Position numbers and translations under genes: made by a program. The notes below the pieces were generated by a model. That model had not been told where the DNA came from and made no database searches. It saw only the letters and a list, made by a program, of their open reading frames with translations. 64,000 nt of DNA from an uncultured Saprospiraceae bacterium (lineage in GTDB: Bacteria > Bacteroidota > Bacteroidia > Chitinophagales > Saprospiraceae): the NCBI GenBank assembly GCA_937923485.1, contig CALDUE010000031.1, positions 1 through 64,000 of the forward strand, given 5' to 3'. The stretch's first letter is position 1, and every line of letters begins with the position of its first letter. Of this stretch, positions 1-64,000 are shown in pieces.

Positions 1-1928
1 CCAGTGCCTAAGCTCAGTCGCAGGTACCTAGAAGTTTCCTTCTGTTCTATCAAACCAGCATCTACAAGTGTTCGCAAACCCCAACCTGCTAAAAGCGGAT
101 GCGTCTTATTACCATAAGTGAGTCGCTCAACCGCCGAATACCAAAGCCGGATATGGGCATCCTCTTCAAGCATCGCCAAGTAAGGTTGCACTAGTTTCAA
201 TAATCGAAAGCCATCATAGGCCGCATCATCATCCACATTCGAACCTGCCGCCGCCAAGCCGCTCGCCAGCTTCGGAACAAGCGTATCGGTAAGCTCATAC
301 AAGAAGTCAGCCTCACGGGTATGAATAGAATCGTAGCGAACCAATCGCAGCAGCGGAGGCAAGGCACGCGCGATCAACCAAACATCAACCGTCGCAATGG
401 CCTGCTCTCGCATTCGTCGGGCGACATCTTGGAGTTCGTCAAACAGTCCCGCCAGGATAATGAGGTCAACCACTTTGGTCAAACTCGCCAAATCAGACTC
501 TTCGTCCATACGCGCACGTAGCGCGGCAGCCGCAGCATCAGGAACTTGCGTACCGTACACGTGACAACCCAACAAAGACAACGCAAAGTCTGGTTGCCAG
601 TGCAGCGTCCACGTTTCTTTGAAGGTTCCCTTAGCATTAAGAGATGCTTCATCGCGCGAACCAAACGGAATACCGAGCAGCAGCAATTGACACAGCAGCT
701 GACTCGCTTCTAAGTGCTTCTCCTTACGCAAGTCGAGGTTCTTCTCAACCCGTTCCATGTCACGATACGGCTTCATGAGGCGCACAGACTTTAAGCGCGT
801 TTCCAAATCTCTCTGCAGGGGAAGGCTCGTAAAATTCTCAGGAACCCTACCTGTCGTTCGATAGCTTTCGACGTTTTTACGGATTGCGTCTAAGCGGGCT
901 TTCGCCCCTTCGGCTAATGTCCCAAGAGCAGCCTCCTGAATCTCATCCAAGCCTGGCAACACCAAGTCTCGCAACTCCGCCAATTGATCAGCCAACTCAG
1001 TAGCATCAACAACCTGAGCTGTAGATGCCGCTTGCCCCATCGCGCGTAGCTCAATTGCCATCAGTGTCAGATAATGCTCTGGCGCTGAGCGGGGATCATC
1101 AAACAGCAATCCGTACCAAACAGGGGATTGTACCCCGGCTCCATAACCACCTTCAGAGCGCAGTCTTTCATAGGTCCACGGAATCCAAGTCACTTCAAGT
1201 TTCGGACCTCTCAATCCGCGTTTTGCAGCAGCATAACCTTTAGCGGTCTGGCGTAGCATGTTTTGCTGTAAAGCTGGAGCATGCCAAGCACCACATACCA
1301 CGGCGATGTTCTCAAGCCCTTGCTTTTGTAAATCCAAGATTGTCTTCGCCATGTGCATTTCACGCAGCTTGCACTCCGCATCAGTGGCTTCGGGATACGA
1401 TTCACGCAAGAGCCGAATCATCTCAGTAGTATGTTCAAAAATTCCAGCACCAGGATTTTGCATTTCGAAAGTGCGCTCCCACCAACGTTCTCGATCGGCA
1501 TAGCCGGCAAGTTTGGCGAGTTCCCCTAGTGGATCGCGTCTTACTCGGCGATACTTTTTTGAGTTGGGTTTTAGGTCAAGTTTCTGACGCTCGTTTTGGG
1601 AATAGGCAATCATCAAACTCGAAGGCAAATCCATCGCATGAATGGTCGCTTCATTATCAGCTGCCCAGCGCATAGCCACCCACTCCGGGCTAAACCTTGC
1701 AAGCGGGTAGTACAAAGCCGTGCTCACCGATTTGGGATCATAGGCCGTGAGTGCCACCGGTGGATATAAATCTTCATCTCCAATCTGATAAAGCGCAGTC
1801 TGCAAGTCCGCAGGCATCTCAATAACGAGCGCCTCTGGTGGATTCAATTCTAATGCATCCAGCACAGCGCGCGCAGATCCAGGTCCGTGGTGGCGGATGC
1901 CGTATATGCGGAGGGAGGGTGGGGTCAT
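1..1928 (-). CDS. DUF5682 family protein, partial (C-terminus beyond the left edge)
   Basis: This frame is missing from the ORF track because it runs off the left edge. I translated it by hand from the ATG at 1928 and it stays open to base 1 (about 642 codons). Near the N-terminus it has the hallmark YGIRHHGPGSA, and further in a GAWHAPAL segment; a paired early His-rich motif and a later GAxH motif resemble the EreA/ChaN/TraB-like fold, so an enzymatic role is possible but inferred. DUF5682 proteins are typically encoded beside a MoxR-type AAA+ ATPase, DUF5691, SWIM and VWA proteins, as in the E. coli yehL/yehM region. Here the ATPase and DUF5691 genes lie on the same strand at 5.1-7.6 kb, but two opposite-strand genes separate them from this one. 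Function unknown. A VWA gene may lie just left of the window. Confidence 0.8.
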   Translation of the reverse strand, partial: MTPPSLRIYGIRHHGPGSARAVLDALELNPPEALVIEMPADLQTALYQIGDEDLYPPVALTAYDPKSVSTALYYPLARFSPEWVAMRWAADNEATIHAMDLPSSLMIAYSQNERQKLDLKPNSKKYRRVRRDPLGELAKLAGYADRERWWERTFEMQNPGAGIFEHTTEMIRLLRESYPEATDAECKLREMHMAKTILDLQKQGLENIAVVCGAWHAPALQQNMLRQTAKGYAAAKRGLRGPKLEVTWIPWTYERLRSEGGYGAGVQSPVWYGLLFDDPRSAPEHYLTLMAIELRAMGQAASTAQVVDATELADQLAELRDLVLPGLDEIQEAALGTLAEGAKARLDAIRKNVESYRTTGRVPENFTSLPLQRDLETRLKSVRLMKPYRDMERVEKNLDLRKEKHLEASQLLCQLLLLGIPFGSRDEASLNAKGTFKETWTLHWQPDFALSLLGCHVYGTQVPDAAAAALRARMDEESDLASLTKVVDLIILAGLFDELQDVARRMREQAIATVDVWLIARALPPLLRLVRYDSIHTREADFLYELTDTLVPKLASGLAAAGSNVDDDAAYDGFRLLKLVQPYLAMLEEDAHIRLWYSAVERLTYGNKTHPLLAGWGLRTLVDAGLIEQKETSRYLRLSLGT

Positions 1929-2232
1929 TAGAATGCTGATTAGAAAAATCAAATTCAAAAGTAGCTGGAACTGAACTGATTCAATATAGCAGTTTTGGGA
2001 CACAATATATAATTGCTGGATTAGCTTGAGTAGCGAAACGGAAGCTTGGTTGATAGATCTGGGCGTTTCATAATTCGTTAATAATATGTTAATTTATTGG
2101 CTTCGCTGTGGAATTCTTCATTTTCATTAGTTTTAGCATGAATTCTTTGGTGAATTCTCTTTCTGAAGTAGGGTAATCGTAATGCTTGCTAATTGTGTTA
2201 CGTCCTTACTATATACATCAAAAACTCTAGAT
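1929..2232. other. AT-rich divergent intergenic region
   Basis: This gap of about 300 bases separates the minus-strand DUF5682 gene from the plus-strand metzincin-like gene. It is visibly AT-rich, with short TTAATA-type runs around 2080-2100. I see no convincing TAnnTTTG promoter, hairpin or small gene. It marks the left boundary of the plus-strand segment that interrupts the DUF5691/MoxR/DUF5682 set. Confidence 0.4.
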
Positions 2233-4575
2233 ATGCTCCCCCTCCGTTTACTCCCTAGTTTTTCCCTAGTTGGCTTTCTATTAATCGCATTCCACACTAC
2301 AGTTTCGGCACAATGCTCCCTGGCTGAATTATTCGATGGTGCTGATGTCGTTTTGCAAGGTGAAATTGTTTCAGATACCGTCTATGAGGCCAATGGTTGG
2401 GTTTACACCAGTTACCTTATTGAGCCATGTACATCCCTAACAGATGATCAAACATGGAGTCGAGGCAAGCCTCTAGCAATCACTAGAATGGGAGGTGATC
2501 TAGATGGAGTGTCCTATTCGCGGCCTCATGGGCTAGAAATTTTTGGCGGAGAACAAGCTGTCTTTTTTCTAAAGTACATCGAAGGAGATACTATTACTCC
2601 AAACGATCTTACATCAGTACAGCCTATCTGCGGACAAGCGGGATTTGCAAAGTACCTTACCGATGACTGGAAGCCAATTGTCGCGATGGGTGAAACGGTA
2701 CTATCAGCTGTCGAATTTCGAACGCAAATGAAAGAGTATATTGAATTTGAGTATTGCGAAAGTTATCCATCTTACTATGTAGCTGCTCCTTCATTGACTT
2801 TTGAGGATGGGAGTCCAGTTGGAGGAATTGGTTTCGCTTATGAGAGCCACAATCAATTACCTGCTCAACCAATGACTATCGAGTTCCAATTTGAAGAGCC
2901 TGTCGCAGATCAAGCTCTCGATAATGCTTCCTTTTTTCTAAGTGAAGCCATCGACTATGATGCTGAATCAATTGATTCCTTTACAATCTCAGTCACTTAC
3001 TATTTAGATAGCTTCCCTACTTATTTAGACTCAATTGTTAGCCTTGGGACTGTAGATTATTCTTTTGATGAGTTGAGTGCATTAAGTAATGTGCGAGTAA
3101 TTCCAGTTGATCAGGCTGTTGATACTGATAAGTCTGCCTTGGATAGGATAATATATCAAGATGATACGCCTGGAAAAGAGGGATTTAAGAGAGCAAGAAT
3201 CACGGAGATCACCCCTGAGGTCGTGGCTGGTATTCGTAGACCTTTGAGTTTACCTAACCTCGCAGGAGCTCCAAATCCACCTACAGCTGCTAGGCCAGGT
3301 ATAGTAACCATTACGGGGACTGATTTCAATAACTATACGACGGCCGAATTAGGTGCAAAAATTCCTAATGATGTTAGAATTGAAATGATGAGAGAATCTG
3401 GGGATTTTACGGGAGTAACCATCTCTCCACTTGCAGGGGATATTATCTCTTGGACTGATACTGAAATCAACTTTTATGCACCTACATATGGTTATCTTGA
3501 CTACAGTATTAGCAATCCAAATATGATAGGTGAGAGTGGAGCCTTCGGAGGAAGAATTAGAGTAATAACTGAGGATGGAAATGATCAAGCTCCTTTTAGA
3601 ACAGAAGTTTTTTTCAATCAAAAAAGCAGTTCTAGCTTTGTGGCAAGTCGGGTAAACCCTTCTACAGATGATAATTCTTTGCGGAAACAATCGCACCGCA
3701 ACGGCCAATCAATAGAATCGACTGAGCGCGGCTATACATTTGTTTTAGCTCCAACATTTGTTACTTCTCTTCGAGATGGTGTCAGTGATCTAGCAGATGC
3801 AAAACTTGATCTTTGTGATGCAGCAGCAGAATGGACTAAAGCAACAGGTATACCCATAGATATTGTTGATACATGTCCCCCAGATATTAACTGCTCTGTT
3901 ATTACTGGCAATAGAATACCTGTCACCTCTACTGATGAGGATGCACTTGCGGCTGGTTTAACAAGTGTTCTGCCTCAGACATGTGCAATTGAAGAGCCAA
4001 GAGTTCAAACAGCTGAACTTAGATTTAACAATACGTTTGTGCCTCGTCGCTTCACATCTAGAGCTAGATCTTTTCTAGGACAAAAAGAAGTTATTTATGA
4101 TCAAGCCCTGCACGAATTTGGACACATTCTACAATTGCTTCACGTAGACAATAGAATTGAATTGATGTTTCCTTCAGCAAGTGCTGGCAACTCACTTACA
4201 TCTGCTGCGGTAGCATGTGGAATTCACGTGAATAATGTCTCATTATCATATCCTACCTTATGTGGAAATGTAATTCAGAAAGATTTTATACCTACGGATT
4301 GTGCTACTTCACCAATTCAGGAAATTAGCAATCGTGTGGATGGGGTCAAGGTTCTGTATGATCAAGAGTCTTCACGTTTACTTGTCGAAATTGAGTCACA
4401 AGTAACTAAACAACTTCAATTAACTGTTTATGATGTAATTGGAAGACCTGTCAAGGTTGAATCTTGTTCGATTGGTCTAAACACTATTTCTTTAGATGAA
4501 TCTATGACAGGGTTTTACAGTGCAGTATTAAACGGGTCTCAAACTCAAATAGCGATTCCTTTCGTTAAGAATTAA
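2233..4575 (+). CDS. Secreted metzincin-like zinc protease with T9SS C-terminal tail
   Basis: The track starts at 2182, but the ATG at 2233 gives a clean signal peptide (MLPLRLLP..., cleavage near VSAQ), so I prefer it (780 aa). The middle holds an IPT/TIG-like stretch (PGIVTITGTDF). The catalytic signature HEFGHILQLLH lies at about residue 627 of the shorter form, followed by a MFPSAS segment that could be the Met-turn. This fits HExxHxxxxxH zincins, but the glycine normal at position 8 of the metzincin motif is Gln here. The last 75 or so residues look like a type IX secretion sorting tail (LTVYDVIGRPV, ending in a short basic KN), so surface export is likely. A lipoprotein gene follows after 9 bases. 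Base composition is more AT-rich than the flanking minus-strand genes. Substrate unknown; it could also be a non-catalytic adhesin. Confidence 0.72.
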   Translation: MLPLRLLPSFSLVGFLLIAFHTTVSAQCSLAELFDGADVVLQGEIVSDTVYEANGWVYTSYLIEPCTSLTDDQTWSRGKPLAITRMGGDLDGVSYSRPHGLEIFGGEQAVFFLKYIEGDTITPNDLTSVQPICGQAGFAKYLTDDWKPIVAMGETVLSAVEFRTQMKEYIEFEYCESYPSYYVAAPSLTFEDGSPVGGIGFAYESHNQLPAQPMTIEFQFEEPVADQALDNASFFLSEAIDYDAESIDSFTISVTYYLDSFPTYLDSIVSLGTVDYSFDELSALSNVRVIPVDQAVDTDKSALDRIIYQDDTPGKEGFKRARITEITPEVVAGIRRPLSLPNLAGAPNPPTAARPGIVTITGTDFNNYTTAELGAKIPNDVRIEMMRESGDFTGVTISPLAGDIISWTDTEINFYAPTYGYLDYSISNPNMIGESGAFGGRIRVITEDGNDQAPFRTEVFFNQKSSSSFVASRVNPSTDDNSLRKQSHRNGQSIESTERGYTFVLAPTFVTSLRDGVSDLADAKLDLCDAAAEWTKATGIPIDIVDTCPPDINCSVITGNRIPVTSTDEDALAAGLTSVLPQTCAIEEPRVQTAELRFNNTFVPRRFTSRARSFLGQKEVIYDQALHEFGHILQLLHVDNRIELMFPSASAGNSLTSAAVACGIHVNNVSLSYPTLCGNVIQKDFIPTDCATSPIQEISNRVDGVKVLYDQESSRLLVEIESQVTKQLQLTVYDVIGRPVKVESCSIGLNTISLDESMTGFYSAVLNGSQTQIAIPFVKN

Positions 4576-4584
4576 ATTAGCTTC

Positions 4585-5103
4585 ATGATGTCATATTTTC
4601 GCTTGTTTTTAATCTTTACTTCTTTTCTCGTATTAAGCGCAATGAGTTGCGAAAAATCCGAGTCAAGTACAAATAGTCGTAAAGCTTCTCTTGCTATTCC
4701 ACTAGATACGTTCTGTTTGGACTTAGCCAGAACCTGCCCAAAATTAGCAGCACTAGCCGCTGCCTACCCCCCTAAACTTGAACCTTCAGATGGCAGTCAT
4801 TTAATTCATGCCGAGTTACTCAACTATCTCTTGGACACTGTTGCGAACCCTCAAAATTATTTCAGAGAGTTGCCAGGACCTTGTCCTGGGATAACACGTT
4901 CACAAATCCATTGCGCCATAGGCATACCAAGGGACAGTTTGGGAGTCCTAGAGATGGGAAGCGAAATTTTACTTGGGGATTTTTATTCCTATGCTCGCGA
5001 TCCCGAATATGGACTTGCGCCAACCAGATTTTGGACAAAAGCAGGTTACATCCCTATATTCTTTTATAATAGTGGGGATACGCTGGTTGTAATTTCTCAG
5101 TGA
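4585..5103 (+). CDS. Small predicted lipoprotein, unknown function
   Basis: A 172-residue protein with a hydrophobic N-terminus followed by SAMSCEKSES, which reads as a Bacteroidota-type lipobox with Cys 22 as the lipidated residue. ATG codons at 4585 and 4588 are both possible starts. The mature part has several Cys residues (FCLDLARTCP, PGPCPGITRSQIHCA) that may form disulfides, consistent with periplasmic or surface exposure. I recognise no domain. It follows the metzincin-like gene by 9 bases on the same strand, so the two are probably co-transcribed, and it converges on the MoxR ATPase gene with only 32 bases between stops. A partner or inhibitor of the protease is possible but purely inferred. 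Confidence 0.6.
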   Translation: MMSYFRLFLIFTSFLVLSAMSCEKSESSTNSRKASLAIPLDTFCLDLARTCPKLAALAAAYPPKLEPSDGSHLIHAELLNYLLDTVANPQNYFRELPGPCPGITRSQIHCAIGIPRDSLGVLEMGSEILLGDFYSYARDPEYGLAPTRFWTKAGYIPIFFYNSGDTLVVISQ

Positions 5104-5135
5104 AAAAGTAAATGACCATAAGAGCACACAGATTG

Positions 5136-6245
5136 TTAGCCTCCATCCCCTTTCCCAGCCCCAAATTCCGTCAACGCCATATACCAATCGCGCCACTTCC
5201 CAGGCCGCTCCTTTAGTACTCCTTCGACGTAGCTTCTCCAAACGGCGCCATCACGCTCTTCATCGCGGATTACTGCTCCACGAAGAGAAGGAAGATAGTC
5301 TTTCACCTGCGGAATCCCATCGCCAAAATGTGCAGCCAAACTGACGGCATTTTCGACAACACTAATCGCTTCTGCGGTGCTGAGGCCAGCTCCTGGTTGT
5401 TGAACTTTCGTACTTCCATCTTCGGTGACGCCATTGCGTAATTCGCGGAAGATGGTGATGAGGCGTTCGATTTCTTCGACTGCCGAAGAGGTTTCTAAAA
5501 TAGCGCTGCGATCTCCTAGGCTGCTTCGTTCGCGGACGATCCGCAGCTCTTCTGCTAGGCTTGATGGCGAAGGCAAAACGACTGTATTGAAACGACGACG
5601 AAGGGCCGTCGAGAGTTCGTTGACACCACGATCTCGCTCGTTTGCAGTAGCGATCAAATTGAAGCCTGGGATCGCTTGGACCTCCGTGCTCAATTCAGGT
5701 ACAGGTAAAGTCTTTTCACTCAAAACGGTGATCAAACTGTCCTGTACTTCACTTGGAATACGCGTTAATTCTTCAATCCTTACGATCGATCCTCTTTGCA
5801 TTCCAGTCATTACGGGGCTTGGTACTAGCGCCGATTCTGATGGACCTTTGCTAATTAGCTGAGCATAGTTCCAGCCATACCGCAACGCATCTTCGCTTAG
5901 TCCAGCAGTACCTTGAACCAATAGGGTAGAGTTACCTGATATCGCAGCGGCAAGGTGTTCGCTCACCCATGTTTTGGCGGTTCCAGGGACGCCCGCGAGT
6001 AGCAATGCACGATTGGTCGTCAAGGTGGCCACGGCTACTTCCATTAAGCGTCGATCACCAATATATTTTGGAGAAATTTTCACGCCCTTGGCGACCTCGC
6101 CACCCATGAGGTAGTCTACCACGCGTTTTGGCGAAAGCTGCCAACCGACAGGCTTTTTGTCCTTGTCTAATTTGGCCAGTGCTGCGAGTTCCTTTGCATA
6201 GGTCTGCTCAGGATGAGGCCGAAGAATTTGGGGCGTTTTTGCCAT
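5136..6245 (-). CDS. MoxR-type AAA+ ATPase (YehL-like)
   Basis: This AAA+ ATPase of the MoxR clade has Walker A GVPGTAKT, a Walker B-like IVRIEEL segment (Glu in place of the usual first Asp), sensor ATANERDRG and an arginine-finger stretch LRRRF. The conserved blocks around the Walker A (SEHLAAAISG, LVQGTAGLSEDALRYGWNYA) are those of the ATPases that travel with DUF5691, DUF5682, SWIM and VWA proteins. The track start at 6272 is a TTG overlapping the DUF5691 stop. I prefer the ATG at 6245, which gives MAKTPQILRPHPEQ, close to how I recall family members beginning. MoxR ATPases usually remodel a VWA-bearing partner; none is in the window. The gene contains one exact copy of the 14-bp interspersed word (6125-6138), read as LSPK. 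Confidence 0.85.
   Translation of the reverse strand: MAKTPQILRPHPEQTYAKELAALAKLDKDKKPVGWQLSPKRVVDYLMGGEVAKGVKISPKYIGDRRLMEVAVATLTTNRALLLAGVPGTAKTWVSEHLAAAISGNSTLLVQGTAGLSEDALRYGWNYAQLISKGPSESALVPSPVMTGMQRGSIVRIEELTRIPSEVQDSLITVLSEKTLPVPELSTEVQAIPGFNLIATANERDRGVNELSTALRRRFNTVVLPSPSSLAEELRIVRERSSLGDRSAILETSSAVEEIERLITIFRELRNGVTEDGSTKVQQPGAGLSTAEAISVVENAVSLAAHFGDGIPQVKDYLPSLRGAVIRDEERDGAVWRSYVEGVLKERPGKWRDWYMALTEFGAGKGDGG
6125..6138 (+). repeat. Interspersed 14-mer GTTTTGGCGAAAGC, exact copy 1
   Basis: Exact match, inside the MoxR ATPase gene and read there as LSPK. Followed by TGCC, matching the frequent TG extension of the word. Confidence 0.95.
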
Positions 6246-6268
6246 GGTGCCAAGATGAGGACGATTGC

Positions 6269-7564
6269 TCAATTCATCACCGAAAATTCGGAGGCAATCC
6301 GCTGTCGAGCGAGCATCATCGCAACGAGCGCATTCAAGGTCTCCAATTGCGTCTCCAGTTTTAGCGAAAGCAGATGACCAAAGGCCATCGGATTTAACTT
6401 ATGCGGATAGCGACCAGCCACCGTCTCCGCAGGAGGAGCATAACCGTGAACGACTTCATTGGCCAATTCCTCCGAAAGGTTTGGGCTGAATGGATGAGGA
6501 TTGGCCGCTATAAAAGCAATAACCATTGGGTCTCTCCAGCCTTTTGGATAGAAATCATGCGCGTAGTCCATCAGGTTCGCGTAAGACGTAGCGTCTAAGG
6601 CTGAGGCTAGTTTCGGAAGAATTTTCTGTCCTTGAAGCAATCTGTCTTGACTCCGAATTGCGTGTTGTAGTAGGGTAGCGGCCGCAGTGGAGTTCTTGCT
6701 ACTTATTGCGGCTTTCGCCAAAACCTCGAACGTGTCGCGTTGGTCGCAACCTGCCGGAATGCTAGACAGCACCTCCTCAGCTCTGGCCATCATTTTTTGC
6801 TTGCGTCCCTCGTCGAGCATACATTCTAAGCGAAGTATTTCTAGGTCAGTCAACTCACCTTTCTTCGAGAATAGACGGACAAGTAATTCAGGGTTTACAG
6901 CTTTCGCCAAAACCCCTTTATCCAGCACCGCTTGCAATAGCCCGAAGGCCTGTGGACTCACTTTCGCGGCGGTCATCAGCTTGCGGATTCGATTGATTAA
7001 CTCCGTGTCTTTTATCTGTGCCCGTTCGGCGCGCGACAATTCACTCCACCAAAACTGGATGTATGCGTCGCGTTGTTTGACGGATTTCGGGAAGGGATCT
7101 GCTTGCAAAAAGGCAACTTTCCGCTTGAACGTAGGGTGTTTTAGCGCAAGCCAAAGCCCATGACGACCTACGAGCGCGTATGCATTTGCTGTAACGTTGG
7201 CCTTGCGAATGACGGCTTCTAAATACCAGACAATTTTACCTGTGGGCACAACCAAACCATAATCAAACAGTGTCTGCACATCGGCGCTTCCGCGAAAGGC
7301 AAGCGATGCTTCGAGGTAGTGGAAAATGTGCTTATCAAGGAGATGATAGGAAGGGTGATCAGGGGCAAGCTCTGCCACGCGCACTTCTTGAATCGCCGTT
7401 TTGCTAAGGTTTACTCGTTGGGCAAGACTTTTCGCTGAAAGCAACGCAAGCGCTTCTTCTGCTGGGCTTCCCGCATGCTGCATGAGTTGCGCCGCCAAGG
7501 TCTGTGCCTGGTCGTCTAACGGCTGTCTAGACAGTCCGATGATGGCGGCGGTTGCGAGATTCAT
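6269..7564 (-). CDS. DUF5691 family protein (MoxR-associated)
   Basis: A 431-residue, Leu/Ala-rich, mostly helical protein starting MNLATAAIIGLSRQPLDDQ. Its architecture and position directly upstream of a MoxR ATPase fit DUF5691, a repeat-like helical family found in yehL-type clusters. I rely on this context more than on a diagnostic motif. The stop codon lies 23 bases before the preferred ATPase ATG, and overlaps an alternative TTG, so the two are one transcription unit. Three copies of the 14-bp word lie within it: exact at 6711 and 6900, both read as VLAKA, and a one-mismatch copy at 6358. That is the densest cluster of the word in the window. The function of the family is unknown; a scaffold for the ATPase is a reasonable guess. 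Confidence 0.62.
   Translation of the reverse strand: MNLATAAIIGLSRQPLDDQAQTLAAQLMQHAGSPAEEALALLSAKSLAQRVNLSKTAIQEVRVAELAPDHPSYHLLDKHIFHYLEASLAFRGSADVQTLFDYGLVVPTGKIVWYLEAVIRKANVTANAYALVGRHGLWLALKHPTFKRKVAFLQADPFPKSVKQRDAYIQFWWSELSRAERAQIKDTELINRIRKLMTAAKVSPQAFGLLQAVLDKGVLAKAVNPELLVRLFSKKGELTDLEILRLECMLDEGRKQKMMARAEEVLSSIPAGCDQRDTFEVLAKAAISSKNSTAAATLLQHAIRSQDRLLQGQKILPKLASALDATSYANLMDYAHDFYPKGWRDPMVIAFIAANPHPFSPNLSEELANEVVHGYAPPAETVAGRYPHKLNPMAFGHLLSLKLETQLETLNALVAMMLARQRIASEFSVMN
6358..6371 (+). repeat. Interspersed 14-mer, one mismatch (GTTTTAGCGAAAGC)
   Basis: G6 is replaced by A. Inside the DUF5691 gene, read as LSLK on the minus strand. Confidence 0.75.
6711..6724 (-). repeat. Interspersed 14-mer, exact copy 2
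   Basis: GCTTTCGCCAAAAC on the plus strand. Inside the DUF5691 gene, read as VLAKA. Confidence 0.95.
6900..6913 (-). repeat. Interspersed 14-mer, exact copy 3
   Basis: GCTTTCGCCAAAAC on the plus strand, 189 bases from copy 2. Inside the DUF5691 gene, again read as VLAKA. Confidence 0.95.
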
Positions 7565-7798
7565 GAAGTAGGCAATGTAGTATGTAGTAGAGATGAACCG
7601 TCATCTCTGTCGTAAAAGTTAGAGGAATATTAGACCTGAAGTTCTCGAAATCTATATTATTTCGTTCGATCTGACGGTTTGCGGAGCCACTCAAATATGC
7701 ACTAAAGTCTCCCCGAACAAGGCCGCCCTGAGGATTCAAAAAGTGAATCTTATGCTCCTTTTTTGCATTGTAGAAAAGCAGACCTACAGAATTTTTAA

Positions 7799-9406
<1,608 letters not shown>

Positions 9407-9428
9407 CTTACCTTAAACGGTGAATGAT

Positions 9429-9686
9429 ATGAATATCAGTGTTTTAACTCCCGAAAAGGAATTGTACTCAGGCTCTATCAACAGCATTTCGGTGCCAGGG
9501 GTAGAGGGTAAGTTTCAAGTGTTACGCAATCACGCGCCTATTGTCAGCGCTTTAGCTGAAGGAGGAGTGACGATCAAGCGTGCTGATGGTAAGTTTATCA
9601 CCTTCACCATAGAGCGAGGCTTTATTGAAGTCTTGAACAACAACGTGGCACTGCTTGTACAGGGAGCTAAGAATTACAGGGACTAA
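9429..9686 (+). CDS. atpC: F1F0 ATP synthase epsilon subunit, short form
   Basis: This encodes the N-terminal beta-sandwich domain of epsilon only (MNISVLTPEKELYSG, ISVPGVEGKFQVL, LRNHAPIVSAL). It has about 85 residues against 130-140 in E. coli, so the C-terminal helical domain that inhibits ATP hydrolysis is missing; short epsilons are common in Bacteroidota. The track start at 9420 is GTG; the ATG three codons later fits better. It follows atpD by 22 bases and is closed by a terminator, so the pair forms a two-gene operon. Confidence 0.92.
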   Translation: MNISVLTPEKELYSGSINSISVPGVEGKFQVLRNHAPIVSALAEGGVTIKRADGKFITFTIERGFIEVLNNNVALLVQGAKNYRD

Positions 9687-9710
9687 GCTCCTCGAATTTC
9701 TGACTCCATT

Positions 9711-9747
9711 AAAAAGCCTATCAAGAGCAATCTTGGTGGGCTTTTTT
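9711..9747 (+). terminator. Intrinsic terminator of atpDC
   Basis: AAAAAGCC and TATCAAGA pair with TCTTGGTG and GGCTTTTT across a short GCAA loop, followed by more T. It lies 24 bases after the atpC stop. Confidence 0.85.
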
Positions 9748-9876
9748 CTTCGAGGCGGTGAGTTATACCCGTGCCTTGAATACGGTATTTTGGTAAGCTG
9801 TTATTGAGATTTAGGTGGGCTTCACATGTAGAGGTTAACTTGTGACAAGTCACAAAACGCTGATCCAGTATCGTCT

Positions 9877-12800
9877 ATGTCCCCTAGCATTACACGTATT
9901 CGCTTTTGGTATATACTATTCTTCTCTTTTCTTGTCTTGAGCAACGTTGCATTTCTTGATGCAGTCATTGCTTCTTCGACAGATCCTTGGATCAATGAAA
10001 TTCATTACGATAACAATGGAGGTGACGTTGGCGAAGGGGTTGAAATCGCTGGTCCTGCTGGCCTTGATTTGTCCGCCTACCAATTGGTGTTCTATAACGG
10101 GGGTAACGGAGCGCCGTATGCAACAATAGCTTTATCAGGGATTATTCCTGACGAAGGCAATGGCGGAGGAGCTATCAACTTCCCAAGAAGCGGAATCCAG
10201 AATGGACCACCTGACGGACTTGCGCTAGTCGAAAATGCATCAGGCACAGTTATTCTCTTTTTGAGCTACGAAGGAACGCTTACTGCTACTAGCGGACCTG
10301 CAATAGGGATGACGAGTATAGATATAGGCGTCCAAGAAACGGGCACAACACCAGTTGGCCAAAGTCTTCAGCTCGTAGGCACGGGGTGTTCGTACACCGA
10401 TTTTACTTGGCAGGCACCCTCGGCTAGCTCTGTAGGTTTATTGAATGATGGTCAGATGTTCTTGGCACCTGGGGTCAATCAAGCTCCATCCGCAGGAATG
10501 GCGAGAGTCGGCGTAGAGCTGCCCACCTCTGGGGGAGCAGATTGTCCAGATATGGCGACCGTTTCCGCAATGATTGGGAACACATTTTCGGTCGGAGATG
10601 CGATCGTGATAGCAGGAATTGGAGTTCCAGTTCCAACAGCAACAGAAGTTAGCGATGATACAGATCCTGCTTCAGAGCTTATCGTGAACGTCACCAATAT
10701 CATGGTGACACCAAGTACCTGCACTACACAAATTGCCGTAACCTACACGGTCGAGGATACCGAAGGAGCGACAAGCGATCCTCGCACAGATACATTTCTT
10801 GTCATCGACAATGAAGGTCCAACCTTTACGACTCCAGTAGGAAGTTTAGATGCAGCTTTCGCCAAAACAGCCCTCGCGGCATTTTCGACAGGAGATTGCG
10901 CAGATGACATTGATCTAGCAGCACTCGCAACAGCAGCCGAAGCTACCGCTAATGGAGGACCAGCCTTCATCTTAGGAGCCTTGCCGCTTGCTACAGATGA
11001 ATGCTCGCCACCAATCACGTATAGCGCATCTGCCAGCCTTGGAGCAACAAGTAATGCTTGTGTGGCCTTCGTAGAATTAGAAGTATCAGCGATGGATGCC
11101 TGCGGAAACGTCGGCTTGGCTTCTTTCCTTGTTACATATACAATTACAGGCTCAGGTGCGGCAGTACTCCCAGCTGCTCCGCCTGCTGCAATGGCGACCA
11201 CAAGTGCTGGAGCAAACTGTCTCATGCCCTTTGGTACACTTGCTATAGGCGACATGTTTGCACCAAACGCAACTGTAACGATAGGGGGACAAGCTGTTAG
11301 CCTACCATCTTCGGCTGAGATCATGGGTTGCGTCGGACTGAATCCGATGTTTACGATCACCGCACTCAACAGCGCTGCTTCTGCAGACCTCTGTGTCACT
11401 AACCTCATAGTTGATTTCACCTTTGACAGCGATTGTGGATCAGCAGGATCACTGCCATACAGTTTGAGCGTAGATTTAATTGATGACACTGCTCCACTAG
11501 TAATTGCACCAGCAAACACAACGATCACCTGTCTCGATGATCCTAATAATTTGATGTTGACTGGAGAGGCTACGGCCACAGACAATTGCGCATCAGGTAT
11601 GTCGGCACCCCTTACCGCAGCAGGTCAAATCTTCATCAATGAGTTTCACTACGATAACATCAGCACAGATGTTGGAGAATTTATCGAGATCGCTGGACCC
11701 GCAGGTACCGACCTCTCTGGCTTTACACTAGAATTAGTGAACGGAGGTGCCGGGAACGTGTATAACACAATCAACCTTTCAGGGATCATACCTAACGAAG
11801 GAGCAGGCTTTGGTGCGATCTCATTCCCACTCCCAGCCAACGGGCTGCAAAATGGAGGTCCAGATGGAATTGCACTTTGTGGTCCAACAGGAGTTATCGA
11901 ATTCCTTAGTTATGAGGGAGCATTCGTGGCAGCCGCAGGCTGTGCCAATGGAATTATGAGTACAGATGTTGGCGTCTCAGAATCAAATACCAGCACTCCA
12001 ATCGGATCGAGTATTCAAAGAACCGGCACAGGAATAAACGGAAGAGACTTCGCGTGGGTAGGTCCGACAATGCAGTCTCCAGGCGCATTAAACAATGGAC
12101 AATCCATTTCTATGACGGGTCCAACGGGTCCGACAGGAGGAATGGTGGCAGTTACGTTTACCGATAACATCATCCCAGGTGGCTGCTCAGCTGAGGCAAC
12201 AATTCAACGGACATGGGAGGCAATGGATGCCTGCGGGAATATCGGAACGGCCCTTCAAACCATCATGGTCGTTGATCCAACTCCACCAATGTTTGATCAA
12301 GCGCCAGGTGCTTTAGACAATACAATCAGCACGACTCAGCTCAATGCCGCTGGGTTTGGAAGCTGTGCAGTTCAGTTGGACCTCAGTGGGCTTCCACTCA
12401 ATCTCAACTTTGCGATTCTCTTTGGACAGACCAACTTCGGTGGAATTTTCCAGATTCCTTCGGCATCAGACGATTGCACATTTGTTTCTATTCGAGCAAC
12501 GAGTGCGGAGTTCACTAATGTGATAGGCACAGGACCTTGTTCCGCAAATATTGAAGTAACCTATACTGCTACCAATGAATGTGGTCTCTCAAGTACATAC
12601 CTCACCACGCTATCAATTGTCGACGATGAAGCACCTGTGATTGATCCAGGATTCACCACAGCCTTTACAATCGATTGTGATATGCCGTTCGATACAGCAA
12701 CTACCGGTCAGCCGACTTTCACAGACAATTGTGGGACGAGCATGACCGCAGCCCCAGTGCTTTTGATCAACGAATTTCACTACGACAACATGGGTGGAGA

Positions 12801-15800
12801 CCAGAACGAGTTTGTCGAAATTGCTGGTACGGCAGGAATCAATCTTGCGGGCTACAGCTTAGAATTCTACAACGGTGGCAATGGAGCCGTATACCGCACC
12901 ACACCGCTTTCAGGTGTACTTCCAGACGAAGGACAAGGAGGTGGCGCACTTTCTTTCCCGCTACCGACCAATGGAATTCAGAACGGGAGTCCAGATGGCA
13001 TTGCTCTCGTAGATCCAGCAGGAATGGTTGTTGAATTTATCAGTTATGAAGGCGTAATGACGGCAAGTAATGGCGCGGCTGTTGGTCTCATGTCAACAGA
13101 TGTCGGAGTAGAAGAAAATGACGCCACACTTTCCACCCAAAGTTTACAAAGAGTAGGCGCAGGAGACATGGCATCAAGTTTTATGTTCTCAGGACCGAGC
13201 ACTGCAAGTCCTGGATTGCTAAATGTCAATCAAGTCTATCTCTCAAGCCAGACTGTAACCGTAACATTCTCTGAGAGTAGTGTGGTTGATCCTATGTGCG
13301 CCAATGGCCAAACGATTACTCGTGCATGGACCGCGGATGATGGCTGCGGCAACATTACCGTTGCGACTCAGGTCGTTCAAGTAGTTGACGATGAAGCGCC
13401 AGTCTATGTTAGCTTTCCAGATGACATGACCGTTGAGTGCTCCACTCTTCCTGGATCAGTTAATATGGAGGCGCAAATTGCTGCTTTTGCAGACGGGCTG
13501 CCGTTCCCAGTCGTAATAGATAATTGTTCAACGGGCCTAGTACCAACCTTCACAGATGTGTTTACGCTTACAGGGCCTTGCCCTACCGTGAGTACGTTTG
13601 AGCGAATCTTCGATCCAATCGATGATGGCTGCGGTAACATTCTTGCAAGTCGTACGCTCACGATTACCGTCATTGATACCCTCGCTCCTGTATTCGTAGG
13701 TATTCAGACTGGTGGCGATATTAACTGTGAAACGGGAAGCATTCCTGCCGCAGGAACGGTCACTGTTCAAGATTGTGATCCGAACACAATTTTCACCGAA
13801 GTTGATGACGAGCAGATTGTCGCGAGTAATGGTGTAGCCCGAATCGTAACTCGCACCTTCAATGCTATCGACGGTTGTGGTAACGAGTCGATGCAGGTTG
13901 AGACCTATCGTTTGCTCGACCTAATCGGACCTACCATTGTTAGTTGCCCGAGTGATATCGGTCCAATCGTCGCACGTCCAGATGACATGGCTACAGTGAC
14001 CTTTGATACGCCAGTATTTGATGACAACTGTAGTTTTAGCGTAAGCTCAACACACACCAGCGGCCAAGACTTTCCCGTCGGCATTACTACCGTAACATTT
14101 ACTGCAGCTGACGAAGGTGGTGGATTTGTAACGTGTGCGTTTCAAGTCAAAGTGGTCAAAGCCCTCAACCTCACTTGTGTGGATCAGCGCATTAGTATCG
14201 ATACACCAAGTGACCTTACGCGGGCGGACATCAACTTCCCTTTCCCGACGACGACTTGCGAGACTTGCCCGCAAGGAGAACCACTCCCCAACCTAGAATA
14301 TCTCGGTTACTTTCAAGGACACCGCTATTACGTAAGTGCACCGGGTGATACGCGATCTTGGTCAGAAGCGCAACGACTTGCACTAAGTTTTGGAGGCCGA
14401 TTAGTCCAAGTAAATTCAGCTGAAGAAAATCGTTTCCTTCAGCGCGAACTTCCATATGACAACGCACTCATAGGTCACTTTACAGGTTTTGGATCGACAA
14501 ATTATACGGGCACATTCTCTTCGCAGATTTTCGAGAATTTTGCACCAGGCTTCCCTATTACTGGCACCAACGAATTTTTCGTCTTACTCGATGCTGCTAC
14601 GGGTACTCACACCAATGTGAACAGTAGTGAAATGCCGTTCCTCGTCGAGTTCCCTTGCGTAGAGATCGAGGTAATCGATATGCCTGCGGATAGTCTATTC
14701 GATCAAGGAACTAACTGCATCATCTACGCCGCAGTGGATCAATGCGGCAACCGAGATACCTGTCACTACACGTTCGGCGTCAATACGTTTGATGTAAATT
14801 ATTGCGGTCCTTCAGGAGCTACGTTTGGAAATGAGGAGGAGTATTTCATTACAGAAGTAAGTCTGAATGCTTTCGCCAAAACCTTCGATGCGTCGTCAAG
14901 TTTCTTCAATACGCGCGATACGGTGAGGCTTGATGAGGATAATCTGAACACCTTTAGTTTCTCAGCAGAAACAAGTGGCGTGGAAGGAGCATCGTTCCCT
15001 TCCTTCTGGCGTGTCTGGGTAGATGCCAACCGGGATGGGGACTTTTATGATGCAGGAGAAATGATCCATCAAGTCTTTGGAGATGCTTCAGCGGTTGGAA
15101 CACTAACCCTCCCATCAGCCTTACAAACGGAGAGTCCTACGCGCATCCGTGTAGCTTTCAGTCGCTACAACTTCCCAGAGGTTTGCGGAGATAATCCATT
15201 CGGTGACGTAAAGGATTTCTCGCTCATTCCAATTACAACTACAACACCACGTCTTACGCTTTCTGGGGCTCGTGGTATTGGGCAGCAACTCCTCACAGCC
15301 ACGAGTGTAGAAGATCCTGAGATTGATTCGTACATGATGCTTAGAGGCGTTAGCCAGCATGAACTAACGAAGATTGATTTTTGGGATGCGTTGTATGGTG
15401 ATCGTAGTGAGCATGACTATAACCTAGCGGATAATGATCCAATGATCTCAGCTTATTACCAAGCGGTTGCTTTAGACGATCAGGGATATGCTATTCGTGC
15501 GAGTAACATCATCTACCTGACTATGCCTTCTCGTCGTGGTACAGTGAAGGCATATCCAAACCCCGCCCGTGATCTCATTCATATTGAGCTCGGAGCTGTG
15601 GAGGATGGAACTTCAAACCCAATAGGTGTTTCGCAAGGGGGTGACATCGACTTATATGACGCGCTCGGTCGGATCATTCTTAGTCAATCGATTCCTGTTG
15701 GTGAGACGAAGCTTAGAATGGCCTTGCCAAGCTTGGCCACGGGAACGTATATGCTACGCGTATCTCAGCCAGAGAGCGAGCCGCAAACAGTGAAAATCAC

Positions 15801-15840
15801 GATTGATCAAAGTGGCTCTGCAGTAGTGCCTAGGGCTTAA
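9877..15840 (+). CDS. Giant T9SS-secreted surface protein (LTD x3, HYR-like repeats, C-type lectin, GEVED)
   Basis: This 1987-residue protein begins with a signal peptide (IRFWYILFFSFLVLSNVAFL). Three homologous lamin-tail-like modules (INEIHYDN, INEFHYDN, INEFHYDN, each followed by a GIxxExGxGxGAI/L-type stretch) start near residues 38, 586 and 964. Between them lie Cys-rich repeats of the form RxWxAxDxCGN...VVD, typical of Bacteroidota adhesins, and an HYR-like unit (PVFDDNCSFSV). A C-type lectin-like domain (YYVSAPGDTRSWSEAQ, GGRLVQVNSAEEN) lies at about 1480-1600, a GEVED-type domain (FWRVWVDANRDGDF) at about 1645-1740, and a type IX sorting tail (VKAYPNPARDLIHIEL) over the last 100 residues. 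Likely an adhesin or matrix protein. Two exact copies of the 14-bp word are read as AFAKT in linker regions. It stands alone between two terminators. Confidence 0.85.
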   Translation: MSPSITRIRFWYILFFSFLVLSNVAFLDAVIASSTDPWINEIHYDNNGGDVGEGVEIAGPAGLDLSAYQLVFYNGGNGAPYATIALSGIIPDEGNGGGAINFPRSGIQNGPPDGLALVENASGTVILFLSYEGTLTATSGPAIGMTSIDIGVQETGTTPVGQSLQLVGTGCSYTDFTWQAPSASSVGLLNDGQMFLAPGVNQAPSAGMARVGVELPTSGGADCPDMATVSAMIGNTFSVGDAIVIAGIGVPVPTATEVSDDTDPASELIVNVTNIMVTPSTCTTQIAVTYTVEDTEGATSDPRTDTFLVIDNEGPTFTTPVGSLDAAFAKTALAAFSTGDCADDIDLAALATAAEATANGGPAFILGALPLATDECSPPITYSASASLGATSNACVAFVELEVSAMDACGNVGLASFLVTYTITGSGAAVLPAAPPAAMATTSAGANCLMPFGTLAIGDMFAPNATVTIGGQAVSLPSSAEIMGCVGLNPMFTITALNSAASADLCVTNLIVDFTFDSDCGSAGSLPYSLSVDLIDDTAPLVIAPANTTITCLDDPNNLMLTGEATATDNCASGMSAPLTAAGQIFINEFHYDNISTDVGEFIEIAGPAGTDLSGFTLELVNGGAGNVYNTINLSGIIPNEGAGFGAISFPLPANGLQNGGPDGIALCGPTGVIEFLSYEGAFVAAAGCANGIMSTDVGVSESNTSTPIGSSIQRTGTGINGRDFAWVGPTMQSPGALNNGQSISMTGPTGPTGGMVAVTFTDNIIPGGCSAEATIQRTWEAMDACGNIGTALQTIMVVDPTPPMFDQAPGALDNTISTTQLNAAGFGSCAVQLDLSGLPLNLNFAILFGQTNFGGIFQIPSASDDCTFVSIRATSAEFTNVIGTGPCSANIEVTYTATNECGLSSTYLTTLSIVDDEAPVIDPGFTTAFTIDCDMPFDTATTGQPTFTDNCGTSMTAAPVLLINEFHYDNMGGDQNEFVEIAGTAGINLAGYSLEFYNGGNGAVYRTTPLSGVLPDEGQGGGALSFPLPTNGIQNGSPDGIALVDPAGMVVEFISYEGVMTASNGAAVGLMSTDVGVEENDATLSTQSLQRVGAGDMASSFMFSGPSTASPGLLNVNQVYLSSQTVTVTFSESSVVDPMCANGQTITRAWTADDGCGNITVATQVVQVVDDEAPVYVSFPDDMTVECSTLPGSVNMEAQIAAFADGLPFPVVIDNCSTGLVPTFTDVFTLTGPCPTVSTFERIFDPIDDGCGNILASRTLTITVIDTLAPVFVGIQTGGDINCETGSIPAAGTVTVQDCDPNTIFTEVDDEQIVASNGVARIVTRTFNAIDGCGNESMQVETYRLLDLIGPTIVSCPSDIGPIVARPDDMATVTFDTPVFDDNCSFSVSSTHTSGQDFPVGITTVTFTAADEGGGFVTCAFQVKVVKALNLTCVDQRISIDTPSDLTRADINFPFPTTTCETCPQGEPLPNLEYLGYFQGHRYYVSAPGDTRSWSEAQRLALSFGGRLVQVNSAEENRFLQRELPYDNALIGHFTGFGSTNYTGTFSSQIFENFAPGFPITGTNEFFVLLDAATGTHTNVNSSEMPFLVEFPCVEIEVIDMPADSLFDQGTNCIIYAAVDQCGNRDTCHYTFGVNTFDVNYCGPSGATFGNEEEYFITEVSLNAFAKTFDASSSFFNTRDTVRLDEDNLNTFSFSAETSGVEGASFPSFWRVWVDANRDGDFYDAGEMIHQVFGDASAVGTLTLPSALQTESPTRIRVAFSRYNFPEVCGDNPFGDVKDFSLIPITTTTPRLTLSGARGIGQQLLTATSVEDPEIDSYMMLRGVSQHELTKIDFWDALYGDRSEHDYNLADNDPMISAYYQAVALDDQGYAIRASNIIYLTMPSRRGTVKAYPNPARDLIHIELGAVEDGTSNPIGVSQGGDIDLYDALGRIILSQSIPVGETKLRMALPSLATGTYMLRVSQPESEPQTVKITIDQSGSAVVPRA
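10855..10868 (-). repeat. Interspersed 14-mer, exact copy 4
   Basis: GCTTTCGCCAAAAC on the plus strand, inside the giant surface protein gene and read as AFAKT. Confidence 0.95.
14869..14882 (-). repeat. Interspersed 14-mer, exact copy 5
   Basis: GCTTTCGCCAAAAC on the plus strand, inside the GEVED region of the giant surface protein and read as AFAKT. Confidence 0.95.
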
Positions 15841-15864
15841 GGATAACTTCGACTACCTAAATGG

Positions 15865-15898
15865 AAAAGCCCCAGTGATTGACTCACTGGGGCTTTTT
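15865..15898 (+). terminator. Intrinsic terminator, probably bidirectional
   Basis: AAAAGCCCCAGTGA and TCACTGGGGCTTTT form a perfect 14-bp stem with a short loop and T tracts at both ends. It sits between the convergent giant surface protein and TPR genes, so it can serve both. Confidence 0.9.
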
Positions 15899-15974
15899 GT
15901 TTTTGCTCTACTTTATAGAGAACCTAAATTCTACCCTTACCGTGGAGGTTCTTACAAGGGTGCGCGCGATCTAA

Positions 15975-16868
15975 TTACGCTGCCACTTCATCCAACATTT
16001 GCTCGTATCGCTCTTGTAGCTTTTTCAAATCTTCAGGAGTGGGGTAGTGCTCAGATCTAGCACTGCCTAGCTGTGCAAGCTTTGACTTATAGCGATCTAA
16101 CAAGCTGCGTGTAACAGATAAGAAAGCAGCAGCTTCTTCAGGCGAAGAAGTCTTGCCATTTTCGACAATGTCCAGAAGTACCTCGGCTTTGAAAAGTGCA
16201 GAAATCCAGTGACCTGCTTGATGAGGAATACTCCCTTTCATCGCGCGGTCGCAATTGTCTATAGTAGCTGCTCGCTCGCCGCGTGCATGCGAGATCCGTG
16301 CAAGCCCAAGGTGGTGGCTTGGTAGCGCAGGATACATTTCTTTTGAAGACTTAAGATCAGCTTCTGCTTTTTCTAATTCGCCCAACTCCAAGTAAGCATG
16401 TCCTCGCGCATTGTAGGCCCAAGGATGGCGAGAAAACCCTTCAATCGCGTCGGTGAGTGGTCCAATAGAATCTGCCCACCTCTTCTCATTGATAGCTTCC
16501 ATCCCAGCATTGAATGCATGAACGGTACTCTTATCCGAATTAACTTCTAAAATGAGTTGGCGAGGCAATTCGCCTGCTTCTAAAATGAAGACGTCAACTC
16601 TTCCTGCCATTGCAAAAGCCAAAAGCTTTTCAATAGACTTCACGGTATGGGTGAGTGTTTTGTCTGCGGCTTCGTGGACTTTACGCGTAAGCTCGATATG
16701 GAGATAGTCGATTTCTGCTTCAGGATCTTCTCCAAAAAGAACATCTGGGTGAAAGGCAAGATCAAACTTTGCTATCGTCTCTGCAAAGCGAACGTATTCC
16801 GCTCTCGCAAGTGTGATGCTGCGTTTGTTTTTGTACTCAATTCGACCGAAGATGATGACGCGATTCAT
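15975..16868 (-). CDS. TPR-repeat protein, unknown function
   Basis: A 297-residue protein without signal peptide or membrane segment. The first 120 residues (FDLAFHPDVLFGEDPEAEIDYLHIEL) are not recognised. From about residue 118 there are TPR-like helical repeats (AFNAGMEAINEKRWADSIG, AYNARGHAYLELGELEKAEADL, HHLGLARISHARGERAAT), followed by a charged C-terminal helix. TPR proteins mediate protein-protein contacts; no specific partner is suggested by the neighbours. It is monocistronic: convergent with the surface protein gene on one side and divergent from the PepSY-like gene on the other, across a gap of about 290 bases in which I see no clear promoter. Confidence 0.7.
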   Translation of the reverse strand: MNRVIIFGRIEYKNKRSITLARAEYVRFAETIAKFDLAFHPDVLFGEDPEAEIDYLHIELTRKVHEAADKTLTHTVKSIEKLLAFAMAGRVDVFILEAGELPRQLILEVNSDKSTVHAFNAGMEAINEKRWADSIGPLTDAIEGFSRHPWAYNARGHAYLELGELEKAEADLKSSKEMYPALPSHHLGLARISHARGERAATIDNCDRAMKGSIPHQAGHWISALFKAEVLLDIVENGKTSSPEEAAAFLSVTRSLLDRYKSKLAQLGSARSEHYPTPEDLKKLQERYEQMLDEVAA

Positions 16869-17160
16869 AGTTAGTGGCTAGCTTGTGCGATGTGTGACAT
16901 GGAGTTAGTTAACTTTCAATTCAACCAAAAAAATCCAAACCTAGAGGATCCAGAAAAGCATTAGATGCCGAAACGAGAACGTTTCCGCTGCTCTGCCGTT
17001 CGTCTAAGTTTGAATGTATTGGGAATTGGAAGCACAAGACAGCACCTCCGTGACTAACAAAGATCACACATAGTTAACACTTAGCCAAATTTTAACCAGT
17101 TTGATTTTGCCGCGAACGAAATCTACCCTGTTGATGTTGAACGCTTAAACCTCACTTTTT

Positions 17161-17595
17161 ATGATAACTCGGCTAGTCTTCCTTTTCAGTTCTATACTTT
17201 TCTTCGCATGTGCTGACGGGACACTTTCGGCCCAAGCCGATGCACCAGAGGCTGTACAACAAGCATTTTCAGCTAAATACCCAGCCGCGAAAAAGGTGAA
17301 GTGGGGCAAAGATCGAAACGATAGTTTCGAAGCACACTTTCAGCTCAACGGCGTGAAGTACCGAGCAGACTTCAACCCCAGTGGGAGCTGGATTGAAACG
17401 GAACGTTCATTAGATTGGGGTGACCTTCCCGATGCCGTTCAAGATGCCATAAAAGAAGAATACAAAAAGGACGACATCGTAGAACTTGAATTTACCGATA
17501 ATGCGAGGAAAGGTGAATTTTATGATGTCGAGATAGATCCCAAAGGCAAAAAGAAATTCGATATTGAATACCGAGCCGATGGGAGTAAACTTTGA
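17161..17595 (+). CDS. PepSY-like (DUF2874) periplasmic protein
   Basis: A 144-residue protein with a signal peptide (MITRLVFLFSSILFFACADG, cleavage possibly near LSAQA; the Cys at position 17 could also be a lipid site). The mature part has the pattern of Bacteroidota PepSY-like proteins: AVQQAFSAKYPAAKKVKWGK, then an ExHF strand, a YRADFNPSGSW strand, and a second half-repeat LPDAVQDAIKEEYKKDDI. These small two-repeat proteins are common in the phylum and resemble the beta-lactamase-inhibitor-like fold, but their function is unknown. It is a single gene convergent with the radical SAM gene, with six bases between stops. Confidence 0.75.
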   Translation: MITRLVFLFSSILFFACADGTLSAQADAPEAVQQAFSAKYPAAKKVKWGKDRNDSFEAHFQLNGVKYRADFNPSGSWIETERSLDWGDLPDAVQDAIKEEYKKDDIVELEFTDNARKGEFYDVEIDPKGKKKFDIEYRADGSKL

Positions 17596-17601
17596 CAGAC
17601 A

Positions 17602-18660
17602 CTAGACGTCAGCCGTCTCCCACACCTTACAGCCTTCCGTGCAGTTCTTGCAGATTTCAATATGCTCTCGACCTCTTAGAATGGAGGCTCGGAAACGTTG
17701 ATATGCTTTAGATTCCCAAATTTCCGTGAAGCTATGCGACTTTAAATCACCTAGCTGGTGTTCTGCGTCCTTGTCAAAACAGCAAGGCACTACCAGTCCG
17801 TCCCAAGTGATCACACAAGAATGCCAAAGCTTCCAGCAATGGTTGAGTAGCTGGTTTTTGATTTTGTACGTGCCGTCTTTTTGCTGAGCGTAACGGCTAT
17901 ACTTTTCAATGGTCGGAATTAACGGATTACCGTTCTCAAAATCATAAACCTGCGCTGTCTTCAACTTTACTTCATCAACTCCCACTTCTTCAGCTAGGCG
18001 ATAGATTTCTGGAATTTGATGCTCATTAGGTTTGACGACTAAGAACTGAAAAATGATGTGAGGGTGAGTGGCACCTGCATCAGCCTTTGCTTTAACCAAG
18101 TTGCGCGCGCCTTGCAAGACGTTTTCTAGTTTACCCTCCTTTCGATAAGCTTGATAGGTTTCCTGATCGGTTCCATCTACGGAAATGATGACCCGATCGA
18201 GTCCACTTTCTACGGTTGCTTTAGCGTTGGCTGGACTCAAAAAGTGGCCGTTTGTGCTCGTAATGGTGTAGATTCCTTTGTCGTGGGCATGCTTCACCAT
18301 CTCCAAGAAATTAGGATTGATGTACGGTTCTCCTTGGAAATAGAAGATGAGGTACATCAACTCTTTACCAAGTTGATCGATAGTATCGCGGAAAAAATCC
18401 TTTTTCAGATTTCCTGTTGGGCGCGTAAAGTTCCTCAGCCCACTTGGACATTCCGGGCAGCGCAAATTACAAGCCGTGGTTGGCTCAACGCTAATGGTGA
18501 AAGGTCGTCCCCACTGAACAGGCTTGCCTTTTGCTCGGGTCACATAATAAGACGCCCCAACCTTCGCCGCGTTCCAAACTCGACGTGCTGTAAGCTTTCG
18601 CAAAAACCTGAGGGTATCGGCTCTGTACACGTCGGCAAGGTAGTAGAGGAAATCCTTCAA
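17602..18660 (-). CDS. Radical SAM/SPASM domain protein
   Basis: The 4Fe-4S radical SAM motif is CNLRCPEC (Cx3Cx2C), preceded by the usual SVEPTTA strand. A SPASM-type C-terminus has extra Cys residues for auxiliary clusters (GLVVPCCFDKDAEHQLGD, ICKNCTEGCKVW). Such enzymes modify peptides or small substrates, but no precursor peptide gene is obvious beside it, so the substrate is unknown. The start appears to be TTG at 18660: I found no ATG in the open frame back to the stop near 18718, and the next internal ATG would remove the N-terminal helix. A one-mismatch copy of the 14-bp word lies near the N-terminus. It is divergent from pth. Confidence 0.85.
   Translation of the reverse strand: MKDFLYYLADVYRADTLRFLRKLTARRVWNAAKVGASYYVTRAKGKPVQWGRPFTISVEPTTACNLRCPECPSGLRNFTRPTGNLKKDFFRDTIDQLGKELMYLIFYFQGEPYINPNFLEMVKHAHDKGIYTITSTNGHFLSPANAKATVESGLDRVIISVDGTDQETYQAYRKEGKLENVLQGARNLVKAKADAGATHPHIIFQFLVVKPNEHQIPEIYRLAEEVGVDEVKLKTAQVYDFENGNPLIPTIEKYSRYAQQKDGTYKIKNQLLNHCWKLWHSCVITWDGLVVPCCFDKDAEHQLGDLKSHSFTEIWESKAYQRFRASILRGREHIEICKNCTEGCKVWETADV
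18594..18607 (-). repeat. Interspersed 14-mer, one mismatch (GCTTTCGCAAAAAC on plus)
   Basis: One C of the plus-strand form is A. Inside the N-terminal part of the radical SAM gene. Confidence 0.7.
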
Positions 18661-18837
18661 AAGCGGAAAAGCACAGCGATCCAGGTGATAAGCATGCGTT
18701 AATGCATCAAGTGCATGTCAAAACACTTTCAATGCGCACGATCCTTACTGCATGAATGAGCATATTTGGCAACAGACTCTTGTTAGTTTTGCCGACCATA
18801 GTCCTGCAGTATCGTGGGAAAGGCGAAAAGCCATCCC

Positions 18838-19518
18838 ATGTTCAATTGGATTCCAACGTTTATTACCAAGCTCCTCGGTAGGCCTTCCGCCGAACACTCT
18901 AATGTGCAGCAACAGCAGGTCTCCGAGCAAGAAGAAGAGCTGGAAATCGATCCATCCATGAAGTACCTCATCGTCGGTCTCGGAAACATAGGGCCAGAGT
19001 ACATGTACACAAGGCACAACGTTGGTTTTGAGGTGCTTGATCACCTTGCGGCAAAACATGAAGTCGCATGGAAAACCGAAACCCTAGGAGATGTCGCGCG
19101 CATCAAACATCGTAGTAGAACCTACGTCCTACTCAAACCAAGTACCTTCATGAATCGAAGCGGAAAAGCGACGCGCTACTGGTTGGAGAAAGAGAAATTG
19201 GAAAAAGATCGTTTGCTCGTAATCGTCGACGACCTTGCCATAAAATTTGGTGCATTAAGACTTCGAGGTAAAGGTTCGCCAGGAACGCACAATGGACTTA
19301 AGGATATTGATCAAATGACAGGAGGCGGTAATTATGCACGTCTTCGAATAGGAATTGGGGCAGATTTTCCGAAAGGCAGGCAAGTTGATTTTGTACTCGG
19401 ACGTTGGAGCGAAGAAGAGTCAAAGAACCTCCCTCCGGTTTTGGCGAAAGCTGCAGAAGCAACCCTCGCTTTTGGCACAATTGGCCTCAATCAGACGATG
19501 AATAAATACAATGGTTAA
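18838..19518 (+). CDS. pth: Peptidyl-tRNA hydrolase with N-terminal extension
   Basis: Releases tRNA from prematurely dropped peptidyl-tRNA. Visible family motifs are GLGNIGPEY (Asn), TRHNVGFEVLD (catalytic His), KPSTFMNRSG (Asn), VIVDDLAI (Asp) and GSPGTHNGLKDI. The canonical enzyme would begin at MKYLIVGLGN (18958); the ATG at 18838 adds about 40 residues, MFNWIPTFITKLLG plus a Gln/Glu-rich linker. Amphipathic or hydrophobic extensions of this kind occur on other Bacteroidota Pth proteins, so I take 18838 over the GTG at 18814. One exact copy of the 14-bp word near the C-terminus is read as VLAKA. The MORN-lipoprotein start lies 52 bases after the stop, so this is probably the first gene of the porQ operon. 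Confidence 0.93.
   Translation: MFNWIPTFITKLLGRPSAEHSNVQQQQVSEQEEELEIDPSMKYLIVGLGNIGPEYMYTRHNVGFEVLDHLAAKHEVAWKTETLGDVARIKHRSRTYVLLKPSTFMNRSGKATRYWLEKEKLEKDRLLVIVDDLAIKFGALRLRGKGSPGTHNGLKDIDQMTGGGNYARLRIGIGADFPKGRQVDFVLGRWSEEESKNLPPVLAKAAEATLAFGTIGLNQTMNKYNG
19438..19451 (+). repeat. Interspersed 14-mer, exact copy 6
   Basis: GTTTTGGCGAAAGC followed by TGCA, inside pth and read as VLAKA. Confidence 0.95.
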
Positions 19519-19570
19519 CAAAGCAATCTACACGACGCAAGAAGTCGAGCTTCTTAGCGTTAGGCTTAAG

Positions 19571-20191
19571 ATGAAGTATGCAATTATACCATTTTGCCTT
19601 CTGCTTCTACTCTCCATCGCTTGTTCGAATTCGAACCAAGTCGAAATAAAAAACGACGATGGAGTAGTGGTAGAACGCTATGAACTTAGCAAGGAAGATT
19701 CGACCATGCACGGAAGCTATGAAGCCTTCGACGAGAAAGGCCAGCTCATTGAAAAATCAAGCTACGCTAAAGGAAAACTAGACGGGGTCCGCACACTTTA
19801 CTATCCCAGCGGTGGTGTCCAATACGAAGAGACTCACCTCAATGGCGAGTTTGAGGGGATCTACAAAGCGTATTATCCTGAAGGTGAGCTGGAGTTGGAA
19901 GGTAAGTACGTCGACAATAAAATGACAGGTATTTGGACGGCCTATTATCCCAATGGGACCAAAAAAGAGGCTGTCACCTTTGTCGACAACGAGGAAAACG
20001 GCCCCTTCACAGAGTGGCATGCAAGCGGCACACTTAAGGCTGAAGGCTCTTATGCCAACGGTGATAATGAGGAAGGCGAACTCGTGCTCTATGATCTTAA
20101 TGGCAAGGTGAACAAGCGAATGTTTTGCGAAGGAGGGATTTGTAGAACCGTACCGTTGGAAACCGAAGAAACAGCATCAAATGAAGAGTAG
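19571..20191 (+). CDS. MORN-repeat lipoprotein
   Basis: The track frame opens at 19511, but the ATG at 19571 gives a textbook lipoprotein leader, MKYAIIPFCLLLLLSIACSN, with the lipidated Cys after SIA. The mature protein is a run of MORN-like repeats (HGSYEAFDEKGQ, DGVRTLYYPSGG, EGIYKAYYPEGE, TGIWTAYYPNGT, NGPFTEWHASGT), a fold often labelled YwqK-like in databases. These form elongated beta-hairpin ladders; the role in Bacteroidota envelopes is unknown. Its last 11 bases overlap the porQ start, which implies translational coupling and raises the possibility of a link to T9SS assembly (inference). Confidence 0.85.
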   Translation: MKYAIIPFCLLLLLSIACSNSNQVEIKNDDGVVVERYELSKEDSTMHGSYEAFDEKGQLIEKSSYAKGKLDGVRTLYYPSGGVQYEETHLNGEFEGIYKAYYPEGELELEGKYVDNKMTGIWTAYYPNGTKKEAVTFVDNEENGPFTEWHASGTLKAEGSYANGDNEEGELVLYDLNGKVNKRMFCEGGICRTVPLETEETASNEE

Positions 20192-21254
20192 TCTCATACT
20201 TTCCCTTATTGGGCTACTACTGTGTCTTACACTGACTGTTTCTGGACAGGTGCTTGGTGGACGGTATGCTTTTGTTTTTTTAGAGCAATCTCCTTCAGCG
20301 CAAACAGCTGGTTTGGCTGGATTTAGTTTGCGTCAGGACGGTCGTGATCCTGCGATCGCGCAGTTCAATCCAGCATTGCTTAATGCAAATACAGCTGATA
20401 TACTTCATGTAAGTCAGGACTTCTTTCCTGCAGGCGCTGGTAGGTCTATCGTGAGTTATGGTCGCCAAATTGGGGAACGAAAAATTGATGTTAGCGCCAA
20501 TCTTCACTATGCTTCTTTCGGAGAATTTGAGGGTCGTGATGCAGCTGGCATTGCAACAGGAACTTTCTCGGCTCGTGAATATGCCTTAGGAGTAAGCGCA
20601 GCACACCAATTGGCCGATCGCGTGCGCGTAGGCGCCACCGTGCAGGTGCTAGGCGGAAGCATCGAGTCTTTTAACAGTTTCGGAGCTGCCGTCAGCGCAG
20701 GCCTTACCTATATTCCTGACTCTGCAGGATTGACTGTATGGGGCATTCAAATGCGTCATGCTGGACATGTAATTGATGGATACACGGAGCAACAGGACCC
20801 GCTGCCTTTTAACATCAGCGTAGGAGTGAGTCGCAGACTTAAATACTTACCCCTTCGATTTGGGGTGCTTTATCGTCGAATTGATCGATGGAACATCTTA
20901 TTTGATGATCCAGATCGTAGAGAGTCGGATGGTTTTCTTTCTAACGAGCCTGTTGAGCGAGGCGCGACCTCTTTGTGGTTTGACAATTTCGCAAGGCACT
21001 TTTCTTTCAATGCAGAACTCTACCTCGGGAAGCAGGAAGTTATTCAGCTGCGTGCAGGGTATGACCATCAGCGTCAGCGTGAAGGGGAAGTCGAGGAGTT
21101 CCGAAGCTTGGCTGGTTTCAGCTTCGGTCTTGGTGTCAACTTGCGCAAATTCCGATTGGACTATGGGCGTACCGTGCAGCATATCGGGGGCGGAACCAAT
21201 CAGCTAGGAGTTCTGATAGATTTTAACCCAGGCACTCGCGCTCCCAAGACATGA
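20181..21254 (+). CDS. porQ: Type IX secretion system protein PorQ
   Basis: An outer-membrane beta-barrel protein of the PorQ family, 357 residues, with a signal peptide (SLILSLIGLLLCLTLTVSGQ). It has the family-typical start LGGRYAFVFLEQSPSAQTAGLAG, then DPAIAQFNPALLN and repeated amphipathic strands to a C-terminal strand (GVLIDFNPG). PorQ works with PorU, PorV and PorZ in the attachment complex that processes and anchors T9SS cargo at the cell surface. porU and porV are at the far right of this window, and at least two cargo genes (2.2 and 9.9 kb) are also present. It overlaps the MORN gene by 11 bases and the next gene by 4. Confidence 0.9.
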   Translation: MKSSLILSLIGLLLCLTLTVSGQVLGGRYAFVFLEQSPSAQTAGLAGFSLRQDGRDPAIAQFNPALLNANTADILHVSQDFFPAGAGRSIVSYGRQIGERKIDVSANLHYASFGEFEGRDAAGIATGTFSAREYALGVSAAHQLADRVRVGATVQVLGGSIESFNSFGAAVSAGLTYIPDSAGLTVWGIQMRHAGHVIDGYTEQQDPLPFNISVGVSRRLKYLPLRFGVLYRRIDRWNILFDDPDRRESDGFLSNEPVERGATSLWFDNFARHFSFNAELYLGKQEVIQLRAGYDHQRQREGEVEEFRSLAGFSFGLGVNLRKFRLDYGRTVQHIGGGTNQLGVLIDFNPGTRAPKT

Positions 21255-22231
21255 CTTCTGTAGAAAGCTTGGCGCTTGAGCGACTTGAGCAATTCAAAAT
21301 AAACGAACAGCGCTGGATCAACATGCAGAGCGGTATCGACCTGCTCGAACGGTGGTTAGAAGATCAATTGGTGTATGGATTGGCTGCGCTTGAAAGTGAT
21401 GCGGATACTCGTATTGAGGCAATCGCGGCGCAGTTGGTCGACAATCATTTGCCAGGAGCTGCTTCTTCTTTGAGAAAATTGGCTCCACTGATTGGAATCG
21501 AAAAGGAGTGGGAGCAGGCTGTTCTTAAAGAGTTTGGGTATTGGCACGTAATGGCCCGTATGTCTCGGAAGCTTAAACAGCTCTCTGACGACCAACTTGG
21601 AGGCCTTTTACTTACTCTAGGTCATCGCTTTCGCAAAACAGACATTCTCGCGTCTGATCCGCTTCCCGAGCAATATTGGACTTGTGTAGGACTCGAGGAG
21701 GGAGACGATCAAAATGTCTACTATCGGCGCACGTATTGGCGTGGTGCCATAGCAGAGCACGCAGGTGTGCAGCTCGTCTTCCAGTATGGCGCTCCTGTTC
21801 CGCTGGGTCAAACCGAAGTAGGTACTTCAAGCAAGATGACCATTCATGCGTATCCAGGAGGTTTGCCTGGCAGGCTTGAATTGCCAGATCAAATTGCGAT
21901 CAGTTCGAAAGAGGCCTGTCCGCATCATTTTGCAACGTGGCAAGCCCAACAAGATGCCAATGAGGCCATCCTTATTCGTCAGCCTTGGTCGCGATCTATA
22001 CCTGTGGCTGTCGGTCCACTTACGGTTCGTTTTGACGAAAGTCGAGAAAGCTTGCACCTGCTAGATGTAAAAGGTGAAGAGGTTATTCAGCCTTGCGGCA
22101 AAACCGACGATGCGAGTTGGACGCTTCTAAGCCTTGCGGCCAAAACCCCCGTAACAGTCTTCGGGCAATTTGAGATGGGAAACCTGATGTTACACTCAGT
22201 ATGGCTAGGAGAGCGGCTGCATGCCCTTTAG
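21251..22231 (+). CDS. SWIM-family C-terminal-region protein lacking the SWIM zinc finger
   Basis: I see a strong resemblance in pattern to the region that follows the zinc finger in bacterial SWIM proteins of the yehQ type: a GIDLLERWLEDQLVYGLAAL helix, then IAAQLVDNHLPGAASSLRKL (compare the family's ARMVDxQAPGLA), then a YYRRTYWRG segment and HAYPGGLPGRLEL. No CxCxnCxH SWIM finger exists in the protein, and the start codon overlaps porQ (ATGA), so the finger is truly absent rather than missed. Yeh-type SWIM proteins are encoded with MoxR, DUF5682 and DUF5691 proteins, which lie about 14 kb away. It may therefore be a displaced component of that system. Function unknown. Confidence 0.62.
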   Translation: MTSVESLALERLEQFKINEQRWINMQSGIDLLERWLEDQLVYGLAALESDADTRIEAIAAQLVDNHLPGAASSLRKLAPLIGIEKEWEQAVLKEFGYWHVMARMSRKLKQLSDDQLGGLLLTLGHRFRKTDILASDPLPEQYWTCVGLEEGDDQNVYYRRTYWRGAIAEHAGVQLVFQYGAPVPLGQTEVGTSSKMTIHAYPGGLPGRLELPDQIAISSKEACPHHFATWQAQQDANEAILIRQPWSRSIPVAVGPLTVRFDESRESLHLLDVKGEEVIQPCGKTDDASWTLLSLAAKTPVTVFGQFEMGNLMLHSVWLGERLHAL

Positions 22232-22397
22232 GTCAATATAGAACTGTCAGATAAGTTGTTAGAACGCTTAATACCGTTGGATCCTAATCTTAAAAGTATC
22301 CATGTCTTGATAGATTTGACTGTTCAGCGTGGCTACATATGCCGCTACTGTTTTTCGTTAACATACCAACTCGTCAAGGCGTGCTACATTTACGCCA

Positions 22398-23150
22398 ATG
22401 ATCAGCGAACAGCACAGCTTACTGTCCAATCTGAAAGCCGCGAAAGTGGCTAACGAGAAGCGCTTCGCAGTGCTGATCGATCCTGATAAACTCCGTACGA
22501 CCCGCCTTGAAGAAGTGGTAGAACGTTCAATGGATGCTGGCGTCGACTATTTCTTCATTGGAGGAAGCTTGATCGTCAACAACATGCTCGATCAGGTACT
22601 TGAAGGAATAAAGAAACGCTGCGACATACCACTTGTGCTTTTTCCAGGGAGTAGCTTCCAGTTGAGCTACCGAGCAGATGCACTCCTGTTCCTCTCATTA
22701 ATTAGTGGTCGCAACCCAGAATTGTTGATTGGCAACCATGTGATTGCAGCTCCCTATTTGAAGATAAGTCCACTGGAAATTATGTCCTGTGGATACATGC
22801 TTGTCGACGGAGGCACGCAGACAACCGTGAGTTACATGAGTAACACCACGCCGATTCCTGCCAATAAAGCAGATATCGCGATGTGTACTGCCGTTGCTGG
22901 TGAGATGCTCGGACTAAAGCTCATGTATCTCGACGCAGGCTCGGGTGCGAAGCATCCAATTCCAACAGAATTGATCGAATCGGTGAGCAGCGCAATTGAA
23001 GTTCCGTTAATTATCGGAGGTGGCATTCGTACACCTGAAAAGGCTCGAGCTAACGTAGAAGCGGGAGCAGATGTCATTGTCGTTGGCGATGCCATCGAAA
23101 GCGATCCTAACCTCATTAAAGAGCTCTCAGCAGCGGTTCACGGATGGTAA
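22398..23150 (+). CDS. Geranylgeranylglyceryl/heptaprenylglyceryl phosphate synthase family (PcrB-like)
   Basis: A 250-residue TIM-barrel prenyltransferase of the GGGPS/PcrB family. Visible motifs are FAVLIDPDK near the N-terminus, DYFFIGGSLI, the phosphate-binding PLIIGGGIRTPEKA, and ADVIVVGDAIE. The family joins a polyprenyl diphosphate to glycerol-1-phosphate to make an ether lipid precursor. In Archaea this begins membrane lipid synthesis; several Bacteroidota carry a group II version with a poorly defined role. Which prenyl length is used cannot be read here. The stop overlaps the rsgA start by 7 bases, so the two are coupled. The 166 bases upstream hold no clear promoter apart from a weak TACATTTA. 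Confidence 0.88.
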   Translation: MISEQHSLLSNLKAAKVANEKRFAVLIDPDKLRTTRLEEVVERSMDAGVDYFFIGGSLIVNNMLDQVLEGIKKRCDIPLVLFPGSSFQLSYRADALLFLSLISGRNPELLIGNHVIAAPYLKISPLEIMSCGYMLVDGGTQTTVSYMSNTTPIPANKADIAMCTAVAGEMLGLKLMYLDAGSGAKHPIPTELIESVSSAIEVPLIIGGGIRTPEKARANVEAGADVIVVGDAIESDPNLIKELSAAVHGW

Positions 23151-24103
23151 TCCGCTACGGCACTGTCACGCGCTCAACTGGATCTTGGTACGAGGTGCTT
23201 TTCGAAAATGGAGACATTTGGTCTTGCCGCGTTAAAGGCAAATTTCGCCTCGAAGGTATGCGCACGACCAATCCTATTGCCGTTGGCGACCGCGTAGGAA
23301 TTGAAGAGGACGAAGAGGGAGATGAGAATACTGGGCGCATTACAGAGTTGGTTGCAAGAACGAACTACGTACTCCGCCAAAGTCCACGTAAAAAGCACGA
23401 GGTCCATATTCTCGCGGCAAACGTTGATCTCGCTATTCTCGTCACGACGATCGTAGAGCCCATGCTGAAGCAAGGGCTCATCGACCGATTTCTATTAAGT
23501 ACCGAGCCTTACGACATTCCCACAGCGATAGTGTTTAATAAGGCAGATCTCTACAGTGAGCATGACTTGATGGTGTATGCGGCGCTAGAAGATATCTATA
23601 CTTCTATCGGCTACACTGTTCTACTCGTAAGCGCCGAGAAAGGTCATGGTATTGAGGAGCTGCGCGACATGATCAAAGACAAAACGACATTGATTGGAGG
23701 ACAGTCTGGTGTAGGTAAATCAAGCCTGCTCAATGCCGTCGCTCCAGAGCTCGCTGCTCGAGTCGGGGGCTTGAGTTATCGTTCGGGCAAAGGGGTGCAC
23801 ACGACTACCTTCGCAGAGATGCACCCACTTCCTTTCGGGGGGAGTCTCATCGATACCCCTGGCATCAAAACGCTAGGTTTTAACTTCCTTAAAGAGACGG
23901 AAGTCACCGATAATTTCCGTGAGTTCTTCGCGCTTTCGCAAAACTGTCGATTCAACAATTGTCTACACCGTGAAGAGCCCGGTTGTGCTGTCAAAAAGGC
24001 TGTCGACGCTGGAGAAGCAAGCGAATTGCGTTACATTAACTACCTAACTATCTTGCAGGAAGTAGAGGATCAGAATTATTGGGAGATACATCGGGACGTG
24101 TAG
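23144..24103 (+). CDS. rsgA: Ribosome small subunit-dependent GTPase RsgA
   Basis: A circularly permuted GTPase that matures the 30S subunit. It has an N-terminal OB fold (TGSWYEVLFENGDIWSCRVKGKFR), then G4 FNKADL, G1 GGQSGVGKSSLLNAV, G3 IDTPGIKTLGF, and a C-terminal zinc finger CRFNNCLHREEPGCAV. Length (319) is normal. The ATG lies inside the end of the GGGPS gene (ATGGTAA overlap). Its position in the same strand run as pth is compatible with translation-related expression. Confidence 0.95.
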   Translation: MVIRYGTVTRSTGSWYEVLFENGDIWSCRVKGKFRLEGMRTTNPIAVGDRVGIEEDEEGDENTGRITELVARTNYVLRQSPRKKHEVHILAANVDLAILVTTIVEPMLKQGLIDRFLLSTEPYDIPTAIVFNKADLYSEHDLMVYAALEDIYTSIGYTVLLVSAEKGHGIEELRDMIKDKTTLIGGQSGVGKSSLLNAVAPELAARVGGLSYRSGKGVHTTTFAEMHPLPFGGSLIDTPGIKTLGFNFLKETEVTDNFREFFALSQNCRFNNCLHREEPGCAVKKAVDAGEASELRYINYLTILQEVEDQNYWEIHRDV

Positions 24104-24186
24104 TTTCGTATCCAGCAATCAGCGGAGCTGATGGTCTAGCAGTCAAGCGCAGCGAAGACGATCCAGCTTCCAAAGTACCACGAAGA

Positions 24187-24351
24187 ATGAGTTACCAAAG
24201 TCGCAAACGCTACACCAGTCGTGCTGATAAGTTCAAGCAGCACATGAAGGCATACCGATTGGCTTTCATTTGTGCGTTTTTGATTTTCGTAGTCTACTTA
24301 GCGTTTAGCTGGCGAGAGCTTTATGACTATTTCCGCACCTTCTTTATGTAA
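24187..24351 (+). CDS. Small single-pass membrane protein
   Basis: The track frame (24079, TTG) overlaps the end of rsgA, but the ATG at 24187 gives a compact 54-residue protein. It has a basic N-terminus (MSYQSRKRYTSRADKFKQHMKAY) followed by one transmembrane helix (LAFICAFLIFVVYLAFSW) and a short tail. The positive-inside rule puts the N-terminus in the cytoplasm. It ends 8 bases inside the convergent flippase gene. I do not recognise the family and assign no function. Its position 83 bases after rsgA suggests it is the last gene of that transcript. Confidence 0.55.
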   Translation: MSYQSRKRYTSRADKFKQHMKAYRLAFICAFLIFVVYLAFSWRELYDYFRTFFM

Positions 24352-25849
24352 TAAGCTTACGTAACTGCTTTCTTTCGTTTATCCAGACGGCGCCAGCAAA
24401 GAGCAGTAGCCCTGCTGTACCTAGACCAAGATTGCCTAGCCAGATCATATTGCTTCCTCCCGAAATAGCCAGGTCTAAGACGCTGGTTCCTAGTTTTGGC
24501 GAAAGCTGCCAGTACGCCCCAAAAATAACCAAGGCAAGAATAGTGTAAGCCCACATCGCTTTCAGGTCATACGGAATTGGATAGTGTTTACGCCCAAGCC
24601 ACCAAGAGGCTGCCATCATCGTTAAATAGCAGGTTAGCGTTGTCCACGCACATCCGTAGAATCCATACTTAGGGATTAACAGGATGTTTAGCACAATGGT
24701 GATAGTCGCTCCCCCAAGACTGATGTAAGCGCCCATTTTAGTCTTGTCTGTCACTTTGTACCACACAGAGAAGTTGTAGTACATACCAAGACACAGGTTG
24801 GCAAGAAGTAGAATCGGGACAACGTCGCTGCCGACTCGATAGGAATCATCCTGCAAGAAGGTTTGACTGAATACGGGAAGAAAGAGCGAGACAACCAAGA
24901 AACCGAAGAGGGAGGCAATTAAGAAATAGCGGGCAAGCCGAGCATAGTTTTCTTGGGCCCCAACAGCTCCACTTTCCCTGAAGAAAAAGGGCTCCGCTCC
25001 GTAACGAAACGCTTGAGTGAAAAGGGCCAAGAGCATGGCAAGCTTATAATTCTGACCGTAGACACCAAGAAGTTCCAGCCCTTCTAGTTTGCCTCCAGGC
25101 CATAAAATAGGTAGGAGCTTGCGATCTAGCATTTCATTAATGATATAGCTAAAGCCAACGACGACGAGCGGAGATGAGAAGACGAGTAATTTCTTCAACA
25201 GCTTAAAGTCGATTTGCCACTTCATGCTTTTTAGCTCTGGCGTGAGTAACAGGAAGACCGCAGCAGAAGCTATAATATTCGCAAGGAAAATATAGGTTAT
25301 CCCAGCGAACGGAGTCGCAAGCCATTCAGGTGCGTTTGGCCACTTTGGTAGCAGATACAACCAGAAAATATTAAGTCCTAGATTAACACCGATACCAGTC
25401 AACCGAACTACCGCAAACCTCCAAGGGCGCTGCTCCATCCTCAGCTTGGCTAATGGGAGTTCAACCATTGCATCGAAAAGCAGTATCCCTCCTGCGAGGG
25501 CAAATAACCACTGATATGCTGGGTAGCCAGATACGTATCCAAGCCAAGGAGAAAGAAACAGGAGACCTCCACCAAGTAGCATTCCTATACCTGCGGTTGT
25601 GAGGAAGCTCGTTGCAAAGAGAGTTGATTGGTCTTCCGATTTATAATTCCGGAAATACGCGATGTCCAACCGAAAAGTGGCTAAAACCATTAGAAAACTG
25701 AGCAGTGCAAAAACATCCGTTTGTATCCCAGACTCGAAGGTTGTGAAAATGTCTGTGTAGAGCGGCGTCAACAAGAAATACAAACCCCTCCCCAAAATTG
25801 AGGACAGACCATAAATAGCTGTTTCTGATGCGAGTTTGCGTAGGCTCAT
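24344..25849 (-). CDS. Polysaccharide/lipopolysaccharide flippase (Wzx/MATE-like)
   Basis: A 501-residue polytopic membrane protein with about 12-14 predicted helices. It begins SLRKLASETAIYGLSSILGRGLYFLLTPLYT, the classic start of oligosaccharide flippases of the MOP superfamily. It would move an undecaprenyl-linked glycan across the inner membrane. No glycosyltransferase or wzy gene adjoins it, so the glycan is unknown. The 3' end overlaps the small membrane protein gene by 8 bases on the opposite strand. An exact copy of the 14-bp word lies in a loop near the C-terminus, read as QLSPK. Confidence 0.85.
   Translation of the reverse strand: MSLRKLASETAIYGLSSILGRGLYFLLTPLYTDIFTTFESGIQTDVFALLSFLMVLATFRLDIAYFRNYKSEDQSTLFATSFLTTAGIGMLLGGGLLFLSPWLGYVSGYPAYQWLFALAGGILLFDAMVELPLAKLRMEQRPWRFAVVRLTGIGVNLGLNIFWLYLLPKWPNAPEWLATPFAGITYIFLANIIASAAVFLLLTPELKSMKWQIDFKLLKKLLVFSSPLVVVGFSYIINEMLDRKLLPILWPGGKLEGLELLGVYGQNYKLAMLLALFTQAFRYGAEPFFFRESGAVGAQENYARLARYFLIASLFGFLVVSLFLPVFSQTFLQDDSYRVGSDVVPILLLANLCLGMYYNFSVWYKVTDKTKMGAYISLGGATITIVLNILLIPKYGFYGCAWTTLTCYLTMMAASWWLGRKHYPIPYDLKAMWAYTILALVIFGAYWQLSPKLGTSVLDLAISGGSNMIWLGNLGLGTAGLLLFAGAVWINERKQLRKLIT
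24493..24506 (+). repeat. Interspersed 14-mer, exact copy 7
   Basis: GTTTTGGCGAAAGC followed by TGCC, inside the flippase gene and read as LSPK on the minus strand. Confidence 0.95.
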
Positions 25850-26488
25850 CTAAAGGCAATGATAGTTACCTACGAGGAAGCCATTGGTCTTATTGGTTCT
25901 TTTTATGCGAATTGCAGTGACCATCCAATCATATTTGCCTGAAGGCCCCTAATTTAGGTTGTCGCTATGCAACACCTTCAGGAATTGTCTTTGGAGTAGA
26001 GCAATCAGTACGTGTGTCCTCAACCTATCGGCTGGCGAGAGGAGTAAGTTCTGTCTGCCAACAAACTGAAAATCGGTCAAACTTTTGACCATTTGTGGCA
26101 TTTTCTAGCTTGCTACACACTATACATATAATAATTGTGACTATATGGCCAGGCAGTCGTCTCAATGGAGAACTTTAAGATTGGCTCCTTCTAAAATTTG
26201 CCGGCCGTCCCTAAAATTGAAAGCAACCCTCCCATGAAATCCCTTGTTAAGAACCTTCTCGTAACGCTCTGTATCCTCAGCCTCTTTTCTATAGTCACGC
26301 TCTAGTAGATTGATTGAATGTCTCGGTAAAGCTTTTTCATTGTCCCGACTCAGGCAGGATTGAATAGCAACCTCGATCTTTAGCATTTATTAAGTAGGTT
26401 TTAACACCTTGGCGTGTGACAAACGAACCCTTTAGGCGTTCTACCATAGAATCAGAGTAAGTTTAGCCCTACTCAAAAAGATTTTATC
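25850..26488. other. 640-base intergenic region, no supported gene
   Basis: The longest non-coding stretch of the window, between the divergent flippase and lolA genes. It contains AT-rich patches around 26110-26140. A 74-codon minus-strand frame (26162-26386) has no recognisable motif, signal peptide or initiation context. It could be a decayed gene fragment, but its composition gives no support. I find no hairpin terminator, tRNA or convincing TAnnTTTG element. It may hold the lolA promoter in its last 100 bases. Confidence 0.4.
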
Positions 26489-27175
26489 ATGCGTACGCTC
26501 ACTAGAATTGTTCTTTTTGTCCTCGTAATTTTCAGTCTCGCTTCGGTGGTTTTGGCGCAAGCCCCAGCACCTTCAAAGAGCATGTCAGGAAAGGCGAAAG
26601 CCGATCTCCAAAAGCTTCGTACCAAGTATGAGTCTGGAGGTAGTCTGCAAGCGGAAGTAGCGTTAGAGATTCAATTTCCAGAATCACCTGCTGAAATCCA
26701 GTCGGGTACCATAACGCAGTCAGGCGAGCGATTCAGAGTCGAATTTGATCAGCAAGTAGTGATCTCTGATGGAGAAACGATCTGGATGTATTTGCCAGAT
26801 AACCAAGAAGTCCAGGTCTATGATGCCGAGGATAGTGCTTCAGATGGCGGCTTCATGCGTCCACAAGATTTGCTCACCATTTATGATAGCGATGGATACG
26901 AGTATGACATCGTGGGCGATATTGATGAGGAAGGGACTACACTCCGCCAGATCGAATTCAAACCAACTGACCGAGAGTCGGAAATGGCTAAGATTCGACT
27001 TACCTACGATCCTGTTACAAGCGAAATCCGTCGAGTGCGTGTTTTCAATAAGGACGGAAGCCGTTTTGCTTTGTTGTTGACTTCCGTCAAAACAGGCCAA
27101 GAAGTAGCGGATGCGACGTTTACGTTCAACGCAAAAGACTACCCAGGAGTGATTGTTGAAGACATGCGCCTGTAA
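26489..27175 (+). CDS. lolA: Outer-membrane lipoprotein carrier LolA-like protein
   Basis: Periplasmic chaperone that carries lipoproteins from the LolCDE complex to the outer membrane. A signal peptide (RIVLFVLVIFSLASVVLAQA) is followed by the LolA fold: AKADLQKLRTKYESGGSLQA, GTITQSGERFRVEF, ISDGETIWMYLPDNQEVQVYD, and a late DPVTSEIRRVRVFNKDGS strand pair. Length (228) is normal. It is monocistronic with its own terminator. A one-mismatch copy of the 14-bp word coincides with the signal-peptide end (VLAQA), which may be chance. Confidence 0.88.
   Translation: MRTLTRIVLFVLVIFSLASVVLAQAPAPSKSMSGKAKADLQKLRTKYESGGSLQAEVALEIQFPESPAEIQSGTITQSGERFRVEFDQQVVISDGETIWMYLPDNQEVQVYDAEDSASDGGFMRPQDLLTIYDSDGYEYDIVGDIDEEGTTLRQIEFKPTDRESEMAKIRLTYDPVTSEIRRVRVFNKDGSRFALLLTSVKTGQEVADATFTFNAKDYPGVIVEDMRL
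26549..26562 (+). repeat. Interspersed 14-mer, one mismatch (GTTTTGGCGCAAGC)
   Basis: A10 is replaced by C. It encodes the signal-peptide cleavage region of LolA, so selection on the protein could explain it. Confidence 0.5.
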
Positions 27176-27200
27176 GTTAGGAGGCATAAGTTTTTAAGTC

Positions 27201-27237
27201 GAGCGGGTCTAAGAATGAAGAGTTCTTAGACCCGCTC
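27201..27237 (+). terminator. Strong hairpin terminator after lolA
   Basis: GAGCGGGTCTAAGAA pairs perfectly with TTCTTAGACCCGCTC (15 bp) across a 7-base loop, followed by only a short TTAT tail. It lies 26 bases after the lolA stop and just before the GH3 start. Confidence 0.8.
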
Positions 27238-27250
27238 TTATATTGCCCCT

Positions 27251-28840
27251 ATGGGCTGGAAAAGCACACTAGCATATCCTATTGCCAAGGTTTTACAGCA
27301 ACGTGTAAAGAGCGCTGCCAAGAATCCGTATGCTGTACAGCAAAAGATCCTCGACCAACTTCGTACTAAAGGCCAGCAAACTGCCTTCGGAAAAGATCAC
27401 GGACTTTCGGAATTGAGAAGCCATGCAGATCTTTCTCGTCTCGTTCCCGTAAGAGACTACGAGGGCCTCAAAAGTTATTTTGATCGCGTAGTCGCCGGAG
27501 AGCGTAACGTGCTGTGGCCCGGACTTCCAGCATACTTCGCCAAGACGAGTGGAACAACTTCTGGGGTCAAGTACATTCCAATAACCCATGACAGCCTCCC
27601 GAATCATTTCGGTACTGCTCGCAATGCCCTTTTCAACTACTTCGGGCGGACGGGTAAAGGAGCCTGGCTCGACGGAAAAATGATCTTCCTTTCTGGTTCG
27701 CCAGAACTAGAAAGGAAGAATGGTATTCCGCTCGGTAGACTTTCTGGGATCAGTAATCATCTTATCCCAGCGTGGGTGAAGCGCGGACAGTTGCCGAGTT
27801 ATGAGACCAATTGTATTGAAGATTGGGAAACCAAGCTCGATGCCATCGTTGAGGAGACGGTTGGACAAGATCTTCGGCTTATCTCAGGTATCCCGCCTTG
27901 GGTGCAGATGTATTTTGAGCGTTTGCTTGCCGTTACTGGCAAAAACCATGTCCTCGACATCTTCCCTAATTTTAGTGTCTTCGTTTATGGAGGCGTCAAC
28001 TACGAGCCTTACCGTGGGCAGATTGAAAACCTTATAGGTGGTCGTATCGATAGCGTTGAGACCTATCCTGCATCCGAAGGGTTTATTGCATTTCAAGATG
28101 GCGAGCCAGGTGAGGGTTTGCTCCTCAACGTGGATTCAGGAATCTATTTCGAGTTTGTCCCTTTAGCAGAGGCGCATAAGGAACATCCCACGCGGCTTAG
28201 TTTGCGTGAGGTGGAATTAGGGAAAGACTATGCAGTGATCCTAACGAGCAATGCTGGCCTCTGGGGCTACGCGATCGGGGATACCGTGGAATTTGTAAGT
28301 CTGAATCCTTTTCGGATTAAGGTATCTGGCAGAGTCAAGCATTTCATCAGCGCGTTCGGTGAGCACGTGATTGGTAAAGAAGTCGAGATGGCGATGCAGG
28401 CTGCAGTTAATAAACACGGTGGAAGGGTCACCGAGTTTCATGTAGCTCCTCAAGTCAATCCGCCAGTCGGTGAAGCCCCCTTCCACGAGTGGTTCATCGA
28501 ATTCGCTGAGCTCCCTTCGGGTTTAGGTGACAGTATCAAGGTCCCACATCCCCCCTCCTGCCTCCTACATTCCGATGGCATCCCGATTAGCATCCGAAAT
28601 TCGAAATTCGAAATCCATCATACAGATTCAGCTTTCGCCAAAACTCTCAACCAAGAAATGCTCCTCCAAAACATCTACTACGCAGATCTTATAGGAGGTA
28701 AGGTGCTGCAACCGCTCAAAATTACAGTGGTGAAGCAAGGAGCGTTTCGCAGGTATATGGAATCTCAAGGCAAGCTTGGGGGACAGAATAAGGTGCCAAG
28801 GTTGGGCAATGATCGGAAAATTGCCGATGTATTGAGTTGA
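27251..28840 (+). CDS. GH3 auxin-responsive-promoter family protein (acyl-adenylating amidosynthetase-like)
   Basis: A 529-residue protein of the GH3 branch of the ANL adenylating superfamily. Visible blocks are AYFAKTSGTTSGVKYIPIT (ATP-binding P-loop), VYGGVNYEPYRG, the VETYPASEGFIAFQD region, LWGYAIGDTVEF, and the C-terminal VSGRVKHFISAFGEHVI. Plant GH3 enzymes conjugate amino acids to acyl acids; bacterial members have unknown substrates. Between the FIEFAELP and LLQNIYYADL blocks there is an unusual Pro/Ser/His-rich insert of about 35 residues (PHPPSCLLHSDG, IRNSKFEIHH, AFAKT). Its DNA holds a tandem GAAATTC run and an exact copy of the 14-bp word, so a non-coding element seems to have inserted in frame. 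Confidence 0.85.
   Translation: MGWKSTLAYPIAKVLQQRVKSAAKNPYAVQQKILDQLRTKGQQTAFGKDHGLSELRSHADLSRLVPVRDYEGLKSYFDRVVAGERNVLWPGLPAYFAKTSGTTSGVKYIPITHDSLPNHFGTARNALFNYFGRTGKGAWLDGKMIFLSGSPELERKNGIPLGRLSGISNHLIPAWVKRGQLPSYETNCIEDWETKLDAIVEETVGQDLRLISGIPPWVQMYFERLLAVTGKNHVLDIFPNFSVFVYGGVNYEPYRGQIENLIGGRIDSVETYPASEGFIAFQDGEPGEGLLLNVDSGIYFEFVPLAEAHKEHPTRLSLREVELGKDYAVILTSNAGLWGYAIGDTVEFVSLNPFRIKVSGRVKHFISAFGEHVIGKEVEMAMQAAVNKHGGRVTEFHVAPQVNPPVGEAPFHEWFIEFAELPSGLGDSIKVPHPPSCLLHSDGIPISIRNSKFEIHHTDSAFAKTLNQEMLLQNIYYADLIGGKVLQPLKITVVKQGAFRRYMESQGKLGGQNKVPRLGNDRKIADVLS
28545..28650 (+). repeat. Probable in-frame insertion with GAAATTC tandem repeat inside the GH3 gene
   Basis: A low-complexity pyrimidine-rich run (CCCACATCCCCCCTCCTGCC) is followed by overlapping GAAATTC units (CCGAAATTCGAAATTCGAAA) and then the 14-bp word. 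It is translated into a low-complexity stretch between two conserved GH3 blocks. The boundaries are approximate. Confidence 0.6.
28631..28644 (-). repeat. Interspersed 14-mer, exact copy 8
   Basis: GCTTTCGCCAAAAC on the plus strand, at the end of the presumed insertion in the GH3 gene and read as AFAKT. Confidence 0.95.
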
Positions 28841-28869
28841 TTCTGCTTAACGGTCTCGGTCCAAGGTGC

Positions 28870-29598
28870 TTACGAAAATTCTCCACTGACGATTAAAACG
28901 CCATCTAGTTTTCGCAATTCCACCTCGAGGACTTGATTCGATCGTTTCAGGCCTATGGTGAGCTCTTCGCTCATCAAAGCTTCTTGATGATAGCTAAGCT
29001 TTAGAGAGGTGAGTCCGACCGATAGGGTAGCGTCATGCTCATAGGCCGCATCAAACATCCAGCGTGCAGTGACGACATTATTAAGGTGTCCATTGAAGTC
29101 GCAATCGTGCAAGCGAACCCTTCTGCGATCTACCAAGGGGAAGGGGGCTTTACTCTTAAATCGTCTAACCCTTGAAATCTCGGTCTGAAGAGGAGTCTTG
29201 ATTTCAGCAAGTTTTTCTTTCAAATCAGGTGGCAGTGGGGTAGTCCGCCTCGTATGTAGATCAATGAGTGCCCAAAGACTTTGTCCCACCACGAAATCAT
29301 GTCCTTCCGAACTACCTAAGTAGTCTCGATACACGAGTGGTCCGCCAGATTTAGGGACAGAGGTAGCCAACTGCATTAAGGCTTCGCCCTTTGGTCTAAG
29401 CTTTAGCGAAAGCTCGATCGTTACCAATGCCCATGCAAGGCCTCTTGGCAGGAGGTCTTTGTAGCCAAAACCGACGCTACCGGCATGTTGCTGAGCGACG
29501 TCATGAAGACTTCGAAGTAGTGCAGGTAGGGTGAGATTACTGTTAGGGTCGACGTCATAAGAGGCAACCCTATAGGTTTTGGCGAAAGCTGTAGTCAT
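28870..29598 (-). CDS. Acyl-ACP thioesterase (FatA/FatB-like, double hotdog)
   Basis: Hydrolyses acyl-ACP to free fatty acid. It has two hotdog halves: an N-terminal YRVASYDVDPNSNLTLPALLRSLHDVAQQHA (hotdog helix) and a second half carrying LHDCDFNGHLNNVVTARWMFD, the conserved Asp/Asn/His region of the family. The track opens at a TTG (29616); the ATG at 29598 gives MTTAFAKTYRVASYDV, 242 residues. The AFAKT part is encoded by an exact copy of the 14-bp word starting at codon 4, before the first conserved strand, so the original start may have been altered by it. It is divergent from the large ribosomal block and convergent with the GH3 gene, 29 bases between stops. Confidence 0.85.
   Translation of the reverse strand: MTTAFAKTYRVASYDVDPNSNLTLPALLRSLHDVAQQHAGSVGFGYKDLLPRGLAWALVTIELSLKLRPKGEALMQLATSVPKSGGPLVYRDYLGSSEGHDFVVGQSLWALIDLHTRRTTPLPPDLKEKLAEIKTPLQTEISRVRRFKSKAPFPLVDRRRVRLHDCDFNGHLNNVVTARWMFDAAYEHDATLSVGLTSLKLSYHQEALMSEELTIGLKRSNQVLEVELRKLDGVLIVSGEFS
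29400..29413 (+). repeat. Degenerate 14-mer, two mismatches (GCTTTAGCGAAAGC)
   Basis: Inside the thioesterase gene. It is more palindromic than the consensus (GCTTT..GCG/AAAGC), but with two mismatches chance is possible. Confidence 0.35.
29576..29589 (+). repeat. Interspersed 14-mer, exact copy 9
   Basis: GTTTTGGCGAAAGC followed by TGTA, overlapping codons 4-8 of the thioesterase gene (AFAKT). Confidence 0.95.
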
Positions 29599-29735
29599 AT
29601 TCGAAAGTGTGGACAAGGTTACGCCAAACCTTGTAAAGCTCAGCGGCCATGCGTGTTACACTGTCATTTTTACGTTTATAAGTGAGCTGAATACCCCTCA
29701 TTTGCAAATCAGACGAAATACTTTCCAATTAGGCC

Positions 29736-29766
29736 TTGGCAATTGCGTTGAAAAAGTCTACCTTTG
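29736..29766 (+). promoter_or_regulatory. Promoter of the rpsL-rplQ ribosomal block
   Basis: TTG at 29736-29738 and TACCTTTG at 29759-29766 are separated by 20 bases, a near-ideal Bacteroidota promoter (TTG-N19/20-TAnnTTTG). It lies 70 bases upstream of rpsL and is the best promoter I find for this long gene run. Confidence 0.8.
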
Positions 29767-29836
29767 CGTTCGCTTTCGAAAAACCGTCGGAGATGACGGG
29801 GATTGAAAGCTAATTAACAGGATTAACGAACGTTTT

Positions 29837-30211
29837 ATGCCAACGATCAACCAACTGGTACGTAAAGGGCGCAAGAAGATTGTCGAGCAGAGTAAATCTC
29901 GCGCACTCGAAAGCTGTCCTCAGCGACGTGGAGTATGCACACGTGTATATACTACAACGCCTAAGAAGCCAAACTCAGCGCTACGTAAAGTAGCCAAGGT
30001 TCGTCTTACAAACCAGAAGGAGATCATCGCCTACATCCCAGGTGAAGGTCACAACTTACAAGAGCACTCTATCGTACTAGTACGTGGAGGGCGTATTAAG
30101 GATCTTCCGGGTGTCCGTTACACGATTGTTCGTGGAGCATTGGATACCGCAGGTGTTTCTGATCGTCGCAACGCACGCTCTCGTTATGGTGCAAAACGTC
30201 CTAAGTCTTAA
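29837..30211 (+). CDS. rpsL: 30S ribosomal protein S12
   Basis: Decoding-centre protein, 124 residues. The streptomycin-region motifs [19 protein letters not shown] and [12 protein letters not shown] are intact, with Lys at both classic resistance positions, so a streptomycin-sensitive form is expected. First gene of the str-S10-spc-alpha run, downstream of a clear promoter. Confidence 0.98.
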
Positions 30212-30251
30212 CAACAAGTTCCGCTAGCCACTTCGCCAAGAACTACTCATT

Positions 30252-30725
30252 ATGAGAAAAAGAAAGCCAAAAATCCGGATTATTCAACCGGATGCTCGCT
30301 ACAGCGACCCGACTGTTACTCAGTTCGTCAACATGTTGATGTACAGTGGTAAGAAGTCTACAGCCTTCCGTATTTTTTACGATGCAATGGATATTGTAAA
30401 GGAAAAGTACGAAGGTGAAGAAAACGAGCACGAAGTCTGGGAAAAAGCTCTCAAGAACGTCATGCCAGGCGTTGAGGTGCGTAGCCGCCGTGTAGGTGGT
30501 TCTACTTTCCAGATACCTACAGAAATTCGTCAGAAGCGTAAAGTTTCTATCGGTATGAAGTGGTTGATCACATTTGCTCGCAAGCGCGCGGGTAAAGGCA
30601 TGCCTGAAAAGCTTGCTGGTGAGATTCTGGCTGCTGTAAAAGGTGAAGGTCAAGCGGTTAAGCGCCGCGAAGACACGCACCGTATGGCAGAGTCAAACCG
30701 CGCATTCTCGCACTTCCGCATTTAA
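30252..30725 (+). CDS. rpsG: 30S ribosomal protein S7
   Basis: Primary 16S rRNA binder of the 30S head, 157 residues. Typical blocks are [46 protein letters not shown] and a C-terminal [16 protein letters not shown]. Sits between rpsL and fusA in the usual str order, 40 bases after rpsL. Confidence 0.98.
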
Positions 30726-30761
30726 TCACCACTTTTCTTCCCCTCCCCTAGATACAATATC

Positions 30762-32897
30762 ATGGCTACGGATTTAACTTTTACGCGAAATATTGGAATC
30801 GCTGCCCACGTTGACGCGGGTAAGACGACTACCACTGAGCGCGTGTTGTACTACACAGGTATCAGCCACAAGATTGGCGAGGTACACGACGGTGCAGCTA
30901 CTATGGATTGGATGAAGCAGGAGCAAGAACGTGGTATCACGATCACTTCGGCTGCAACCAAGACTTCATGGAAGTGGAAAAACAAAGAATACGCTGTCAA
31001 TATCATCGACACACCGGGTCACGTGGATTTTACCGTTGAGGTAAACCGCTCACTCCGTGTTCTTGATGGACTCGTTTTCCTTTTCTGTGCTTCTTCTGGT
31101 GTTGAGCCTCAATCTGAGACTAACTGGCGTCTAGCTGATGGCTACAAAGTGCCACGTATCGGATTCGTTAACAAGATGGACCGTCAAGGTGCTGATTTCT
31201 TTTCTGTCGTTAAGCAGGTAAAGGAGCGTCTCGGTAGCGAAGCCATTCCACTCCAAGTGCCAATCGGTGTTGAGGAGACTTTCAAAGGAGTTGTAGACCT
31301 CATTACAGGTAAGGCAATCGTTTGGAATGAACATGATGCTGGAATGACTTTCGAGGAAATTCCGATGCCAGAAGATCTTGTTGATACTGTAGCTGAATGG
31401 CGCGAGAAACTTCTCGAGGCGGTAGCTGAGTATGATGATACCCTAATGGAGAAATTCTTCGAAGATCCGGAGAGTATTTCAGCTGAGGAGATGCGCGCAG
31501 CTGTTCGTGGTGCGGTAATGGACATGAAGTTCGTTCCAATGATGTGCGGTTCTGCCTTCAAAAACAAAGGTGTTCAAGCGGTTCTAGACGGTGTTTGTGC
31601 TTATTTGCCAAGTCCACTTGATCGTGAATCAGTCACTGGGATCAACCCAAATACTGATGAAGAAACATCGCGCAAGCCAAGCAACGACGAACCATTCGCT
31701 GCATTGGCCTTCAAAATTGCAACCGATCCATATGTAGGTCGCCTCGCATTCATGCGTGTGTACTCAGGTACTCTCGATGCAGGTAGCTATGTATTGAATA
31801 ATCGCTCTGGAAACAAAGAGCGTATCAGCCGTATCTATCAGATGCACGCCAACAAGCAGAACGCTATTACTAGTGTTGAAGCTGGCGACATCGCAGCAGC
31901 GGTTGGTTTCAAGGACATTCGTACAGGAGACACCCTTAGTGCTCTTGACGCTCCAATCCAGTTGGAGTCAATGGTGTTCCCTGATCCAGTAATCGGTGTT
32001 GCTATTGAGCCGAAGACGCAGAAAGATCTGGACAAGTTAGGTATGGCACTTGCCAAGCTAGCTGAGGAGGATCCTACGTTCAAGGTGAAGTACGACGAAG
32101 ACACCAACCAGACCGTAGTAAGCGGAATGGGTGAGCTACACCTCGAAATCATCATCGACCGCCTCATTGAGGAGTTTGGAGTTGAGGTGAATCAAGGAGC
32201 TCCACAAGTTAACTACAAAGAGGCTCTACAGGAAACTGTTGATCACCGTGAGCGCTTGAAGAAGCAATCTGGTGGTTCTGGTCTCTTCGCAGATATGTCT
32301 TTCCGTCTTGGGCCAGCAGATGAGGAATTCCTCGAATCTGATGACTACAAGTCAGGAAAAGTTCGCCTTCAGTTTGAGTGGAAGATCGTTGGTGGTGCTA
32401 TCGATAAGAACTACATGAAGCCAGTTCAGGATGGATTTAATTCCATGATGGACAATGGTGTTCTTGCAGGCTACAACATCGACTCAATGAAAGTTGAGGT
32501 TTACGATGGTGGCATGCACGCGGTCGATTCCAAGCCACTTGCTTTTGAGCTTTGTGCTAAGGAAGGATTCAAGATTGCAGCAAGACAGGCTAGTCCTGTA
32601 CTGCTGGAGCCAATGATGAGCCTCGAAGTCATCACTCCTGAAGACTACGTTGGTGCTGTAATTGGTGATCTCAACCGTCGCCGTGGCTTGCCGAAAGGCC
32701 AAGAGCCTCGTCCAGGTGGAGCAGTAGCTATTGAAGCTGAGGTTCCACTTTCAGAAATGTTCGGTTATGTAACCGATCTGCGGACCAATACATCTGGTCG
32801 TGCAACATCTACAATGTCATTTTCTCACTACGCTCCTGCTCCTAAGGGTGTAGCAAAAGAAGTCATCGCTGCCGCTACTGGTGCCGTTGATGCCTAA
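30762..32897 (+). CDS. fusA: Elongation factor G
   Basis: Translocation GTPase, 711 residues. G1 is [17 protein letters not shown], switch I contains [15 protein letters not shown]3 is [12 protein letters not shown] and G4 is [11 protein letters not shown]. Domain IV and V signatures follow ([36 protein letters not shown]). The G domain matches the ribosome-translocating EF-G1 type, as does its place after rpsG. Confidence 0.98.
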
Positions 32898-32923
32898 CTT
32901 TAACCTCCTCAATTCCGAGAGGC

Positions 32924-33232
32924 ATGAATCAGAAGATTCGAATCAAACTCCGTTCGTATGACCATAGCCTGGTCGACAAGTCAACGGAAAAAATCGTCAA
33001 GACAGTACGCAACTCAGGCGCTGTAGTGACTGGTCCGATTCCGCTGCCCACGGAGAAGAAAATCTTCACCGTGTTGCGGTCTCCCCACGTCTATAAAAAA
33101 GGACGTGAGCAGTTCCAGTTACGAACGCACAAGCGTCTTATTGAAATCTACACTCCGACACCGAAAACTGTCGACGCTTTGTCGAAGTTGGAGTTGCCAA
33201 GTGGTGTAGATATCCAGGTCAAGTTGACCTAA
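32924..33232 (+). CDS. rpsJ: 30S ribosomal protein S10
   Basis: 102 residues with the family blocks [39 protein letters not shown] and [15 protein letters not shown]. Part of the 30S head and also NusE in antitermination. First gene of the S10 section; no promoter of its own is obvious in the 26-base gap after fusA, so read-through is likely. Confidence 0.97.
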
Positions 33233-33262
33233 ACCGCTAATTGGACTTAGTGTAGGGTAGGG

Positions 33263-33276
33263 GCTTCCGCCAAAAC
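33263..33276 (-). repeat. Interspersed 14-mer, one mismatch (GCTTCCGCCAAAAC on plus)
   Basis: T4 of the plus-strand form is C. It lies in the 149-base rpsJ-rplC spacer, one of the widest gaps of the ribosomal block. Confidence 0.75.
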
Positions 33277-33381
33277 CTTCCTTAAGTCCATCACTAAAAT
33301 AAATGACATATCCTGATTTCTCAGGATTCATCATGCGTCCCGCTCCGACTTCGGTTGAGATGGGCGTCCAAATCTGGAAAC

Positions 33382-34005
33382 GTGAACGGAATAATTGGTC
33401 GAAAGCTCGGAATGACGAGCGTATTCGATGCTACAGGCAAGAATGTCGCCTGTACCATTGTCTTAGCAGGTCCATGTACGGTTACTCAAGTTAAAACTGA
33501 GGAAACCGACGGGTACACTGCTACTCAGCTAGCCTTTGGGCAGCGCAACGAGAAGAATGTAACCAAGCCAATGGCGGGTCACTTCGCTAAAGCAGGTATT
33601 ACCTCTGCAACTGAAATCGTCGAGTTTCGCGAGTTCCCACTCGTAGATAAAGTTCTCGGTGATACGGTTACCGCAGACGAGGTCTTCGAAGCTGGCGATA
33701 AAGTGAACGTAATCGGTACCTCAAAGGGTAAAGGTTTCCAAGGTGTCGTAAAGCGTCACAACTTCCGCGGTGTAAACGATGCGACTCACGGTCAGCACAA
33801 CAGACTTCGTTCTCCAGGTTCTATTGGAGCAGCGAGTTATCCAGCGAAAGTATTTAAGGGTATGCGTATGGGCGGCCAGGATGGCAACCGTCGTGTAAAA
33901 ACAATGAACTTAGAAATCGTTCGTGTCTTCCCTGAAAAGAATCTCGTCCTCGTCAAGGGAGCACTCCCAGGCCCTAAGGGTTCGACGGTAATCATACAAA
34001 AATAG
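33382..34005 (+). CDS. rplC: 50S ribosomal protein L3 (GTG start)
   Basis: The track starts at an upstream TTG, but L3 proteins begin almost exactly at M-x-G-I-I-G-x-K. That places the start at the GTG of 33382 ([16 protein letters not shown]), giving 207 residues. The nearby ATG at 33360 is out of frame. Family motifs [29 protein letters not shown] are present. A GTG start for a highly expressed protein is unusual among its neighbours, and the 149-base spacer to rpsJ is long for the operon. Confidence 0.93.
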
Positions 34006-34012
34006 TCGACCG

Positions 34013-34645
34013 ATGAAAGTCACAGTCCACAACACCAAAGGTGAGGCGGTCGGCCGCGAGATCGACCTATCAGACGCTGTTTTCGGCATTGAGCCGAACG
34101 AACACGTTCTATACCTAGCTGTAAAGCAATATCTCGCAGCTCAACGTACAGGTACGCACTCTGCAAGAGAAGTATCTCAAATGAGCGGTTCTACTCGTAA
34201 GCTGAAGAAGCAAAAGGGAACAGGTACTGCCCGTGCTGGATCTATCAAAAGTGGTCTCTTCCGTGGAGGTGCCCGCATCTTTGGTCCACGTCCTCGCAAG
34301 TACGTAATCAAGCTCAACAAGAAAGTTAAGCGTCTAGCTCGCATCAGCGCACTTAGTGCAAAGGCGAATTCAGGAGCTTTACGCGTTGTAGAGAATTTTG
34401 ATTTCTCTGCACCAAAAACTAAAGACGCTCGAGCAATGGTCGACGCTATTCACGGTGACGCAAGAGGCAAAGTCCTCGTTGTTGTTTCGAATAGTCAACC
34501 GAACGTTCGTAAGAGCTTCAGCAACCTACCTAATGCCAAGCTCGTAACTGCTCAGTCAGTTAACGTGTACGACGTACTCAATGCGTCAACACTCGTGCTA
34601 ACAGAAGGAAGCGTTGATTCACTGCAAACTGCCTTGAAGGCCTAA
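34013..34645 (+). CDS. rplD: 50S ribosomal protein L4
   Basis: 210 residues with the typical extended loop (KKQKGTGTARAGSIKSGLFRGGARIFGPRPR) that lines the exit tunnel, and a globular domain ending LVLTEGSVDSL. In E. coli L4 represses its own operon; I see no equivalent leader here. Seven bases after rplC. Confidence 0.97.
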   Translation: MKVTVHNTKGEAVGREIDLSDAVFGIEPNEHVLYLAVKQYLAAQRTGTHSAREVSQMSGSTRKLKKQKGTGTARAGSIKSGLFRGGARIFGPRPRKYVIKLNKKVKRLARISALSAKANSGALRVVENFDFSAPKTKDARAMVDAIHGDARGKVLVVVSNSQPNVRKSFSNLPNAKLVTAQSVNVYDVLNASTLVLTEGSVDSLQTALKA

Positions 34646-34656
34646 TCTGGTAACTC

Positions 34657-34953
34657 ATGACGACTCAGATAATACAAAAGCCGGTAATAACAGAAAAGAG
34701 CCAAGAGCTCTCTACTGGCCGGAACCAGTTTACCTTCGTGGTTCAAAAGACAGCGAACAAGTACCAAATCCGCACTGCGGTTGAGTCCATGTTCGACGTT
34801 AAGGTTGCATCGGTTAACACCATGCGCATGCCAGCCAAGCTAAAGAGCCGCTTTACCAAGCGTGGACTTCAGCATGGTCGACGTAATGCCTTCAAAAAAG
34901 CCATCATCACACTCCGTGACGGCGAAACCATTGATTTCTTCGGCGAGCTTTAA
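34657..34953 (+). CDS. rplW: 50S ribosomal protein L23
   Basis: 98 residues: IIQKPVITEKSQEL, NQFTFVVQKTANKYQIRTAVESMFDVKVASVNTM split over the conserved N-terminal half. Forms the nascent-chain docking site for trigger factor and SRP at the tunnel exit. Eleven bases after rplD. Confidence 0.97.
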   Translation: MTTQIIQKPVITEKSQELSTGRNQFTFVVQKTANKYQIRTAVESMFDVKVASVNTMRMPAKLKSRFTKRGLQHGRRNAFKKAIITLRDGETIDFFGEL

Positions 34954-34981
34954 GCTCCATAACCTGAAAAACTAGGCACCC

Positions 34982-35818
34982 ATGCCATTAAAGAAGTTTA
35001 AACCAGTAACGCCGGGAACGCGCTTTCGCGTAGGAAACAAGTTTTCGGAGGTTACCACCGACACACCGGAAAAGAGCTTGCTCGCTCCGATGACACAGTC
35101 TGGTGGTCGTAACCATGATGGTAAGATGACTCAACGCCACCGAGGTGGTGGACACAAGCGTCGTTACCGTATCGTAGATTTTAAGCGTGAGAAGGAAGGA
35201 ATTCCAGCTACCGTTAAGTCTATCGAGTATGATCCAAACCGTACTGCTTTTATCGCACTGCTTTTTTATGCAGATGGTGAGAAGCGATACATCATTGCTC
35301 CAAGAGGCCTCAATGTTGGGGACACGGTTCAATCAGGTCGTGGATTGCCAATTAGCGTTGGAAATGCGCTTTATCTCGACGAAATTCCACTCGGTACTGT
35401 GGTCCATGCCATCGAAATGACCCCAGGTCGTGGAGCAGCATTGGCTCGTGCAGCAGGAACTAATGGTACGCTGACCTCTCGTGAAGGAAGGTTTGCTGTA
35501 ATCAAGTTACCTTCGGGCGAAGTTCGTCGTATTCTCGTAACCTGTAAGGCTACGATTGGTACAACATCTAATCCTGACCACTCGCTCCAAGTACTTGGAA
35601 AGGCTGGTCGAACACGCTGGCTAGGACGTCGACCACACACACGTGGTGTTGCCATGAACCCTGTCGATCACCCTATGGGTGGTGGTGAAGGTCGTGCTTC
35701 AGGTGGACACCCGCAGTCGCGTACTGGAATTATGGCAAAGGGTCAGAAGACTCGTAATGTCAAGAAGACTTCTTCTAAATTGATCATCACCCGTCGCAAG
35801 AAGCGCAACAAAAAGTAA
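34982..35818 (+). CDS. rplB: 50S ribosomal protein L2
   Basis: 278 residues. The peptidyl-transferase-associated C-terminal region [22 protein letters not shown] carries the conserved His of the HPxGGGEG motif. The N-terminal [23 protein letters not shown] block is intact. Twenty-eight bases after rplW. Confidence 0.98.
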
Positions 35819-35826
35819 TATACTAG

Positions 35827-36096
35827 ATGCCACGCTCACTCAAAAAGGGACCATACGTGTTCCACAGACTGCTCGACAAAATCGAAGCTGCTCAGACGGG
35901 AGGAAAGAAAGGAGTCATCAAGACTTGGTCTCGGTCTTCTATGGTCATCCCTCAAATGGTAGGTCTGACGATCGCTGTCCACAATGGACGTTCTTTCGTT
36001 CCGGTTTACGTAACAGAAAACATGGTAGGTCACAAGCTTGGTGAATTTGCGCTAACGCGTACATTCAAAGGGCATGGTGGAAACCGTAAGAAATAA
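35827..36096 (+). CDS. rpsS: 30S ribosomal protein S19
   Basis: 89 residues: [44 protein letters not shown] and a C-terminal [12 protein letters not shown]. Head protein that contacts S13. Eight bases after rplB. Confidence 0.97.
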
Positions 36097-36111
36097 CTTC
36101 GCGCAGGATTG

Positions 36112-36125
36112 GTTTTAGCGAAAGC
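36112..36125 (+). repeat. Interspersed 14-mer, one mismatch (GTTTTAGCGAAAGC)
   Basis: G6 is A, as in the copy at 6358. It lies in the 59-base rpsS-rplV spacer. Confidence 0.75.
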
Positions 36126-36155
36126 TAAAATTTCCCGCACCTAACTCACTTACTC

Positions 36156-36563
36156 ATGGAAGCTGTAGCAAAATTGCGCAACTGCCCGATGTCAGCCCGC
36201 AAAATGCGGTTGGCGGCCGACTTGGTCCGCAACAAACCTGTTGGCGAAGCTCTTTCTATACTTCAATATTCTGGTCGTGAGGCTGGAATCTGGCTAGAAA
36301 AGTTACTCCTCTCAGCCGTTGCGAATTGGGAGAACAAGCTTGATAACACTGAAAGCGCCGATGATTACGATCTTCGCGTTTCAATGATCATGGTTGATCA
36401 AGGTCCGATGATCAAGCGTTTCCGACCAGCTCCGCAAGGACGCGCTCACCGGATACGCAAGCACTCAAATCACGTTACTTTAGCGGTAGCAAACGCTGTA
36501 GCTCTAGCATCTGATGCTGAGGGAGTAGCAGTAACTTCAGAAGAAACCACCAACCCCGCATAA
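36156..36563 (+). CDS. rplV: 50S ribosomal protein L22
   Basis: 135 residues with [20 protein letters not shown] at the start and the tunnel-lining hairpin [25 protein letters not shown]-terminal tail of about 25 residues ([16 protein letters not shown]) goes beyond the E. coli length. Two bases separate it from rpsC. Confidence 0.97.
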
Positions 36564-36565
36564 TC

Positions 36566-37327
36566 ATGGGACAAAAGACAAATCCAATTGGCAATCGCCT
36601 AGGAATCATCCGTGGTTGGGATAGCAACTGGTTCGGAGGACACAACTTCGGCGAGAAGGTTATCGAGGACGAGAAGATTCGCGTATATCTCAACGCACGT
36701 ATACAGCGTGGTGGGATTGCTAGAATTATCATCGAGCGTACATTACGACGCATTACGGTGACTATTCACACAAGCCGTCCAGGTGTAATCATAGGACGTG
36801 GAGGTCAGGAGGTTGACAAGATCCGTGAAGAGCTTCGTAAGATTACGAAGCAGGACGTTCAAATCAACATCGTTGAAATCCGTCGCCCTGAGCTTAATGC
36901 TGCTATTGTTGGCGAATCAATCGCTAAGCAATTAGAAGCGCGTATCAATCACCGTCGTGCCATCAAGATGGCAATCCAATCAACTATGCGCGCAGGTGCC
37001 GAGGGCATCAAGATTCGAGTAGGAGGAAGATTGAACGGTGCGGAGATGGCGCGTCGCGAAGAATACAAACAAGGTCGTACACCACTTCATACTTTCCGTG
37101 CAGACATCGACTACGCACTTACTGAGGCCAACACGGTTCAAGGTAAGATCGGAGTAAAAGTTTGGATCTGTAAAGGAGAAGTGTTAGGAAAGCGTGACCT
37201 CAGCCCTAATGTCACAGAAAGCCGCGGAGGCGCTTCACCAGGTGGTGATCGTCGCGGTGGAAATGATCGCCGTGGAGGTGGTCGTCGTGATGGAAGTGGG
37301 GGAGGACGCCGAGATCGTCGTAATTAG
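36566..37327 (+). CDS. rpsC: 30S ribosomal protein S3 with Gly/Arg-rich tail
   Basis: 253 residues. The KH domain [20 protein letters not shown] and the C-terminal domain [28 protein letters not shown] are standard. After residue 215 there is a low-complexity Gly/Arg/Asp tail ([19 protein letters not shown]), longer than in E. coli and plausibly RNA-binding. Mouth of the mRNA entry channel. Confidence 0.97.
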
Positions 37328-37386
37328 AATCAAAGAAAAGCGTATCTTCGCGCGCCCTTAGAGATAAGGAGCCGAAGAAACGAAAA

Positions 37387-37401
37387 TTTGGCGCCGCCAA
37401 A
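37387..37401. repeat. Short perfect dyad upstream of rplP
   Basis: TTTGGCG C CGCCAAA: 7-base arms with a single central base, 8 bases before the rplP start. Its half-site TTTGGCG is also the core of the 14-bp interspersed word. It could be an operator, a small RNA hairpin or chance. Confidence 0.45.
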
Positions 37402-37409
37402 CAACTGTC

Positions 37410-37829
37410 ATGCTACAGCCGAAACGTACTAAATACCGCAAGCAACAAAAAGGCCGCATTAAGGGTCTTGCACGCAGAGGGAGCACTATCTCTTTCGGCA
37501 GCTTCGGTTTAAAAACAATGGATGCAGGCCGCATCACCAACCGTCAGATCGAGTCCGCTCGTATCGCGATGACACGCTTCATGAAGCGTGAGGGTAAGGT
37601 GTGGATCCGAATATTTCCAGATAAGCCTATTACGAAGAAACCTCTCGAGGTTCGTATGGGTAAGGGTAAGGGTGCTGTAGACCACTATGTGGCATCAGTT
37701 AAGCCAGGACGAGTATTGTTCGAGCTTGATGGTGTTCCAGAAGAAGTAGCGGTCGAGGCTTTACGTCTTGCTGCTCAGAAACTCCCAGTTTTAACCAAAA
37801 CAGTCGTTCGTCCTGACCTTCGTCAGTAG
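37410..37829 (+). CDS. rplP: 50S ribosomal protein L16
   Basis: 139 residues: [63 protein letters not shown] blocks. Sits near the A-site tRNA elbow. The 82-base gap after rpsC holds a TATCTTCG box (one mismatch to TAnnTTTG), possibly an internal promoter, and a short dyad. Confidence 0.97.
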
Positions 37830-37848
37830 AGCTGTACAACCAGAGATC

Positions 37849-38118
37849 ATGGCATCTAAGAAGTACCTCGAATTACAGGGTCACAGCGATGAGGACCTTA
37901 AAGTTGAGCTCACTAGCGCTCAGCGTGAGTACCAACAAATGCGCTTCGATAATTATACGAAGGGCATTGAAAGTGCAACGAAAATCCGTGAGCTGCGTCG
38001 AGATATCGCACGCTTGAACACTGAATTACGTCGCCGAGAATTAGCAACCCAAAACGAGGGAGCAGGACGTGCTGCAAAGCGTACACGTCGTGCCCGTCTT
38101 CTAGCAAAACAATCGTAA
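37849..38118 (+). CDS. rpmC: 50S ribosomal protein L29
   Basis: 89 residues, longer than the usual 60-70. The helical-hairpin core (DLKVELTSAQREYQQMRFDNYTKG, KIRELRRDIARLNTELRRREL) is followed by a basic C-terminal extension (GRAAKRTRRARLLAKQS). Binds near the exit tunnel with L23. Confidence 0.95.
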   Translation: MASKKYLELQGHSDEDLKVELTSAQREYQQMRFDNYTKGIESATKIRELRRDIARLNTELRRRELATQNEGAGRAAKRTRRARLLAKQS

Positions 38119-38124
38119 GCTGTT

Positions 38125-38409
38125 ATGGCCGATCAGACCACCACACCTGCGGTTGAAACCCGCAACCAACGCAAAACGCGTACAGGATTTGTCACTTCAA
38201 GTAAGAGAGACAAGACCATTACGGTTTCAGTAGAGCGTCGCATTCAGCACCCTCTCTACGGAAAGTTCATCAAGCGCCACAAGAAATTTACAGCGCATGA
38301 TGAAAAGAATGAAGCTAACGAGGGAGACCTTGTTACCATCATGGAGACTCGTCCATTAAGTAAAACAAAGCGCTGGCGTTTAGTCGAAGTGCTTGAGAAA
38401 GCAAAGTAA
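38125..38409 (+). CDS. rpsQ: 30S ribosomal protein S17
   Basis: 94 residues, OB fold: [45 protein letters not shown] split across the family core, then [20 protein letters not shown]. Six bases after rpmC. Confidence 0.96.
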
Positions 38410-38451
38410 TTCACCCTCGCCGATCTTTTGATCTGCTAAAGAGAAACAGCA

Positions 38452-38817
38452 ATGATTCAACAAGAGTCCCGCCTACGGGTGGCAGATAACAGCGGAGCCA
38501 AGGAGGTTCTGTGTATCCGCGTGCTCGGTGGTTCGAAGCGTCGTTACGCTGGCGTTGGTGATACCATCGTCGTAAGTGTAAAAGACACTAGTCCAGGTGG
38601 AGTAAAGAAGGGTACGGTTTCAAAAGCCGTAATCGTTCGCACCAAAAAAGAAATTCGCCGTCGTGATGGTTCATACATCCGCTTTGATGACAATGCGGTT
38701 GTGCTACTTAGTGCATCAGATGAGCCTCGCGGTACACGCATATTTGGACCTGTGGCTCGTGAGCTACGTGAGAAGGATTACATGCGTATTGTTTCACTTG
38801 CCCCTGAGGTACTTTAA
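38452..38817 (+). CDS. rplN: 50S ribosomal protein L14
   Basis: 121 residues: [34 protein letters not shown] and the C-terminal [28 protein letters not shown]. Bridges to the 30S subunit and binds silencing factor RsfS. Normal length and order. Confidence 0.98.
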
Positions 38818-38829
38818 ACAGCATTTGTA

Positions 38830-39168
38830 ATGTCACGTCCAAAGCCAGAATTCAAGGCAAAGTTGAAGATCAAGAAAGGTGATACTGTAAAAGTTATCGC
38901 TGGTGCATCCCGAGGGGTGACTGGTGAAGTACTTGCAGTTCTCCCGAAAGAGAATCGCGCAATCGTAGAAGGAGCCAACATCCGCATCAAGCACCAGAAA
39001 GCTACAGAAGCTGACGCAGGTGGTCGTGTTGACAAGGCAATGCCACTTCATATTTCTAATCTCGCCCTTGTCGATCCGAAAAGTGGCGATATCACTCGGG
39101 TAGGTCGACGTGAGGAAGGCGGTAAGCTTGTCCGTTACGCGAAGAAATCCGGTCAAATCCTTTCGTAA
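38830..39168 (+). CDS. rplX: 50S ribosomal protein L24
   Basis: 112 residues with the KOW motif [23 protein letters not shown] and the following [36 protein letters not shown] stretch. An assembly initiator of the 50S. Its stop overlaps the rplE start (TAATG), implying coupled translation. Confidence 0.97.
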
Positions 39169-39728
39169 TGAGCTACCAACCACGTCTCAAGACGAAGTAT
39201 CGTAACGAAGTTGTTCCTGCACTACAAGAAGAGTTTAACTATTCTTCTCCAATGCAGACGCCACGTCTCCTTAAGGTTTGTATTAACCAAGGAGTAGGTG
39301 ATGCTACACAAGACAAGAAATTGGTCGACATTGCTGTCGAGCAAATGACCCAAATTACAGGGCAAAAGGCAGTTGCAACTAGAGCGCGTCAGAGTATTTC
39401 TAACTTTAAGCTAAGAGAGGGAATGCCTATCGGAGCTAAGGTTACACTTCGCGGAGATCAGATGTACGAGTTTTTCGATCGTCTAGTATCTGTTGCTCTT
39501 CCTCGTGTTCGTGATTTCCGCGGTGTAAGCGACAAGGCCTTTGACGGTCGTGGCAACTACACCTTAGGTATTACGGAGCAAATCATTTTTCCAGAGATTG
39601 ATCTTGATAAGATCAGCAAGATTACTGGGATGGATATTAATATCGTTACTTCGGCAACCACAGATGCTGAGGCACTTTCTTTGCTTCGCGGCTTAGGAAT
39701 GCCTTTCCGTAACAGAAAAACAGACTAG
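39168..39728 (+). CDS. rplE: 50S ribosomal protein L5
   Basis: 186 residues: [52 protein letters not shown] covers the conserved first half, followed by [15 protein letters not shown] and [17 protein letters not shown]. Carries 5S rRNA with L18. Overlaps rplX by one base. Confidence 0.98.
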
Positions 39729-39732
39729 AATA

Positions 39733-40002
39733 ATGGCTAGAATTTCACTCATAGCTCGCGAAAAGAAACGCGCTAAGATGGTTGCTAAGTACGCTGCTAA
39801 GCGTCAGCAATACAAAGAGAATGGTCAGTGGGAAGAGCTTGATAAGCTACCACGCAATTCTAATCCTATCCGCTTGCACAACCGTTGTGGCCTCACTGGT
39901 CGTCCAAAAGGGTACATGCGTAAATTTGGAGTTTGTCGTGTAAAGTTCCGTGACCTTGCACTCAACGGTAAAATTCCTGGTATCACAAAAGCGAGCTGGT
40001 AA
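39733..40002 (+). CDS. rpsN: 30S ribosomal protein S14, zinc-free type
   Basis: 89 residues, the long C-minus form. The core [33 protein letters not shown] has only two Cys residues, instead of the two CxxC pairs of the short zinc-binding form. So it does not depend on zinc. Four bases after rplE. Confidence 0.97.
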
Positions 40003-40040
40003 GGTCCTTCACCGGATACCTCCAGACTCAAACAACACTC

Positions 40041-40445
40041 ATGGCAGTTACAGATCCAATCGGAGATTTTTTAACGCGCATTCGTAATGCACAACTCGCG
40101 GGTCACCGTGTAGTAGAAATCCCAAGCTCAGGCATCAAACGCAGTATAACTGAGATCCTCTATCGCAATGGTTATATCTACCGTTATCAGTTTGATGACA
40201 GTGTGAAGCCACAGTCGGTAATTCGTATCGCACTCAAGTATGATGCGGCTACTCGCAAGCCTATTATTCGCAAGCTAGAGCGTATCAGCAAGCCTGGTCT
40301 ACGCAAGTATGCAGGTGCACAGGATCTTCCACGTGTAATTAATGGTCTCGGTATCGCGATTGTCTCTACCTCAGATGGAGTCATGACTGATAAAGAGGCT
40401 CGTCGCAAAAACGTTGGTGGAGAGGTTCTCTGCCGCATTTACTAG
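40041..40445 (+). CDS. rpsH: 30S ribosomal protein S8
   Basis: 134 residues: MAVTDPIGDFLTRIRNAQLAGH at the start, RISKPGLRKYAGAQDLPRVINGLGIAIVSTSDGVMTD across the C-terminal 16S-binding domain. In E. coli S8 is the spc operon repressor; I did not find an obvious mimic of its binding helix upstream of rplE. Confidence 0.97.
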   Translation: MAVTDPIGDFLTRIRNAQLAGHRVVEIPSSGIKRSITEILYRNGYIYRYQFDDSVKPQSVIRIALKYDAATRKPIIRKLERISKPGLRKYAGAQDLPRVINGLGIAIVSTSDGVMTDKEARRKNVGGEVLCRIY

Positions 40446-40463
40446 TCCCTTAAATCCCAAATT

Positions 40464-41018
40464 ATGTCACGAATTGGAAACGCTCCGATTACGGTCCCAG
40501 CAGGGGTAACCATCGACATTTCTCCGGAAAACCTAGTAAAGGTTAAGGGGCCGAAAGGTGAGCTAATGCAACAGGTAGAGCCTGCGCTTAGTATCAAAAT
40601 CGACGATGGTACACTCACGGTATCTCGCCCAGATGACTCAAAGCATAACCGTTCAATGCACGGTCTTAGCCGTTCTTTGATTAATAACATGGTTGTCGGT
40701 GTAACTGAAGGTTACACGATTTCTCTTGAAGCGGTAGGTGTAGGTTATCGTGCATCTAACTCAGGCCAACTGCTTGAGCTTAGTCTTGGCTACTCTCACC
40801 CAATCCACTTTTTCATCCCTGAGGATATCAAGTTGGAGACAGTAACTGAAAAGAGTAAAGCTCCACGCATCAATCTTACTGGTATCGATAAACAACTTAT
40901 CGGTCACATTGCAGCGAAGATCCGTAGCTTTAGGCCACCTGAGCCTTACAAGGGTAAGGGAGTTCGCTTCGTCGGTGAGCAAATTCGCCGCAAGGCAGGT
41001 AAAACTGCAGCTAAGTAA
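40464..41018 (+). CDS. rplF: 50S ribosomal protein L6
   Basis: 184 residues, with MSRIGNAPITVPAGVTI, VKGPKGELMQ and the C-terminal signature RSFRPPEPYKGKGVRFVGEQIRRKAGK. Two duplicated RNA-binding domains near the sarcin-ricin loop. Normal length. Confidence 0.98.
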   Translation: MSRIGNAPITVPAGVTIDISPENLVKVKGPKGELMQQVEPALSIKIDDGTLTVSRPDDSKHNRSMHGLSRSLINNMVVGVTEGYTISLEAVGVGYRASNSGQLLELSLGYSHPIHFFIPEDIKLETVTEKSKAPRINLTGIDKQLIGHIAAKIRSFRPPEPYKGKGVRFVGEQIRRKAGKTAAK

Positions 41019-41066
41019 TCAATCTAAAACTCGGACGGTCAGCAATCGTCCAAAGCATATTTTCTC

Positions 41067-41420
41067 ATGCCGCTCAGCAAATCAGATCGTCGCCATCGTA
41101 TCCATAACAGGATACGTCGTAAGATTAAGGGCACTCCGGTGCGCCCACGTCTTGCCGTCTATCGCTCAAACAAGGCTATCTACTGCCAGCTCATTGATGA
41201 TTCAAAGGGTCTAACATTAGCTTCAGCTTCTTCTAATGAAGAAGGTGTGAGTTCTGAAGGAACCAAATCAGACGTAGCAAAGCAAGTAGGAATTCGTCTT
41301 GCTGAAAAAGCAAGCGCAGCTAACATCAGTACCGTCGTGTTCGATCGCGGTGGTTATCTTTTTCACGGACGAGTAAAAGCTCTAGCAGAGGGCGCTCGTG
41401 AGGGAGGCCTTAAATTCTAA
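41067..41420 (+). CDS. rplR: 50S ribosomal protein L18
   Basis: 117 residues: [38 protein letters not shown], then [27 protein letters not shown]. Binds 5S rRNA with L5. Two bases before rpsE. Confidence 0.97.
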
Positions 41421-41422
41421 TC

Positions 41423-41965
41423 ATGGCAGGACGTAACGACCGTAAAGACCGCAATAAGGATCGCAACCGCGACCGTCAAGCTGATAGTGAGTTTTCCGAC
41501 AAGCTCGTAAACCTTAACCGTGTAAGTAAGGCTACCAAAGGTGGTCGTACTTTCAGCTTCGCTGCTCTTGTAGTAGTAGGAGATGGGAAAGGTCGTGTAG
41601 GGTACGGTCTTGGAAAAGCACGTGATGTTGCTGAGTGTATCCAGAAGGCTACAGAAGCAGCTAAGAAAAACCTTATTACTATTCCGCTCTTCAAGGGAAC
41701 TATTCCGCATGAGCAGTTAGGTAAATTCGGTGCTGGTAAAGTTCTTATCAAGCCAGCTTCTGCTGGTACTGGCGTTATCGCTGGAGGAGCTATGCGCCCT
41801 GTATTTGAGCTAGGTGGTGTACACGATGTACTTGCTAAGTCTCAAGGGTCTAGTAACCCGCAGAACGTTATCAAAGCGACCATTGACGCACTTACTAAGC
41901 TGCGTAGTCCAATGACCATTGCAAAGCAGCGTGGCATTTCTTTAAAGCAAGTTTTCGAAGGGTAA
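41423..41965 (+). CDS. rpsE: 30S ribosomal protein S5
   Basis: 180 residues with a charged N-terminal segment rich in Arg/Asp/Lys, then [44 protein letters not shown], the double-stranded RNA-binding part, and a C-terminal [16 protein letters not shown]. Involved in decoding fidelity. Confidence 0.97.
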
Positions 41966-42002
41966 TCCTTTCTTAATCTATTTCCTTCGTCGATTCTCGG
42001 CG

Positions 42003-42016
42003 ACTTTCGTCAAAAC
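42003..42016 (-). repeat. Degenerate 14-mer, two mismatches (ACTTTCGTCAAAAC on plus)
   Basis: In the 67-base rpsE-rpmD spacer. Weak alone, but it is the third degenerate copy in a ribosomal spacer, alongside 33263 and 36112. Confidence 0.45.
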
Positions 42017-42032
42017 AGCAGACCCTACGATT

Positions 42033-42209
42033 ATGGCAAACGTCAAAATCACCCAAGTAAAAAGTGCAATTGATCGCCCAGTGCGTCAAAAGCGTACCTT
42101 GATCGCATTAGGTCTAAAAAAGGTTAATCAAACCGTCGAGCACGAAGACAATGACGTCATCCGTGGGATGATCGCCAAAGTTGATCACCTCGTTCGCGTC
42201 GAAGCCTAA
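42033..42209 (+). CDS. rpmD: 50S ribosomal protein L30
   Basis: Too short for the ORF track; I translated it by hand. It gives 58 residues beginning MANVKITQVKSAIDRPVRQK and continuing LIALGLKKVNQTVEHEDN to HLVRVEA, the whole of L30. It sits between rpsE and rplO as in most spc operons. Confidence 0.95.
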   Translation: MANVKITQVKSAIDRPVRQKRTLIALGLKKVNQTVEHEDNDVIRGMIAKVDHLVRVEA

Positions 42210-42230
42210 GCCCTTAAATCTAACTGACCC

Positions 42231-42677
42231 ATGGATCTTAGTAATCTAAAACCAGCAAAAGGCTCTGTTCGCTCACGTAAGCGTATTGGACGTGGAATTG
42301 GTAGTGGCTACGGTCGCACCTCTGGTCGCGGTCATAAGGGCGCAAAGAGTCGCTCAGGCTACAAGAGTAAGCGTGGATTTGAAGGTGGCCAGATGCCACT
42401 TCAGATGCGCCTACCTAAGCGTGGCTTCAAAAGTCCTAACCGCGTTGAATATGTTGGCCTGAATGTTGGACAACTGCAACAATTCGCTGATAAGTACTCT
42501 CTTTCTGAGATTACAATCGAAAATCTTCGCGATAACGGTATCATTCGCAAGACTGATCTCGTTAAAGTTCTCGGAACCGGTGAGATAACTACTTCGCTAC
42601 AGGTCAAGGTCAACAAGACTAGCGCCAAAGCAAAAGAGCTCATTGAGGCCGCTGGCGGTTCGCTAGAATTAATTTAG
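42231..42677 (+). CDS. rplO: 50S ribosomal protein L15
   Basis: 148 residues: MDLSNLKPAKGSVRSRKRIGRGIGSGYGRTSGRGHKGAKSRSGYKSKRGFEGGQMPLQMRLPKRGF is the conserved Gly/Arg-rich N-terminal arm, given here as separate visible blocks; the C-terminal domain ends KELIEAAGGSLELI. Late-assembling 50S protein, 75 bases before secY. Confidence 0.97.
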   Translation: MDLSNLKPAKGSVRSRKRIGRGIGSGYGRTSGRGHKGAKSRSGYKSKRGFEGGQMPLQMRLPKRGFKSPNRVEYVGLNVGQLQQFADKYSLSEITIENLRDNGIIRKTDLVKVLGTGEITTSLQVKVNKTSAKAKELIEAAGGSLELI

Positions 42678-42752
42678 CCCGCCCCACCTACCGAAGTCGC
42701 GTCACTTCGGTAAGTGTGTTAGACTCTGACGTAGCCACGCACTTCGCCACAC

Positions 42753-44123
42753 ATGAAAAAGTTCTTCTCAACCATCCAGAATATCTGGAAGATAGACGAG
42801 CTCCGAAATCGTATTCTCTTTACGCTGGGGCTTCTCTTTATCTACCGTGTTGGTAGTTTCATCGTCTTACCAGGCGTCATTCCTTCTGTATTGAAGCAGA
42901 CTGCTTCTGAAGGGAACGGTCTTCTAGGTTTGATCAACATCTTTACTGGTGGTGCATTCAATCAGGGAGCCATTTTCGCATTGGGTATCATGCCGTATAT
43001 CACGGCATCGATCATCATCCAGTTGTTGGGATTTGCTGTCCCATACTTTAAGAAGCTTCAGAGCAAGGAAGGAGAGAGTGGTCGTAAGCGATTAACTCAA
43101 ATTACTCGCTTACTAACGATAGCAATTACGCTAGTTCAAGGTGGTGCTTACCTCACTTACCTTACTTCACAAGGTGCAATCGACCCTCACGTTGGTTCTG
43201 GCTTATTCTACTTTGCGGGACTTATTATCCTCTCTGCAGGAACTATTTTCGCTATGTGGCTCGGTGAAAAGATCACTGATCGTGGTATCGGAAACGGTGT
43301 ATCTCTTTTGATCACTGTTGGAATCATAGCATCCTTGCCACTAGCCTTTACTGCGGAGTTCACCAAGCGCGCTAGTGAAGGTGGATTTTTCATCTTCGCA
43401 ATCGAGCTTGCAGCACTTTTCGCTGTAGTAATGGTTACTGTACTCATTGTGCAAGGAATCCGTAAGATTCCAGTACAATACGTTCAGCGTATGGTTGGTC
43501 GTGGATCTGCAGACATCAATCCTTCAGCGGCTTCTGATAGTATTCCAATCAAGGTTATTGCCGCAGGTGTAATGCCGATCATCTTCGCTCAGGCATTGAT
43601 GTTTCTTCCTTCTACCTTGGCCCAAGGCTTAGGAGGAGAAGGTGGAGTGCTTCAAGGAGCAGAATGGTTGAATAGTATTACTGACCCAACATCATTCTGG
43701 TACAACTTCATTCAGTTCCTGCTCGTAGTGATTTTCACCTACGTCTACACAGCACTGATTGTAGATCCGCAACAATATTCAGAGTATCTAAAGTCTCGTA
43801 ACGGCTTCATTCCTGGCGTGAAGCCAGGAAAGCCTACTGCGGATTTCATCGACACGGTAACAACTAGAATTACGCTTCCAGGATCTATCGCTCTCGGTTT
43901 GATTGCAATCCTCCCTGGAATCGCTTCAAGTTTACTCGGTATTGATTTTGGATTTGCACTGTTCTTTGGTGGAACTTCACTCTTGATCATGGTTGCTGTA
44001 GTACTCGATACTCTGCAACAGATTGAAAGCTATCTACTGATGCGCCGCTACGATGGACTAGTTAAGTCTGGTCGCGTACAAGGCAAGCAAAGTACAATGC
44101 AGCAGATTGGATCCACTATTTAA
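42753..44123 (+). CDS. secY: Preprotein translocase subunit SecY
   Basis: Ten-helix channel subunit of the SecYEG translocon, 456 residues. Visible blocks are FIYRVGSFIVLPGV (first helix), FNQGAIFALGIMPYITASIIIQLL (plug and helix 2), WLGEKITDRGIGNGVSLLI, and RGSADINPSAASDSIPIKVIAAGVMPIIFA. It supplies the inner-membrane export step for the signal-peptide-bearing T9SS and Por proteins elsewhere in the window. Confidence 0.98.
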   Translation: MKKFFSTIQNIWKIDELRNRILFTLGLLFIYRVGSFIVLPGVIPSVLKQTASEGNGLLGLINIFTGGAFNQGAIFALGIMPYITASIIIQLLGFAVPYFKKLQSKEGESGRKRLTQITRLLTIAITLVQGGAYLTYLTSQGAIDPHVGSGLFYFAGLIILSAGTIFAMWLGEKITDRGIGNGVSLLITVGIIASLPLAFTAEFTKRASEGGFFIFAIELAALFAVVMVTVLIVQGIRKIPVQYVQRMVGRGSADINPSAASDSIPIKVIAAGVMPIIFAQALMFLPSTLAQGLGGEGGVLQGAEWLNSITDPTSFWYNFIQFLLVVIFTYVYTALIVDPQQYSEYLKSRNGFIPGVKPGKPTADFIDTVTTRITLPGSIALGLIAILPGIASSLLGIDFGFALFFGGTSLLIMVAVVLDTLQQIESYLLMRRYDGLVKSGRVQGKQSTMQQIGSTI

Positions 44124-44156
44124 TCTCTTTGTCGTCTCATAGCTTGATGTAAGAAC

Positions 44157-44999
44157 ATGGCAAGGAACAAGACTATCTTTCATAAATCGCATGCCGAGAT
44201 TGAGGCTATGCGAGAAAGCAATCTACTTGTCAGCAAAACATTAGCTTACTTAGGTACACTACTTAAGCCTGGCGTTACAGGCACTGAGTTAGATGCTAAG
44301 GCAGAAGAGTTTATAAGAGATAATGGAGCAGTCCCTTCCTTTAAGGGGCTTTATGGGTGTCCTAGCTCGATTCTCACTAGCGTAAATGAATGCGTAGTTC
44401 ATGGTTTGCCTACAGATAAGCCTTTCGTAGAGACAGATTTAGTTTCGATCGATTGTGGAGCCTATCTAAATGGTTTTCATGGTGATTCAGCTTATACCTA
44501 CGCTTTCATTGGAGTGGGGGAGGATGCCATGGATGTTCTTGAGGCCACTAACCAGTCTTTGTATATCGGAATAGAGCGCGCGCGAGTAGGCAACCGTATT
44601 GGAGATATCAGTTGGGCAATTCAAAATTTCATCGAACGTGAATGTGGCTATGCTGTAGTTCGCGAACTCACGGGACATGGAATTGGCCGTGAATTCCACG
44701 AAGCCCCCGAAGTTGCAAACTACGGACGTCGTAATTCTGGACCGATTATTAAGCCCGGTCTGGTTATCGCTATCGAACCGATGGTAAATACCAAAAGTCG
44801 GCATATCGCAACTCTTCCTGATGGATGGACGATTGTGGCAAAGGATGGCAGAGCGACTGCACACTTTGAGCACTCAGTAGCTGTTACACGTAACGGTCCT
44901 GATATATTAAGTGATCATTCCTTTGTAGAGCAGACTGTAAAAGAGAATCCACACCTTCATGATCCAGTAGCTTCAAAACTATATGAAGGTGGAGTGTAA
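44157..44999 (+). CDS. map: Type I methionine aminopeptidase
   Basis: Removes the N-terminal Met from new proteins. All five metal ligands are visible: two Asp in [19 protein letters not shown], His in [12 protein letters not shown], Glu in IAIEPMVN and Glu in AHFEHSVAV. Length 280, slightly longer than the E. coli enzyme. It sits between secY and infA, a common place in spc operons. Confidence 0.97.
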
Positions 45000-45029
45000 A
45001 AAGAGCTTCGTGCTTTGCAGAAATTATAC

Positions 45030-45037
45030 TATCTTTG
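45030..45037 (+). promoter_or_regulatory. Candidate internal promoter (-7 TATCTTTG) before infA
   Basis: An exact TAnnTTTG match 18 bases before the infA ATG, in the short map-infA gap. No TTG is at the ideal distance; the nearest upstream TTTG is only 12 bases away. It may give extra transcription of infA-rpmJ-rpsM-rpsK-rpsD-rpoA. Confidence 0.5.
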
Positions 45038-45055
45038 CACCCCGAAACTCTAAAA

Positions 45056-45274
45056 ATGGCTAAGCAAGGTTTGATCAAGCAGGATGGTGTCATCGAAGAG
45101 GCGCTGTCGAACGCAATGTTCAGAGTGCGCCTAGAAAACGACCACCAACTCGTTGCAACTATTTCTGGAAAAATGCGCATGCACTACATACGTATTCTAC
45201 CAGGTGATCGGGTAGCAGTAGAAATGTCTCCTTACGATTTATCGCGAGGGCGCATCACTTACCGTTACAAATAA
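45056..45274 (+). CDS. infA: Translation initiation factor IF-1
   Basis: The track starts at a TTG (45035). The ATG at 45056 gives the canonical 72-residue protein [20 protein letters not shown], with the S1-like OB fold ([49 protein letters not shown] as successive blocks). Blocks the A site during initiation. Confidence 0.97.
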
Positions 45275-45294
45275 TTCAATTAAAAACGACCGAA

Positions 45295-45411
45295 ATGAAA
45301 GTTCGAGCGTCAGTTAAAAAGCGGTCAGCAGACTGCAAGATCGTTCGCCGTAAGGGGAAGGTTTACATCATCAACAAGAAGAACCCTAAGTTCAAGCAGC
45401 GTCAAGGCTAG
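45295..45411 (+). CDS. rpmJ: 50S ribosomal protein L36, zinc-free type
   Basis: Hand-translated and too short for the track: 38 residues, [19 protein letters not shown]... ending FKQRQG. Only one Cys remains of the usual zinc-binding CxxC-C-H set, so this is the C-minus form typical of Bacteroidota. Lies between infA and rpsM. Confidence 0.95.
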
Positions 45412-45434
45412 CGAGAGCTTAAAGATTCCTATCT

Positions 45435-45812
45435 ATGGCTAGAATATCTGGAGTTGATCTACCACGACGCAAGCGTGGAATTATTGGGTTAACCTACATC
45501 TACGGTGTTGGACGAACACGTGCGAAAGAGATTCTCGATCGCGCTGAAGTTGACGTGCACACAAAAATCGAAGATTGGACGGAAGAAAATGTTCGTACAA
45601 TCACGCTCATCATTCAGAACGATTACACCGTTGAAGGTGAATTGCGCTCTGAGGTCCAGATGAGTATCAAGCGTTTGATGGATATTGTATCCAACAGGGG
45701 TTTGCGTCATCGCCGTGGTCTACCACTAAGAGGACAACGCACACGTACTAACGCTCGTACCCGTAAGGGACGTCGTAAGACAGTTGCAAACAAGAAGAAA
45801 GTTACTAAGTAA
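45435..45812 (+). CDS. rpsM: 30S ribosomal protein S13
   Basis: 125 residues: [34 protein letters not shown], the H2TH-like core, and the C-terminal [25 protein letters not shown] tail that reaches the P-site tRNA. First gene of the alpha section. Confidence 0.98.
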
Positions 45813-45848
45813 TCCGAGGCTGAGATCGCCCGCTAAGCATCATTCGCA

Positions 45849-46238
45849 ATGGCAAAAGCCAAGAAAACCGCAAAGAAGCGGAAGGTCAACGTTGAGCCGG
45901 AAGGCTACCTATACGTCAAGGCCTCGTTTAACAACATCATCATTTCACTCACTAACAAGAAAGGTGACGTGATCAGCTGGGGTACTGCTGGTAAAGCAGG
46001 ATTCCGCGGTTCTAAGAAGAACACGCCGTATGCTGCTCAGGTCGCTGCGTCAGAAGCTGCTAAAACAGCCTATGATCTTGGAATGCGCACAGCGCAAGTG
46101 TTTGTAAAAGGACCTGGTTCTGGACGCGAGTCTGCTATCCGCGCTGTTGACCAGGCGGGTATTAAGATTACTCGTATTCAAGACATCACTCCAATTCCTC
46201 ACAACGGGTGCCGCCCACCAAAGCGTCGTCGCGTTTAA
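45849..46238 (+). CDS. rpsK: 30S ribosomal protein S11
   Basis: 129 residues: a basic start ([13 protein letters not shown]), [23 protein letters not shown], and the C-terminal [20 protein letters not shown] and [18 protein letters not shown]. Platform protein next to the Shine-Dalgarno cleft. Confidence 0.98.
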
Positions 46239-46263
46239 TCGCGTCAGCTTAAACTGATATCTT

Positions 46264-46878
46264 ATGGCTCGTTATACCGGACCTACTACAAAGAAAGCGC
46301 GTGCACTTGGTGAGGCGATTTTCGGCTACGATCGTGCGTTTGAAAAGCGTAAGTACAAGCCAGGACAACACGGCAACACTCGTCGCCGTCGTCGTCAGAG
46401 CTCTGACTACTCGTTGCAGCTTACTGAGAAGCAAAAAGCAAAGTACACTTACGGTGTACTTGAGCGTCAGTTTCGTAACACCTTCGCAACAGCAGTTGCA
46501 GCTCGTGGCGTAACTGGTGAGAACTTGCTTCAATTACTTGAAGCACGTCTTGACAACACAGTTTACCGTCTTGGTATTGCTCCAACTCGTCGCGCTGCAC
46601 GTCAGCTCGTGAGCCACAAGCATGTGATGGTAAATGGAAACCTAAGTTATGCTCCTAGCACTCAATTGAAGCCAGGTGATGTAGTTTCCGTACGTCCAAA
46701 GTCTCAAGGACTTGACGTTGTACGTAACTCTGTTGCTTCAGCGTCAGATGTACGTAAGCACGGTTGGTTAGAGATGAATACTGACCGTATGGAAGGTACA
46801 TTCATGGCTTACCCAACGCGTGATCAGATTCCAGAAAAAATTAATGAGCAGTTGATCGTCGAGCTTTACTCGAAATAA
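46264..46878 (+). CDS. rpsD: 30S ribosomal protein S4, zinc-free type
   Basis: 204 residues. The N-terminus [19 protein letters not shown] has no zinc-binding Cys cluster. The S4 RNA-binding domain [34 protein letters not shown] is intact. In E. coli S4 represses the alpha operon; two hairpins follow it here before rpoA. Confidence 0.98.
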
Positions 46879-46903
46879 ACGATCTCCAAGCTCACCACTC
46901 ATT

Positions 46904-46931
46904 AGCCGAGGCCTGTTTGCAGGCCTCGGCT
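46904..46931 (+). promoter_or_regulatory. GC-rich hairpin in the rpsD-rpoA spacer
   Basis: AGCCGAGGCCTG pairs perfectly with CAGGCCTCGGCT across TTTG (12-bp stem). No T tract follows, so it is a stable RNA structure or processing site rather than a simple terminator. Confidence 0.75.
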
Positions 46932-46953
46932 ACTTGTGTAAAATGAACCCCCT

Positions 46954-46970
46954 GGCCGAAAGGCCTTTTT
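46954..46970 (+). terminator. Short GAAA-loop hairpin with T tract before rpoA (attenuator-like)
   Basis: GGCC-GAAA-GGCC followed by TTTTT, 25 bases before the rpoA start. The stem is only 4 bp but the tetraloop is stabilising; partial attenuation between rpsD and rpoA is plausible. Confidence 0.5.
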
Positions 46971-46995
46971 CCCTCCTCCACGAAAGCTACGGTCT

Positions 46996-47994
46996 ATGAA
47001 TATCATGAACTTCCAGATGCCCGAAAAAATTCTGATGCAAAAAGCAGATGAATTCAAAGGAGTGTTTGAGTTCAAACCGTTAGAGCCTGGTTTTGGCCAG
47101 ACTGTCGGTAACTCACTCCGTCGTGTACTTTTGAGCTCACTCGAAGGTTACGCAATCAGCGCAGTTCGCATCGGTGGTGTTGATCACGAATTTTCTACAA
47201 TTGAGGGAGTAACTCAAGATGTAGTTGATATTATTCTAAACCTCAAGCAGGTTCGCATCCGCCCGTCGGACGAAGAGGCTGACGTTCAGAACGAGCAGAT
47301 CTACCTCACAGTTAGCGGTAAAGAAGAATTTACAGCAGGTGACATCACTGCCAACTCGAACGTTTTCGAGGTTATGAATCCTGATCTCGTCATTTGCCGC
47401 ATGGAGCCATCGGTAAACTTGGAGATTGAATTAACGGTAACTCGCGGACGTGGCTATGAGCCAGCGAACGAGAGTTTACCCAAAGATGCACCAATCGGTG
47501 TGATCCCAATGGATTCAATCTACACGCCGATTAAGAAGGTTGCCTACCGTGTTGAGAATACACGTGTTGAGCAACGTACAGATTACGAGCAACTCACCAT
47601 TGAAGTAACCACTGATGGAACCATCCACCCAGAGGAAGCTGTGAAGGAAGCTGCGCGTATCATGATTCGTCACATGACGTTGATAACCAATGAGGACATT
47701 ACTCTTAATGATCACACTCAAAAAGAGAATCAAATTGTAGACGAAGAAGTACTACAAATGCGTAAGCTTCTTAAAACTTCTCTCGAAGACCTAGATCTTT
47801 CGGTTCGTGCTTACAATTGTCTAAAGGCTGCGAAGATTAATTCTCTCGCAAACCTTGTTTCCTATGACACACACGAGCTTCTAAAGTTCCGTAATTTCGG
47901 TAAAAAGTCATTGGTAGAAATCGATGAGCTACTTGCTGAAAAAGGGCTTTCTTTCGGTATGGACGTAGGAAAGTACGACCTCGAGGAAGACTAA
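46996..47994 (+). CDS. rpoA: DNA-directed RNA polymerase alpha subunit
   Basis: 332 residues. The N-terminal assembly domain has FKPLEPGFGQTVGNSLRRVLLSSLEGYAISAV, and the C-terminal domain has LSVRAYNCLKAAKINSLANLVSYDTHELLKFRNFGKKSLVEI, which binds UP elements and activators. ATGs at 46996 and 47005 are both possible. Normal place between rpsD and rplQ. Confidence 0.98.
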   Translation: MNIMNFQMPEKILMQKADEFKGVFEFKPLEPGFGQTVGNSLRRVLLSSLEGYAISAVRIGGVDHEFSTIEGVTQDVVDIILNLKQVRIRPSDEEADVQNEQIYLTVSGKEEFTAGDITANSNVFEVMNPDLVICRMEPSVNLEIELTVTRGRGYEPANESLPKDAPIGVIPMDSIYTPIKKVAYRVENTRVEQRTDYEQLTIEVTTDGTIHPEEAVKEAARIMIRHMTLITNEDITLNDHTQKENQIVDEEVLQMRKLLKTSLEDLDLSVRAYNCLKAAKINSLANLVSYDTHELLKFRNFGKKSLVEIDELLAEKGLSFGMDVGKYDLEED

Positions 47995-48124
47995 AACTAA
48001 TTTCATCGTGCAGGTCAAAGACAAGTGATTTTGTCTTTTGGATCTCTAACTTAGGAATTACCAGTCAATCACGTCTTGCGAGCCTGCCGCCGCAGATTGA
48101 TCAGTGTCCTGAAACTTTCTGACC

Positions 48125-48601
48125 ATGCGTCACGGAAAATCATTCAACCACCTCGGCCGTCAAAGAGGCCACCGCAAGTCAATGCTCAAGAACCTTTCGG
48201 TTTCTTTGATCAGACATAAGCGAATCAGTACAACACTTGCAAAGGCGAAAGCATTGCGTAAGTACGTGGAGCCAGTTATCACTTTCTCAAAAAGCAACAC
48301 GACCCACGGACGCCGTATGGCATTCCGCGCGCTGCAGAATAAGGAAGCTGTCAAGGAGCTTTTCGCCGAGATTGCGCCAAAAGTAGCAAACCGTCCAGGC
48401 GGTTACGTTCGCGTAATTCGCACCGGAACACGTCTTGGTGATAATGCCGAAACAGCAATCATTGAATTAGTTGACTTCAACGCGGACTACAATCCGAAGG
48501 AAGCGGTTAAGAAAGGCCGCTCACGTCGTGGCCGTCGTAAGAAGAGTGGTGAAGTAACCGCAGCAGCTGCAGCTCCTGAAGCTAAAAAGGAAGAGGAGTA
48601 A
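48125..48601 (+). CDS. rplQ: 50S ribosomal protein L17 with C-terminal extension
   Basis: 158 residues: [55 protein letters not shown] and a VIELVDFN core end. A Lys/Arg and Ala/Glu-rich tail of about 40 residues ([26 protein letters not shown]) extends beyond the E. coli protein. Last gene of the ribosomal block, closed by a terminator. Confidence 0.97.
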
Positions 48602-48627
48602 TAACTCCGATTTTAATGAAGCTCATT

Positions 48628-48663
48628 ACGGGATGTTTTCGCAAGAAGGCATCCCGTTTTTTT
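48628..48663 (+). terminator. Intrinsic terminator of the ribosomal block
   Basis: ACGGGAT pairs with ATCCCGT across a loop, followed by TTTTTTT. It lies 26 bases after the rplQ stop. Confidence 0.85.
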
Positions 48664-48770
48664 AGACCCAAATTCTCCTTCAGCTCTGGTGAATTCACTT
48701 TTATACTAAACCTCATCCGCGAAAAGTAAAGTGTTCACAAGGTCTCACGTTCGACGCGATTTCGTGGATA

Positions 48771-48784
48771 GTTTTGGCGAAAGC
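48771..48784 (+). repeat. Interspersed 14-mer, exact copy 10 (intergenic)
   Basis: GTTTTGGCGAAAGC in the rplQ-carA gap, 46 bases upstream of the carA start. It is one of only two exact copies outside genes. Confidence 0.95.
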
Positions 48785-48830
48785 CTAAACCAGCCTCCTA
48801 TACATTTGACCTCCGGTAATCTTTCTAACC

Positions 48831-51309
<2,479 letters not shown>

Positions 51310-51380
51310 TCTGAAATGTGGAAAAGCACGCGATGATTCGTAGCTTGCCCACGAACACGAAGGAGGTTTCTCCCGGCACT

Positions 51381-51695
51381 ATGAGCACTAAAAAATCAAA
51401 CAAGAAGAAAGAGGGCGGAATATTCTCTTTTCTTCCAAACTTCTTGCGTAACAAGTACGCGCTCACCTTGTTGGGCTTTCTTGTTTACATCGCATTTTTT
51501 GATCACTACAGTTTAATCAAGCAACACCAACTACAACAGACGCTGCACCAGCTGCAGGATGAGAAGGCGTTCTACGTTCGAACGATTGATGAATCGAGAG
51601 AAATGCGCAGGACCATTCAAGCAGACGAGGAAAAATTTGCTCGGGAGCGTTATCTAATGAAACGACCTAATCAGGATGTTTTCATTGTAGAGTAG
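51381..51695 (+). CDS. FtsB/DivIC-like septum protein
   Basis: The track starts at a GTG (51318); the ATG at 51381 gives 104 residues. It has a basic cytoplasmic N-terminus ([13 protein letters not shown]), one transmembrane helix ([20 protein letters not shown]) and a periplasmic coiled coil ([24 protein letters not shown]), ending [16 protein letters not shown]. This is the architecture of FtsB/DivIC, a divisome organiser that partners FtsL and FtsQ. Lies 71 bases after eno, a common neighbour of ftsB. Confidence 0.85.
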
Positions 51696-51723
51696 TCTAA
51701 CCCAACCAGACCAAGTAAAACTT

Positions 51724-52596
51724 ATGGCAGTTCTAGTTCACAAGCAGTCAAACATCATCGTCCAGGGTTTCACTGGAAAAGAAGGCACTTTTCATGCTGG
51801 ACAAATGATCGAGTATGGTACCAACGTTGTTGGAGGTGTAACTCCCGGTAAGGGAGGTATGGAGCATCTTGGCAAACCAGTTTTCAATACTGTTGCTGAT
51901 GCTGTTGCAAAGGCAAATGCAGACACTTCTATCATTTTTGTGCCACCACCGTTTGCTGCTGACGCGATCATGGAGGCTGCTGACGCAGGTATCAAAGTGA
52001 TTATCTGTATCACCGAGGGTATTCCTGTTCAAGATATGGTGAAGGTTCGCGCCTACATTGACACCAAAGACTGCCGTCTAGTAGGACCTAACTGCCCTGG
52101 AGTAATTACTCCTGGGGAGGCGAAAGTTGGAATCATGCCAGGCTTCGTATTCAAAAAAGGTAAGGTTGGTATCATTTCGAAGTCGGGTACTCTTACTTAC
52201 GAGGCTGCTGACCAAGTTGTGAAGGCAGGATTGGGTATTACAACGGCTATTGGAATTGGCGGAGATCCTATTATAGGAACAACTACTAAGGATGCTGTCG
52301 AACTGCTCATGAATGATCCGGAGACGGAAGGAATCATCATGATTGGAGAGATTGGAGGAACCATGGAGGCTGACGCTGCTCATTGGATTAAAGCGCATGG
52401 CACAAAGCCTGTTGTTGGTTTTATCGCAGGTCAAACAGCTCCGGCTGGACGTACGATGGGGCACGCGGGAGCAATCGTGGGTGGATCTGAAGATACTGCT
52501 GAGGCGAAGATGCGAATCATGGATGAGTGCGGCATTCACGTTGTTCACAGTCCAGCTGATATCGGCGATACGATGGCAAAGGTTCTTTCTGCTTAA
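51724..52596 (+). CDS. sucD: Succinyl-CoA synthetase alpha subunit (ADP-forming type)
   Basis: TCA-cycle enzyme subunit, 290 residues. CoA-binding Rossmann region [31 protein letters not shown], then [18 protein letters not shown], and the phosphohistidine loop [13 protein letters not shown]. The beta subunit gene sucC is not in the window, so the pair is split. Follows the ftsB-like gene by 28 bases. Confidence 0.97.
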
Positions 52597-52648
52597 GATT
52601 CTGCCCGAAGGCACGTCTTATGGCGAGTCTTTCACTAAAGCCAATTAA

Positions 52649-52681
52649 AAACGGCCCTATGCATTGCGCGTGGGGCCGTTC
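52649..52681 (+). terminator. Terminator between sucD and the carotenoid operon
   Basis: AAACGGCCC pairs with GGGCCGTT across a 15-base loop, with A-rich and T-rich flanks. It lies between convergent transcripts and may serve both. Confidence 0.7.
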
Positions 52682-52734
52682 TTAGTTTAGGATAAAAGCG
52701 GAGTCTAAATGGGTTTGCGGAAAGCCCGCTGGGA

Positions 52735-53214
52735 TTAATTCTTTCCTTCTCGCTCCCCGAAGAACTTATTATCAACGACCAGAAGGCCGAAGCTCTCACT
52801 ACTATCTTTCGTAGTGACTGCATGATGCGCACCGTGTGCGCGCACGATGGCTTGGGTATAGGAGTTGTCAAGCTGCTTGAACCACTGAAATCTTCGATGT
52901 ATATAGACGTCGTGTATTAAGAAGTAGATAAGTCCGTAGACGCTGATGCCGATGCCGATACAGAAGAGCCACCATATTTGATATGTCGCTCCAAACGTGT
53001 AGCTCAAAGCGCTTGGCACAGCAAAAACCAGAAAGAACAAATCGTTCCGCTCGAAGAAGCCTTCTTTTTCAAAATGTGGCTTGTGGTGGTCTTCATGCCA
53101 GCTCCACAAAAAACCGTGCATAACATACTTATGTGCAGACCAAGCAACAAATTCCATTGCTGCAGTGGTTGCTAGTATGACTCCAGCGTAGAGAAGAAGA
53201 GAAGAGGTGATCAT
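52735..53214 (-). CDS. crtZ: Beta-carotene hydroxylase-like (CrtZ, fatty acid hydroxylase superfamily)
   Basis: A 159-residue membrane diiron hydroxylase. Four His clusters are visible: HKYVMH, WHEDHH, HDVYIHRR and HGAHH, the CrtZ pattern. It would add 3-hydroxyl groups to carotenoid rings, giving zeaxanthin-type pigments or a modified monocyclic product. Its start overlaps the stop of the upstream CruF-like gene (ATGA), so the three carotenoid genes are translationally coupled. Confidence 0.88.
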   Translation of the reverse strand: MITSSLLLYAGVILATTAAMEFVAWSAHKYVMHGFLWSWHEDHHKPHFEKEGFFERNDLFFLVFAVPSALSYTFGATYQIWWLFCIGIGISVYGLIYFLIHDVYIHRRFQWFKQLDNSYTQAIVRAHGAHHAVTTKDSSESFGLLVVDNKFFGEREGKN

Positions 53215-53870
53215 CCAAACACACTTAGGTATCCAAAGAAAAGGACTTGCAAGAGTAAAAGTACAGGAGCTAGTCGATTTTCAGACAAAGGAACAATGAG
53301 GTAAAATAGACTGGTTTGTATTAGCCCAACACAAAACCAGCCAATGAAGTTTTGAGTAGGTGGATCACCTAGGGCCCAAGTCCAAAAGTCTAGTTTAATT
53401 GCTACAGGTTCTATGAGAAAGTCTAGTGATACTAGCACCATAGCTGCAATCACCGCTTTCATTATTCGATTTGTTTTAAGGAAAAGCATATTGAGCGTCG
53501 TGCAAACGCCATATACCACCAAAATCCAATTGACACCAATGATCAGTGGTATTCCAAAAATCTTAGGTCCGAGTACGTCACCATAGACGTACTCTCCAAA
53601 AAGCCATTTGTAATGCACGCCAATAAATTCAGCCGTCCAGCCAAGAATGAAGCATATGGCCAGCCAAATCCATATACCGATAGCTGGCATCGGTCGATGC
53701 GTCAAAAGCATAAGGACGAGACAAAAAAGTAGGTGAGGGCTTGTTAGATAGACGAAGCCATCTAACCATCCATGTGCAAGTACTACCATCCCAAACAGAT
53801 AGCTGCTGACGAGTAGGGCTGCAGGGAGGCGTTCTCGGTTTGTGAGAGAAGTTTTGGCGAAAGCTGTCAT
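53211..53870 (-). CDS. Carotenoid biosynthesis membrane protein (DUF422/CruF-like)
   Basis: A polytopic protein of 219 residues with about 7 helices. The stretch GWTAEFIGVHYKWLFGEYVYGDVLGPKIFGIPLIIGVNW matches, as separate blocks, the DUF422 carotenoid family that includes CruF-type 1',2'-hydratases. A hydratase acting on a linear end group would suit saproxanthin- or myxol-like pigments, but a cyclase role is also possible; specificity cannot be read. The N-terminus MTAFAKTSLTNRE starts with an exact copy of the 14-bp word from codon 3. The stop and start overlap both neighbours by 4 bases. Confidence 0.78.
   Translation of the reverse strand: MTAFAKTSLTNRERLPAALLVSSYLFGMVVLAHGWLDGFVYLTSPHLLFCLVLMLLTHRPMPAIGIWIWLAICFILGWTAEFIGVHYKWLFGEYVYGDVLGPKIFGIPLIIGVNWILVVYGVCTTLNMLFLKTNRIMKAVIAAMVLVSLDFLIEPVAIKLDFWTWALGDPPTQNFIGWFCVGLIQTSLFYLIVPLSENRLAPVLLLLQVLFFGYLSVFG
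53851..53864 (+). repeat. Interspersed 14-mer, exact copy 11
   Basis: GTTTTGGCGAAAGC followed by TGTC, covering codons 3-7 of the CruF-like gene (AFAKT). Confidence 0.95.
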
Positions 53871-55333
53871 GCAGGTCGCGGTATTAAGTCTGCGGCAATT
53901 TTGGCGGAAAGTAAAGCTAAAGGAACACCACCTCCAGGGTGAACGCTTCCTCCAACAAAGAATAAATTTTTAAATTGCTTGCTTTCATTGCGATGGCGAA
54001 AAAATGCGGCAAATTTTGAATTTGAGCTCGTCCCGTATAGTGCGCCTAAGTACGAGCCCGTATCTTCTTGAATACCTGGAGGAGTCCACGTGCGCTCAGT
54101 TTCAATAGCCGAGCGTAAATCTTTAGACATGACTTTTGAGAGTTTAGAAATGGTGTGCTCTCTAATTCTTTTGATTTCTTCTTGCCAATCTTGGCCTCGA
54201 TCATAGGGAGCATTAACCATTACGAACCAATTCTCTGTGCCTGCTGGAGCCTCCCCTTCGATGTACTTTGATGTCACATTTACATAGACCGTAAAGTCAT
54301 CGGCGATCGACCCAGATTGAAGGGCTTCAAATTCAGCTTTGTAGTCGTTCGCGAAAAAGATATTGTGTAGCCCTAATTCATCAAAGTCGCCTCGAACTCC
54401 CCAATAGAAGATAACAGCACTGGTTGATCGCTCCTGTGCTAGCGTGCGTTTAGGAAGTTTGACATCCTTGATCAAATTTTGATAGAAAAAGTGAACGTCC
54501 GAATTATTGATGAGAAGATCCGCTTTGTGCGTTTCACCATTTTCTAGCTCCACCGCTGTGACTTGGTCTCCTGAGTGTTGGACGTTTGCAACAGGCTTAT
54601 TGAACTGAAAGCGAACTCCTTGACGCTCGGCGAGGCCCACCAAAGATGCGGTGATGTCAAACATTCCTCTTTTCGGCAAAAAGGTACCAATGAGATGTTC
54701 GAATGTAGGAATAACCGTCAGAATACCAGGCGCTTGATATGGGTTGGAGCCATTATACGTCGCAAAACGATCGAAGAGTTGTACGAGTTTTGGGTGCTGA
54801 AGCTGGCGCTTGTTAACCTCATGCATGGTATCGTTAAGATCCATTTGAGTGAGGCGTGATAGCGCCGCTAAGACGTCTTTGCTCAGCCAAGTATTCAGTT
54901 TATGAAGTGGTTTTTCTAAAAACGTCCTACCACTGTAGATATACTTTTTTTCTGAGGCTTTGAGTGCTTTGAGCACAAGGTCTGCATCGACATCAAAGAC
55001 AGCCGCCGCCTCTTTACTAAACAGCTCAGGGTCTGCATATGCGACTAGCCGATCGTTATCATCCCAAAAATAGCGACAAACAACTTCTTCTCGTTTGTAG
55101 TGAAAATGATCTTTCGGGTTTTCACCACAAAGCTCAAAAAGTTCGTCAACATACTGAGGCATCGTGAACAAGCTCGGGCCTCTATCAAATCGATACCCAT
55201 CTTGCTCGAAAGAAGAAAGCTTACCTCCAGGACCATTAGATGATTCAAATACGGTAACTTCGTATCCTAATTGAGAAGCCCTAATAGCTGCTGCTATACC
55301 CCCAATTCCCGCTCCGATAACGATTGCTCGCAT
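53867..55333 (-). CDS. crtI: Phytoene desaturase family oxidoreductase (CrtI)
   Basis: FAD enzyme of 488 residues. The dinucleotide-binding start is IVIGAGIGGIAAAIRASQLGYEV, followed by GPGGKLSSFEQDGYRFDRGPSLFTMP, a CrtI hallmark. The C-terminal signature NLFFVGGSVHPGGGVPLALLSAKIAADLI is present. It introduces double bases of conjugation into phytoene to give lycopene or a related product. First gene of the crtI - CruF-like - crtZ operon. The expected phytoene synthase crtB is missing, so precursor supply must be encoded elsewhere. Confidence 0.92.
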   Translation of the reverse strand: MRAIVIGAGIGGIAAAIRASQLGYEVTVFESSNGPGGKLSSFEQDGYRFDRGPSLFTMPQYVDELFELCGENPKDHFHYKREEVVCRYFWDDNDRLVAYADPELFSKEAAAVFDVDADLVLKALKASEKKYIYSGRTFLEKPLHKLNTWLSKDVLAALSRLTQMDLNDTMHEVNKRQLQHPKLVQLFDRFATYNGSNPYQAPGILTVIPTFEHLIGTFLPKRGMFDITASLVGLAERQGVRFQFNKPVANVQHSGDQVTAVELENGETHKADLLINNSDVHFFYQNLIKDVKLPKRTLAQERSTSAVIFYWGVRGDFDELGLHNIFFANDYKAEFEALQSGSIADDFTVYVNVTSKYIEGEAPAGTENWFVMVNAPYDRGQDWQEEIKRIREHTISKLSKVMSKDLRSAIETERTWTPPGIQEDTGSYLGALYGTSSNSKFAAFFRHRNESKQFKNLFFVGGSVHPGGGVPLALLSAKIAADLIPRPA

Positions 55334-55390
55334 CGAGGCAAAGTACGCGTAGCGAGGTTTAAAATAAGTAAAACTTTCGCTTTAATCGCT

Positions 55391-58300
55391 TTAGGATTCC
55401 GACTGCTTGCTCTCAAGATGGTCGTGAGGCTCCACAGCCATTGCCAACGGCAACTCTACATAAAACTGAGTACCTACGCCAGGTTCTGTTTCAAACCAGA
55501 TGCGCCCTCCAGCTGCTTTTACAATGTCGCGGCATATGGCAAGGCCAAGGCCCGTGCCTGAGCTTTTCGTAGTAAACTTTGGGAAGAATACTTTTTCCTG
55601 CATTTCTTCTGGAATTCCCGTGCCATTGTCAGTTACTTCGATCAATGCGAGCGCTCCTTGATGCTTGAGGTTAACTCCAACACGACCGCGTGTCTCTTCT
55701 GGAATTGCCTGAATCGCATTCTTGATGAGGTTATTTAAAACTCGCATCAGAAGTTTCTTATCTGCCATTATTTCATAAGAAAATCCTTTTTGTGGAGTCT
55801 CGATGTTAAGCGAAGAATCTACGTCCTCTTCCAAGAACAAGTCGTGTACGGACTGGACAAGTTTATTTAATTCAAATAGTGAATTTTCAGGCTCTGGCAT
55901 TCTGGCGAACGTTGAAAATGTAGTTGCTATCGTAGCGAGATTATCAATCTGCTCAATGAGTGTATGACTTACTCGTTTGATGAGACTTTCAACTTCTTCA
56001 GGGTCTCTTCCTAAGGCGTGCCTGAGGTATTGAATGCTCAGTTTCATCGGCGTGAGCGGATTTTTAATTTCATGGGCTACTTGCTGAGCCATTTCTCGCC
56101 AAGCAGATTCTCTTCTGGCATTATCCAGTTCTTTTGCTGAAGATTCAACTGTCGAGAGCATGGTATTAAACTCACCAATTAAGTCGCCAAGTTCATCTTT
56201 GGCTTCCCAAACAATAGGCTCAATTTTTTCATCCAACTTGAATCGACGGATTTTTGCTCCTAATTCTGAAAGCGGTCGGGTAATAGAATTTGCTACCGTA
56301 ATGGCAATAACCCCGGCAATAAGCAAAAGGAATACATATACGTTGAGCAAGGTGCCCATGAATGAGCTTACATCGTCGCGTAAGTCTCTTTCCTTGGTAT
56401 AGTAGGGCAGTCCCATGTAGGCGATGGTTATTCCTTCTGGCATCCTTACAGGGACGTATGCTGTCCTGTAGAAGAGATCACCTACGGACTCTTGTTGAAC
56501 CGCTTGAGATAAGCCTCCCTTTGCAAGCATTTGATACCCAAAAGATCCCATCTTTGGTGCAATGACACCTCGTTTGAAAATATCTGGTTCCGACGTCGAG
56601 ATTAGGTTGCCATTAAGGTCATAAAGATTGATGTCCATTCTATGTATTTCTGAAATAGGTTTCAGAATACGCTCGAGCGATGGTTGATCAATTTCTGTCA
56701 GCTCACTTAAGAGGTGTATTTCGTGTTCGGTGTTACGTAGGATTCCAGCAACTTTTCTATTTAGACGATTATCGTGATACGCATCTGTTGAGTTGTGGAA
56801 GTATAATTTTGTTACATATCCAATCATACCAAAGCTCAAAAGGACTAGCGTCACAATTCCTACTTGAATCTTTGTCTTTAGATTTGGTTTGCCAAGCCAA
56901 GTAATGTCAATTGCGGTAGGGAGTACATTGACATATGTATTGACAAAAGACATGGCCAACGTCAAAATAATGCACCAAACAAAGAGGTAACTAAAAAGCG
57001 ACATCGGTCGCAAATACCCTCCCATATCTTTACCGATTAGGACGTACGTCTCATTGTTGCCAGCATAAAGAACATTCGAGTACTGGGAATTTGTTACCGA
57101 GATGTGATTCCCTGGTAAAGGAAGATTGGGCAGCCTCAAGGTTTGCGGATGTTGGCCTCCAGATTGTTCTACGAGCTTTCCTTGTCGATAGATTGCATAA
57201 TCGTATTCATCCAACATTGGTAGATGTCGGTAGCGTTCTTCTTCAAATAATTCAGTAAAAATTCGGGAAGCTGGCCTTTGCGAGTGTTCGAATTCTATGA
57301 ATAGGCCTCGTGTAGCCCCTCGAATTAACTCGCTTTCGAGATGGATGAGGTAAACGAGTCGCTTCCCATCAAGGAGTTCGTACCTGATGTGGTCATCTAT
57401 TTTATTGGCTTCCGCAAAACGCTCGGCCGCATTACGCGCTTCAACCGAGGTTCTACCTTTAAGGAAAGTACTGTCGGTTGAATAATCATATCCCCAAACG
57501 CGGTCCTGATAGTTGTTATAGAGGTACCCTTGATCAACAAGCATCCGCTCTAAAGGGGGCTTAAGGTCTCTCATGCTGACGATGTCAGAGTCTTCCGCTA
57601 AAATCTCTTGCAACGCTATATCGCTCCGCAACGAACTGACATAAATTTTAAGCCCTGCTTCTGCAGTTGTATCTCTTGGTTCACTTAATACTTCGGCATA
57701 TTCGGTACGCTTTATTAAATCTTTTTGTTCGTTGAACGTAAAGAGTAAAGCAGAAGAATACATAGCTAGAACGACCAACCAGAAAAATAGCCAGAGCACG
57801 TTGGCCTCTCCTGAGTCAATAAACATATCGTAAACCAGTACGAAAATGATGGATCCGAGATAAAAATGAGGTATTGGAAGTGGGCTCCCTATCGCAAGAA
57901 TTATCGGTAACGCTACTCCCATGGCTCCGAGTAAACTCATCGCTCGAGATTTCTTGCTTAGGCCAATTTGGGCGATCCCAAGCATGAGTCGGTGAGAAAA
58001 TAAGAACGTTCCGAAAATGAGGATCAGCATCGCCAGCACCGCAAGCATACTGAAGGAGTCAAGCTCAATAATATTCTTAAAATTAAATCTTAGGTCGCTT
58101 CTAGTGACCACCTGCTGAAAAGCATGTGTTAGGGCGAAAGAACTTAAAACGATGGTCAAATAATGAGCTCCAGTAATTAACCATTTTCTTAGCTCTGTTT
58201 TGGCACTCTGATCAGGTAAGATGTAGTGCCTATGGAAGAAAGTGACTAACCATAATACTACAAGTACATTGAGGAGTAGACCGCCGAGAGATCCAGACAA

Positions 58301-59254
58301 TACGGGCGTCTGAAACATTCTAGAAAACATTCCCAAGTCTGTAAATTGATCAGACCAGCGAGACGCAACCATCAGGCTTCTGCCAAGGACCACTCCGGAG
58401 ACGATTGTGATGCCTCCAGCCCATGGTCCAACTTTTTCTTCAACCTTTACCGCAAGGTTATTAAGAAGAACTCCAGAAACTCCAAAGCCAGCGATGTAGA
58501 GTAATAGGAGGAGTGCTTGATATCTCCAATCATTGAATTTGCGCGTGTTGTGTAGATATGTTACAACTTCTCCAGAGCTTGATCGAATAGGAAAGGCTGT
58601 TGGGACTTGACATAGATCTACAGCCTCAGGAATGTTAGGATGATCTGTGAAGGTGTTATTAAGATGCTCGGAGTTGAGCGTATATGCATTCTTTATGGGT
58701 ACAAGCGAAACGATATCAAACGTGCGTTCATCAAAAAGTTCAACCTCACTATGCTTGATGACATAATAGCCGTTCTTGTGTCGCCTGAGTTGTAGTTGAG
58801 GCAATCTAGAAGGGGTAAAACTTTCTGGGAGAAAAACTCGATTATTTGTCCATAAGACTAGTGAGTCACGTTCGTAGACGCAGAAATTATATGGTCGTTG
58901 CGATAGGGCTAGAATTCGATCAGCATCTGCTTTTTGATCATCGGCAGATAGCTTTTTTAGTCCATAAACTTGTCGTCTCAGGAAGGCTGAGTCTCTTGTC
59001 AAGTTATCAATTTCGCCCTCATGTTGTTGAAGCGTCAATTCGACGTCTTCTGCGTATGACCTGAGGTTTGCTCCTTCGCTGAAGAGGAAATTGAGGCTAA
59101 ATACACCAACAAGAATGAGCCCTCCAAGCGCGACGAACGCATGGTTTTGCCAACGGGTTAGCCATTCTGAACTTCCAATAGCTGGATTTTCAGCATCTGG
59201 GCTTTCAGACTGTTTTTGAAGCCAACTGTAAAATTTTTGAAGAGATTCTTTCAC
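55391..59254 (-). CDS. Very large NtrY-like membrane sensor histidine kinase
   Basis: The track opens at GTG 59305 (1304 aa). A second GTG at 59254 begins nearer the conserved-looking part; no ATG is available, so the start is uncertain. The order is: one N-terminal helix, a long extracytoplasmic region, about 8-10 transmembrane helices in the middle (GSLGGLLLNVLVVLWLVTFF and others), a second extracytoplasmic region, a helix, HAMP (NSITRPLSELGAKIRRF), the H-box HEIKNPLTPMKLSIQYLRHAL, then N-box NNLIKNAIQAIP, DNGTGIPEEM and SSGTGLGLAI. The H-box is NtrY-like. No response regulator is adjacent, so it is an orphan here. Such multi-helix sensors are uncommon; the signal is unknown. It is divergent from rnpB. 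Confidence 0.87.
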   Translation of the reverse strand: MKESLQKFYSWLQKQSESPDAENPAIGSSEWLTRWQNHAFVALGGLILVGVFSLNFLFSEGANLRSYAEDVELTLQQHEGEIDNLTRDSAFLRRQVYGLKKLSADDQKADADRILALSQRPYNFCVYERDSLVLWTNNRVFLPESFTPSRLPQLQLRRHKNGYYVIKHSEVELFDERTFDIVSLVPIKNAYTLNSEHLNNTFTDHPNIPEAVDLCQVPTAFPIRSSSGEVVTYLHNTRKFNDWRYQALLLLLYIAGFGVSGVLLNNLAVKVEEKVGPWAGGITIVSGVVLGRSLMVASRWSDQFTDLGMFSRMFQTPVLSGSLGGLLLNVLVVLWLVTFFHRHYILPDQSAKTELRKWLITGAHYLTIVLSSFALTHAFQQVVTRSDLRFNFKNIIELDSFSMLAVLAMLILIFGTFLFSHRLMLGIAQIGLSKKSRAMSLLGAMGVALPIILAIGSPLPIPHFYLGSIIFVLVYDMFIDSGEANVLWLFFWLVVLAMYSSALLFTFNEQKDLIKRTEYAEVLSEPRDTTAEAGLKIYVSSLRSDIALQEILAEDSDIVSMRDLKPPLERMLVDQGYLYNNYQDRVWGYDYSTDSTFLKGRTSVEARNAAERFAEANKIDDHIRYELLDGKRLVYLIHLESELIRGATRGLFIEFEHSQRPASRIFTELFEEERYRHLPMLDEYDYAIYRQGKLVEQSGGQHPQTLRLPNLPLPGNHISVTNSQYSNVLYAGNNETYVLIGKDMGGYLRPMSLFSYLFVWCIILTLAMSFVNTYVNVLPTAIDITWLGKPNLKTKIQVGIVTLVLLSFGMIGYVTKLYFHNSTDAYHDNRLNRKVAGILRNTEHEIHLLSELTEIDQPSLERILKPISEIHRMDINLYDLNGNLISTSEPDIFKRGVIAPKMGSFGYQMLAKGGLSQAVQQESVGDLFYRTAYVPVRMPEGITIAYMGLPYYTKERDLRDDVSSFMGTLLNVYVFLLLIAGVIAITVANSITRPLSELGAKIRRFKLDEKIEPIVWEAKDELGDLIGEFNTMLSTVESSAKELDNARRESAWREMAQQVAHEIKNPLTPMKLSIQYLRHALGRDPEEVESLIKRVSHTLIEQIDNLATIATTFSTFARMPEPENSLFELNKLVQSVHDLFLEEDVDSSLNIETPQKGFSYEIMADKKLLMRVLNNLIKNAIQAIPEETRGRVGVNLKHQGALALIEVTDNGTGIPEEMQEKVFFPKFTTKSSGTGLGLAICRDIVKAAGGRIWFETEPGVGTQFYVELPLAMAVEPHDHLESKQSES

Positions 59255-59326
59255 AAAAGTGTATTCGCACTTATTCCTTACGGATTTGGGACGAAAATGT
59301 GTCACTCATCTTTCAGCGCAAATGCT

Positions 59327-59334
59327 CACATTTG
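59327..59334 (+). promoter_or_regulatory. Candidate -7 element of rnpB (CACATTTG)
   Basis: CACATTTG differs from TAnnTTTG only at the first base and ends 5 bases before the apparent RNA start, the expected spacing. No clear -33 element was found. Confidence 0.4.
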
Positions 59335-59338
59335 TACT

Positions 59339-59703
59339 GTACAGGTGCTGGGGTAATCCGTCGCGTCTCGTAAGAGGTGAGGAAAGTCCGGACAACGTAG
59401 GATAGTGTGCCGGTCGAAAGCCCGGAGGGTAGGGTGGAAACGCCTTACTTATGGAAAGTGCCACAGAAAGTAAACCGCCTCGTTTCGAGGTAAGGGTGAA
59501 ATCGTGCGGTAAGAGCGCACGCTGATTGGGAGCAATTTCAATCGGAGGTAAACCCCACACGTTGCAATGCCACGCAGTACGTGTTTTGCCGAAAGGTGAA
59601 AAGCGGCGGTCCGTCGCCAGAGCATAAGCTCTCACGTGCGGGTAGGCAGCTTAGATAAATGACGGATCACGACAGAATCCGGCTTATCGCCCTAGCCCTG
59701 TAC
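59339..59703 (+). ncRNA. rnpB: RNase P RNA, class A
   Basis: Ribozyme part of RNase P, which matures tRNA 5' ends. Conserved cores are visible: GAGGAAAGTCCGGAC, GCCACAGAAAGTAAACCGCC, AAGGGTGAAATCGTGCGGTAAGAG, and GACAGAATCCGGCTTA near the 3' end. The ends pair as helix P1: GTACAGG (59339-59345) with CCTGTAC (59697-59703). A TTTTTT run follows at once. Length is about 365 bases. A GTTTTGCCGAAAGG segment (59583) resembles the 14-bp word at 12 of 14 positions but belongs to the RNA structure. Confidence 0.93.
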
Positions 59704-59744
59704 GTTTTTTCAAGTTCAGCCCGAGGCACCCGTATTTAATAAAG

Positions 59745-59758
59745 GCTTTCGCCAAAAC
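59745..59758 (-). repeat. Interspersed 14-mer, exact copy 12 (intergenic)
   Basis: GCTTTCGCCAAAAC on the plus strand, between rnpB and the terminator shared with porV. Confidence 0.95.
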
Positions 59759-59760
59759 AA

Positions 59761-59795
59761 AAAACCCGCTCATCAACGTGTGAAGAGCGGGTTTT
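59761..59795. terminator. Bidirectional terminator between rnpB and porV
   Basis: AAAACCCGCTC pairs with GAGCGGGTTTT across a 13-base loop, with A-rich sequence on one side and T on the other. It lies between the convergent rnpB and porV transcripts. Confidence 0.8.
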
Positions 59796-59822
59796 GCCGA
59801 AAGGTCAAAAGACAAAATAGTC

Positions 59823-61064
59823 CTATAAATCTACTCCTTCAGGAGTATCAGAGTCAAACAAGTAACTCAGGCCAAATCGAAGCGTGTTATCAAGAGGATT
59901 TCGAACGCTAGTTGTTGGAATTAAGTAGCTGAAATCAAGCCCTAAAACATTGTATTTGAGCCCTACACCGAGTGTTAGGTACTTACGACCTCCTTTGGTG
60001 TTACTTTCATTGAAATAGCCTGCGCGTACTGCAAACTGATCTGCGTACCAATATTCAGCTCCAATGGAGAGGTTGATTTCGTCTAGCTCCTCGCTGAACC
60101 CTCCTTGAGCATCGCCAAAACTATTGAAAAGCCCTTCAATAGGACTTTGATCAAGGTAGTCTGGACGTCCGTTCATAGGATCTACATCTACCGCATCTAC
60201 GCGAGGACTAGGAACTAGAAGCTTATTAAAGTCTACGGTAAACGTGAAAGAGTTGAAATCATCAAAATACGTTTGTAGTGATGATCCAAGCGAAAGGTTG
60301 GTAGGGATAAAGTCTTTGGCAGTAGAGTTGGTGTAGGTAATCTTTGCTCCGATGTTACGAATGTTGGCACCTGCTCGTAAAGTTGAGCTATTACCAATAG
60401 ATACGTCCGTCTTATAAGTAATTCCGATGTCTGCAGCGCCTGAAGTTCCGTTACCAATGATATCGGTTTCTCCTGGAACTTGAAGTCCAGAAGCTAGGCT
60501 AGAGAGGATGAATCGACCTGCGATACTCGCACTCCATTCGTCTGTGAGCTTACGAGAGTAGCCACCAGTGATTGCCATCTCATACGGCTTGCCATTGCTG
60601 ATTGGCTGACCGTTTTGATCAGTAAATTGAATACTCCCTAATGAGAAATAACGCAAAGATCCGTAGACTACCTGAAGATCGTCTAGTCGACCGTACCCTG
60701 CTAGGTTGGCGAGGTAAACGTCGTTTAGGTTCAATGCGCGCAACCAAGGAGTGAAAGTTGCTTGGATTTCGAATGGACGCTCAGAGAATGCGAGTGCCGA
60801 ACCATTGAAGTAGGTAGACGCTGCTGTCGGTGAAAGTGCAACACCCGCATCTCCCATCGCAGCCGATCTAGCATCAGGAGAAATGGTAAGAAAAGGGACT
60901 GCCGTCTGGATCGTTGTAATACAATCTTGGCCTGTGACAGGATTTATAAAGTTACCTGATCCTGGAGGTTGTTCGACACAGTTTAATACCTGCGCTTGGG
61001 CGAGAACTGCTCCTAAAAGGGTTAGGGCAGTAAATGTAAGCCTAGACAGTTTGACAATTTTCAT
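59823..61064 (-). CDS. porV: Type IX secretion system shuttle protein PorV
   Basis: Outer-membrane barrel of the FadL-like class, 413 residues, with a signal peptide (LSRLTFTALTLLGAVLAQAQ). PorV hallmarks are AVPFLTISPDARSAAMGDAGVA followed by TAASTYFNGSALAF, many amphipathic strands (DIGITYKTDVSIG, SLGSSLQTYFDDF) and a C-terminal strand LRFGLSYLF. It collects cargo from the T9SS channel and hands it to the PorU sortase. The porU gene lies upstream on the same strand, 145 bases away, so the two are probably co-transcribed. Confidence 0.95.
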   Translation of the reverse strand: MKIVKLSRLTFTALTLLGAVLAQAQVLNCVEQPPGSGNFINPVTGQDCITTIQTAVPFLTISPDARSAAMGDAGVALSPTAASTYFNGSALAFSERPFEIQATFTPWLRALNLNDVYLANLAGYGRLDDLQVVYGSLRYFSLGSIQFTDQNGQPISNGKPYEMAITGGYSRKLTDEWSASIAGRFILSSLASGLQVPGETDIIGNGTSGAADIGITYKTDVSIGNSSTLRAGANIRNIGAKITYTNSTAKDFIPTNLSLGSSLQTYFDDFNSFTFTVDFNKLLVPSPRVDAVDVDPMNGRPDYLDQSPIEGLFNSFGDAQGGFSEELDEINLSIGAEYWYADQFAVRAGYFNESNTKGGRKYLTLGVGLKYNVLGLDFSYLIPTTSVRNPLDNTLRFGLSYLFDSDTPEGVDL

Positions 61065-61209
61065 AGGGTGCGGTTTGGACCGTTTTTTAGGCAGCGCGAA
61101 TGTAAGAGCTTCTTTATAGTATAGAAGTACATTAGTTAATCGTTCAAAGGGCAGATGTTATTGCCGTGTCCTAACGTTTTGATAACGTTTGCAGAAATAG
61201 GGTAGTAGA

Positions 61210-64000
61210 TCATTTGAGTACTACTAGGCGCTCGAATCCACTTTCTCCAGAACGTTCTGCATCTTCCGTCTGAAGCTTCACCTTATAGAGATACACTCCT
61301 CTAGCAAGTTCTTGGCCAAACATGTCTGTTCCATCCCAAGCGATGCAGTCGTCGTTTCCAAATCTAAATCCATCTGCAACTCCTTCATGGCGAAGGCTTC
61401 GTACTAAACGACCAGATGTCGTGTAGATATCAACTTGGACTTCAACGAACTGCCCAGCAGCGGTGTGTTCAAATTGAAAGCATGTAGCATCCACGAATGG
61501 GTTGGGATAGTTCAAGACTCTCCTAAGTGCGACACCTGGGTCATTGCTGACTACGAATTGCGTCGTCCCAACCCCGGTGTTGTTTGAAAGGTCCCAAGCT
61601 CTGACTTCAAGCTCATATTCTCCTTCAGGCAAGTCGAAAAGAGGATAACGCACCTCACCACTTCTGTAATCGTCTGCGCTTGCTTGATAAAAATCATTGA
61701 GAACAAAATTGCCGTCTTGGCCACCTCTGAGCGTAGCTGAAAGATCGTGCCCGATGCTAGTACCGCTCACATTAATACCAAAATCATCGCTCAACTTGGC
61801 AAGGACGATGGGGTCTTCGGAGGTTAAGGCTCCAGAAACAAATGCATCGCTGCCCATGAAGACTTCTACTAAAGGTGGAGTATTGTCAACTACAGAGCTC
61901 GCAGCTAGGCCGTCTACGAAGAAACCGGTGAAAAGACCTCCACCATCGCGTCCATCAGGAGAATAGGCATACATGCTCAACCTTCCGAGTCCACGTGACA
62001 CACTCATATCTTTCGGCAGTCTGAACTGAGCTGTCCACTGTCCATTGGTTACAGTAGCTCTTCCTTTAAAGAGTGTACCGCCCTCCGCTTGATATGCTCT
62101 AACGCTACTACCAGCATCTTGTCCAAGGGTTTGTAGCGATCTATTTTTATCAAAAATGGTAAGAATTACCTCACCATTAAAATCGTTAATGGTTGAGCCG
62201 TCCAGATCTGTAACGACACCCTCAATACTGACTTCTTGAAGCGGAGCGACAGAAAATGTGTCGGTAGAGGTAGCCACCACGAGACTGTCGAATTTTGTTA
62301 GTTCAACATTCAACCTTGGTACAGCAATCTTCATAGCTGGATCTCCAAAGAGCGAATATTTGAGGTTGTTCTGGACGTTTCCAGAGGTCCCAGTTTTAGC
62401 AAGGTTGAGCAATTCACCCATGCCTAGATCTCTGGTCAACGACTTATTAAACAGATTCAAGTGTGTTGAATTGGTCAATTGCTTGTTTGCGTTTGTAAAT
62501 ACAGGTCTAGTCGTACTTACAGATGCAACCGCACCACCTTCTCTTTTGAAAAGGACTAGTTCTCCTGCTACAGTTAGCTGGGGATCGTCAAATCCGGTGA
62601 AGGTGCAGGTTGCGGTAATTAAAATAGGGAATGAATTACGCGTGTTCCACTTTTCAATATCGGGTGCGTTGAGAATTCTTTCTTGAGCCCATCCTCTTGG
62701 ACCACCGTGGCCCAAATAGCTAGTAGTGAGGTTTCCAAGAAACATGTTTTGATTGATCGCATCTGCAGCTCGTGGAATTCTAATTCCTCCTGGAGTTGGT
62801 ACTTGCTCGAAAGCGTCTGCGTAAATTTTCACCTGATTAAGCTCTGCAAAACGAACAGCGTTGAGCATCGCGATTTCGTCCATATCCTTCAGGTGGCTAT
62901 CGCTGTCTTCATCGTCGGCCACGTAAACGTTTCGCATTCTCCACTCTCCGAGCAATGAAGGGTCAGTGTCGTAACGGATTATTTTGTCAATAAGCGCATC
63001 AGTTTGGGAAACAGTGTTCCCAGGAATTCGACCTACAGCGATATCGACTAGGCCGTCTGGGTAGGAACGTGTGTCCCGTCCGTCGCCTTGCGTAACCAAG
63101 ACATAGTAGTCGTCGGTTGGAAAAGCTGTTACCTCATGATTGTAAGCGCTTGTTTGATATGTTGGAATGAGGTTCCCGCCACGCTCGATAATGTTTCTTG
63201 GGTCGTAAGTGCCATCTCCGATTAAAGCGAGGTAGCGAAAGTTGGGGTTGCGATCGAACAGCATTTTAGCAAATGTTCTAATCGCGGTAGGGTCAAATCT
63301 GCCGCCTCCAAATTCGTCGGCGACACGATCCATGGACACAACTTCAACATTGAAGTTGTCGTGAGATCTCCTGTGTTCTCCCAGACGATTAGCGGGACTT
63401 TCTAATCCTTCACCGTAGATAATGAGCATGTCTACGTTGCTCAATGCATGCAGATTGCTGTTTTCTACCTGTCCTAGATTCTCTGGCGTAGTGTAATTAC
63501 GAGTAGGGTCAAAAGCCACAAATTCACGTGGTGTGCCGTCAGCTTCTTGCACGTAGGCAAACTTGCCGTCGGAAAGCGTTACAAGCTTTTGGGCTAAAGG
63601 ATCAGAAATATCTAGCACTTCAAGATTTGTAGGTCCTGAAACCTCGTAGCCGTAAAGCCCCGATGGAGCGTGTGATGCTGAACGGAAGAATAGAGGAGAT
63701 TCTGCTAAGGTTAAACTACAAGGGTACGTGATCTGGACATAGTCAAGCCACCCAGGATTACTCTCGAGGTTGCCAGGGTAAGAAACTTCAAGATCGATTA
63801 CATTCGTCTGTAGGGATAATGGAGCTGTTAGGGTTGCATCGTGGGCAAAGGGTCTATTCGCATCTGAGCGTGTGCCTGAAGTAATAAAGGGACTATTAAA
63901 ACCTTGACCATTAACGCTTACGTTAAAGCGTGAGTTAGATGTGAGGGACGAAGCTGCGAGTCGGGCCGTTAGTTTTCCTGAGGTGTTAGGTACAATCTCT
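61210..64000 (-). CDS. porU: Type IX secretion system sortase PorU, partial (N-terminus beyond the right edge)
   Basis: The track begins this frame at GTG 63618, but I followed it upstream and it stays open to 64000 (over 930 codons), so the true start lies outside. It is a C25 gingipain-type peptidase: the catalytic His is in SYLGHGGPRGW and the catalytic Cys in ILITATCTFTGF. The typical IYGEGLESPANRLGEHRRSH and YLALIGDGTYDPRNI blocks precede them. The C-terminus has an FlgD-like Ig segment (CIAWDGTDMFGQELARGVYLY), as other PorU proteins do. PorU cleaves the sorting tails of T9SS cargo and links the protein to A-LPS; the two tail-bearing proteins in this window are likely substrates. Confidence 0.93.
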   Translation of the reverse strand, partial: EIVPNTSGKLTARLAASSLTSNSRFNVSVNGQGFNSPFITSGTRSDANRPFAHDATLTAPLSLQTNVIDLEVSYPGNLESNPGWLDYVQITYPCSLTLAESPLFFRSASHAPSGLYGYEVSGPTNLEVLDISDPLAQKLVTLSDGKFAYVQEADGTPREFVAFDPTRNYTTPENLGQVENSNLHALSNVDMLIIYGEGLESPANRLGEHRRSHDNFNVEVVSMDRVADEFGGGRFDPTAIRTFAKMLFDRNPNFRYLALIGDGTYDPRNIIERGGNLIPTYQTSAYNHEVTAFPTDDYYVLVTQGDGRDTRSYPDGLVDIAVGRIPGNTVSQTDALIDKIIRYDTDPSLLGEWRMRNVYVADDEDSDSHLKDMDEIAMLNAVRFAELNQVKIYADAFEQVPTPGGIRIPRAADAINQNMFLGNLTTSYLGHGGPRGWAQERILNAPDIEKWNTRNSFPILITATCTFTGFDDPQLTVAGELVLFKREGGAVASVSTTRPVFTNANKQLTNSTHLNLFNKSLTRDLGMGELLNLAKTGTSGNVQNNLKYSLFGDPAMKIAVPRLNVELTKFDSLVVATSTDTFSVAPLQEVSIEGVVTDLDGSTINDFNGEVILTIFDKNRSLQTLGQDAGSSVRAYQAEGGTLFKGRATVTNGQWTAQFRLPKDMSVSRGLGRLSMYAYSPDGRDGGGLFTGFFVDGLAASSVVDNTPPLVEVFMGSDAFVSGALTSEDPIVLAKLSDDFGINVSGTSIGHDLSATLRGGQDGNFVLNDFYQASADDYRSGEVRYPLFDLPEGEYELEVRAWDLSNNTGVGTTQFVVSNDPGVALRRVLNYPNPFVDATCFQFEHTAAGQFVEVQVDIYTTSGRLVRSLRHEGVADGFRFGNDDCIAWDGTDMFGQELARGVYLYKVKLQTEDAERSGESGFERLVVLK

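Follow-up and report, generated by a model that had tools for sequence, protein, structure and literature searches.

A SWIM-family protein without its zinc finger as a probable displaced subunit of the MoxR/DUF5691/DUF5682/VWA system in Saprospiraceae

Described MoxR-VWA systems and operon-encoded SWIM proteins

MoxR ATPases act on a bound target together with a VWA partner, as in RavA-ViaA, CoxD-CoxE and Mg-chelatase (PMC7159879). RavA-ViaA and CoxD-CoxE each combine a MoxR ATPase with a VWA protein of the CoxE type, as does the system described here, which differs from both by extra DUF5682, DUF5691 and SWIM subunits. The MoxR-vWA ternary conflict systems share with it a MoxR and VWA pair joined by further components, but the MoxR of the window (the whole 64,000-nucleotide stretch of DNA analysed, from an uncultured Saprospiraceae bacterium) is, unlike theirs, below the bpMoxR cut-off, and the text describing them mentions neither SWIM, DUF5682 nor DUF5691 (PMC7159879). 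The literature searched contained no mention of DUF5682 or DUF5691 and nothing on the system.

In Escherichia coli, YehL, YehM and YehP are homologs of MoxR, DUF5682 and VWA_CoxE, respectively (BLAST E 7e-76, 1e-40 and 9e-69), and the SWIM protein YehQ is encoded beside them; no DUF5691 gene is found among the annotated yeh neighbours. The sequence-only reading had called the window protein yehQ-type. This label was not borne out, as comparison of YehQ with the family, by the family HMM and by hhalign, gave only the finger in common, although YehL, YehM and YehP do match their counterparts. The part kept in the window protein is thus the part that YehQ does not detectably share.

The closest described relatives are the SWIM proteins of MoxR-DUF5691-DUF5682-VWA operons in Actinomycetota, Betaproteobacteria, Abditibacteriota and Saprospiraceae, which are homologous over the full post-finger region and co-occur with the same partners. 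In the first three groups the operon is contiguous, with the order SWIM-(DUF5691)-MoxR-DUF5682-VWA. At loci outside the family (Saprospiraceae/Lewinellaceae, judged from named records with MoxR genes identical or nearly identical to those of relatives), the SWIM gene either immediately precedes DUF5691-MoxR-DUF5682-VWA or is found a short distance ahead of MoxR-DUF5682-VWA. A finger is seen in every SWIM homolog found outside the family but one, a roughly called gene of 849 amino acids from Nocardia (L263). The window protein differs from these operon proteins in having no zinc finger and in being encoded apart from the other system genes.

The finger-less gene and its predicted structure

The window gene (21251-22231, + strand) encodes a finger-less SWIM-family protein of 326 amino acids, here called SWIM-C. 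Its start overlaps the stop of porQ by the four nucleotides ATGA (21251-21254, + strand), and translational coupling is expected from this arrangement; the same 4-nt overlap is made with rnc in several finger-less relatives. The upstream porQ gene (20181-21254, + strand) is intact (NCBIfam NF033711, E 1.6e-77) and is not part of the system. Downstream of SWIM-C a 166-nt gap is followed by a PcrB-family gene. From stop to stop the open frame has only 334 codons, closing 24 nt upstream of the start, and an in-frame upstream finger therefore cannot be hidden. The CxCxnCxH motif that defines SWIM zinc-finger proteins (PF04434) is absent from the protein, which had no match in Pfam, NCBIfam or PADLOC. 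The earlier statement that the finger is truly missing, made from the porQ overlap, is thereby upheld.

The alignment of SWIM-C to SWIM proteins of 430-490 amino acids covers its entire length and falls in the part behind their finger, as the sequence-only reading had recognised, and SWIM-C retains the invariant columns G43, G124, P245 and D272. The best homologs have E 1e-26 in related genomes (phmmer) and 2.7e-27 in family genomes. Against the family profile the value is E 5e-88, but that profile includes SWIM-C itself and the independent evidence is the phmmer matches. Judged by these alignments, the similarity to the SWIM post-finger region is far above chance, and no other family matched SWIM-C in the profile searches. 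A scan for related loci with the window protein as query returned no relative.

No full-length SWIM homolog was found by profile search elsewhere in the window genome, and on contig C192 the VWA gene has no SWIM gene next to it, where a separate full-length protein would have contradicted the initial proposal; the genome is 85% complete and a second, fingered copy could be unassembled. Transfer of the finger to another protein was considered and rejected: all that the profile detects is a SWIM motif of 25 residues within a 1269-amino-acid ORF on contig C84, and this ORF is also present in the congener G001, which does not have SWIM-C.

The AlphaFold2 model of SWIM-C (pLDDT 87.6), read with DSSP, has two parts. 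An N-terminal helical bundle is predicted for residues 4-134 (21260-21652, + strand), which in the alignment follow the finger and linker of relatives, and a C-terminal beta region, possibly tandem OB-like, for residues 141-325 (21671-22225, + strand). In a fingered relative (predicted pLDDT 94.5) the finger forms a separate N-terminal unit. Foldseek gave no match below E 1e-3. OB-fold proteins recur among the best PDB matches (RPA70 1jmc, LEF-3, SSB, HIN domains and eIF5A), with a best PDB E of 5e-3; RPA70 1jmc reached a probability of 0.99 but TM-scores of 0.24/0.38. The fingered relative also matches ZSWIM8, and a sequence search of solved structures with the family profile gave no match. 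The models weakly suggest a helical bundle joined to a tandem OB-like domain; that the post-finger domain might bind nucleic acid is a guess drawn from these weak fold matches.

Co-retention of the system components

Four of the five components lie within one 22-kb stretch of the window genome, and the VWA gene is on contig C192. The DUF5682 gene (1-2003, - strand) is cut by the contig start (PF18934, E 5.7e-163 at 9-1862). The MoxR-type AAA ATPase gene (5136-6272, - strand) matches AAA_5 (E 5e-37) and is 54-65% identical to those of relatives. The DUF5691 protein (6269-7564, - strand) is short (431 amino acids) and divergent (PF18944, E 7e-12, 46 bits). Between MoxR and DUF5682 there are two genes on the + strand, at 2182-4575 and 4585-5103, encoding 797 and 172 amino acids with no Pfam family above cut-off. 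PADLOC gave nothing of note on the system proteins.

The SWIM-C gene is about 14 kb from MoxR, and in most relatives too the SWIM gene is unlinked to the other system genes. Within the family the genes are scattered: in one case out of 25 the distance between SWIM and MoxR was no more than 3 kb, and seven family genomes had no two system components within 20 kb of each other. Two genomes (G155, locus L183, and G170, locus L184) have a compact operon with a fingered SWIM gene and a second, finger-less gene elsewhere. A gene just upstream of MoxR-DUF5682 in another genome (G010, L188:2561-3757) encodes a C-terminal PycTM (Pycsar effector-like) domain.

Two samples were searched, one of 61 related genomes and one of 160 family genomes. 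SWIM homologs, MoxR and DUF5682 were found in exactly the same 24 of the 61 related genomes. DUF5691 was detected in 21 of these 24 carriers and in no other genome of the sample, and VWA in 23 of them and in the congener G001. One genome (G036) has two copies each of the SWIM gene, DUF5682, MoxR and DUF5691. The profile search of the 160 family genomes gave 102 carriers; DUF5682 and/or DUF5691 occurred in all 102 and in 2 of the 58 non-carriers, both of them draft genomes (Fisher p 2.6e-41, a value that ignores kinship, related genomes not being independent samples). G001 is the only other genome of the genus and has VWA but none of the other four genes, most simply explained by an assembly gap covering one region. 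It had been proposed from the sequence that the protein may be a displaced member of the system, to be checked by whether genomes without it are also without MoxR and DUF5682, and both samples agree with the proposal. The scattered genes are kept together, and the components therefore form one functional unit, independently of operon structure.

SWIM-C is accordingly read here as very probably (probability about 0.87) the SWIM subunit of a MoxR/DUF5691/DUF5682/VWA (CoxE-type) machine, out of its ancestral operon and stripped of its finger but still functional. By analogy with MoxR-VWA pairs described elsewhere, ATP-driven remodelling or loading of a target would be the task of the AAA ATPase together with the VWA protein, and DUF5682, DUF5691 and the SWIM protein would be substrate or adaptor subunits. 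The coupling to porQ would do no more than supply SWIM-C with a promoter and translation.

Recurrent loss of the finger and the neighbourhood of the gene

Among the 24 homolog loci outside the window in the 61-genome sample, 19 were fingered (mostly 430-490 amino acids with an N-terminal CxCxnCxH, one being cut by a contig end) and five were finger-less like the window protein. In the alignment the finger-less proteins start at the domain after the finger and a variable linker and extend to the end. Matches starting only after the finger were found in about 20 genera of the 160 family genomes. A total of 82 homologs was inspected, 38 finger-less and 44 fingered; as the 38 had been picked for being finger-less, the counts are descriptive. 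Eight fingered genes but no finger-less ones were directly upstream of DUF5691.

The phylogenetic tree requires about 10-11 changes of finger state by parsimony, of which 3-4 are demanded by branches with good support, and the AU test rejected one common origin of the finger-less state (p about 1e-7). Fingered and finger-less forms of the gene occur together in one genus, where they make up a clade with full support (G088 and G356 versus G286 and G367). A finger that has decayed in place is seen in G182, where the four zinc ligand positions read S, S, D and Y and the gene is still behind rnc. Loss of the finger is thus recurrent in Saprospiraceae/Lewinellaceae and not unique to the window genome, a point that the sequence-only reading did not contain.

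The trees bear on the origin of the gene. The SWIM-C tree puts the window protein, on a long branch, with actinobacterial and proteobacterial outgroups, which leaves its exact origin unsure. This position and the congener without the gene could indicate horizontal acquisition from a distant group, with or without the rest of the system and with the finger lost before or after the transfer. The placement is not starred (84), however, and the window MoxR, also a long branch, groups with Saprospiraceae inside the Bacteroidota set with starred support. Such a transfer is improbable, and would be compatible with SWIM-C being a displaced subunit of the machine.

A decaying SWIM remnant on its way to loss would account for the missing finger, for the short and divergent DUF5691 and for the long MoxR branch of the window. 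In finger-less genomes DUF5682 scores also tend to be lower (Mann-Whitney p 4e-4) and MoxR branches longer (p 0.002), and in the 61-genome set DUF5691 was undetected, short or weak in five of six finger-less genomes, all three comparisons being uncorrected for relatedness or genome-wide rate. One short form, of 277 amino acids, has its middle missing (G027, L191:4561-5394). Against decay, the ORF of SWIM-C is intact, its core residues are conserved, its predicted fold is confident and finger-less forms are spread over the genera mentioned above. The finger-less genes are furthermore under purifying selection, with dN/dS of 0.05 and 0.17 in the two close finger-less pairs with computable dS, none of the window genus. 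Decay towards loss is very unlikely.

The most frequent upstream neighbour of the inspected homologs is rnc, usually as fabF-rnc, which directly precedes 29 of 38 finger-less and 14 of 44 fingered genes. An RNase III helper belonging to the rnc operon, its co-occurrence with the MoxR system being a by-product, would fit this arrangement and the OB-like fold matches. It is hardly credible, because genomes negative for the system do not have the gene although rnc is a housekeeping gene, because the gene belongs to the MoxR operon in bacteria outside the family, and because the window gene is no longer beside rnc but is found 14 kb away from MoxR. In the window genus RNase III itself is extended at the C-terminus by about 370 residues with a high content of K, R, S and P, and is 626 and 604 amino acids long versus about 250 (L195:1489-3369 on contig C126 of G000, and L196 of G001), and fabF is no longer upstream.

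Least likely of all is an accessory factor of the T9SS or cell envelope working with PorQ: the ATGA overlap and the presence of the T9SS in the genome, with porU and porV also in the window, would agree with it, but porQ precedes not one of the 81 other homologs inspected, 43 of the 82 come after rnc, and presence of the gene tracks MoxR/DUF5682. The check proposed earlier, whether the gene always follows porQ in relatives, gave a negative answer, and the suggestion that this coupling would link the system to the cell envelope is not sustained; the T9SS link most likely reflects nothing more than where the gene happens to lie in the window genome.

For the displaced subunit of the MoxR machine, contact with the machine or with its target may be made through the post-finger domain, because this domain is retained and under selection once the finger is lost. 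Tentatively, the helical bundle and tandem OB-like domain would be the essential part of the SWIM protein, binding nucleic acid or protein, and the finger an auxiliary binding module that became dispensable where the gene was displaced. A broader and more doubtful picture is that of a five-subunit MoxR-VWA machine, commonly encoded in bacteria by an operon, scattered over the chromosome in Saprospiraceae yet kept as an obligate set, whose SWIM protein has dropped its finger again and again, leaving a stand-alone nucleic-acid-binding subunit of helical and tandem-OB parts. The finger-less form might then be a second functional state of the machine in which target recognition is altered or relaxed, and the shrinking of DUF5691 would run in parallel. 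The system, including yehL, yehM and yehP of E. coli, is widespread and almost unstudied. The natural finger-less variants point to the indispensable part of the SWIM subunit, and the expectation is that the conserved post-finger domain, not the finger, would carry the contact with the machine.
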